Source of the DNA: Candidatus Nomurabacteria bacterium
GTDB taxonomy: Bacteria > Patescibacteriota > Minisyncoccia > Phycocordibacterales > UBA9973
NCBI GenBank assembly: GCA_016186435.1
Contig: JACPLQ010000003.1
Coordinates: 1-41,846 of the forward strand
Direction of reading: 5' to 3'
DNA: 41,846 nucleotides
The notes below the pieces were generated by a model, which worked only from the letters and a program-made list of their open reading frames with translations, was not told the DNA's origin and did not search any database. Below are positions 1 through 41,846 of the stretch, piece after piece. How positions within the stretch are numbered: the first letter of the stretch is position 1; each line of letters starts with the position of its first letter. Made by a program: the position numbers and the translations under genes.

Positions 1-336
1 AAAAAAACATTAAAAATACCAAGCCTTTTTGTTTTTTTTATCTTGATAATCGGTTACGCTTTTTTTGTCTCTAAAGATCTGATCTTTGGCGTAAAAATAA
101 AGAATGTAAACATAACCGACGGCGCGGCAGTAAGCGAAAGCGTTCAAAAAATCACCGGTAACGCTAAAAACGCGGTAAGACTTGCGCTGAACGGCCGGGA
201 AATATCCATAAATCAGGCCGGAGATTTTAACGAGACAATTGCGCTTTTATCGGGGTATAATATAATCAGTCTGCGAGCGCAGGATAAGTTTGGTTATATT
301 GATGAAGAGAATTATAAATTAATGTTTCAGCCATAG
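1..336 (+). CDS. Hypothetical membrane-anchored extracellular protein, 5'-truncated by window start
   Basis: Frame 1 is open from base 1 (KKTLKIPSLFVFFILIIGYAFFVSKD...), giving an N-terminal TM segment upstream of the listed TTG start; stop at 336. Confidence 0.6.
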   Translation, partial: KKTLKIPSLFVFFILIIGYAFFVSKDLIFGVKIKNVNITDGAAVSESVQKITGNAKNAVRLALNGREISINQAGDFNETIALLSGYNIISLRAQDKFGYIDEENYKLMFQP

Positions 337-341
337 GCTGA

Positions 342-356
342 TCCGCCTTAGGCGGA
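342..356. repeat. Family B short palindrome upstream of recA
   Basis: TCCGCC-TTA-GGCGGA, 7 nt before the recA ATG. Confidence 0.7.
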
Positions 357-363
357 AAAATCA

Positions 364-1431
364 ATGCAAAAGAAAAAGAAAGAGGTTAAAGAAGAAAAGA
401 CGGTCGGAGAAGCAGTTTTGAATGATACTTTGAAAGCTATACAGACGAAATTCGGAGAAGGATCCATAATGAAGTTTGGGGACGCGCCAAAGGTTGATAT
501 TAACGTTATTCCCACTGGATCAATAGGCCTGGATATAGCTCTCGGAGTTGGCGGAATCCCCCGCGGGAGAATTATTGAAATATTCGGTCCGGAATCTTCC
601 GGCAAAACCACTCTCTCCCTGCACATAGTGGCTGAAGCGCAAAAAAGGGGCGGAGTCTGCGCATACATAGATGCCGAACACGCAATGGACCCGGATTACA
701 CAAAGAAGCTCGGAGTAAATATAAATGATCTTCTCATTTCTCAGCCCGACAATGGCGAACAAGCGCTTGAAATAGTAGAAAGCTTAGTGCGGACAGGAAA
801 AATTGATGTCATCGTGGTGGATTCTGTCGCCGCGCTTACTCCGAAAGATGAGATAGAGGGAGATATGGGAGCATATCATGTGGGCAAACAGGCAAGACTG
901 ATGTCTCAGGCTCTCCGAAAACTTACTGCTATCGTCGCTCGTTCAAAAACAGTAGTTATCTTTATAAATCAGATCAGAATGCAGATTGGAATAATGTTCG
1001 GCAATCCGGAAACTACTCCGGGGGGAAAGGCTCTGAAATTTTATACTTCGGTCAGGCTTGATATCCGAAAAATCGCTCAGATAAAAAAAGGAGAAGAGGT
1101 AGTCGGTTCCCGCACCCGCGTGAAAATAGTGAAGAACAAAGTCGCCGCGCCGTTCAAACAGACGGAATTTGATATTATTTACAACGAAGGCATTTCCAAG
1201 GAAGGCGAGATCATGGCGCTCGGAGAAAAATTCAAAATTATAGAAAAAAGCGGAAATTCATATTTTTTTATACCCCCACCCGACCTCCCCCTTGGCAAGG
1301 GTGAGGAGAAAAAAGAGAAAGTAAAACTTGGCGTCGGATATGATTCAACTCGTACTTTCTTAAAAGGTGAAAAAAAGATTTCCGATCAAATACTGAAAGA
1401 AATAATGAAGAAATTTGCAGAGGAGGCATAG
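364..1431 (+). CDS. recA: Recombinase RecA
   Basis: Walker [24 protein letters not shown]; full-length RecA core. Unusual insertion [15 protein letters not shown] near the C-terminus. Confidence 0.98.
1273..1308. repeat. Family A CT-rich palindromic element inside recA
   Basis: CCCCCACCCGACCTCCCCCTTGGCAAGGGTGAGGAG; same style as intergenic copies. Confidence 0.65.
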
Positions 1432-1452
1432 TTCTGCTAGTATGTTTTGCCT

Positions 1453-2061
1453 ATGTCCCAATTAGATTACAGCGAAATTCGCGAAAAGAAAATAATCATA
1501 CATGATGATGAGCCCTGCGAAGTAGTGGAATCCCACGTCGCCCGCACTCAGCAAAGAAAACCTCAAAATCAGGTCAAACTAAAAAGCCTTATTTCCGGCA
1601 AGGTCTTCCCTGCTACATTTCACGTATCTGAATCTGCGCATGAAGCAGATATAACCAAAAAGGATATTACTTTTTTATACGCAAACAAAGGAGAATTTTG
1701 GTTCTGCGATCCCGAAGATAAAAGTAAGAGATTTAAATTAGATGAGGCTTTGATAGCGAGTGAGACTGCTAAATTTTTAAAGCAAAATAGCAATGCCACT
1801 GCCCTGGTGTGGGAAGATGATGACCTCTCCTCCGCTAAAGCTACGGCGGGCACAGGAAGAATAATCAAGGTAACTTTGCCTATTAAAATGGAATTCTTAG
1901 TAAAAGAAGCTCCGCCCGCAGTCCGCGGAGATACTTCCAAAGGCGGAAACAAAATAATTACTCTAGAAAATGGCGCGACTTTAAACGCTCCCATGTTTAT
2001 AAAAGAAGGAGATAGAATTAGCGTCAATACTGAGACTGGAGACTACGTGGAAAGAGTGTAG
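1453..2061 (+). CDS. efp: Elongation factor P (divergent)
   Basis: EF-P domain architecture and C-terminal GDTSKGGNKIITLENGATLNAPMFIKEGDRISVNTETGDYVERV; start ATG chosen at 1453 rather than the TTG at 1447. Confidence 0.93.
   Translation: MSQLDYSEIREKKIIIHDDEPCEVVESHVARTQQRKPQNQVKLKSLISGKVFPATFHVSESAHEADITKKDITFLYANKGEFWFCDPEDKSKRFKLDEALIASETAKFLKQNSNATALVWEDDDLSSAKATAGTGRIIKVTLPIKMEFLVKEAPPAVRGDTSKGGNKIITLENGATLNAPMFIKEGDRISVNTETGDYVERV
1830..1850. repeat. Family B palindrome-like insertion inside efp
   Basis: CTCCGCTAAAGCTACGGCGGG encoding SSAKATAG between EF-P strands. Confidence 0.55.
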
Positions 2062-2140
2062 CCCCATCCTAGCCTTCCCCAGATTACTGGAGAAGGAAAA
2101 AACCCTCGCCAGTACTCTGGAGAGGGGTCAGGGGTGAGGT
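2062..2140. repeat. Family A element, double hairpin between convergent efp and rpsR
   Basis: CCTTCCCCAG-atta-CTGGAGAAGG and CCCTCGCCAG-tact-CTGGAGAGGG, ending TCAGGGGTGAGG. Confidence 0.75.
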
Positions 2141-2141
2141 T

Positions 2142-2342
2142 TTATTTTACTACAAATGGCAAGAGGCCCATAAAGCGGGCGTGCTTTACAGCCGCGGCTA
2201 GCGCGCGCTGATTTTTGGAAGTTATGCCTGTCCTCTTGTGGCTGACTATCTTGCCGTTCGGATTTAAAAATTTCTTTAAGATCTCAATATCTTTATAATC
2301 TATGTATTTAATATTGTTTGCGGAAAAGTAATCTTGTTTCAT
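2142..2342 (-). CDS. rpsR: 30S ribosomal protein bS18
   Basis: Motif LKKFLNPNGKIVSHKRTGITSKNQRALAAAVKHARFMGLLPF; rpsF-ssb-rpsR order. Confidence 0.96.
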   Translation of the reverse strand: MKQDYFSANNIKYIDYKDIEILKKFLNPNGKIVSHKRTGITSKNQRALAAAVKHARFMGLLPFVVK

Positions 2343-2346
2343 GGTT

Positions 2347-2802
2347 TTAGAACGGTATATCTTCTGGATTGATATCTTCTTCCGGATATTCTATGCTATC
2401 GACACCTTCGTTTTCTGTACTTGAACTTTTTGTAATGCCAGCGTTTTGGGTATTCCCGCCATTACTACTTCCTCCTTTTGGTCCAAATTGCGTGCGATCA
2501 GCAACTATTTCGGTGCGGTATTTCTTTTCTCCGCTAGTCTTATCCTCCCAGCTTCTGGTCTGCATTCTACCTTCTACTAAAATTGAACTTCCTTTTTTCA
2601 TGTACTGGGCAACTGTCTCTGCCTGTCTGCCGAAAACCACAACATTGTGATAATCAGCGGACTCCTGCCGAGCTCCATTTTTATCTTTCCAGACTCTGTT
2701 TGTAGCGAGCGAGAATGTGCAGACTTTTATACCGGAAGGCAGAGAGCGAAGTTCCGGATCGCGGGTAAGATTTCCTATTACAATTGCTTTGTTTAAGTAC
2801 AT
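2347..2802 (-). CDS. ssb: Single-stranded DNA-binding protein
   Basis: OB-fold MYLNKAIVIGNLTRDPELR and acidic C-terminal tip EDINPEDIPF. Confidence 0.97.
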   Translation of the reverse strand: MYLNKAIVIGNLTRDPELRSLPSGIKVCTFSLATNRVWKDKNGARQESADYHNVVVFGRQAETVAQYMKKGSSILVEGRMQTRSWEDKTSGEKKYRTEIVADRTQFGPKGGSSNGGNTQNAGITKSSSTENEGVDSIEYPEEDINPEDIPF

Positions 2803-2861
2803 TTGAATTAGTTTTTAGATTCTAGGTTCTAGCAGCTAGTCACTAGCGCCTAATTAATAAT

Positions 2862-3377
2862 TTACACCGCAACCATTGCATCTATCTCTTTATCTATCTC
2901 CTCTTTATTTATAGGAACTGCAGGCTCATCTGTGCCTTCTTTTGCAAACTTTGGCTTTCTGTGCATATCAGGACGCACAAATCTCTTTGCAGCGATAGTG
3001 TTTTCTTTGACTGTCTTTAATATCAAAAATCTTATTACGGTAATATCCAAGTCCAGCTTCTTTTTTAATTCCAAAACTTTGTCGGAATCCATCATAAATT
3101 TAATCCATCCGAAATAAGCTGTATTGAATTTATTGCGCAAGTTAGAAATAACTTTAGCCATAGAATAAGCCAGCGGAATCATTTTTGGCATTTCGTTTGA
3201 AATAACTGCGCCCCCAAAGGAAGATACCATTTCTTTCAAATTACCATATGAAACCGGCACATCTTCTTCGGATAAAGTCGGCACTAAGAGATAGGCTAGC
3301 TCGTAAACTCGGGAATTTGCGTCCTTTTCTATCTCATTTCCATCTTTAATTTCATTGTTATTCTCAGTTGCTGACAT
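2862..3377 (-). CDS. rpsF: 30S ribosomal protein bS6
   Basis: bS6-like YELAYLLVPTLSEEDV...; position ahead of ssb-rpsR. Start placed at ATG 3377. Confidence 0.85.
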   Translation of the reverse strand: MSATENNNEIKDGNEIEKDANSRVYELAYLLVPTLSEEDVPVSYGNLKEMVSSFGGAVISNEMPKMIPLAYSMAKVISNLRNKFNTAYFGWIKFMMDSDKVLELKKKLDLDITVIRFLILKTVKENTIAAKRFVRPDMHRKPKFAKEGTDEPAVPINKEEIDKEIDAMVAV

Positions 3378-3401
3378 GAATCTCATATTAGCAAAACGTC
3401 C

Positions 3402-4280
3402 TTAAAAATGCAACCCAAACACTCTTTTGGCGTTTTGCATTATAGCGAAAGCGACTTCAGATTCTGGTAGATTTTTTATTTCCGCAATTTTTTTGACGAC
3501 TTCTTTTACATAAGACGGCTCGTTTCGTTTTCCGCGGTACGGCGCCGGCGTGACATAGGGCGAATCTGTCTCTGTCATAATCATATCAAGCGGAGTGTTC
3601 CGAATAACTTCATCATAATCATGCGTGAAAGTTATAACTCCTGTAAAAGAAAGAGTGAACCCAAAATCCAAAAAAGCTTTAGCTTCTTGTAAGCCGCCGG
3701 CAAAAAAATGTACATCCCCCTTGACCTTGGCATGTTTTTTCAAAAGGTCCAGAACATCAAAATATGCATTTAAATTGCCCTCTTGAGGGGTGCCATTTAT
3801 GGCGGGGTGGACTTTAGCCGAACCATTTCTGATATGCAGCATCAGCGGTTTGTTGAATTCATTAGCAAGTTCTATCTGCGCCACGAACGCTTCTTTTTGC
3901 TTTGCAATAGATTCCTCATCACACCTATAATAATCTAGTCCGCATTCCCCTATCCCCACCACTTTTGGATCTTTCAAAAGTTCTCGGTAAGCATCTTTGT
4001 CTAATATTTCTCCGCGCGAAGTGAATTCTTTGCCACCCTCACCCAATTCTTTTACGTCATGATATGAAGCGCCAGTATGTATGGGATGCAGTCCTATTAT
4101 CGCGTACACGCCTTCAGCATATTTATTCGCCAACTCCACAGATTTCTTGGAAGTATCTATCTGCGTACCTACATTTATTACAATTGTGTCGTTTTCTTCT
4201 GCACGTTTCATCACAACATCTCTATCCGCATCAAAAGCAGAAAAATTCACGTGGCTGTGGATGTCTATGTATTTATACAT
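3402..4280 (-). CDS. TatD family metal-dependent hydrolase
   Basis: N-terminal DIHSHVNF, GIGECGLDYYR, LHIRN, TETDSPYVTP. Confidence 0.93.
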   Translation of the reverse strand: MYKYIDIHSHVNFSAFDADRDVVMKRAEENDTIVINVGTQIDTSKKSVELANKYAEGVYAIIGLHPIHTGASYHDVKELGEGGKEFTSRGEILDKDAYRELLKDPKVVGIGECGLDYYRCDEESIAKQKEAFVAQIELANEFNKPLMLHIRNGSAKVHPAINGTPQEGNLNAYFDVLDLLKKHAKVKGDVHFFAGGLQEAKAFLDFGFTLSFTGVITFTHDYDEVIRNTPLDMIMTETDSPYVTPAPYRGKRNEPSYVKEVVKKIAEIKNLPESEVAFAIMQNAKRVFGLHF

Positions 4281-4301
4281 TCTATTTTATAAATGATTAT
4301 A

Positions 4302-4380
4302 CCCCCTCCTCACCTCCCCCTACATTAGGTGTACGATTTACTTTGCCCTCACCCTATGTAGGAGGAGGGCTGGGGTGAGG
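4302..4380. repeat. Family A element between metG and tatD
   Basis: CCCCCTCCTCACCTCCCCCTACAT ... ATGTAGGAGGAGGGCTGGGGTGAGG arms. Confidence 0.75.
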
Positions 4381-4383
4381 TTC

Positions 4384-5805
4384 TCATTCTTTTCTTAAAA
4401 ATAAAGGCTTCTCCGGTTTCTTGGAATTTTTTATCAATTCAATCATTTTCTTTGCGGTCTCGGGCAAAAGAGGTTGAAGGGCAAGCGCTACTTGATATAA
4501 CTCATGAGTTAGCTCAGTAATTATTTTTTTAGCGCCCGACGGATCAAATTTAAACAATTTATAAGGTTCTGTTTCCTGAATTTTTTTATCTGCATCAGCA
4601 ATTTTCGCCCAAATCTTGTCCGCGTATTCTTTGATATTAAAATTCTCAATTGGAAATACAGTTTCAGCATCAGGCGCCATAAAAGCAACTCCATAATTCT
4701 CCGCCATAGTTAGGATCCTAGAAACTAAATTCCCCAGCCCGTTTGCCAGTCCCGAATTGTAAGCCTCTTTGAATCTTTCCATAGTGAAGGGGCTGTCTTC
4801 AAATGAAGAAATTTCTCGTAAGAGAAAATAGCGAAGTGCATCTGTGCCATACTCTTTTACTATATCATTCGGATTAATCACATTGCCTAAAGATTTAGAC
4901 ATTCGTATTCCGCCTTCGCCGGTGACAAAGCCATGATATACAACAATATCAGTGGTTTTGATTCCAGCAGACATAAGCATCCCCTGCCACATTACTGACT
5001 GGAATTTAACCATATCTTTTCCGGCAGTTTGTACAGTTTCTCCTTGTGTCCAAAATTTTTCAAATTTTTCTTTTTGATTAGGCCAGCCTAGGGTAGAAAT
5101 ATAATTTACGAAAGCGCCAAACCATACATACATCACTTGTGTATCATCATCCGGTATCGGCACTCCCCAAGTCAGCCGCTCTTTGCTCCTTGAAACAGAA
5201 AAATCTTCTATTGCGTTTTCTACAAAATCAATGGCTTCCTTGCGGCGCCACTCGGGAATTATTGCCTTCTCGCCATTTAAATATTCAAGCAGTTCTTCTT
5301 TATACTTTCCGAGTCTGAAAAAATAATTCTCTTCTTCCACCATTTCAGGAGTAAGAGTCGGATGAAAAGCGCATTTGCCATCAATTAAATCTTTTTCAAC
5401 AATAAACTTCTCACAACCTACGCAGTAAAGCCCCTGATATTTCTTTTTGTAAATATCCCCTCTTGTATCGCACAAGCGCCAGAATTTCTGCGCCGCTTCT
5501 ATGTGCTCTTTACTTGTTGTCCTTATAAAATTATCAACCGACAGATTTAGGGATTTAGTAAGATCTAAAAATACCTGCGCATAATGGTCTACATACTCCT
5601 GCACTGGTTTTCCTTGTTTTTGGCTCGCCTCCCATATCTTTTGCCCATATTCGTCTGTACCGGTGCTGAAAAATACTTCCCGCCCGATAAGTCTCTGATA
5701 TCTGGCTATCGCGTCAGACTGCACGAGCTCAAGCGCAAAACCAATATGAGGATCTGCATTTACATAAGGTATGGTTGTAGTAATGTAGAAACTATTTTTT
5801 GGCAT
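4384..5805 (-). CDS. metG: Methionyl-tRNA synthetase
   Basis: FYITTTIPYVNADPHIGFALE, GTDEYGQKI, RMSKSLGNVINP (KMSKS variant). Start placed at MPKNSFYIT. Confidence 0.97.
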   Translation of the reverse strand: MPKNSFYITTTIPYVNADPHIGFALELVQSDAIARYQRLIGREVFFSTGTDEYGQKIWEASQKQGKPVQEYVDHYAQVFLDLTKSLNLSVDNFIRTTSKEHIEAAQKFWRLCDTRGDIYKKKYQGLYCVGCEKFIVEKDLIDGKCAFHPTLTPEMVEEENYFFRLGKYKEELLEYLNGEKAIIPEWRRKEAIDFVENAIEDFSVSRSKERLTWGVPIPDDDTQVMYVWFGAFVNYISTLGWPNQKEKFEKFWTQGETVQTAGKDMVKFQSVMWQGMLMSAGIKTTDIVVYHGFVTGEGGIRMSKSLGNVINPNDIVKEYGTDALRYFLLREISSFEDSPFTMERFKEAYNSGLANGLGNLVSRILTMAENYGVAFMAPDAETVFPIENFNIKEYADKIWAKIADADKKIQETEPYKLFKFDPSGAKKIITELTHELYQVALALQPLLPETAKKMIELIKNSKKPEKPLFLRKE

Positions 5806-6865
5806 TTCGGGCGAGAATTTTATCTTTTTCAATATCATTTACGAGCTCCATTGCAACCACAGCCACGGGAATGGCTAAAAGAATTCCCCAAATTCCTCCG
5901 AGCTCAAAACCAATCAGAGCCGATAAAATAATTACTACCGGAGAAAGACCCACAACTTTTTCAATAATAAGCGGAGCAAAAAGGAAAACTTCAAATTGAT
6001 GAATGATCAGATATGCGCCCATTACCATTAAGGCCGATGATAATCCTCCGGATATGTACGAGAAAGAAAAAGCAGGAATAGCAGCGACAAGCATGCCGTA
6101 AGGCACAAGCTCCATAACTCCAGCAATGATAGCGAGAAGAAGGGCGTACTGAATTCCTAAAAGCGATAGAACCAAATATATTAAGACGGCAACCACGATC
6201 CCTAAGACCACCTGTCCTTTCACCCACAACGCAATCTTCTTGCTTGAGCGATCCCATAAGTCCACTACATAATCTTCATACCGTATTGGCACAACCACTC
6301 GCAGGAAATTTTCTATTCCTTTTTCTTGAATTGACAAATAAAAAGATATTACGATGATTAACACGAAGTTGAAGATACCGTCGAAAGCCACCGAGAGAGC
6401 ATTAAAGAATCCTCCCGAAAGATTCAAAATAAATTCTTTTGATATGGATAAAAGTCCGCTCACAGAAAAATCCCCCGAAAGCGAGCCTACTATGTCCTTC
6501 GCGCCGGAGAATGCTTCATTCTGGAAATAATTAAGCCAAGATACTCCGGGAAGATACGAAGACAGGAAACTGGAAAAATTATAGACTTCAGTAATGAGAA
6601 GCGGAGCAAAGAGATAGAAGAGTCCGGCTAATATAAGAAGTGTTCCGGCGTACATGATCACGATGGCAAGAATCCTGTTTATCTTAGCTTTTTTAAAATG
6701 CGGAATAGCAGACTCTATAAAAGAAGCTATGACTATGGATGTCAGAACCACCAAAAACAAATCGCGCAAAAACCAAAGCAAAAATACGGATAACCCAATC
6801 AAAATTGCCCGAATCATTGTGTCGGTAGTAATGGAAAAATGGGTTATGTTTCCCTCGGAAGCCAT
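5792..6865 (-). CDS. AI-2E family transporter (PerM-like)
   Basis: Polytopic membrane protein ending in VELVPYGMLVAAIPA...GIWGILLAIPVAVVAMEL, typical of the family. Confidence 0.88.
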   Translation of the reverse strand: MASEGNITHFSITTDTMIRAILIGLSVFLLWFLRDLFLVVLTSIVIASFIESAIPHFKKAKINRILAIVIMYAGTLLILAGLFYLFAPLLITEVYNFSSFLSSYLPGVSWLNYFQNEAFSGAKDIVGSLSGDFSVSGLLSISKEFILNLSGGFFNALSVAFDGIFNFVLIIVISFYLSIQEKGIENFLRVVVPIRYEDYVVDLWDRSSKKIALWVKGQVVLGIVVAVLIYLVLSLLGIQYALLLAIIAGVMELVPYGMLVAAIPAFSFSYISGGLSSALMVMGAYLIIHQFEVFLFAPLIIEKVVGLSPVVIILSALIGFELGGIWGILLAIPVAVVAMELVNDIEKDKILARNAKK

Positions 6866-6904
6866 AGGAATATAATAGCACAGAAAATGTCAAACAAAAA
6901 AGAA

Positions 6905-8173
6905 CTAAAATTCCAGAACTTTTGCGAATGAGGATTTATCTTTAAAGGGGCCTATGAGAGCCAGATTTAGCTTATTATCCTTGAAAATTTCTTTCGCAAG
7001 AATTTGTATTTGTTTTGCGGTAACTTTTCGAATTTCACGCGCTTTTTCTTCGGCGCTTTTAAGCTCTCGCTTCAATAGTTCCTGCCCGCCGTAGAAGTTT
7101 GCTATGTCGTCGCTGGATTCTAGTGTTAGTTTCATGTTGCCTATCAGGAATTCTTTTACCTTATTCAGTTCCTCCTCCCCCACTTTATATTTTTTTAATT
7201 TTTTGCATTCTTCCAGCACGGCATCCAATACTTCTTCAATTCTTTTATTATCCACGCCGGCAGAAATTTGGAAAAATCCGTGGTCAGTATAGGCATCGTT
7301 ATAAGCGCGCACATAGTAGCCAACGCCCATCTCCTCGCGAAGCTTCTGAAAAAGTCTGGAGCTCATTCCCCCGCCCAAAATACCCCCCAATACTGAAAGC
7401 GCAGGATTTTTCTTACTGAATAAATCATAGGTGCGCACTCCCAAAACAAAATGCGTCTGATCTGTCTTTTTGAACTTCACTAAAACTTCCGGTTTCTTTT
7501 GGCTTTCTTTCACTTTTATCTTACCGGATTTTTTACCGCGCGGAGTTTTATTAAAAACCTTATTCACTTCCGCCATCACCCCTTTCTCTGTAACCTGCCC
7601 GGCTACTATTATTACTGTAGATTCAGGCAGATAATGCTGTGACTTATAATTTACAAAATCACTGCGCTTCATTTTTAAAATATTCTCTTTTTCTCCGGCT
7701 ATATTCCACCCGGCAGGCTGATCTCCAAAAAGGAGCTTCATTATTAGATCTTGGACATGCCTGTTTGGCATATCTTCATACATGTTTATTTCTTCTATAA
7801 TTACCCCTTTTTCTTTTTGCATTTCCGCCTCCGGAAAAGTTGAATTTAAATAAATATCTGAAACAATATCAAAAATATTGCTGAAATGCCGAGCGTCCGA
7901 CTTCGCGTAATATCCTGTATATTCCTGCGCGGTAAAAGCATTGTACTGACTACCCAGCGCATCAAGCTCTTTGGAAATATCTATGGCCTTCGGTCGCTTC
8001 ACCGTACCCTTAAAACACATATGCTCCAAAAAGTGCGAAATGCCGTTTACTTTTTTAGTCTCGTATTTTGATCCTGCTTCCACCAATACTAAAACCGTCG
8101 CCGTCGGGTTGTCTTTCATCGGTATGGTAATAACCCGCAGTCCGTTCTTTAAAACTTTTTTAGAAAATCGCAT
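6905..8173 (-). CDS. M16 family zinc peptidase
   Basis: HFLEHMCFKGT (HxxEH) and downstream glutamate region; start placed at MRFSKKVLKNGLRV because upstream codons lie in a repeat. Confidence 0.93.
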   Translation of the reverse strand: MRFSKKVLKNGLRVITIPMKDNPTATVLVLVEAGSKYETKKVNGISHFLEHMCFKGTVKRPKAIDISKELDALGSQYNAFTAQEYTGYYAKSDARHFSNIFDIVSDIYLNSTFPEAEMQKEKGVIIEEINMYEDMPNRHVQDLIMKLLFGDQPAGWNIAGEKENILKMKRSDFVNYKSQHYLPESTVIIVAGQVTEKGVMAEVNKVFNKTPRGKKSGKIKVKESQKKPEVLVKFKKTDQTHFVLGVRTYDLFSKKNPALSVLGGILGGGMSSRLFQKLREEMGVGYYVRAYNDAYTDHGFFQISAGVDNKRIEEVLDAVLEECKKLKKYKVGEEELNKVKEFLIGNMKLTLESSDDIANFYGGQELLKRELKSAEEKAREIRKVTAKQIQILAKEIFKDNKLNLALIGPFKDKSSFAKVLEF

Positions 8174-8185
8174 AAATTGCATTAT

Positions 8186-8220
8186 ACCACCCCCGACCCC
8201 CTCCTCCACAAGGAGGGGGA
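8186..8220. repeat. Family A element, left inverted copy flanking DUF559-NUDIX
   Basis: ACCACCCCCGACCCCCTCCTCCACAAGGAGGGGGA; reverse complement matches 9020..9054 at 34/35. Confidence 0.85.
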
Positions 8221-8221
8221 C

Positions 8222-8572
8222 TTAAAGATAAGTCTTAATCTTACTAATTACTAGATTTAGGTCGGCTACAATTTGTTCGTTGCTAAAACGAATTACTTTA
8301 ATATCTAGCCCGCTGAAAAATTTTGTTCGAACTTTATCGTACTCTAAATTTTCCTGCAACATGTGCAAAGGACCATCAATTTCTACAACTAATCTGTTCG
8401 AAGGACAATAAAAATCAACGATATATCCTCCTATGCTATGTTGTCTTCTAAATTTAAAACCAAGACCAGAATGTTTCAATCGAGACCAGAGTAAAACTTC
8501 ATGTTGGGTCGCATTGTTCCGAAGCTCGCGCCTGCGACCCAAAAGAGCTTTTATGTTATTTAAAACTTTCAT
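8222..8572 (-). CDS. DUF559 domain-containing protein (PD-(D/E)XK / Vsr-like nuclease fold)
   Basis: RRRELRNNATQHEVLLWSRLK...GYIVDFYCPSNRLVVEIDG; ATGA overlap with the upstream NUDIX gene. Confidence 0.88.
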   Translation of the reverse strand: MKVLNNIKALLGRRRELRNNATQHEVLLWSRLKHSGLGFKFRRQHSIGGYIVDFYCPSNRLVVEIDGPLHMLQENLEYDKVRTKFFSGLDIKVIRFSNEQIVADLNLVISKIKTYL

Positions 8573-9015
8573 AATTTCCCTCTTTTCAATAGTTCCATAG
8601 TTGATTCACCTGTTTGGTTTTTTAGCACAACATACTTATGATTTTCAAACGCATCTTTGATTCGCTCTACTTGTTTAGGTACAGTATTTTTGGGAAGTTT
8701 TTCTAAGGAAAAATATTCTATCTTGTCAGCCTCATCGTTTAAAATAATTTGCCCTGCAATAACTTCACAAATAAAAGAGAAGGATAGCGCATTTTTACCT
8801 GGCTTGTTGTAAATTCCGGTTAAATTTATTATTTCTACATCAAGACCTGTTTCTTCTTTTACTTCTCTTATTGTTCCTTCCCACGGAGTTTCACCATTTT
8901 CTAATCCGCCTCCAGGTAAATTCCATAAATCAAAATCTCTCCTATGGCAAAGTAAAATTTCTTGCTTTTCGTTAAAAATTATTCCGAAAACTCCTATAGT
9001 AAATTGTACTTTCAT
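8569..9015 (-). CDS. NUDIX hydrolase
   Basis: Nudix box GGGLENGETPWEGTIREVKEETGLDV. Confidence 0.93.
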   Translation of the reverse strand: MKVQFTIGVFGIIFNEKQEILLCHRRDFDLWNLPGGGLENGETPWEGTIREVKEETGLDVEIINLTGIYNKPGKNALSFSFICEVIAGQIILNDEADKIEYFSLEKLPKNTVPKQVERIKDAFENHKYVVLKNQTGESTMELLKRGKL

Positions 9016-9019
9016 ATAT

Positions 9020-9054
9020 TCCCCCTCCTTGTGGAGGAGGGGGTTGGGGGTGGT
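9020..9054. repeat. Family A element, right inverted copy flanking DUF559-NUDIX
   Basis: TCCCCCTCCTTGTGGAGGAGGGGGTTGGGGGTGGT. Confidence 0.85.
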
Positions 9055-9057
9055 GAT

Positions 9058-10299
9058 TTATATTTTTTCCTTAATATATTCTTTCAGTTCTGAAACTTTT
9101 ACTCTCTCCTGTTTGCCGCTGTCGCGGTCGCGGACGGTCACTGTGTCATCAGTAAGCGTATCAAAATCTATCACTATGCAAAACGGCGTGCCTATCTCGT
9201 CCTGCCGGCGATATCTTTTTCCTATGTTGCCGTTGTCATCCCAAGCCACGCGTCCAAATTCTTCTTTTAGCGGAGCAAAAACTTTGTTGTTGGCATATTC
9301 TACAAGTTCCGGTTTGTTTTTCAAAAGTGGAGACACGGCACAGATAACCGGCGCAATGGATGGTTTGAACTTCAAATAAACTCTTTTCTCTTTTTCTCCT
9401 GCCCCGTAGGGAGCTTGCTCTCCTTCGGGGTCTTCAGCATACGCTGACACAAGAAGCGCCAATATCGCTCTGTCTATTCCCATGGAAGGTTCGATAACAT
9501 GAGGTACTATCTTCTCACTCGCTTCTTCGTCTATATATTCTAATTTATGATTTTTTAAATCGAAATCTGTCCTATACGCTAAGCCGAAGAGTTCTTTTTT
9601 ACCAAAAGGATAATCAAATTCAAAATCTATAGTTCTTTTAGAATAATGCGCCCTGTCTCCGTCCGGCACATCAAGCTCGTGCACTTTTCCCATGTCAATA
9701 CCGATTTCTTCCATCCATTCCATCATCTCGTCTCTCCAGTATTCAAAATATTTCTTCCATTCTTCCGGCCGAATAAAATATTCTATCTCCATCTGTTCAA
9801 ATTCCCGCTGACGAAAAATAAAATCTCTCGGGGCTATTTCGTTTCTGAAAGCTTTACCTATCTGCGCCATGCCGAAAGGAAGCTTGGGATGAAAAGCATC
9901 TACTGTGTTTTTAAAATTCACAAACATGCCTTGCGCAGTTTCGGGACGAAGGTATGAAGTGACTGCCTCTTCTCCAGCTCCTACTTGCGTTTTAAACATG
10001 ACATTAAATTGCTTGCCGTCAGCCATAGGATCTGAAAAACCCGCGACATGCCCCGAAGCTTCCCAAACTTTTGGGTTTAAAATTATAGAAGAATTTAGGC
10101 CATACATATCTCGGCGCAAATCTACAAATTTTTTCCACCAAGAATTTTTTATGTTGTTTTGCAAAGCCAATCCAAAATGCGCGTAATCATAAAAACCTGC
10201 AAACCCCCCGTATATCTCCGAACCCTGAAAAACAAACCCTCGCCTCTTGCATAGCGAAACTATTTTTTCCATTAGATCATTTTCTTTTTCTTCTTTCAT
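9058..10299 (-). CDS. glyS: Glycyl-tRNA synthetase (single-chain alpha2 type)
   Basis: LCKRRGFVFQGSEIYGGFAGFYDYAHFGLALQNNIKNSWW, RPETAQGMFVNFKN, RDFIFRQREFEQMEIEYF. Start placed at MKEEKENDL with AAGGA upstream. Confidence 0.95.
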   Translation of the reverse strand: MKEEKENDLMEKIVSLCKRRGFVFQGSEIYGGFAGFYDYAHFGLALQNNIKNSWWKKFVDLRRDMYGLNSSIILNPKVWEASGHVAGFSDPMADGKQFNVMFKTQVGAGEEAVTSYLRPETAQGMFVNFKNTVDAFHPKLPFGMAQIGKAFRNEIAPRDFIFRQREFEQMEIEYFIRPEEWKKYFEYWRDEMMEWMEEIGIDMGKVHELDVPDGDRAHYSKRTIDFEFDYPFGKKELFGLAYRTDFDLKNHKLEYIDEEASEKIVPHVIEPSMGIDRAILALLVSAYAEDPEGEQAPYGAGEKEKRVYLKFKPSIAPVICAVSPLLKNKPELVEYANNKVFAPLKEEFGRVAWDDNGNIGKRYRRQDEIGTPFCIVIDFDTLTDDTVTVRDRDSGKQERVKVSELKEYIKEKI

Positions 10300-10318
10300 A
10301 ATTTTCCTTATAACTACT

Positions 10319-12250
10319 TTAGGGAACCACGTTGCCTCCATTCTTGGGAAATGCCGGATCGCTTTCCAGTCTCGTATTAAGGGCTCCTTTCACAACTCTC
10401 ACATCTACATTAGCAAAATCATCATGCCCCGTCAAAATTGCGGTATTTATTATAGTAGGAGTAGAACCGACATCTGAACCGGAAGGTTTCAAAGAAATCT
10501 TAAAGGCTGCAGATCGAGCAGTTCCTGTGACGCCGGCGCCCCTTGGAATCCTGTCAGCCTTCCACTGTATTGATCTGGTGGATGCATTGTAAGACAAGTC
10601 TTCTGCCGCAGGAGAAATTGATCCTTCAAAGGTAACCCATGGAGGCAATGTAGAATTCACTTCCACATCCGAAATGCTGTTTGATGTATTTGAAAGAGTC
10701 CACAAAATGGTATAAGTGGTTTCTGTCTCTGCTTTTGGAGGAATCGGTCCGGAATTTGTAAAAGGTCCGGAATAATAAAGCGCTTTAGATGAAAACCCTA
10801 CATCAGAAATAATTTTTACTGCAGCTGATGAAGAGCTCTCCAGTATTTTGGAATCAACTCCCTCAATAGCTTGACTGCCTTCAATATCCACTTCAATGTT
10901 TATTGCAGGACTGGAAAGTAATCCTTCTTCCGGAGAAAACAGGCTAAGAGGAGAAACAGAAAATGACACGGAATCGGAATCTCCGGGGTTAACTTCTCTC
11001 AAACGGCTATTGTAAGTTTTATCCCAAGTTATCGTATCTTTAGAAGAATCGTAGTATCCCCTCTGCACATTTACAGTTTTTTCGTTAAAGGCGTTGCCGG
11101 AAATTTTTGCCCTAATTTTCAAATCATCAACTTTTGTATCAAGGTTGTTGGTATAACGAACTTCTATGTTGAGCGGGGTCTTGGCGTCTACCGCATATTC
11201 TCTCGCATTTTCGCCGTTTACATACAAATTAGCCTCAATAAAAGGCTTACTTACTGTTACTGTGTGCCGTAAAGAGTTAAAAACGACGCCAATTATAGAC
11301 TTGCTGGATGCCGATTGAGAACCGCTTGAAACATTGAAGGTTTTTTCTTCCCCGTCAAAAACATCCACCATTTTACCTGTGATCGCTATGCTGTGTTCCG
11401 CTCCAGGGGCTAGGTCTCCCAAGCTCCAGATATTGTTGCTGTAAGAGGGAGCCGGCGCAGATTTTATGAACTGAAATCCGACAGGATAGTCCAGCTTTAC
11501 CAGCATCTTTTCTGCCGGCTTTGAAGCATTAAGCGTCGTTTTTATATTTAAGGTGATGGTCTGATTCGGACTTATAGATGACGGAGCATCTATGGAAAGA
11601 TTTATCGGAGTAGAATTTATGTTTACATTGTAAAGCTTTTCTTTTATAAAAATTGCATTAGACCCTGCGACTCTGTATTCTAAAGTTATTTTTATCGGCC
11701 GTATGCTTCCCTGCTCCCCAAAAAGGACCAGTTTTAAATTTTCATTCCTTACGGCTCCAGCCGGAATAGTTCCCAGCGATTGGCGCAGGCGTTCTGTTTC
11801 AGTAGAAGAATCGCTTGCTCCTCCTCTGGGATATTCTACAACTAGGTCAACCAGATCAAGCGGGGAACTATTTTTGTTTATAATTCCCACTATTAAATCA
11901 AGCGTTTCCCCTCCGGCGGTAAAGTTATTTCCCAAGATAGATATTTCAATGTTGTCATTGGAAACTGTGTTGCTGCCGGCAAAAAAAACATACCCTGCAT
12001 ATAATAAAGTTAGCGCAAAAAAAACTATGGAAAAAATAAAAAGTTTTTTAAACATGGACGTTTTCATAAAAAATTTATTTTCAAAATCGGGTTCTATTTT
12101 CTCCGGAGAGTTCCAAGAATCAACGACTTCTTTTTTTCCGGTATGGGAAAAACCATCCCTCTGCTCAACTCTGGTGTGATAATTTTTACTGAAGAGTTTG
12201 CTTTTTAATTCCTCCAATCTGTTTAGCTTGTTTTTGTCGTTGAGAGACAT
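10319..12250 (-). CDS. Hypothetical single-pass membrane protein with large extracytoplasmic Ig-like/DUF11-like domains
   Basis: TM segment LFIFSIVFFALTLLYAGYVFF near the N-terminus followed by beta-rich repeats. Confidence 0.7.
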   Translation of the reverse strand: MSLNDKNKLNRLEELKSKLFSKNYHTRVEQRDGFSHTGKKEVVDSWNSPEKIEPDFENKFFMKTSMFKKLFIFSIVFFALTLLYAGYVFFAGSNTVSNDNIEISILGNNFTAGGETLDLIVGIINKNSSPLDLVDLVVEYPRGGASDSSTETERLRQSLGTIPAGAVRNENLKLVLFGEQGSIRPIKITLEYRVAGSNAIFIKEKLYNVNINSTPINLSIDAPSSISPNQTITLNIKTTLNASKPAEKMLVKLDYPVGFQFIKSAPAPSYSNNIWSLGDLAPGAEHSIAITGKMVDVFDGEEKTFNVSSGSQSASSKSIIGVVFNSLRHTVTVSKPFIEANLYVNGENAREYAVDAKTPLNIEVRYTNNLDTKVDDLKIRAKISGNAFNEKTVNVQRGYYDSSKDTITWDKTYNSRLREVNPGDSDSVSFSVSPLSLFSPEEGLLSSPAINIEVDIEGSQAIEGVDSKILESSSSAAVKIISDVGFSSKALYYSGPFTNSGPIPPKAETETTYTILWTLSNTSNSISDVEVNSTLPPWVTFEGSISPAAEDLSYNASTRSIQWKADRIPRGAGVTGTARSAAFKISLKPSGSDVGSTPTIINTAILTGHDDFANVDVRVVKGALNTRLESDPAFPKNGGNVVP

Positions 12251-12268
12251 TTATCCATTATAACATAT

Positions 12269-12850
12269 TTACAAATGCGTTTCTTTTAAAGCTTTGTTGA
12301 TCTCTTTTAGCACATCCCTTCTCTGTTTTGAAGCCTCATATATTAAATCTTCTTCAAATGGAGATGTTATAAGATTTTCCAGAACTTTATCTCCGCCGAT
12401 GTATCCTAAATTATTTAGAATCCGCAGAACCATGACCGCCTCAATATTTCGCAAGTTTTCTTCTTGTTCTAATTTTTCCAGCACAGACAGACCATTTATT
12501 AGATCTGTAAACAAAGCTGTGTTAGGATCTACTCCGGCGAGCAATCTTTTAAGTAAGCGTGCGATATTAAAAAAAACTTTCAGTGTAGAAGGATTTTTAT
12601 ACACACCTTCCAGCATGTTGGTTTTAGACGCGCTTGTTACCCGCCAAAAATCTTTTCCCTGCACCAGATCAATTTTTAAATAAGCAAAATCATGCAGGAT
12701 AAAACGAAGCTTGGAAGACATCTTGCGCACACCCTGCGCGCTCGCATATATCATTCCAAGGTCTTTGGTGAAAATAAAGTAATACTTCCCCGCTTCACCA
12801 TAGCCTCTGCTTCCCAGTATTACGCCTTCAGTGTGATAAATATGGTGCAT
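12269..12850 (-). CDS. recO: DNA repair protein RecO
   Basis: N-terminal TEGVILGSRGYGEAGKYYFIFTKDLG and downstream helical region. Confidence 0.82.
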   Translation of the reverse strand: MHHIYHTEGVILGSRGYGEAGKYYFIFTKDLGMIYASAQGVRKMSSKLRFILHDFAYLKIDLVQGKDFWRVTSASKTNMLEGVYKNPSTLKVFFNIARLLKRLLAGVDPNTALFTDLINGLSVLEKLEQEENLRNIEAVMVLRILNNLGYIGGDKVLENLITSPFEEDLIYEASKQRRDVLKEINKALKETHL

Positions 12851-12859
12851 TTCTTTGCT

Positions 12860-13498
12860 CTACAGATCTTCTTCTTTGCCTAATTCTAACTTTTTAAATT
12901 CTATGCCTGCATCTTTTAGTAATTTTTCTGTAGTCCCCGATACGAAAGTCGCCCAATCCTGAAGTGTTGCGTCATGAATTGGAAAAACGACTTTTGGTTT
13001 TAATGTTTTTGCGTAGTCGATCGCATCTTTAAGCCTCATCCATGGGCCAATTATAGGAAGAGCAATTATACCCACGCCTGAATTAGGAATTTCTAGGGCA
13101 TCTCCCGGATGGCAAAGATCATCAATCATATAGCCTGTATTTTGAAATGGACCGATTGTGGGATAAATTTCAGCATGTGTATTGCCAAAACCTACAACAC
13201 TAACTCCTTTCAAGTCATACTTTTGGCCGTTTTCAACTTTTATATATTTAATTCCGGCTTCTTCTAAATGCTTACTAACTTCTGTGTTTGTAATAACAAT
13301 CGCTTCCGGATTATTGCCTAAAACTTTTTTCAGAGTTTCAATATGCATATGATCCTGATGTTCATGGGTAATCAGGACAGCCGAAATGTTTTTTGCCTCG
13401 CATGCTAGAGGAGAATAAGCACCCGGATCTGTCATGACCCTTACTCCCTCTCTAGGTTCTGCGACAAAACAAGAATGTCCTAATTTTGTGATTCTCAT
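12860..13498 (-). CDS. MBL-fold metallo-hydrolase (UlaG/UPF0173-like)
   Basis: MRITKLGHSCF, ITHEHQDHMH, PIHDATL. Confidence 0.9.
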   Translation of the reverse strand: MRITKLGHSCFVAEPREGVRVMTDPGAYSPLACEAKNISAVLITHEHQDHMHIETLKKVLGNNPEAIVITNTEVSKHLEEAGIKYIKVENGQKYDLKGVSVVGFGNTHAEIYPTIGPFQNTGYMIDDLCHPGDALEIPNSGVGIIALPIIGPWMRLKDAIDYAKTLKPKVVFPIHDATLQDWATFVSGTTEKLLKDAGIEFKKLELGKEEDL

Positions 13499-13524
13499 AA
13501 TTTTATTTAATCATATTAAAACTT

Positions 13525-13914
13525 TTATTCCCTTTTTATCCTATGTTGTTTTTTTATTTTCCAATAAATATCCTCCGAGCCCGCATCTACACCTTTATTT
13601 CTATTTTTAAATAAATGCGCAGGATATTTTTTCTTAGCTTTTTCTAACTTATCTAATAAAATTTTTCCAGTATCAAAACCAAAAAGTATATTCATTTCAA
13701 AACAGTAAATTAGAACATCTGCCAGCTCTTTTTTTATCATTTCAATTTTTTCTTTGTCTTTTTTAACCTCTTCGAGACTTTGGCTGGTCCATTGGAAAAG
13801 TTCCAGAAGTTCAGCAGCTTCAATAGATATTGATTTTGCTAAATCTGCCGGGCGTAGATTGTCCCAGTCTCTTTCTTTTAGATATGTTTTTATGTGTTTT
13901 TCATATTTCTTCAT
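13525..13914 (-). CDS. MazG-like nucleotide pyrophosphohydrolase
   Basis: EAAELLELFQW ... KKELADVLIYCFEM (EXXE...EXXD pattern). Confidence 0.85.
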   Translation of the reverse strand: MKKYEKHIKTYLKERDWDNLRPADLAKSISIEAAELLELFQWTSQSLEEVKKDKEKIEMIKKELADVLIYCFEMNILFGFDTGKILLDKLEKAKKKYPAHLFKNRNKGVDAGSEDIYWKIKKQHRIKRE

Positions 13915-13918
13915 ACTT

Positions 13919-14530
13919 TCATTTTAACACATTCTCAATAACACCAACTAAATCTTGCGGATTATCTATTATTTTTACGGGATTCCCTTTTTCTAAAATT
14001 GACTTATCGTGGAGACCCCACGTAACAGCTATGGATTGCACACTGCATTCACGCGCCTCCTTTATATCACCGAGCGTATCCGTAACGAAAACGCAGTTTG
14101 AGGGATCTAATTTATATTTTTCAAGAACAGTTTTAATTTTTAAAGCTTTGCTAGTGTGCACATCTGCGCCCAAAATATCAGCAAAATATCCACTTAGATT
14201 TTCGTTTGCTAAAAAATCATTTATAAAAGAACTGTTGGTTGAAGAAATAATAACAAGCTTGTATTTTTTTGATAGAAATAAAATTGAATCATGTAATATT
14301 TTATCTATAGTTAAAATATCCAAACCTTTTTTATAATCACCATAAAAATCATCAGCAGGAATATGTCTGCCTTCTTTTACAGCTTTGTTGTAATTTTCAT
14401 AAAAGTTTCCATTTGAATATTCCTTAAAATGTTCTAATGTCATATTGGGATTTTTGGCTGTGTGAATAGTGTAAGAAAGTTCAATCGTATTTGCCAAAAC
14501 TCCGTCAAAATCAAAAATAACCAATTTCAT
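13919..14530 (-). CDS. HAD family hydrolase (phosphoglycolate phosphatase-like)
   Basis: VIFDFDGVLANT, VIISSTN, FVTDTLGDIKEA. Confidence 0.9.
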   Translation of the reverse strand: MKLVIFDFDGVLANTIELSYTIHTAKNPNMTLEHFKEYSNGNFYENYNKAVKEGRHIPADDFYGDYKKGLDILTIDKILHDSILFLSKKYKLVIISSTNSSFINDFLANENLSGYFADILGADVHTSKALKIKTVLEKYKLDPSNCVFVTDTLGDIKEARECSVQSIAVTWGLHDKSILEKGNPVKIIDNPQDLVGVIENVLK

Positions 14531-14556
14531 TAGTGTATTTTACTACAAAAAGTAAA

Positions 14557-14590
14557 CCGCCAGCAAGCGCGAATGCGCTCAAGCTGGCGG
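14557..14590 (-). terminator. Intrinsic terminator of the small ORF 14614..14829
   Basis: Minus strand CCGCCAGC...GCTGGCGG 8-bp stem with inner AGCGC/GCGCT pairing, followed by TTTACTTTTT. Confidence 0.75.
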
Positions 14591-14613
14591 AGATGCCGGC
14601 AGAGGATACCGGA

Positions 14614-14829
14614 CTAGATGAGGTCGGGCATGACCATGAGGTCGGGCGGGGAAAGATCGCGGAGAAACTCGATGTTCTCCTCGAACCGGCGTTGTTTTGC
14701 GGTTTTTGCCGACAACAACACCGGGTAGGCATCGGGACGGAAGCCTGCTTCAAACAAAAGCAGGTTCGCGCACCTCTCGCGATCTTCGGGTGAACAGACA
14801 GGGCTATTGCAAAAATTGCAATCTCTCAC
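14614..14829 (-). CDS. Small cysteine-containing protein (71 aa), unknown function
   Basis: GTG start with near-perfect SD (GGAGGTAATACC-GTG), MRDCNFCNSPVCSPEDRERCA..., terminator downstream. Confidence 0.65.
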   Translation of the reverse strand: MRDCNFCNSPVCSPEDRERCANLLLFEAGFRPDAYPVLLSAKTAKQRRFEENIEFLRDLSPPDLMVMPDLI

Positions 14830-14886
14830 GGTATTACCTCCGTATTTATCTTCCCACTATTTTTGAAAAAAGCAATATGTCAGTTT

Positions 14887-17800
14887 TTATTTATCAATTT
14901 TTATCCTAAAGTGGAGATTGTCGATTTTTATTTTCTCTCCTGCATTTTCAGCAAATTCTATGCTTGAAACAAGTACTGTTTTTTTCATATCGGCTTCAAA
15001 TTTTTGAACAAGTTCTTTGCCGGCTTTATTTGTTTCAATCGTTAGAGAAATCACATCACTAGGTGTCAAGCCATTTTTTTTCCTCATATCCTGCAGGGCG
15101 CGGACAAGCTCGCGGTAATCCCCTTCGGCTTTTAATTCTTCATCTATTCTAATATCAAGCCAAACTTCGCCTTCAATAGAATTATCAAAAACAACTTCTT
15201 TTACATTAAGTTCTTCTTTGATCAAATCTAAATATTCTTGTGTTAATTTTTCTTTTTCGGATTTTACTTTGAGAGAAGCAAGCGGCTGGCGGACTTTAAT
15301 TCCGGTTTTCTGACGAGCTTCCAAGCCGAGAGTAACGATTTTTCTTACGCTCTCCATATTCTTAATTACAAGAGACCTCTCTCCAACCCCTCTCCATTTA
15401 TAGTAAATGGAGAGGGGCCAAGGGGTGAGGTGTGGCCAGCTTTCCAAATGCACGCTCTCCTTGTCATCTTCATTTTTTAATTTAAGCCAGATATCTTCAG
15501 CAGCGAACGGCGCAAACGGCGCCATCAGTTTAGCTAATGTTTTTAATACGAAATACAAAGTTGCTTTTGCTTCATTATCGCCCGCTTTTATTCTGTCTCG
15601 CGAACGGCGCAAATACCAAGTGGAAAGATCGCCAATAAAATCTCTTATACCTCGCACCGGTTCAAGCAGTTTGTAATTATCCAAATTTTTAATTGAGAGA
15701 TCTGTCAGCTCATCCAGCCGCGCTAAAATCCATTGGTCCAAAATGTTAGACTTCTCCCCCACCCCTCTCCTTATTAAGGAGAGGGGCCAAGGGGTGAGGT
15801 GAATTTTTTCTAAATTTTTATCTCGATAAAGCTCATAAAACGCCAGCACATTGTAAAGCAGTCCGAAAACTTGATTGTGAAGAAGGGCTACTGTCTTTTC
15901 GTCAAAGTTTTTGGACTCGCCCGGCTGATTGACCGAATACATCCAGAGGCGCAAGGTGTCCACGCCGTATTTTTCGATCATCTGCCAAGGGTCCACAATA
16001 TTGCCGAGTGACTTGGACATTTTTTTGCCGTTCGCGTCCATAAGGTGCCCGAGGCAAATGACATTTTTAAATGCTGTGCCGCGGCCCATCAAAATTCCCA
16101 CCGCATGTAAAGTATAAAACCATCCCCTTGTTTGATCTATCGCCTCTGAAATATAGTCCGCCGGATAGCCCTTGCCCTCCACCCATTCTTTGTTTTGGAA
16201 TGGATAGTGATCCTGCGCGAAAGGCATCGCGCCGGAATCAAACCAGACATCCATCACTTCTTTGGTGCGGATTAATTTGCCTCCATAAGCTTGCCCCGCC
16301 GTGGCGTGGGAACAAACTAATTCTACTTCATCAATATACGGCCGGTGCAGGTCCAGTTCGTCTTTTTCGTTTTTTGGTAATTGACCCCCGCTTCTTTTTT
16401 TAAGTTCGTCTATACTGCCGATGACTTCCGTTTTTTTACAACTCGCGCATTGCCAGACCGGTAATGGCGTTCCCCAGTATCGCTCGCGGGAAATTGCCCA
16501 ATCCTTGATCTCGCGCAGCCATTCCCCAAAGCGGCCATCGCGGATATGCGCGGGTTCCCAATTTATATTTTTATTCTCTGCGATAAGTTTTTCTTTTATC
16601 CGCGGGTCGGACATTTTGATGTACCAGGAGTCCCGCGCATAATATATGAGAGGTGTTTTACAGCGCCAGCAATGTGGATACGAGTGTTCATATTTTTCTT
16701 TTTTATATAAAAGTCCTCTATGCGCTAAATCTTTTATTATATCCACTGCTACCTGTTCGTCTTTTACAAATCTTCCCTCTAAAAATCCCGTACCGGGCAA
16801 AAACTTTCCGTCGAGCCCGACGAGGTGATGTTTCGGAAGCCCCACTTTGGTGCCGAGTTCAAAGTCATCCTGCCCATACATTACCGCCGTATGCACTACG
16901 CCGGTGCCGTCCGCCGTGGTGACAAAATTTGCCAGATGAACTCGGTAAGCTTTGTCTAGTTTCAGTTTTTCTCTTTCTGAAATTGTATTCTTAAGAAATG
17001 GAAACAATGGCTCATATTCCAGACCCACAAGCCCCGCGCCTTTTATTTCTTCAGCTATCTCGTAAGGTTCTGTAATCATGGAAAGTTTTGTTTTTGCTAA
17101 AATATAAAATTCTTCTTTGCCGCCATTTGTAACTTTTATTTTTACATAATCAATATTTTCTCCGACAGCGAGCGCCACGTTACCCGGCAGGGTCCACGGC
17201 GTCGTGGTCCAGGCGAGAATATAGGTATTAGAAACTTTTCCGCCAGAGGCGGACCCGTCTTTGACGGGAAATTTTACGTACACAGATAAATCTTTTACAT
17301 CCTCGTATCCTTGGGCTAGCTCATGCGAAGATAGAGCTGTACCGCATCTAGGGCACCAAGGCACGACTTTATAGTCTTTATAAAGAAGTTTCTGATCGTT
17401 TATTTTTTTAACCACATTCCAGAGAGATTCTATGTATTCATTGTGGTAAGTAACATATGCATTTTCTTGATCTGCCCAATAACCCATTCGTTCAGTAAAA
17501 CTTTTCCATGCCCCTACGTATTCCCAGACGCTGTCTTTGCATAATTTATTGAAAGCTGCAATACCATAATTTTCAATATCTGCTTTTGAATTGAACCCGA
17601 GTTTTTTTTCTATTTGCAGTTCTACGGGCAATCCATGTGTATCCCAGCCGCCCTTTCGGCGCACATGATAACCTCGCATAGTCTTATATCTCGGGATAAC
17701 ATCCTTGAAAGAAAATGGCACCATCGTATGCAAAACTGGCTTGGAATTTGCTGTCACGGGTCCATCATAAAAAATAAAATCTTTTTTGCCTTTTGATTGC

Positions 17801-17904
17801 TCCAGTGACTTTTCAAAAGTTTTATTTTCTTTCCAGAATTCTAAAATGCGCTCTTCCCTGAGAGCCGCTTCACTTTTTTTCTTATCTAAATTCTCTTCGC
17901 TCAT
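14887..17904 (-). CDS. ileS: Isoleucyl-tRNA synthetase
   Basis: HGLP signature GGWDTHGLPVE, KMSKSLGNIVDPW; start placed at MSEENLDKK. Contains palindromic-repeat insertions. Confidence 0.96.
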   Translation of the reverse strand: MSEENLDKKKSEAALREERILEFWKENKTFEKSLEQSKGKKDFIFYDGPVTANSKPVLHTMVPFSFKDVIPRYKTMRGYHVRRKGGWDTHGLPVELQIEKKLGFNSKADIENYGIAAFNKLCKDSVWEYVGAWKSFTERMGYWADQENAYVTYHNEYIESLWNVVKKINDQKLLYKDYKVVPWCPRCGTALSSHELAQGYEDVKDLSVYVKFPVKDGSASGGKVSNTYILAWTTTPWTLPGNVALAVGENIDYVKIKVTNGGKEEFYILAKTKLSMITEPYEIAEEIKGAGLVGLEYEPLFPFLKNTISEREKLKLDKAYRVHLANFVTTADGTGVVHTAVMYGQDDFELGTKVGLPKHHLVGLDGKFLPGTGFLEGRFVKDEQVAVDIIKDLAHRGLLYKKEKYEHSYPHCWRCKTPLIYYARDSWYIKMSDPRIKEKLIAENKNINWEPAHIRDGRFGEWLREIKDWAISRERYWGTPLPVWQCASCKKTEVIGSIDELKKRSGGQLPKNEKDELDLHRPYIDEVELVCSHATAGQAYGGKLIRTKEVMDVWFDSGAMPFAQDHYPFQNKEWVEGKGYPADYISEAIDQTRGWFYTLHAVGILMGRGTAFKNVICLGHLMDANGKKMSKSLGNIVDPWQMIEKYGVDTLRLWMYSVNQPGESKNFDEKTVALLHNQVFGLLYNVLAFYELYRDKNLEKIHLTPWPLSLIRRGVGEKSNILDQWILARLDELTDLSIKNLDNYKLLEPVRGIRDFIGDLSTWYLRRSRDRIKAGDNEAKATLYFVLKTLAKLMAPFAPFAAEDIWLKLKNEDDKESVHLESWPHLTPWPLSIYYKWRGVGERSLVIKNMESVRKIVTLGLEARQKTGIKVRQPLASLKVKSEKEKLTQEYLDLIKEELNVKEVVFDNSIEGEVWLDIRIDEELKAEGDYRELVRALQDMRKKNGLTPSDVISLTIETNKAGKELVQKFEADMKKTVLVSSIEFAENAGEKIKIDNLHFRIKIDK
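15375..15430. repeat. Family A element inside ileS (copy 1)
   Basis: CCCCTCTCCATTTA-tag-TAAATGGAGAGGGG plus CCAAGGGGTGAGG; encodes HLTPWPLSIYYKWRGVGERS. Confidence 0.85.
15752..15800. repeat. Family A element inside ileS (copy 2)
   Basis: CCCCTCTCCTTATTAAGGAGAGGGGCCAAGGGGTGAGGT; encodes HLTPWPLSLIRRGVGEKS, same frame as copy 1. Confidence 0.85.
17239..17268. repeat. Family B tandem palindromes inside ileS
   Basis: TCCGCCAGAGGCGGA directly followed by CCCGTCTTTGACGGG. Confidence 0.75.
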
Positions 17905-17935
17905 TAACACTGATTTTAACACAAAACTCTTATTT

Positions 17936-19651
17936 TTACATTTTTTGGGGAGCTTCAATACCGAGAAGATAAAGCCCTGTTTTCATCACAAACGTAAATG
18001 CATACGTGAGAGCCACCTTGTAAGAAGAAATAGGATCATCTTTGCTTACTATTAAGTTATTTCCATAAAAACTGTTATATGCGCGGGCGATTTCTATGAG
18101 ATAATTCGCAATATGATGCGGTTCGTACAGTGAAGAAGAACGCAGAACTACTTTCGGAAATCTATACAATAGTTTTTCTATTTCAAAAATTTCTTCCGGC
18201 AGTTTTTCAAAATCCGGCAAAATGTTTTGTTTTTGGGCTTTTTCTAAAACTGAATTTGCTCGCGCATAGGAATATTGCAGATACGGACCGGAGTCCCCTT
18301 CTATTGAAACCGATTTCTCCACATCATAGACAATACCACTTCCTATTTGGGAGCGAAGAATTGAATATTTTATCGCTGCTACGCTGACAGCTTCGGCAAT
18401 TTTATTTTTTTCAGCTTCATCCAAATTACGGGTATCCATTTTTTCTTTAACTAGCGCTATAGTATCTCGTATTAAAGACTCTCCAGTTATTACGTTCCCC
18501 CTTCTGGAACTCATTTTCCCGCCTTCCAAACGCATCATTCCGTGCGTGATATGAAGCATTTTTTTCTCATGCTCGGGATTTATCAGAGAAATAGCCTTGA
18601 TAACGACTTTCATATAATCTGCCTGTTCATTGGCGGTAACCGTAATTGAAAGATTCATACTTGGATTGGTTTTAAATTTTTCTTCAGTTAATCCAAATTC
18701 TTTTGTCTCATACGTAGGCAACCCCTGGGAAGTTATAAAGACTCTGGTATGTAATTTGGGGTCATATTTTTCAGCTTTAAATACAATAGCGCCGTCTGAT
18801 TCGTCAAAAATTTTACCAATGTTAGCGCGCACAATGTCTTCGCCAATGGGCGCCATTTGGCTTTCCGGAAAATAAAAATCGAACTTTGTGCCAAGCATTT
18901 TGTATAAATCTTCAAATGCCTCCATTGTTACTTTGTACCCCCAATCATATATATCGTTTATTTCTTTATTGCTTCGAGCGTAAATTTTTTTATTTATTTC
19001 ATCTATTTCTTTTTTTGCAAAATCGTTACTCTCATAAACTTCCGCGCCGAGAACATATGCTTTACCTATATTAGAAGCTTGTTCGTTGTGTGAACCTGCT
19101 TTGTTTTGAAGATCAGTATCTTTTAATAGGCCGTAGATTGCTTTTGCTACGTGCAGCCCTACGTCTCCGTAATAGTTTGCTCGGGAAATGTCTGCGCCGG
19201 AATGCTCTAAAATTCTAGCTAAGGACTCCCCGATGGCATTGGTCATGAGGTGCCCGATATGAAAAGGCTTGAAAGGATTCGGGTCTGTATACTCCACCAT
19301 TATTTTCTTTCCAGCAAGAATTTTATTTTTCCCCACGTCGAATCCTTTGTTTAAAATTTCCTCAACACTACCCGAAAAAAATTTGCGTGATAAATAAAAA
19401 TTTATAAATCCGGCGCCAGCCACTTCAAATTTTTCTATAGTAGCGTCAATATTTAATCTTTTTAATTCTTTTGCTATTTTTTCCGCAAGATGTTTTGGTT
19501 TTTCTCCTATATTTTTCGCAATAGCTAGAGCAACATTGGTGGAATAATCTCCATACGTCAGATCTTCCGGATGCTCAAGCAGAATATTGCTTACTTCAAT
19601 ATTGAGATTCTTGAGCGCATCTTTTATTAAATTTTTTATTTTTTGTTCCAT
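17936..19651 (-). CDS. argS: Arginyl-tRNA synthetase
   Basis: VEYTDPNPFKPFHIGHLMTNAIGESLARIL, GKMSSRRGNVITGE. Confidence 0.97.
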   Translation of the reverse strand: MEQKIKNLIKDALKNLNIEVSNILLEHPEDLTYGDYSTNVALAIAKNIGEKPKHLAEKIAKELKRLNIDATIEKFEVAGAGFINFYLSRKFFSGSVEEILNKGFDVGKNKILAGKKIMVEYTDPNPFKPFHIGHLMTNAIGESLARILEHSGADISRANYYGDVGLHVAKAIYGLLKDTDLQNKAGSHNEQASNIGKAYVLGAEVYESNDFAKKEIDEINKKIYARSNKEINDIYDWGYKVTMEAFEDLYKMLGTKFDFYFPESQMAPIGEDIVRANIGKIFDESDGAIVFKAEKYDPKLHTRVFITSQGLPTYETKEFGLTEEKFKTNPSMNLSITVTANEQADYMKVVIKAISLINPEHEKKMLHITHGMMRLEGGKMSSRRGNVITGESLIRDTIALVKEKMDTRNLDEAEKNKIAEAVSVAAIKYSILRSQIGSGIVYDVEKSVSIEGDSGPYLQYSYARANSVLEKAQKQNILPDFEKLPEEIFEIEKLLYRFPKVVLRSSSLYEPHHIANYLIEIARAYNSFYGNNLIVSKDDPISSYKVALTYAFTFVMKTGLYLLGIEAPQKM

Positions 19652-19663
19652 ATTTCCTATATT

Positions 19664-20098
19664 TTAAATCTTATGCTTGAGTCCTGTGCTCCCCTCCCGG
19701 CCTGCGCCGCGGACTGTTTCGGAAATTTCATTTACTTCCAGTATATCGCAATGCTCGAATTTTTGAATCAACATTTGAGCAACTTTGTGATCCTTGGTAA
19801 GCAGTACTTCCTTGTCTGAAACATTGAGAAGATTCATGATTATTTCTCCCCGATACCCCGCGTCTATTACTCCGCCCATAACTTTAAGCCCGAGGTTGAA
19901 AGAAAGGCTTGATTTATCCCAAATAAGACCTACATGCTCTTCGGGTATTTCTATCGCTACGCCCGTGCGAACTCTTTCCTGTTTTCCCGGAGAAAAACGA
20001 ACAGCTTCCAGACAGTAAAAATCCATTGCCGCGTCGCCGGGATGTCCGTGCGTAGGTAGCTTCGCATCTTTATGAAGTTTTTTAACTTTGAGTATCAT
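19664..20098 (-). CDS. dut: dUTP diphosphatase
   Basis: DAAMDFYCLE, DKSSLSFNLGLKVMGGVIDAGYRGEI, GREGSTG. Confidence 0.95.
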   Translation of the reverse strand: MILKVKKLHKDAKLPTHGHPGDAAMDFYCLEAVRFSPGKQERVRTGVAIEIPEEHVGLIWDKSSLSFNLGLKVMGGVIDAGYRGEIIMNLLNVSDKEVLLTKDHKVAQMLIQKFEHCDILEVNEISETVRGAGREGSTGLKHKI

Positions 20099-20137
20099 AG
20101 ACTTATTATATATCTTTCTTTGGTTGAAACCAATTTC

Positions 20138-20170
20138 AGCATTTGCTTACGATCGTTTCTAAATGCTAAA
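20138..20170. repeat. Dyad/direct repeat A-up, upstream of orphan Cas2-like gene A
   Basis: AGCATTT-N16-AAATGCT dyad; ACGATCGTTTCTAAATGCTAAA (20149..20170) matches 19/22 with 20757..20778. Confidence 0.75.
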
Positions 20171-20175
20171 ATGTA

Positions 20176-20742
20176 ATGATGGCTTACCTTAAAAGAAGGG
20201 TCGGTGAAACTCAAAGAAAAATCCTTTTGCTTTTGCTTGCCGGTTTAGCTCTTGGTTTAACAAGGTCTCCTAAAAAACATTGGTGGATTTTAAAACAAAT
20301 TCCCAAGGAATGGGATAAAGTAAACCGCCAAACACTAGAAAGAGCAGTAAACTCTTTATATAAGTCACACTTGGTAGAAGAAAAAAATAACAAGAATGGC
20401 ACCACTACTTTAGTTTTGAGCGAAAATGGCAAGCGACGAGCACTGCAGTTTAATATTAATAAAATAGAGATTAAAAAACCAAAAACCTGGGACAAAAAAT
20501 GGCGAATAATTATGTTTGATATTCCGGAGAAATTTAGGGGCTTGCGGAATTCATTGCGTTTCCATTTTCAAGAAGTAGGTCTCGTTGAACTTCAAAAATC
20601 GGTATTTGTCTTTCCTTACCCTTGCCATAATGAGATAGAATTTATTACAGAACTCTACAACGCTAGAAAATATGTGCGTTTTGTTGTGGCGGAGAAAGTT
20701 GATAACGGATTGCACTTGATGAAAAAATTCGATTTGTGCTAA
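20176..20742 (+). CDS. PaaX-like / winged-helix + Cas2-like domain protein (orphan, no CRISPR nearby)
   Basis: N-terminal wHTH-like region (WWILKQIPKEWDKVNRQTLERAVNSLYKSHLVEE) and Cas2-like RIIMFDIPEKFRGLRNSLRFHFQEVGLVELQKSVFVFPYP. ATG at 20179 also possible. Confidence 0.8.
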   Translation: MMAYLKRRVGETQRKILLLLLAGLALGLTRSPKKHWWILKQIPKEWDKVNRQTLERAVNSLYKSHLVEEKNNKNGTTTLVLSENGKRRALQFNINKIEIKKPKTWDKKWRIIMFDIPEKFRGLRNSLRFHFQEVGLVELQKSVFVFPYPCHNEIEFITELYNARKYVRFVVAEKVDNGLHLMKKFDLC

Positions 20743-20756
20743 TTTAGTATTAGTGG

Positions 20757-20778
20757 ACGACCGTTTCTTATTGCTAAA
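20757..20778. repeat. Direct repeat A-down, 15 bp past the stop codon of gene A
   Basis: ACGACCGTTTCTTATTGCTAAA; 19/22 identical to 20149..20170, same orientation. Confidence 0.75.
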
Positions 20779-20783
20779 GAGTT

Positions 20784-21476
20784 TTATATAATTATTTTTT
20801 TAACTTTTTCATAAATTTTTTCGTGGATATTTTCTCGAGTATCTAAAATCCCCTTCTTCACGCACTCAACTTTTATCCAGCCCTTTTGCGTATCTGCAAG
20901 CCAGAGCGCGCTTTTTCGGGAATTTTCCATATAATTTTTGTCTTTCTCCACCACATCTTTTTTCTTTCCAAGATAAGCTCGGTTATTTTCTTTATTTCTT
21001 TCTCTGATTAATTTCATTACTATCGGGATAGGTACGTCTAAATAAAAGACTGCGTCCGGACGCGGAATCTTAAAAACTTCGTATTCCATTTGGGCAAGCC
21101 ATTTTAAAAAATTTTCTCTTTTTTTTGTATTCGCGATCTTTCCACCCTGGTGGATCTGGTTCGCGCTAGCGTATCTGTTGGCTACGACAATATTTCCTTC
21201 TTTTAGCCATTTTATTATTTTGTCTTTGGATTCAAATCGGTCCGCGGCATACAGTACTGAGGCAATCTTTGGATGCACTTTTACAAAGTTGTAATATTGC
21301 TCAGAAAGACAGTGCCCTATAAAAGCGCCGAAAAAGTTGGAATAATACTCCGGAAAATCCACGACCTTGACCGTGTAGCCGTCTTTTTTGAGATGTTTTA
21401 TCAAAAGTCCGGCCTGGGTCGCCTTGCCCGAGCCGTCCGTACCGTCTATGACTATGAGCTTCCCTCGTTTCGCCAT
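20784..21476 (-). CDS. tmk: Thymidylate kinase
   Basis: GKLIVIDGTDGSGKATQAGLL (P-loop), DRFESK, RYASANQIHQG. Confidence 0.9.
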   Translation of the reverse strand: MAKRGKLIVIDGTDGSGKATQAGLLIKHLKKDGYTVKVVDFPEYYSNFFGAFIGHCLSEQYYNFVKVHPKIASVLYAADRFESKDKIIKWLKEGNIVVANRYASANQIHQGGKIANTKKRENFLKWLAQMEYEVFKIPRPDAVFYLDVPIPIVMKLIRERNKENNRAYLGKKKDVVEKDKNYMENSRKSALWLADTQKGWIKVECVKKGILDTRENIHEKIYEKVKKIII

Positions 21477-21497
21477 ATTCCTATATTACAGAATATG

Positions 21498-21911
21498 TCA
21501 GCTTAAATCAAAGTGCGCCAAAACTTCCCTAAAGTACGAATCCATGGGCTCAAGCCCGGCAAGCTCTCTGAGTGTCAACCATTTGTATTCCTCATGTTCG
21601 TCCGAAAGTTTCACTTCGCCCTCCGTCGCGCCTAGGTACGTGAGGCGCACAACGTGCCGTTCCTTTTTCAAGATGTCCTGCGCGGTTAGGAGCTTGGGCT
21701 CGTATTTTATCTCCAGGCCCGTTTCTTCTCTGACTTCCCTTTTCAAATTCTCAAGCAGGGTCGCTCCGGCATTGATCCGGCCGCCGACAATGTCCCACTT
21801 GGCGCCCACTTCCGGGTACTTGCTTGCGCTCCTCCGCACCACGAAATACTTCCCGTCTTGATTCTTGAGCAAAATTTTAACGCCGACTTGCAATTCCATA
21901 ATTTTATACAA
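21498..21911 (-). CDS. NUDIX hydrolase
   Basis: Nudix box GGRINAGATLLENLKREVREETGLEI. Confidence 0.92.
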   Translation of the reverse strand: MYKIMELQVGVKILLKNQDGKYFVVRRSASKYPEVGAKWDIVGGRINAGATLLENLKREVREETGLEIKYEPKLLTAQDILKKERHVVRLTYLGATEGEVKLSDEHEEYKWLTLRELAGLEPMDSYFREVLAHFDLS

Positions 21912-23148
21912 ACTTCTTTGGTATCGGAAACTTTTTGGCTAGTTTTTTGATTTCTTTATGAATTTGTTCTTTTATTTTTTTATCGTCTTTATTTTTTAAT
22001 ACAGTAATCATGAGTTCGGCAACTTTTTTGCATTCTTTTTCTTTAAATCCGCGAGTGGTAATAGCTGGGGTGCCGAATCTGATTCCAGAGGGATCAAGAG
22101 GCTTTCTCGTGTCTCCTGCTATAGAATTCATATTAAGAGTTATCCCAGCTTCGTCAAGAACAGTCTGCGCTTCTTTGCCTGTAACTCCCAAAGATCCATA
22201 GACATCTGCCAAGATCAAATGATTGTCCGTGCCGCCGCCGATCATGCGAATTTTATTTTTCTTAAAAACTTCTGCCATAGCTTTGGCATTTTTCAAAATT
22301 TGCCTCGCATATACTTTATATTTGGGCGTCATCGCTTCTCCGAAAGCTACAGCTTTTGCCGCAATAGTATGCATATGCGGACCGCCCTGGGTGCCCGGGA
22401 AAATGGATTTATCTATTTTCTTGGCAATCTCTTCACTCTCGCGGGTAAGTATTATGCCGCCGCGCGGACCGCGCAGAGTTTTATGCGTAGTGGAAGTAAT
22501 TATATCAAAACCATCGTCAAATGGATTTCGTAAAACTCCTGCGGCTATGGGTCCGGCAATGTGCGCCATGTCGGCCATGGTTATAGCCCCCACTTCATGC
22601 GCTATATCTACAAATTTTTTATAATTTAGTGTTCTTGGATATGCAGAAAATCCGGCGATAATTAATTTTGGCTTATGAGCCAGAGCAACTTTTCGCATGT
22701 CTTCATAATCAATCTCCCCAGTATCCGGATTTTTCATCTTATAGGTGACGAATTTATAAATCTTTGCCGGAAGCGTCATCGGGTGTCCGTGAGTCAGGTG
22801 CCCGCCGTGAGACAAATCCATGCCGAGCACGATGTCGCCGGGTTCCAGGAGCGCCGCATAGACAGCCAGGTTGGCCGGCGCGCCGGAATGCGGCTGGACA
22901 TTCGCAAATTTGCATTTGAAAAGCTTGCAGATGCGCTCTATCGCCAGCCTTTCTACTTGATCTGTAAAATCCTGCCCGCCATAATAACGCCTGCCGGGAT
23001 AACCCTCCGAATATTTATTTGTAAACACGGAACCATTAGCTTTTAATACATCTTCGGAAACGTAGTTCTCGGAAGGGATAAGCTCCAGCCCCTCTCTCTG
23101 CCTCTTTTCCTCTTCTTTTATTAGTTTCTCTATTTTTTTATCTCGCAT
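21904..23148 (-). CDS. glyA: Serine hydroxymethyltransferase
   Basis: LIPSENYVSEDVL, GRRYYGG, STTHKTLRGPRGGIIL. Confidence 0.97.
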   Translation of the reverse strand: MRDKKIEKLIKEEEKRQREGLELIPSENYVSEDVLKANGSVFTNKYSEGYPGRRYYGGQDFTDQVERLAIERICKLFKCKFANVQPHSGAPANLAVYAALLEPGDIVLGMDLSHGGHLTHGHPMTLPAKIYKFVTYKMKNPDTGEIDYEDMRKVALAHKPKLIIAGFSAYPRTLNYKKFVDIAHEVGAITMADMAHIAGPIAAGVLRNPFDDGFDIITSTTHKTLRGPRGGIILTRESEEIAKKIDKSIFPGTQGGPHMHTIAAKAVAFGEAMTPKYKVYARQILKNAKAMAEVFKKNKIRMIGGGTDNHLILADVYGSLGVTGKEAQTVLDEAGITLNMNSIAGDTRKPLDPSGIRFGTPAITTRGFKEKECKKVAELMITVLKNKDDKKIKEQIHKEIKKLAKKFPIPKKFV

Positions 23149-23996
23149 ATTTCCATTCTATCACATTTCATAATGATAGTGCCAAGCAGGTCAGTACGTA
23201 AAATTTTTGCCCCAAATTTAATCAACGTATCCAGAGTTTCCTTATGGGGGTGGCCATAGTTATTGTCCTTGCCGTCAGAAATAACCGCATACGCTGGCCC
23301 TACCGCTTTTACAAAGGAAAATGAAGAAGATGTGCGAGACCCATGATGCCCAACTTTTAAAATAGTACTCGCTAATTCAGATGGAAAGTTTTCTGATAGA
23401 ATTATTTTCTCTGTTTGAGTTGTGGAATCTCCTGTCAGCATTATTGACGTAGCGCCATAGGACAAACGCGCCATTATTGAGCCGTCGTTTGCGCTCCACT
23501 CGCGAACATCGCGATCCGGAAACAAAATATCTATTACTGCGCCATCGCCTACATGAAGTCTCATCCCTCGCCTAGCTAATATGTTTGGAATTCTCTCTTT
23601 TTTTATTTCTTCTTTTAAATTTTGAAAAGTCTTAGAATCATTTAACGTGCCCGGCTCAAACACAGCGCCTACTTTATAATTTTTTAAAATATCAGCAAAC
23701 CCGCCGATATGGTCCGCATCCGGATTTGTGATTACTATGGCATCTATTGTCCTGTCTAAGGGAGACATGACTCGGGCAAGCGGTCCTAGAATTTTTCGCG
23801 CCGGGCCGGCGTCAAAAAGAATTTGCGTGCCAGTCGAAGATTCTATGAAAAGAGCATCCCCCTGTCCGACATCCAGTGCCGCAAAAGTCAGGACTTTATT
23901 AGAATTCTTCCAATCGCTGCGTATAAGAAAAATATCAGCGACTACAAGAAAAAACACAAACACAAGTAAGCTGTATTTCTTGGAAAATGGCTGCAT
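23130..23996 (-). CDS. MBL-fold protein corresponding to the ComEC C-terminal domain
   Basis: TFAALDVGQGDALFIES, NPDADHIGG, LKVGHHGSRTSS; directly downstream of the ComEC membrane-domain gene. Confidence 0.9.
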   Translation of the reverse strand: MQPFSKKYSLLVFVFFLVVADIFLIRSDWKNSNKVLTFAALDVGQGDALFIESSTGTQILFDAGPARKILGPLARVMSPLDRTIDAIVITNPDADHIGGFADILKNYKVGAVFEPGTLNDSKTFQNLKEEIKKERIPNILARRGMRLHVGDGAVIDILFPDRDVREWSANDGSIMARLSYGATSIMLTGDSTTQTEKIILSENFPSELASTILKVGHHGSRTSSSFSFVKAVGPAYAVISDGKDNNYGHPHKETLDTLIKFGAKILRTDLLGTIIMKCDRMEICEIKK

Positions 23997-23997
23997 A

Positions 23998-25536
23998 TTA
24001 CAATGTTATCATGTCTTCTTTTTCCATGCTGAAAAATTTTTTTATGCTTCCGTCGAAAAGGTTGTAGATAAAATATCCGTAAATAATTAACGCTAGAAAG
24101 AGCGGAAAGTTTGGAAAGTTAAAAGAGGCAAACGAAAGACCGGCGAAGAATTTTATAACGCCTAGCTCGTAATGGAGAAACAAATATGAGATATAGCCTA
24201 TCGGTATGGATAATACCGGCAAGACAAGACCTGCGAAGCCGGTCAAAAATCCTAACAGCATTGTTAAAGGAATAAAAGGAAGCACAAGAACATTTGCGGG
24301 AAGAGCTATAAGTGAGAAATTCCCCATTTTGTAAAGAACAAAAGGAAATACGAAAATATACGCAGCTGTCGTCACCGATACGATATCCCGCAGGCCAAAG
24401 CTTTCCGTAATCCATAAAAAATATTTCTCAATTCTTGGAGTAAAAAATATCACAGCCACAGTCGCGATAAAAGAAAGCTGAAAAGAAACATCAAAGACAA
24501 GAAGAAACGGATTTAGCATTATCATGCCAATGCCAGCAAGAATTAGCGCCCGAGCAACATCGTAATTTCTGCCTGTCGCCCGCGCAATGAGGGCAAGCGT
24601 TGCCATCATCCCCGCGCGGATGGCAGTAGAGCTCGCTCCTGTCATCATAATAAAAAGAAAGACAGAAAAAATACCCATGCCTATACCAAAGTTTTTAGGA
24701 ACAAACGAAAGCCCGACAAACAGCTTCATAAACCATTCGGCAATTATCGTGATGTTGTACCCTGAAAGAGCAATAATATGTATAGTGCCTGTGTCCACAA
24801 AATCCTGTCTTAATTCCTTACTAAAAGCTGATTTCTCTCCTAAAATTAGCCCTCCCATAAGTAAATTTTCGGGATTGGGTACTACAAAATCAATTTTTTC
24901 TAAAAATTTTTCTTTTACATAAAAAAGTGCGTTTTTGATAAAATTACCATTACCCTCAGAAACAATTTCAATTTTTGGATAACTCATCACATATAAGATA
25001 CCGTCTTTGCGCAAATAATTTATATAATCAAATTCTTTTCCCGTATCAGTAATAAAATTCTCCGGCTTTTTTAATGTTCCTGCGAAATGTATTTCATCGC
25101 CATATTTATAGTTCTCACCCAGTCCTGCTGACAAAAGTATTTTTGTCTTATCTTCTCCTGCTACTGTTTGCACAATTAATTGTTGGTTGTTTTCTCTAAT
25201 ACTCGGCTCATCTACTATTTCTCCCCCAAGAGAAACTTTTTCGCCTACTTGCGACTCAAAAATCGCCGGATTAGCTACATCAGCCATGCTAAATCTAAAA
25301 ATTCCAAAACTAAAAGCTAAAACAAAAACTGAAACTAAAACACCCCAATTATTTCTCGCCCGACTGGACGACGCCAGTCGTTCGGGCGGGTTTGAAATTA
25401 AAGTGAAAAATAAAAATAAAGCAAGAGCAATAACGCTAAGCAAAATGGTAAAATAAAAACTTACAAAAACAAAGGAGCGCAACAGCACTCCGAATAAAAA
25501 TCCAAAACAAACCGTATGGAAAATTTTATCCCGCAT
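23998..25536 (-). CDS. comEC: ComEC/Rec2 family competence membrane protein (channel domain)
   Basis: Central HIIALSGYNITIIAEW, SSTAIRAGMMATLALIARATGRNYD; lacks the MBL domain. Confidence 0.92.
   Translation of the reverse strand: MRDKIFHTVCFGFLFGVLLRSFVFVSFYFTILLSVIALALFLFFTLISNPPERLASSSRARNNWGVLVSVFVLAFSFGIFRFSMADVANPAIFESQVGEKVSLGGEIVDEPSIRENNQQLIVQTVAGEDKTKILLSAGLGENYKYGDEIHFAGTLKKPENFITDTGKEFDYINYLRKDGILYVMSYPKIEIVSEGNGNFIKNALFYVKEKFLEKIDFVVPNPENLLMGGLILGEKSAFSKELRQDFVDTGTIHIIALSGYNITIIAEWFMKLFVGLSFVPKNFGIGMGIFSVFLFIMMTGASSTAIRAGMMATLALIARATGRNYDVARALILAGIGMIMLNPFLLVFDVSFQLSFIATVAVIFFTPRIEKYFLWITESFGLRDIVSVTTAAYIFVFPFVLYKMGNFSLIALPANVLVLPFIPLTMLLGFLTGFAGLVLPVLSIPIGYISYLFLHYELGVIKFFAGLSFASFNFPNFPLFLALIIYGYFIYNLFDGSIKKFFSMEKEDMITL
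25357..25388. repeat. Family B palindrome inside comEC
   Basis: CGCCCGACTGGACGACGCCAGTCGTTCGGGCG; encodes PPERLASSSRA. Confidence 0.75.
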
Positions 25537-25545
25537 TTAAAATAA

Positions 25546-26022
25546 TTATTTGCTCAACTCTACCGGATCGTTATCAGCAAAACTTGTCGCTATTTCATCC
25601 ACTCTGTCGTTCCATTTATCTCCGCTGTGCCCTTTGACATACTCCCATCTGGGTTTCAATTCTTTCGTAAGCTTAAAAAGCTCCTCCCAAAGCTCGCGGT
25701 TCATGACAGGTTTTTTAGCGGCATTTCGCCAGTTATTTTTCTGCCAGCTTAAAATCCACTCTGTAATTCCCAAAATAACATATTTAGAATCAGAAACTAC
25801 CTCCACCTTTTTCTCCGCTAGGTCTTGCCTAGCGGAATTGTGTTTTATATATTTAAGCGCTTCAGTAGGCGCGGTCAGTTCCATCTGATTGTTGGTCGCA
25901 TGATCTGACCGTCCGCCCATTTCAAAAATTTTACTGCCTGAAATAATTACAACCCCCCATCCTGCAGGACCGGGATTCCCTCTTGCCGCCCCGTCGGTAT
26001 AGATTTTTATCTCTTCTTTCAT
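25546..26022 (-). CDS. rnhA: Ribonuclease HI
   Basis: IYTDGAARGNPGPAGWGVV, NNQMELTAPTEAL, SDSKYV, KGHSGDKWNDRVDEIA. Confidence 0.96.
   Translation of the reverse strand: MKEEIKIYTDGAARGNPGPAGWGVVIISGSKIFEMGGRSDHATNNQMELTAPTEALKYIKHNSARQDLAEKKVEVVSDSKYVILGITEWILSWQKNNWRNAAKKPVMNRELWEELFKLTKELKPRWEYVKGHSGDKWNDRVDEIATSFADNDPVELSK
25814..25836. repeat. Family B palindrome inside rnhA
   Basis: TCCGCTAGG-tcttg-CCTAGCGGA, perfect 9-bp arms; encodes NSARQDLAE. Confidence 0.75.
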
Positions 26023-26024
26023 GT

Positions 26025-27686
26025 TTATAGTATATCAGCTATTCTCAAGCGGAGTTCTTCGCGGCCGCGGAAACGGGAGAGGTCGAAGGTGGCGAGAAGT
26101 TTTACCTGCTTGCCTTCTTCAAGGAGCGTGGAAAAGGACTCATGCCCCGAGAAAAACGCGACTGCGGGAATTTTTTTTGCGCTTGCGTCGGAGAAAATTA
26201 TTTCCAAGTGCTCGCCGGAGCCGTTCTTGCCGAATTTTTTTATTTTTTCAATTTTTGCTCCTTCAAAAAGAAAAACTGGTTTGTAGTTGCCCAGTCCAAA
26301 AGGAGCCATCTTTTCTATTTCTCTCCAATTTTTTATATTAACTGCATTCAACTCTGTTTTTACGTCATGAATATGTCCGCTTTCTAATAAGGGTCTTTTT
26401 ACTTTTTGGAAAGACATAGATAGGGCTTCTTCCAGAAAATGGATTCTTTCATTATGCACTGTAAACCCTCCAGCAAGCTCATGCCCGCCAAAATCCACAA
26501 AAGATTCATGAGCCTCCGTCATAAGCTCTACGACAGATACCGAACCATCGCTCCGGCAAGACCCTTTAATGCAATCGTTTTCGTCTTTGCCCCATACAAA
26601 AACGGGCTTTTCGTATTCGTCGCATATTTTTCCTGCCACAAGACCAAGCACTCCCACACGCCACTCTGGATTCCCAATAACTATCACCTCAGTTTCTTTT
26701 CTCTCTTCAAACTTCTTATTTATCTCGCGCATTATGCCTTTAACTATATTTTTTCTCTCATCATTTATTTTTGACAAATGATCCGCAAGCACTCCCGCCT
26801 GCGCTTCATCGTCTGTAGACAAAAGCTCGTAAGCTCGCATCGGATCATCCATGCGGGATGCTGCATTCAAACGCGGAGTAATCATAAAACCGATATCGTC
26901 TTCAGACAAATATCTCTGGTCAATCTTCATTTTGGAAAGGAGTTTTTGCAATCCGGGACGCGGAGATTTTCTCATAACTTTCATTCCGAAATATGCGATG
27001 GCTCTGTTCTCTCCCGTAAGCGGCACCATATCCGAGAGCGTGGCAAGCCCTGCCATATCCAGCATCCATTTTTCCGCCCCTTCTTTTATTTTAAAATACC
27101 CATTCTCTTTGCCATATTTTTTTATAAATCCCTGCGCCAGCTTGAAGGCAACCCCTGCCCCGCAAAGCATTTTCTCCGGATAGTCATCTACTTTTGGATT
27201 AAGTATCGCAAAAGCTCTCGGTAGAATTCCGTGAGGAAGGTGGTGATCGGTAATTATCACATCAATGCCGTAAACAGCTGCTTGCGTTACTCCTTCTACT
27301 GCGGTAATACCCAGATCAATTGTTATTATTAATTTTATCTCTCTATTCTCAAATTGTTTTATGGCATCCACATTAAGCCCATATCCTTCGCTGTTCCTCT
27401 GGGGTATATAGATTTCATAATTTTTATAATTTAATAATTTAAATAAGTCATTTAAGATCACAGCCCCCGGAATGCCGTCGCAGTCATAATCTGCGTAAAT
27501 GACTATTCTTTCTTGATTTTCTATAGCATTAAAAATTCGTACGCAGGCGCGCTCCATGTCGCGCATGAGAAAAGGATCATGTAGATCGCGCTGGTAATCG
27601 GGATTCAAAAAAATCTCCGCCTGTGCAGGGTCCGAAATGCCTCTTTTTTCCAAAAGTTTCGCCAAGAGTTCTCCGTATTTTTGCAT
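26025..27686 (-). CDS. recJ: Single-stranded-DNA-specific exonuclease RecJ
   Basis: VIYADYDCDGIPGA, ITDHHLPHGILPRAFAILNPK, FGGHELAGGFTV. Start placed at MQKYGELLAKLLEKRG; the longer ORF overlaps the HIT gene. Confidence 0.93.
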   Translation of the reverse strand: MQKYGELLAKLLEKRGISDPAQAEIFLNPDYQRDLHDPFLMRDMERACVRIFNAIENQERIVIYADYDCDGIPGAVILNDLFKLLNYKNYEIYIPQRNSEGYGLNVDAIKQFENREIKLIITIDLGITAVEGVTQAAVYGIDVIITDHHLPHGILPRAFAILNPKVDDYPEKMLCGAGVAFKLAQGFIKKYGKENGYFKIKEGAEKWMLDMAGLATLSDMVPLTGENRAIAYFGMKVMRKSPRPGLQKLLSKMKIDQRYLSEDDIGFMITPRLNAASRMDDPMRAYELLSTDDEAQAGVLADHLSKINDERKNIVKGIMREINKKFEERKETEVIVIGNPEWRVGVLGLVAGKICDEYEKPVFVWGKDENDCIKGSCRSDGSVSVVELMTEAHESFVDFGGHELAGGFTVHNERIHFLEEALSMSFQKVKRPLLESGHIHDVKTELNAVNIKNWREIEKMAPFGLGNYKPVFLFEGAKIEKIKKFGKNGSGEHLEIIFSDASAKKIPAVAFFSGHESFSTLLEEGKQVKLLATFDLSRFRGREELRLRIADIL

Positions 27687-27722
27687 ATGTGAAATTTTAG
27701 CATAGTTTGTTATAATATACCT

Positions 27723-28082
27723 ATGGAAAACAAAGACTGTATTTTTTGTAAAATTGTAAAAAAAGAAATTCCCGCTACAAAAGTTTACGAAGATGATAAT
27801 TTTGTGGCTTTTCTGGACATACGACCCATAGCTCCGGGACACGTACAGATAATTCCAAAGAAACATTATAGGTGGGTCTGGGACCTGCCGAATGCGGGGG
27901 AATGTTTTGAAGTAGTAAAAAAAATAGCCTTGGCCCAAAAGAAAGCATTCAATGCAGATATTGTCCGCTCGCAGGTTTACGGAGAAGAAATACATCACGC
28001 GCATATATGGGTGTGGCCGGAAACTGTCGGCGACGAAAAAGATCTGGCAGGAAACGCGCAGAAGATTATAGCAGCGCTTTAA
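27723..28082 (+). CDS. HIT family protein
   Basis: CIFCKIVKKEIPATKVYEDDNFVAFLDIRPIAPGHVQIIPKKHY and C-terminal HHAHIWV. Confidence 0.95.
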   Translation: MENKDCIFCKIVKKEIPATKVYEDDNFVAFLDIRPIAPGHVQIIPKKHYRWVWDLPNAGECFEVVKKIALAQKKAFNADIVRSQVYGEEIHHAHIWVWPETVGDEKDLAGNAQKIIAAL

Positions 28083-28083
28083 A

Positions 28084-28461
28084 TTATAATCCGATTTCCT
28101 TCAAAACGAATTCTTTCTCTTGAAAGTGAGCTTTTTTTACACTGCCAGGGCTATAGTTTGCATAAATTCTGCCGTACTTTTTAATGAAACTTTGAATTTC
28201 CTCGTGGGTCATTTTTATTATATCGTCAATTTTCCCCTCCACCCATTCATCGCCGTCTTTAATTATAGAAATTTTATGTCCATTTATTTCTCCAGTAAGT
28301 CTACTGTCAACAAACTCTAAATAACCTTCTACTCCGAATCTTTCTTTCATCATTCTAGATACCTTTTCACGCAAATCTGATATATTCTTTTGTATACTAG
28401 TCATGTTATCTTCACCTTTTTTAATTTCTTCAGTACTAGGTTTGTAATTTTCCATTGACAT
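28084..28461 (-). CDS. Hypothetical protein
   Basis: Open frame of 125 aa with TATAAT upstream; no family recognised. Confidence 0.55.
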   Translation of the reverse strand: MSMENYKPSTEEIKKGEDNMTSIQKNISDLREKVSRMMKERFGVEGYLEFVDSRLTGEINGHKISIIKDGDEWVEGKIDDIIKMTHEEIQSFIKKYGRIYANYSPGSVKKAHFQEKEFVLKEIGL

Positions 28462-28576
28462 AGTTTTATTAAATTATATTTTATAATGCCTTAATATTAC
28501 CCCCCCCCCGAGCCAGTTCGTCAATAGAAACTATTAATGCTAAAAATAGCTTATTTTACATAGCTACAATACCAAA

Positions 28577-28611
28577 ACCTACTCAATCTCTGCGATAGTA
28601 GTATTTGAGTA
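28577..28611. repeat. Dyad repeat B-1, beyond the stop codon of orphan Cas2-like gene B
   Basis: ACCTACTCAATCTCTGCGATAGTAGTATTTGAGTA; 27/35 ungapped identity with 29151..29185; arms TACTCAA/TTGAGTA. Confidence 0.8.
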
Positions 28612-28633
28612 TATTCTAGAGCAATTGGAGAAT

Positions 28634-29128
28634 TTAGTTTAAACTAAACAAGATAGGCTTGTAAGACTTTGCTAATTTCATCACCTTTATGTTTTTCTTT
28701 AAATGTATCTGTTTGATATAAGAAACAAATTCTGGTGATAGGGGCGAGGGACCCACCCAAACACTTCGATGAATCATTGCGTACCCAAACTTGCGCAGGT
28801 GAAACCTGAGCCATTCCCTCTCGGCTCTTTTATGTTCTGGTATGTCATACATAATGATAAGATCTTTCGGCGCGTCTTTTGCAAAACAGGAGGAAAATTG
28901 TTTTAATGAATCCATTTTTTTGTCGATGTATTTTCTGCCTGCATGTGATAATTTTAATCGATCAAATTCTGTTAGAACGTATCCCTGTTTTTTAAGTCGG
29001 GACACGGTATTGTAAAATGACTGTTTTTTGTAGCTGCCAACTGGCAAGCCCAGCAAGTTCACCGACATACCTTTATACCTAGCCACCGGCTGTGAAAGAA
29101 TTTCTAGAATTTTATCTCCTAAACTCAT
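28634..29128 (-). CDS. Winged-helix + Cas2-like (PaaX-like) protein (orphan)
   Basis: wHTH-like FYNTVSRLKKQGYV and Cas2-like DLIIMYDIPEHKRAEREWLRFHLRKFGYAMIHRSVWVGPSPLSPEF. Confidence 0.8.
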   Translation of the reverse strand: MSLGDKILEILSQPVARYKGMSVNLLGLPVGSYKKQSFYNTVSRLKKQGYVLTEFDRLKLSHAGRKYIDKKMDSLKQFSSCFAKDAPKDLIIMYDIPEHKRAEREWLRFHLRKFGYAMIHRSVWVGPSPLSPEFVSYIKQIHLKKNIKVMKLAKSYKPILFSLN

Positions 29129-29150
29129 GTTTTATATCATACCACAAACA

Positions 29151-29186
29151 ACCTACTCAAGTCTAGCGATAGCGGAATTTGAGTAG
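29151..29186. repeat. Dyad repeat B-2, over the promoter region of orphan Cas2-like gene B
   Basis: ACCTACTCAAGTCTAGCGATAGCGGAATTTGAGTAG; perfect 8-bp arms CTACTCAA/TTGAGTAG around an 18-nt spacer. Confidence 0.8.
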
Positions 29187-29217
29187 ATAACTTAATTACA
29201 GTCTGGTAATATAAAAA

Positions 29218-30345
29218 TTATTCAAGCGCTTTAATACCCGGCAGTGTGCCGTTCGCGAGAAAGTCCAGCGTCGCTCCTCCTCCCGTAGAAACAAAAGAAA
29301 ACTTTTTTTCAATTTTCATGGCGGAAATTAGGGCAACAGTATCCCCTCCACCAACTATGCTTTCGGCATTTGAGGCTGGAACTAGTTTTAGAACGTTTTT
29401 TGTACCTTCTGCTCCGCCGTCCTCATACTTACCAAGCGGTCCATTCCATAAAATAAGTTTTGATTTTTTGATCAGAGGTACAAGATTTTCTATTGTTTCT
29501 TTCCCGATATCTAGAATAATTTCATCTTTTTTTACCTGATTCGTTTTTTTATTAATTAATTTGTTGCCGGACTGCACCATAACATCGCTTGGTAAAATTA
29601 ATTTTTTGCTTTTTAAAATTTCCGTGATTCCAAAATTGGTATCGCTTACTAGGGACTGTCCTACTTCATGGCCTCTGGCTTTCAAAAAATCATTTGCCAA
29701 GGCTCCGCCGATAAAGACACAATCGGCAAGTTTCAGATACTTTTTTATGAGAGGCATTTTGGTGGAAAATTTGGCTCCACCCAAGATAAATAGGAACGGA
29801 TGTTTTGGTTTTTTAAAAGCGCGCGAAAGATTTTTTATCTCTTCTTCCATCTGTAGTCCACCATACGCAGGCAGTAGTTTGGGCAGTAAAACAATGGACG
29901 CGTCTTCTCTGTGCGAAACCGGAAAAGCGTCATTTACATATATTTCAGCAAGCTTTGACAGCTCTAAAGCAAAAATTTTACTGCGTTCTTTTTCACCCTT
30001 ATCATTCCTCAAGTTTTCAAGTAAAATCACGTCTCCGTTTTTCATTTCCGAAATTACTTCTAAAACTTTGGGTCCAGTTATTTCTGGTACAAATTTTGCC
30101 TTAATAAATTTATTTAAAGCTTTTGCGATTGGCAAAAGCGTATCTCCGCCTTTGCCTAAATGCGTGATTAAAATTACTTTTGCGCCCTTCTTCTCTAAAA
30201 ACTTTATAGTAGGGAGTACTTTCACTATCCTAAAATCATCTTCCACTTTCCCATCCTTGATAGGCACATTGAAATCCACCCGTATCAGCACGGCTTTTCC
30301 CTTTAAATTCTTGCCTATAGATTTTATCGGCTTAATGTTTCGCAT
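29218..30345 (-). CDS. pgk: Phosphoglycerate kinase
   Basis: KAVLIRVDFNVPIKDGKV, LLENLRNDKGEKE, ILGGAKFSTK, GGGDTVAL. Confidence 0.97.
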   Translation of the reverse strand: MRNIKPIKSIGKNLKGKAVLIRVDFNVPIKDGKVEDDFRIVKVLPTIKFLEKKGAKVILITHLGKGGDTLLPIAKALNKFIKAKFVPEITGPKVLEVISEMKNGDVILLENLRNDKGEKERSKIFALELSKLAEIYVNDAFPVSHREDASIVLLPKLLPAYGGLQMEEEIKNLSRAFKKPKHPFLFILGGAKFSTKMPLIKKYLKLADCVFIGGALANDFLKARGHEVGQSLVSDTNFGITEILKSKKLILPSDVMVQSGNKLINKKTNQVKKDEIILDIGKETIENLVPLIKKSKLILWNGPLGKYEDGGAEGTKNVLKLVPASNAESIVGGGDTVALISAMKIEKKFSFVSTGGGATLDFLANGTLPGIKALE

Positions 30346-31094
30346 ATTTCTACAATTTTTGCAAATTTCTTAGCATCCAAGCTCGCTCGTCCGGGAAGAA
30401 GTCCGTCTACTCCGCCGTTTGAGAGGAAATCTTCCGCGTCGCGTTCGTTCACCGATCCGCCGTATATTATTTTTACGCTCTGCGCTTCTTTTCCAAATTT
30501 ATCTGAAAGAATTTTGCGGATAAAAATAGCCATCTCTCTGGAATCGTCAGCTGTAGCATCTTTGCGATTCTGAGTACTTGATATGGCCCAGACCGGCTCG
30601 TAAGCTATAATAATTTTTGAAAGCGAACTTTTGGATATTCCTTTTAAGCACTCTTCCAGCTGCATTTTTACCAAGCTAAAATAACCATGATTCTCATCCC
30701 TGACAGTTTCCCCCACGCACAATACGGGGTGAAGACCTGATGCCAGAGCGCCTTTTAATTTTTTATTTACATCAATATTGCTTTCACCCAAGGTCCGCTT
30801 TTCTGAATGTCCTAACATCACGTACCGTGCTCCAATTTCATACAGCATTTCCGAGGAAACTTCCCCTGTAAAAGCGCCCACATCTCCGGCAAAGGCATCC
30901 TGCGCCCCAAGCTTTATTTTACTCGTCCTGATTTTGGTTAATTTCTCCAAATACAAAAATGGCGGACAGATCACAATATCAGTATTTTTAGTTCGAGATA
31001 CGCCTGCGGCAACTTCACCATAAAGCTTTTCCGCTTCTTTTAAGGTGAGCGGATTCATTTTCCAGTTGCCGATTATTATTTTCTTTTTGATCAT
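30324..31094 (-). CDS. tpiA: Triosephosphate isomerase
   Basis: IGNWKMN, VMLGHSEKR, IIAYEPVWAI, YGGSVNERDAEDFL. Confidence 0.97.
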   Translation of the reverse strand: MIKKKIIIGNWKMNPLTLKEAEKLYGEVAAGVSRTKNTDIVICPPFLYLEKLTKIRTSKIKLGAQDAFAGDVGAFTGEVSSEMLYEIGARYVMLGHSEKRTLGESNIDVNKKLKGALASGLHPVLCVGETVRDENHGYFSLVKMQLEECLKGISKSSLSKIIIAYEPVWAISSTQNRKDATADDSREMAIFIRKILSDKFGKEAQSVKIIYGGSVNERDAEDFLSNGGVDGLLPGRASLDAKKFAKIVEICETLSR

Positions 31095-31117
31095 ACCAAA
31101 TTACAGTATAACACAAG

Positions 31118-32389
31118 TTATTCCACCTCTTTCCAGCTCTGGATATTCCACCCCCCGGAAGGCCCGGAAGTGAAAGATGCGTTGGCTAAACCGGAGAGAT
31201 AGGTGATGGTAGCATTATTGCCGATGACAATGCGCTTAGCCACCAATTCATTTAAATTAATATTATTTTTGATGTTAGCGGTACCGTTTTGGGCACTCAA
31301 AATAACGGCACCTACGTTGTTGGCAATTTCAAGCGCGTTGGTACTGCTACAGCCGGTAGTCGGACAGGAAGAGGTAGTCAGAAGCATTATATAACTACCC
31401 TCACTTCCCGAGCCATAGAACTGAACATTGTTCGATAAATTTACCGGGCTATCGGTCAACAAGATGCCTAGCGTTGCGCCATAGGACGGACTCAGGTAGA
31501 TATTAACACCGTTAGCTGTGTAGATAGTGCCCAAAACATAAATGGTGTCAGTTATTGTCAAGTCGGCATTAATAGTGAAATTGCCAGTTATGCGTTTACC
31601 TCCCATTGCAGTAGGTTCTGAAATAATTAGGTTGCCTTCGTGAATATCGTCCGCTGTGTGCGATTTCCATAAATCAATCATTTCTTGAGTTATAGGCATA
31701 CTGGCCTCTGGAGGACTGCCCCCTTTGGAAATGTCGCAAGCTTTGTTATTGCTACCATTATCCATAATGCAGTATAAATTGCCAATCACAGTAGAATCAA
31801 CCACTTGCGCGGCCCAAGCATCTCCGCCCTCGCCCGCGGTACCTATGTTAAGGTCATCTATCAAACCACCCGCAGCGAATGCAGAACCCGTGATGCGAGC
31901 ATTCAGGTTTGTAGAAACTATCGTGCCATTGGAATACACACTGCCTTCTATCACGGAATTACCTATTACAAATCCACCGGTACCGGTTTGAATGCCGTAA
32001 CTAAAAGAGGCTCCATCTCCGGCGCTTAACACAAGCTCGCTTTTTCTTTGCCGTGAATCCACGTCTCCTAAAGACGAAATTGTTTTCTCATTGTATCCCG
32101 AATCAATAATCGTTGTCGTTGTAGTATTGCCGTCCAAAGCCAAGACAGTTGAAGAACTTATAGGTTTTGCATTTTTGAGCCTAAAATATGCATCCTCCGC
32201 TCCTGATTCTGATAAAAATAAACTTTGTCTTGATTTTATGGCGCTATTGGCATTTTTAAATTCGCGAACAGAAGGCGCAACCAATCCGGAAATTATCGCC
32301 AAAGAAATAAACAAGAAAAAAACAACAACTATGAGCATCGCTGCTCCCCCTTGTGTATTTGTTTTAATTTTTTTAAAGTCTTTTTTCAT
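31118..32389 (-). CDS. PilX-like minor pilin with large beta-repeat C-terminal region
   Basis: N-terminal GGAAMLIVVVFFLFISLAIISGLVAPSVREF pilin-like TM; repetitive G/N/I/V pattern afterwards; in pilus operon. Confidence 0.7.
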   Translation of the reverse strand: MKKDFKKIKTNTQGGAAMLIVVVFFLFISLAIISGLVAPSVREFKNANSAIKSRQSLFLSESGAEDAYFRLKNAKPISSSTVLALDGNTTTTTIIDSGYNEKTISSLGDVDSRQRKSELVLSAGDGASFSYGIQTGTGGFVIGNSVIEGSVYSNGTIVSTNLNARITGSAFAAGGLIDDLNIGTAGEGGDAWAAQVVDSTVIGNLYCIMDNGSNNKACDISKGGSPPEASMPITQEMIDLWKSHTADDIHEGNLIISEPTAMGGKRITGNFTINADLTITDTIYVLGTIYTANGVNIYLSPSYGATLGILLTDSPVNLSNNVQFYGSGSEGSYIMLLTTSSCPTTGCSSTNALEIANNVGAVILSAQNGTANIKNNINLNELVAKRIVIGNNATITYLSGLANASFTSGPSGGWNIQSWKEVE

Positions 32390-32391
32390 AA

Positions 32392-32889
32392 TTAGTAATT
32401 ACCGCGAAGAACTACTGTATCATAAAAATCTACTGCCCTGCTGTATTTGTCGTTCTCTGACTGCACTGTAAGAATAACTTTAATTCCTTTTCCCTCAGTC
32501 GTCGTTATCTCCGTAAAAGTAAGGCTTGAAACGATTATGTCAGGAGCGTTTAAATTTCCGGTTAGCGCATCGTTTTCAAAAAACTGCGCATTTGCACCTG
32601 AGAGCGAAAATTGCACAGTTTTAGCGTTTCCGGAGCTATCTGTGGTATTTAGCTTCAAACTGCTTGCGCTTATCAGGTTTATGCTGTCCGCTAAGCGTAT
32701 TTCTCTTGATATTCTTTCCATTATAGCTCCGCTCCGGAGCAGTGAAGTCTGAACTTCTGTTTCTTTAAAGGACTGCGCCATGGCAATCATGGCATTGATT
32801 GTCACGATAGAAAGCAGGGCAAAAAAAGCTATGTAAAAAAGAAGCTCCAAAATTGCATAACCATTTTTATTTTTATCAATCTGAATCAT
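32392..32889 (-). CDS. Pseudopilin (PilW/GspJ-like)
   Basis: NGYAILELLFYIAFFALLSIVTINAMIAMAQSF prepilin-type N-terminus. Confidence 0.75.
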   Translation of the reverse strand: MIQIDKNKNGYAILELLFYIAFFALLSIVTINAMIAMAQSFKETEVQTSLLRSGAIMERISREIRLADSINLISASSLKLNTTDSSGNAKTVQFSLSGANAQFFENDALTGNLNAPDIIVSSLTFTEITTTEGKGIKVILTVQSENDKYSRAVDFYDTVVLRGNY

Positions 32890-33361
32890 TAAAAATGTTC
32901 ATTACATAAAACTGTAAAGTTTTGGTTATTATAGTCCCGCCTTCCGGCCAAGTTATGGTAACAGTAATTAGTTTTGTGTCCGGGTCATCGGTACCGATCA
33001 CAGCAATATCCTTAGTAGAGTTGTCGCGATTCACACTTGAAACGCGGGCAGTTCGCGTAAAATCTCCGACTGTGTTAGGTGTTCCCGATAACGTCCATGC
33101 GCCCAGAGAAAATGTCGGATAATAATCTGTGTCTGCTGTTAATGAAGAAATATTAGCCCATGCATTGTCACGAATTATGCGAACTGCTTCTGCGCCCTCC
33201 TCCAACAAGAACGCCGCTTGCGCAGTATGCAGAGCTTGGCGGGAAACATATACAGATTTCTGAGCGATTGCCATAGTCGCCAGAATAGAAGCTGTAATAA
33301 TAGAAACAGCCACTAATATCTCAATGACCATAAAACCTTCACTTTTTAAATTGGTTCTCAT
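32876..33361 (-). CDS. Pseudopilin (PilV/GspI-like)
   Basis: SEGFMVIEILVAVSIITASILATMAIAQ prepilin N-terminus. Confidence 0.78.
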   Translation of the reverse strand: MRTNLKSEGFMVIEILVAVSIITASILATMAIAQKSVYVSRQALHTAQAAFLLEEGAEAVRIIRDNAWANISSLTADTDYYPTFSLGAWTLSGTPNTVGDFTRTARVSSVNRDNSTKDIAVIGTDDPDTKLITVTITWPEGGTIITKTLQFYVMNIFNDSD

Positions 33362-33362
33362 T

Positions 33363-33830
33363 TTAATTAGTGCTTGCCCCGCCCGTTGCAGAAATTGTAA
33401 TAGTTTTTGTGTAGTTTGGAGTGGAAATAGTTATTGTGCCAGTCGTACTAGGGCTCCCTGAAAGACGATTGAAATAAATACTGCCTGAAGCGGGACTCCC
33501 AGCGCCAAGCGCAACATTTGAAATATTTGCGGGGGCAACAATACTAATTACTTCGTTACTGGCATCCTCATCAAAAAAACCTGTCCCTTTAAAAATTACA
33601 ATTGCCCCGGATTCAAAATACACACCGTAAGAAGAAGAATCAACAGATGCCAGTGTCTGTGTTTGCGCTTTGTTTATGCTCGATAAGATGTCGCCGACTG
33701 CGCTTTTCAAAACCTGCCTTTCTCTAATCAGGGAAAACTGGGGAATAATTATCGAAAAAATTACAGCAAGCACGGCCAGCACTATCACTGTTTCTACTAT
33801 GCTTATTCCCTTTGTGTAAAAATTTTTCAT
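33363..33830 (-). CDS. Type II/IV pseudopilin (GspH/PilE-like)
   Basis: KGISIVETVIVLAVLAVIFSIIIPQFSLI prepilin N-terminus. Confidence 0.78.
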   Translation of the reverse strand: MKNFYTKGISIVETVIVLAVLAVIFSIIIPQFSLIRERQVLKSAVGDILSSINKAQTQTLASVDSSSYGVYFESGAIVIFKGTGFFDEDASNEVISIVAPANISNVALGAGSPASGSIYFNRLSGSPSTTGTITISTPNYTKTITISATGGASTN

Positions 33831-33833
33831 TTT

Positions 33834-35051
33834 TTAATTAATACTTCCCAAGATGGAATAAAGCGGAGATATCATAGAAATAGCAAAAAATCCTACCCCG
33901 GCGCCAATAAAGATCATGAGTATAGGCTCAATAATAGTGGAAAGGTTTTTTGTCTTGTTTTCAATCTCCTCTTCGTAAAAAAGAGCAATTTGTAAGAGCA
34001 TATCGGATAATTTTCCCGTCTCTTCTCCGACGGCCACCATCTCGGACATCATCACGGGATAAAGCTTGGCGTTCGCTTCAAACACTTCCGAAAAAGGAGC
34101 TCCTTTTTCCACCGCAACTCTCGCTTCACTCAACACTCTTTTATAAAAAATATTCTGCACCACATCCTCAGTTATTTCTACCGCTCGGACGATGGAAACT
34201 CCGGAAGACAAAAGAGAAGAAATAGTGCGCGCAGTGCGGGCCGTATTAATTTCCTGCGCCAAGCGGCCGATGACTGGCATTTTTAATACTACAAAATCTA
34301 TATACCTTGCCATAAATTTTGCCCTAAAAAAGAAAAACAGGGCACAAGAAGCTACTATTAGAATTATAAAAGTAAGTATCAGATTGTTTGAGAAAAAATT
34401 GCCTATGAAGACGATAATGCGCGTGGACGCAGGCAAAGTAACTCCGAGCTCTTTAAAAGTTCCAGCCAAAGTCGGCACCACAAAAGCAAACATCAGAATG
34501 CCTATCACCACCATCGCCGACATTATTACCACCGGATACATAAGCGCTCCGCGTACTTTTTTAGTAAGAGAGTGAGATTTTTCCAGATTTTCTCCGATAT
34601 AAGAAAGCGCCCCGGCAAGATTTCCAGACTCTTCTCCCGCGCGGACCATAGAACTAAAAAGCTTAGAGAAAACGTCCGGAAATTTTGAAAGCGCCGAAGA
34701 AAAAGTCTCTCCTGAATCTATATCGCTTGCTATGGACTCAAGAATACCTGTAAGTTTGGAGTTTTTTGTCTGTTTTTTTAAGACTGACAGCGCTCGCGAC
34801 AGCGGAAGGCCGGCTTTTATCATTCCGCTTAAGTTTTTTGTAAAAATAATCTGCTCGCTTAGGCTTACTTTTGAGAAAATTCCCCGCAAGGTGCCAAACT
34901 TATCTTCAATGCTTCCGCCCTTCTCTGTGATGGAAATAGGAACATAGCCCCTTCCTCGCAAATCTCTCGCAGCCAAAAAACGATCCGGAGATTCCAAAAC
35001 TCCTTCCAAAATTTCCCCGGTTTTTGATTTTGCGCTGTATGAAAATAACAT
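33834..35051 (-). CDS. pilC: Type IV pilus / type II secretion inner-membrane protein PilC/GspF
   Basis: Duplicated GspF domains: FTKNLSGMIKAGLPLSRAL... and ISSLLSSGVSIVRAVEIT... Confidence 0.93.
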   Translation of the reverse strand: MLFSYSAKSKTGEILEGVLESPDRFLAARDLRGRGYVPISITEKGGSIEDKFGTLRGIFSKVSLSEQIIFTKNLSGMIKAGLPLSRALSVLKKQTKNSKLTGILESIASDIDSGETFSSALSKFPDVFSKLFSSMVRAGEESGNLAGALSYIGENLEKSHSLTKKVRGALMYPVVIMSAMVVIGILMFAFVVPTLAGTFKELGVTLPASTRIIVFIGNFFSNNLILTFIILIVASCALFFFFRAKFMARYIDFVVLKMPVIGRLAQEINTARTARTISSLLSSGVSIVRAVEITEDVVQNIFYKRVLSEARVAVEKGAPFSEVFEANAKLYPVMMSEMVAVGEETGKLSDMLLQIALFYEEEIENKTKNLSTIIEPILMIFIGAGVGFFAISMISPLYSILGSIN

Positions 35052-35061
35052 GACTGATTTT

Positions 35062-35101
35062 AAATGAAAATTTTATTCGCTTTGTTCATTAATTTTCATT
35101 T
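35062..35101. other. 40-nt dyad between pilB stop and pilC start
   Basis: AAATGAAAATT-N18-AATTTTCATTT, perfect 11-bp arms. Confidence 0.7.
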
Positions 35102-36872
35102 ATTCAGAAACTACTCTAAACACTTCTTCCAGAGTCGTCACTCCGAGCACCGCCTGATAAACTCCGTCTTCTATCATCGTCATCATTCCTTCTTTTTTCG
35201 CCTGCGATTCCATATCATCCTGCGAACTTCCTTTTATTATCATCTCTTTAATGGCAGGCGTGACTTTGAGGACCTCATGCATTCCCGTACGGCTGGAATA
35301 GCCGTCTTCAAACTCGCTGGACGACACTGGCTTGTAAAAAGAAATTTTTTCCCAGGTATCATTCGGCCCTACTATTTTTTCATCTTTCAAAAATCCAAGG
35401 ACTCTGTCCAGATCTACGATTTTTGCCAGATTTTTTATCTCCGCCGGAGACAGAAAATATTTTTCTTTTGTTGCTGTAAGCTTTCGCACGAGCCTCTGCG
35501 CGATTATCGTCTTTACTGTCGCGGTTATCAAAAAGGGTTCTACTCCCATATCAATAAGCCTCGGAATAGCCCCTGCCGCAGAGTTTGTGTGAATAGTAGA
35601 TAGCACCAAATGCCCGGTAAGTGAAGCATTAATAGCAAGTCCGGCTGTCTCGCCGTCGCGGATCTCTCCCACCATCACAATATCCGGATCCTGGCGCAAA
35701 AGCGAACGCAGACCATTTGCAAAAGTAAGCCCGATCTCCGGTTTGACCTGAGTCTGGTTCACTCTCGGCATTTGGTATTCTATCGGATCTTCCACGGTAG
35801 AAATATTTACTTCCGGCCTATTTAAAATATCCAGCATGGTGTAAAGCGTCGTCGTCTTTCCGCTTCCTGTCGGACCGGTAGCCAGCACCATCCCTGTTTT
35901 TTGTTTTAAAGAATTATGTATTCGCTCCAACCCCTCTCCATGAAAGCCCAGAGTCTCCAGCGAAAACCCGTGTGAAGTTTCTTTTAAAATTCTGATGACA
36001 GTTTTCTCGCCGAAAAAAGTAGGCAATGTGGAAACGCGGAAAGAAATTTTTTCTCCATTTTGTTCTATTTTAAATCTGCCGTCCTGAGGCAATCGTTTTT
36101 CGTCCAGCTTCAAATTGGATAAGACTTTGATGCGGGCAGTTATTCCCGCTCCGGCTGTCTTATCTAAAACCATGGCGTCATGCAGTATGCCGTCTATCCT
36201 ATAGCGCACGGTCAGTTCACGCTCTCCAGGCTCTATGTGTATGTCGGAAGCATTTTGCAATATAGCATGAAAAATAAGTGAATCTACAATTTTAACCACC
36301 GGCAAATCTTCCGCCATCCGTTTAAGCTCGCTTTCAGTTTTTTCTACAGATTTTTCCGCCTCTTTTTCTCCGTTTTCTCCCGCTTTTTTATTAAGCGTAC
36401 TTGATTCTTTCTGAATTATATTTTGAAACTCCGCTTTAAGGCTTTGCCTGTATTGCACAAGTACAGATTTTATAGAAGCATCATCCGTAAGCCGGGACAG
36501 GATTTTTAGGCCGGAGCGCTTCTTGATAAAGTCAATCACCGGCAGGTCATCCACGTCGAGCATGGCGACTTCCAAGCTGTCCTTGTCTTTTTTGTAAGCG
36601 ACAATATTGGAGTTGCGGGCTATGGGTTCCGGTATGAGCGACAGTACGGAAAAATCTATTTTTGTTTTGGTAAGGTCAACAAAGGGAATACCCAACACGA
36701 AAGCTTCTGTCCGTTTCATATCCGCTTCCGTAATTTTGCCTTCCGAGAGCAGGACATTGCTTATTTTTTGCTTCTGCTTCTTGGCTTTACCTAGAGCTTC
36801 TTCCAGATCCGTCTTGGAAACAAGGCCTGAATCTAAAATAAATTTTTTTAGCTGATCTTCATTTATTCGCAT
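35100..36872 (-). CDS. pilB: Type IV pilus assembly ATPase PilB/GspE
   Basis: LATGPTGSGKTTTLYTMLD, VNISTVEDPIEYQ, LLRQDPDIVMVGEIRDGETA. Confidence 0.95.
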   Translation of the reverse strand: MRINEDQLKKFILDSGLVSKTDLEEALGKAKKQKQKISNVLLSEGKITEADMKRTEAFVLGIPFVDLTKTKIDFSVLSLIPEPIARNSNIVAYKKDKDSLEVAMLDVDDLPVIDFIKKRSGLKILSRLTDDASIKSVLVQYRQSLKAEFQNIIQKESSTLNKKAGENGEKEAEKSVEKTESELKRMAEDLPVVKIVDSLIFHAILQNASDIHIEPGERELTVRYRIDGILHDAMVLDKTAGAGITARIKVLSNLKLDEKRLPQDGRFKIEQNGEKISFRVSTLPTFFGEKTVIRILKETSHGFSLETLGFHGEGLERIHNSLKQKTGMVLATGPTGSGKTTTLYTMLDILNRPEVNISTVEDPIEYQMPRVNQTQVKPEIGLTFANGLRSLLRQDPDIVMVGEIRDGETAGLAINASLTGHLVLSTIHTNSAAGAIPRLIDMGVEPFLITATVKTIIAQRLVRKLTATKEKYFLSPAEIKNLAKIVDLDRVLGFLKDEKIVGPNDTWEKISFYKPVSSSEFEDGYSSRTGMHEVLKVTPAIKEMIIKGSSQDDMESQAKKEGMMTMIEDGVYQAVLGVTTLEEVFRVVSE

Positions 36873-36900
36873 TATCTAACAGTATAACAAAAAACAAGTG

Positions 36901-36980
36901 CAACCCCCTAATTTCCCTTATCAGGGGGAAATCAGTCGTCTCCTCCCCTGATAAGGGGAGGTCGGGTAGGGGTTGGGAGA
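36901..36980. repeat. Family A element between the surface-protein gene and pilB
   Basis: CTCCCCTGATAAGGGGAG hairpin plus related TTTCCCTTATCAGGGGGAAA and GTCGGGTAGGGGTTGGGAGA. Confidence 0.75.
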
Positions 36981-37001
36981 CTAAGAGGGATTTTTATTTT
37001 T

Positions 37002-40000
37002 TTAATCTTCTATAAAGATAGGCTTTTTCTTCGGAGCTGAGCACGATACAGGCACTCCATTTGTTCCAGTACAAGTCCAGACATAGTTAGAAACATTCCA
37101 TGCGCCAATAACGGGTGTTCCAGAAGAACAGGTGTTAGGCGGATTGGTTGCGCATACGCCGTATGTGCCGGGATTAATATCACAGTCAGAAGGATTTGTG
37201 GCTCCATTTATGCATTTTCCGTCGGGGCCGAGAGTACATTTGGGGTAGTTAACCGCTGCTTTGTTCTCGCACTTCTCATCGTCCGAACAAGACGGAGTAC
37301 TGCAAGATTGTGAAGATGGCCCTACGCAGTTTGCTCCACCATTCTGAGGCGCTGGATTGGTGCAAGTGCGATCTTGGGTTCCTGTCTGACCGCAAGCAGT
37401 AACACTGCAAGGACCCCAGGCGCTCCACCCGCCATTTACAAGCCCCGCTTTGCATTTATTTTCACTAACGCTCCAGCCGCTGCCGACTTCGCAGTTTGAA
37501 GTTACTGTTTCCTGATCTAGGAGCACAGCATTGTTGTAAAGATAAAATGTTCGGCCAGAATATGGAACTATTACTCCTGTTTTAGTGCCAGAATCGACAG
37601 TGCCGGTGCTTACAGGAGGAGTAATTGCAAAATTAGGAGAAGAAGCTCCGCTATTGTTCGTACTACTGGTCACAGCAGAACCTAGTACAACTTCAGGACT
37701 TGTCACATCCCATGTGAGGGTAGTAGTGCAAGTATCCGCTCCTGCCGAAATACTACAAGGATTAAGATTTGCAGAAAGTGTGCCGGACATAACCGGAGTG
37801 GCTGTCACCTTCACCTCCGTCCACGTCGCTCCGCAGTTGTTGGTTTCGCCTGTTCCCGAACTGTTAGATTCAGTAACAGTGCCGACCCAGGAAGCATTGT
37901 TGTCGGCACAGGCGCGGATGTATTTGGTGCCGGTAGTGGCGAACCTATACGGAGCTGAAGCGATAACACTTCCTCCATTGGCTGGAATTAGTCCAGTTGT
38001 TTTAGTGACATAACCGCTCGTTACGGCAGTGTGGTCAGTATCTTCGTCAAACTGGAAGAGGTGGTAGATACCGCCGGTCCCGCTAGAAACGTAAGAGCCG
38101 GCGGAAGCGGTACCGTTGTTGGTTATCGTAGCCGAATAACTTGTAACTACATTTATCGTGGCGGTGGTCGGAGTGATTGTCGAGGCGGTGAGGTCAGGGG
38201 CGGACGGCGGACTTACCGTTACGCTTGTCCACGTCGCTCCGCAGTTGTTGTCTTCATTGGATTCGGCGATAATGCCCGCCGGGTCCGGCGGCAAGTCCGC
38301 GCAGGCGCGAATATATTTGGTGCCGGAAGTTGCGAAAGTGTATGTAGTGGAAATTGGCACAGTTCCGCCGGAAGCATTGATGGCGCTTGTGGTTTGGACT
38401 GTATTGGTGGCATTGATTGCGTCGTGGTTGCTGTCTTCGTCAAACTGAAACTTGTGAGTGATGGTTCCAGAAGCGGCAGCGTTGCCGATATTGGAAATAA
38501 TGGCGGAGAAAGTTCGGGGAATATTTGCTGTGGCATCAGTCGGAGCGACTGCTCCGGCGGTGAGGTCGGGGGCGGGGGGCGGACTTACCGTTACAGCTGT
38601 CCACTCGGGACTGCAGTTATTTTCCTTAGTTGATTCATTGACATTATCGCTTGACAAAACATTGGCGCAGGCCTGGACTTTGTATGTTCCAATAGATGAA
38701 AAGGTATATGATTGAGTTATAGTTTCACTGCTGTACTCTCCTGGATAAAGCGCTGATGTAGAAATGTATGGATATGGCGAAGTATAAATTGGAGAGCCGG
38801 TAGAGGAAGTCACTTGAAAGTAGCTATGAGATTTTTTAGCAAATTTGTCGCCTTGATTGGTGATGACGGCAGACAACGTTGCGGGAACATTCACAGTGGC
38901 ATTCGCCGGAGTGGTATTGGAAGCAATCAGGTCAGGAGACTCCGATTTATTTTCTGAACATGACGCATTCGCGCCGCCGCCCGAGCCGAGACAATCCCAT
39001 GTCCAGGTATACGTCAAGCTTTTGGGATTCGCGCTCTCCCCAGTGGCACAACCATAATGCGCGTCATGCCCGTCCGAGACCAAACAGGCGCCATTGACTA
39101 TTCCGGTTGGTTTGGGTTCAGTGCAAAATGCGGTGCCGTAGGAATTATCACAAGTCCATTTGTAAGAGGAAGAGTCATCTGGAGTATCAGTGCTTGTACC
39201 TCTAATACAAGCATTGTGAGGAGAACCGCAAGCAGGCAGGTCAGAGTTTTCACTAACCTTCACATCCGTCCAATCCCCGCAGTTGTTGTCCTCGTTGGAC
39301 TCGTCAATCACTCCCGGCAGGTCCGACGGGCCCGACGAGTACGGCGGCAAGTCGGCGCAGGCGCGGACTGAATACGTGCCGGCAGAGGTGAAAGTATATT
39401 GGGAAGAAGTTGCCGTTATTCTTGTCTGCGATGGGATAGCAGATGTGTTATTGGCGGAAATCCAAGTAGCGGAAGGACTGCAAGTGGCAGGAGGGGGATT
39501 GCCAGCACAGGCGGTAGTGGAGAGCTGAAAGAAAGTTTTGAAAGAGCTGTCGGTACTCACATCACCTGCGTTGGCAACAAAAGCAGAGAAACTCACCGGT
39601 GTATTGACAACAGCGCTATTAGGTGAAGGAGCATAAGCCGTGAGGTCGGGGAATTTGGTGGAGGAATTTTTGTCATAGTTAAAAATTACATCACAATTTT
39701 TAGTAACCGGTCCAGATTCATATTGGGTATTATTAGTTAGAAAACCTCTGCCAGTTTTAGGGCAGTCTCCCCTAACATTACCCGTATTTACAGTATACCC
39801 ACCACTTGTATTGGTATTCACATTGAAAATTGCCTTCACGTCTTTTTGCACTGATGATGATACAGGTGTAGGAGTGCCGCCAGCGAGAGGATCGGCGGTC
39901 GCGGTAACCGTATAAGGAGCTACTTCTACCTCTTTATACTGCAAAGTAAAATAAATTTCAGTAGGCGCCGGCGGGGTAGTGATAGTTTGCGACGAAGCAT

Positions 40001-41141
40001 CGGGAGGAGTGCCACCAGTGGGTTCTTCACAATCGGGACCGCACACACTAGCTATGGCTCGGGGAGTAATATCTTTAAAAAATTGAATTCCGGCAAGTAT
40101 GGAGGTAGCTTTGGGCGCCAAAATTTGTTGCGATCCCCCACCAGGTTTCTCGCCGCCAGCGCATGCCGATACTCCGCAGGAATCCACCGAAGCACATTGG
40201 CCGTTAACGATTTCTCTATGGGGCTTGGTACCTGATGAACAAGTAGAAGAGGTTGTGCCCAAAGTCTGGGTTTTAGACGGAGAAATACTGTATAGCTGGT
40301 ATGTTTTGCCGCCATTTTGCACCTCGCTCGGCGTAATGGAGCTAATAGCGTAGTCCCCATAAGGCATCCGCTCGCAGGTTTTGCCGATGGAATTGGTACC
40401 ATCACAATTGGGCGCGCCGGAAGGGCCACTCATAGTCCAGCTCGCAGACGGTTTGAAAGCTATAAGCTTATTTTCTTTATCAAAGGCCTGGGTCTCCACA
40501 GTAACTTTGCCCCGCGGCTCGATGTCCGCCTTGAGGTCTAGGCGCAGGCAGTCAAAATCATACCCATTTGTATCCGAAACCCAGCCGGACCAGCCACCCG
40601 TAGCAGGAGTGGAAGCTGAAGCCCCCTGTTGGGTCTTGCAAGCATCGTCCGAGGCGCCTATTTCTATTTTGGGATTTTTAATGGCCGCGCCTAGGGGAGC
40701 AGTTCTCGTTTCCAGATACACTTTGGCGCAGTTCGGGTCGTAAGCGTTCGCATCCGTGGTCCAGCCGGAGCTTCCACCACCTTCGCTGGCCCAAGGCGTA
40801 TAGCGCGCCGGGCCAACTTCCGCATTGCAGGACGTACTGCCTCTATCTGAAAGCTGGATGCCCACCCGGAAATCTGTGCTCTCCGAGATGCCGGACAGGT
40901 ACACCCGGGCGCAATCGGCATCGTAACCGTTAGAGTCCAGCGCATAGCCCGACCAGCCGCCGGAAGTGATTGCTGTCGTTCCAATATTGTTGCCGCAATT
41001 TTGGTCGCTTAACTGCAGGCTAAACGTTGCCGCGGCGGAAGTTTTTGGGGCTATTGTAACTGCAAAACCGAGCGCTGCTACGACCAAGGACACATAAAAA
41101 ACAGAACGCAAAGAAACTTGCATGATAGATTTTTTACTCAT
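37002..41141 (-). CDS. Large secreted surface protein with CARDB-like repeats and a thrombospondin type-1-like segment
   Basis: N-terminal signal/TM; four PDLTA...SAxIxNxG...YIRACAD...ESNEDNNCGATWTxVxV repeats; GGWSAWGPCSVTACGQTGTQDRTCTNP TSP1-like. Start placed at MSKKSIMQ. Confidence 0.8.
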   Translation of the reverse strand: MSKKSIMQVSLRSVFYVSLVVAALGFAVTIAPKTSAAATFSLQLSDQNCGNNIGTTAITSGGWSGYALDSNGYDADCARVYLSGISESTDFRVGIQLSDRGSTSCNAEVGPARYTPWASEGGGSSGWTTDANAYDPNCAKVYLETRTAPLGAAIKNPKIEIGASDDACKTQQGASASTPATGGWSGWVSDTNGYDFDCLRLDLKADIEPRGKVTVETQAFDKENKLIAFKPSASWTMSGPSGAPNCDGTNSIGKTCERMPYGDYAISSITPSEVQNGGKTYQLYSISPSKTQTLGTTSSTCSSGTKPHREIVNGQCASVDSCGVSACAGGEKPGGGSQQILAPKATSILAGIQFFKDITPRAIASVCGPDCEEPTGGTPPDASSQTITTPPAPTEIYFTLQYKEVEVAPYTVTATADPLAGGTPTPVSSSVQKDVKAIFNVNTNTSGGYTVNTGNVRGDCPKTGRGFLTNNTQYESGPVTKNCDVIFNYDKNSSTKFPDLTAYAPSPNSAVVNTPVSFSAFVANAGDVSTDSSFKTFFQLSTTACAGNPPPATCSPSATWISANNTSAIPSQTRITATSSQYTFTSAGTYSVRACADLPPYSSGPSDLPGVIDESNEDNNCGDWTDVKVSENSDLPACGSPHNACIRGTSTDTPDDSSSYKWTCDNSYGTAFCTEPKPTGIVNGACLVSDGHDAHYGCATGESANPKSLTYTWTWDCLGSGGGANASCSENKSESPDLIASNTTPANATVNVPATLSAVITNQGDKFAKKSHSYFQVTSSTGSPIYTSPYPYISTSALYPGEYSSETITQSYTFSSIGTYKVQACANVLSSDNVNESTKENNCSPEWTAVTVSPPPAPDLTAGAVAPTDATANIPRTFSAIISNIGNAAASGTITHKFQFDEDSNHDAINATNTVQTTSAINASGGTVPISTTYTFATSGTKYIRACADLPPDPAGIIAESNEDNNCGATWTSVTVSPPSAPDLTASTITPTTATINVVTSYSATITNNGTASAGSYVSSGTGGIYHLFQFDEDTDHTAVTSGYVTKTTGLIPANGGSVIASAPYRFATTGTKYIRACADNNASWVGTVTESNSSGTGETNNCGATWTEVKVTATPVMSGTLSANLNPCSISAGADTCTTTLTWDVTSPEVVLGSAVTSSTNNSGASSPNFAITPPVSTGTVDSGTKTGVIVPYSGRTFYLYNNAVLLDQETVTSNCEVGSGWSVSENKCKAGLVNGGWSAWGPCSVTACGQTGTQDRTCTNPAPQNGGANCVGPSSQSCSTPSCSDDEKCENKAAVNYPKCTLGPDGKCINGATNPSDCDINPGTYGVCATNPPNTCSSGTPVIGAWNVSNYVWTCTGTNGVPVSCSAPKKKPIFIED

Positions 41142-41204
41142 GGGTTGAATTATACCGCAAAATAAAAAAACAGGCATATTGCTTGTGGATAACCCCCACA
41201 CCTT

Positions 41205-41234
41205 TTGTTTTATTGCTTCAGATCATTGTATAAT
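41205..41234 (+). promoter_or_regulatory. Promoter of GIY-YIG gene
   Basis: TTGTTT (41205-41210), 18-nt spacer, TATAAT (41229-41234), 8 nt before ATG. Confidence 0.6.
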
Positions 41235-41242
41235 GTTTATAT

Positions 41243-41497
41243 ATGTATTATGTGTATGTTCTAAAAAGTTGCAAAGATGAAAAACTATATGTTGGTTCAA
41301 CTAATGATCTGAAGCGAAGACTTTCGGAACACAACAACGGCCTTAATCGTTCAACAAAAGCAAGGCGTCCATTTGAACTTCGTTATTATGAAGCTTGCAG
41401 TAATGAACACGATGCCAGAACAAGAGAATATAACCTAAAGAAAGACGGAAAAGCGCTTGGGCAACTTAAAAGGAGAATTTCCGAAAGTCTTTTATAA
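41243..41497 (+). CDS. GIY-YIG nuclease domain protein
   Basis: MYYVYVLKSCKDEKLYVGSTNDLKRRLSEHNNGLNRSTKARRPFELRYYE. Confidence 0.93.
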   Translation: MYYVYVLKSCKDEKLYVGSTNDLKRRLSEHNNGLNRSTKARRPFELRYYEACSNEHDARTREYNLKKDGKALGQLKRRISESLL

Positions 41498-41498
41498 A

Positions 41499-41532
41499 TC
41501 CCCACAACCTATGCATATAGGTGTGGGGGATA
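41499..41532. terminator. Stem-loop after GIY-YIG gene
   Basis: TCCCCACAaCCTATgcatATAGGtGTGGGGGA hairpin just after the stop codon. Confidence 0.6.
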
Positions 41533-41547
41533 AATAAAAATAAAAAC

Positions 41548-41583
41548 AGCACACCGAATCATAGACTGGTGTGCTCTTTTTTT
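41548..41583. terminator. Bidirectional intrinsic terminator
   Basis: AGCACACC-N12-GGTGTGCT followed by TTTTTTT on + and TTTTTATTTTTA on -. Confidence 0.8.
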
Positions 41584-41647
41584 GGAGAGAAATTTAGGCA
41601 TCTCTCTCCGATTGCCCGCTTGCCTAAGGCGATGAAGGCGTTTGTTT

Positions 41648-41846
41648 CTACTGATCGTGATCGGCCCCAACCGTACCAGTGATACACTGGCGGTTGTTGA
41701 GGTCGACAACGCCGATACCGAAGACCTCGACCGTCTTGCAAACGGTCAGGATCATCCCAACTACCGCGGTGCGACCCTGCTTAACGTCCGACTCGTCGAG
41801 CCGGAAGTAATTGTAGTCGGCTCCTTCCGACTTCAAGGCCGCCGTG
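41648..41846 (-). CDS. Possible small protein, 5'-truncated by window end, unknown function
   Basis: Open frame to window edge (TAALKSEGADYNYFRLDESDVKQGRTAVVGMILTVCKTVEVFGIGVVDLNNRQCITGTVGADHDQ*), terminator downstream, GC-rich relative to surroundings. Confidence 0.45.
   Translation of the reverse strand, partial: TAALKSEGADYNYFRLDESDVKQGRTAVVGMILTVCKTVEVFGIGVVDLNNRQCITGTVGADHDQ

Follow-up and report, generated by a model that had tools for sequence, protein, structure and literature searches.

The window, that is, the whole stretch of 41,846 nt that was analysed, contains two genes of the same family, A and B, each with its own pair of flanking dyads (Table 1). The two dyads of gene B are identical at 27 of 35 positions in register, and their coordinates, sequences and identity are exactly as written in the preliminary description. 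Extended to 39 nt, the pair matches at 30 positions, more than any of 3,000 simulated flank pairs (Markov, equal-sized flanks, best 39-nt pair), for which the maximum was 27 of 39 and the mode 20; it is the strongest direct repeat in its region. The TATGAT box that had been reported is likewise present. Since the promoter-side dyad begins 9 nt upstream of this box, it covers the -35 position, as had also been stated.

Locus A and its dyad pair could be confirmed in the same way. The flanking repeats of A are 75 % identical, and the arms of these dyads recur in the orthologs L039 and L051. A shared centre had been proposed for the dyads of A and B; this does not hold, as the core of A (ACGATCGT/ACGACCGT) belongs to a different core class, while the strictly conserved core of B stands in the refined form GCNATNGC.

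The neighbours of gene B are pgk and other housekeeping genes. There is no cas1 and no CRISPR array, and the locus holds two dyad copies. Just past the downstream dyad is a 125-aa ORF (28084-28461) without a convincing family, adjoined by a run of ten C (28503-28512). An ortholog of B is also found behind pgk in genome G037 (C4:51077-52864), where the pgk is only 38 % identical to that of the window, as if it had been replaced in place ahead of the B ortholog. In genome G043, the slot behind pgk that gene B occupies here holds a different, short-class gene of the family (L168) with a CTACGCCATGGCGTAG dyad.

Table 1. Coordinates of loci A and B and of an empty junction in the window
Feature	Position	Strand	Description
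Gene B	28634..29128	-	164-aa ORF; winged helix (~1-75) and PaaX_M/Cas2-like ferredoxin domain (~88-152)
Upstream (promoter-side) dyad of B	29151..29185	-	Arms CTACTCAA/TTGAGTAG, core GCGATAGC/GCTATCGC; probable operator for autorepression
Downstream dyad of B	28577..28611	-	3' of stop codon; proposed roadblock/insulator site
TATGAT -10 box of gene B	29136..29141	-	TGGTATGAT, extended -10; consensus match, from sequence only
Gene A	20176..20742	+	Second member, 188 aa; PaaX_M E 1.5e-19
Upstream dyad of A	20135..20170	+	AGCATTT...ACGATCGT...AAATGCT
Downstream dyad of A	20743..20778	+	Directly after gene A stop codon
9-nt spacer, empty here	12851..12859	.	Same gene junction in G052 carries a whole dyad-gene-dyad unit (C13:20240-20713)

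Protein family and fold of gene B

Gene B passes the profile for the central, Cas2-like domain of PaaX (PaaX_M, PF20803; E 1.5e-13, 51.1 bits against a gathering score of 24). It is below the cut-offs of the Cas2 profiles TIGR01573 (24.1 against 24.5 bits) and PF09827 (19.7 against 23.8 bits) and fails the PaaX equivalog TIGR02277 (16.7 against 264.55 bits). The protein stops after the Cas2-like domain, at 164 aa, and has no C-terminal phenylacetyl-CoA-binding domain. A Pfam scan of gene B found no HUH/Y1 transposase (PF01797), DDE or recombinase domain. Named relatives of the protein come from Candidatus Nomurabacteria, Campbellbacteria and Zambryskibacteria. The residues D95, R104, R108 and W124 are invariant in 63 relatives; a conserved Asp at the position of D95 is general to the Cas2-like fold.

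An AlphaFold model of B, built from the 63 relatives, has a pLDDT of 84.3. The solved structure nearest to it is E. coli PaaX (8a39; probability 0.97, but E 0.011 and TM 0.34), and Cas2 proteins come next; the probabilities of these matches are 0.97-1.0, the E-values only 0.01-0.06, and all Foldseek E-values for the model are above 0.001. A sequence-profile search of solved structures with B found nothing at E 0.01, PaaX and Cas2 being reached by fold comparison only. Gene B is best explained as a member of a large patescibacterial family of PaaX-like DNA-binding proteins.

Short members of this family (120-133 aa) are without the central winged-helix segment. Short members such as L004:1336-1725 pass the NCBI cas2 cut-off (TIGR01573, 31.8 against 24.5 bits), so that orphan Cas2 genes annotated in Patescibacteria probably belong to this PaaX_M family in many cases.

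Paired dyads and their covariation with the protein

Seven PaaX_M genes are present in the window genome (G000, 706 kb), six of which have their own dyad pair. The seventh, which adjoins dnaK, has no dyads of its own, and another family's dyad is located behind its stop codon. In a related Candidatus Nomurabacteria genome (G052), 18 of the 19 PaaX_M genes are bracketed, the exception again being the dnaK-linked gene. Across the genus, 59 of 60 genomes contain PaaX_M genes, with 1 to 19 in each. Of 80 B-class loci, 57 have the core GCNATNGC on both flanks; counted singly, the upstream flank has it in 62 loci and the downstream flank in 65, against a background of 6.75 % for random 120-nt windows. 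A lack of paired dyads at other paralogs had been put forward as grounds for rejecting a self-contained module of gene and sites; these counts show the pairs at six of seven, 18 of 19, and 57 of 80 genes, respectively. For the first 76 loci, the best upstream and downstream matches are 25-34 of 34 nt in about half, against mostly 18-22 for mismatched upstream and downstream control pairs. In other families of Patescibacteria, 15 out of 25 loci are paired, with 27-34 of 34 positions matching and a control maximum of 23.

The four arm copies of a locus resemble one another (similarity 0.82) far more than those of other loci (0.36). With the Cas2-like half held constant, arm similarity follows that of the winged helix (partial r 0.45, reached by none of 2,000 permutations), a signal due mostly to pairs whose winged helices are over 55 % identical, the arms being nearly unrelated below 50 % identity. 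The partial correlation of the arms with the Cas2-like half is -0.09. For the core it is the Cas2-like half that correlates (partial r 0.47, against 0.15 for the winged helix). The dyads of long members pair in 89-97 % at positions ±13 to ±17 and in only 44-51 % at ±8 to ±10, whereas in the dyads of short members the symmetry fades beyond about ±13 and the outer arms are lost. Given that the core covaries with the Cas2-like half, and that the outer arms are gone where the protein has no winged helix, it is probable that DNA is read by the Cas2-like part, as it is in PaaX.

It is very likely, judging from these comparisons, that the protein binds the dyad. As a probable dimer it would occupy a private site of about 35 bp, with the winged helices contacting the outer arms and the Cas2-like domains contacting the core, and this predicted division of the site is well supported. 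The suggestion that protein and cognate site co-vary is thus borne out, with arms that follow the winged helix and dyads that go with the gene, and the idea of a self-contained module gains support. Dyads conserved independently of the gene had been named as a second ground for rejecting the module, and the comparisons of arms and protein speak against this. Cleavage, excision or recombination at the sites, which had also been hinted at, is not supported, as the orientation of the core between the two copies is random (16 same, 18 opposite) and no within-genome pair exceeds 75 % protein identity in the 11 genomes sampled. The same random orientation led to the rejection of site-specific recombination with a polar core. 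DNA looping between the paired dyads was also rejected, based on the absence of helical phasing in 57 centre-to-centre distances (R 0.05-0.17).

Orphan dyads, for which there is no cognate gene in the genome, exist and count against the explanation preferred here. In the window genome, dyads with arms GTGAGTAA and core GCATATGC are located at C14:4839 and C27:1251, and the cognate gene (of the G052 C17:15970 type) is absent from that genome. Other repeated intergenic motifs are TTACGTAAT, in spaced copies, and CTTTAGTT...AGTAAAG (C14:12644 and C8:18643 of the window genome, and the pyrE-pyrF spacers L254, L264, and L265); both are probably the sites of a different regulator family.

Sites at promoters and at gene ends

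In most B-class genes the centre of the upstream dyad is 34-38 nt before the start codon, with the mode at -35/-36, and promoter-side dyads cover the -35 position or have an extended -10 within them, for example TGCTATAAT. This coverage of the promoter suggests autorepression, in which protein on the promoter-side dyad would block RNA polymerase and so repress its own gene. Repression of its own gene by the bracketed protein is likely, based on the position of the site. In E. coli, PaaX hinders RNA polymerase at its own promoter, which is thereby repressed, and its operator is TGATTC(N27)GAATCA (PMC9493321), a layout like that of the dyads described here.

In 65 B-class loci, the median distance from the stop codon to the centre of the downstream dyad is 24 nt. 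Further dyads outside the bracketing pairs, termed solo sites, were sought with weight matrices made from the two flanking copies in about 96 % of the window genome and 613 kb of G052. This identified 33 intergenic solo sites in the two genomes, scoring above anything in shuffled genomes, with about one to four copies per family. Compared with random intergenic positions, they are concentrated at gene ends and not at promoters: in 70 % the centre is no more than 25 nt away from a stop codon (10 % expected; binomial p 6e-16), 48 % are between convergent genes (17 % expected; p 3e-5), and 3 % are between divergent genes (24 % expected; p 0.002). Where convergent gene ends lack a dyad, 23 of 92 have a hairpin with a U-tract; where they have a dyad, one of 30 does (p 0.008). 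These figures come from few sites and a crude terminator finder with spacer length uncontrolled. Species differ in what occupies the slot behind the dnaK-linked PaaX gene, which can be an ordinary hairpin or a dyad, and the dyad family varies as well. Rho (PF07497) was not found in any of 40 genomes of the genus, nor the TRCF domain of Mfd (PF03461) in any of 21, with the controls positive in 9-10 of 14 reference genomes.

The placement at gene ends, the exclusion of hairpins, the exchanges in the dnaK slot and the lack of Rho point to a role at transcript ends, where the dyads would most simply be roadblocks. Protein bound to the downstream dyad, and to the one to four further dyads behind other genes, would form a roadblock on the DNA and stop readthrough or colliding transcription. 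In E. coli, polymerases that stall at roadblocks are released by Mfd (PMC10310618); with Mfd absent, a roadblock might stall polymerase rather than terminate transcription. Roadblocking at gene ends is proposed tentatively from the placement of the sites, with doubt slightly outweighing confidence. Taken as a whole, the best explanation combines private-dyad binding by a PaaX-like protein, autorepression, and gene-end roadblocks, and this combination may equally prove right or wrong.

Alternatively, the family could be one of ordinary PaaX-like autoregulators whose regulon is small, with downstream and solo dyads that control promoters of neighbouring or antisense transcripts and not termination. 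Some solo sites are in spacers of about 45 nt with a start codon 10-28 nt further on (pyrF, map, and zinc-ribbon genes), and could therefore equally be operators. Dyads of the L006 family occupy the pyrE-pyrF spacer in G000, G052, and G037 and, in G000 and G052, the spacer that separates map from a zinc-ribbon gene, at the spacing of an autoregulatory site. As they are also directly behind a stop codon, they fit operator and roadblock alike. The pyrF dyad is found in three of the five genomes with the L006 gene and also, slightly decayed in G046 and as a half in G001, in two genomes without it; it is missing in most relatives, in which the spacer is a few nucleotides. The map dyad is found in two of the five genomes with the gene and in none of the other genomes examined. 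Conservation of a solo site at the same gene junction is seen in the L006 family only, and among close relatives only. Support for hidden promoters can be drawn from E. coli, in which a CRP site located where two genes converge regulates a small gene that is hidden (PMC4892627). However, the divergent, promoter-only spacers hold just one of the 33 solo sites, nearly half are in convergent spacers, which are not expected to have an annotated promoter, and a promoter role leaves the bracketing downstream dyads unexplained. Such ordinary regulation, without a role in termination, is rather unlikely. The best reading, on the sequence evidence, is that the bracketed PaaX_M genes are probably self-repressing PaaX-like autoregulators and that what is unusual is the bracketing and the sites at gene ends.

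In G052, tandem cysteine-rich zinc-ribbon proteins of about 570 aa are encoded at C3:9470-14806 and C3:48527-51921, with dyads of two families before each copy.

Mobility, comparison with known systems, and implications

The number of PaaX_M genes ranges from 0 to 19 per genome of about 600 kb, and this raises the question of a transferable cassette or an element similar to REP/RAYT, in which the protein moves or copies the dyad-gene-dyad unit and the solo sites are non-autonomous copies or remnants. Of 16 junctions that can be resolved between the window genome and G052, 12 carry the whole unit in only one of the two genomes and four share it in synteny. The empty spacers are as short as 9-20 nt, including one in the window (Table 1); the two species are too distant for this comparison to define the exact ends of the unit. 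In non-syntenic relatives (72-80 % identity), homology is mostly confined between the outer edges of the two dyads, although this is also expected if the dyads are the last functional sequence. In RAYTs and REPs, likewise, a gene is located between two palindromes, further palindromes are intergenic, and the palindromes diversify with the gene (PMC2817692).

Several observations are nevertheless against active movement. Gene neighbourhoods are mostly conserved between orthologs (in 94 % of the pairs with at least 80 % identity and in 68 % of those with 70-80 %), the near-identical within-genome copies expected of a mobile element are not seen above the 75 % identity already given, and the core orientation of paired dyads is random. 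No target duplication was recognised, the Pfam scan of gene B contains no HUH, DDE or recombinase domain, there are no relatives in viral contigs, and the pyrE-pyrF site is kept at the same junction in several species. Unlike RAYTs, the family has no IS200/IS605 transposase domain; there are 1-4 solo copies where REPs usually number more than 100, and the palindromes are split dyads of the protein-binding type, in any relative orientation. Movement by the protein itself is improbable, and loss of whole units with occasional transfer would explain the pattern of presence and absence as well as active movement. Two related candidates were rejected: a phage origin, as relatives of the family are absent from viral contigs, and remnants similar to solo LTRs, as the arms at the one clear junction (C9:22069 of the window genome against G052 C17:22817) are from different families.

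It is very improbable that the dyads act as RNA, as hairpin terminators or as processing sites for a ribonuclease similar to Cas2 or VapD. Relatives of Cas2 include ribonucleases (PDB 3exc and 3ui3 are among the fold matches), and the inner TCTGCNNNNGCAGA could fold into a small hairpin. However, the inner positions ±8 to ±10 pair far less often than the outer arms, which indicates a split protein-binding site without a continuous stem, and an RNA stem was rejected on this basis. In addition, GCGATAGC and GCTATCGC are interchangeable between copies, being equivalent in duplex DNA and not in RNA, and the dyads have no U-tract.

A relict CRISPR adaptation module, with an orphan Cas2 and repeat-like sequences, can be discounted almost entirely, since the Cas2 profile matches that favour it are sub-threshold or marginal, PaaX_M is matched far more strongly, a winged helix is fused to the domain, and the housekeeping neighbours accompany two dyads and no repeat array. 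Gene B does share with Cas2 (TIGR01573, PF09827) the ferredoxin-like domain and its conserved Asp motif (D95), and its best fold matches include Cas2 structures; it differs in the fused winged helix, the lack of a CRISPR locus, and the predicted reading of DNA sequence.

The closest known system is PaaX (TIGR02277; PDB 8a39 and 3l09), the nearest solved fold, in which a winged helix is likewise followed by a Cas2-like domain, and which has a long palindromic operator with well-separated arms and a site at its own promoter (for the B class, the latter is predicted from sequence). Gene B differs from PaaX in its size (164 aa against about 300), in the missing C-terminal effector domain, and in having no paa genes nearby; B-type sites bracket the gene and are also at other gene ends, and there are many orthogonal paralogs per genome. 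For the proposed roadblocks there is a parallel in LacI, PurR, CcpA, and Reb1, since elongating polymerase can be halted by a repressor that sits on the DNA downstream of the promoter (PMC10310618). The sites described here would differ from those roadblocks in being systematically behind stop codons, in the many dedicated proteins, and in the apparent lack of Rho or Mfd. A search of open PMC full text, with subscription journals and preprints outside its scope, found no paper with both PaaX and Cas2 and none with 'orphan Cas2'.

A broader proposal, which is doubtful, is that Patescibacteria without Rho and Mfd use many orthogonal bracketed proteins similar to PaaX and Cas2 as dedicated terminators or insulators, in self-regulating units that are gained and lost as cassettes. 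If the explanation preferred here is true, it would provide a function for a class of genes very common in Patescibacteria, the apparent orphan Cas2 genes, with the Cas2 fold used as a sequence-specific reader of DNA, and a natural series of protein and site pairs in which the recognition of arm and core is separable. It would also bear on how transcripts end in bacteria that have neither Rho nor Mfd. Even without a role as terminators, regulators found across the phylum with their own sites on either side of the gene would be unusual.
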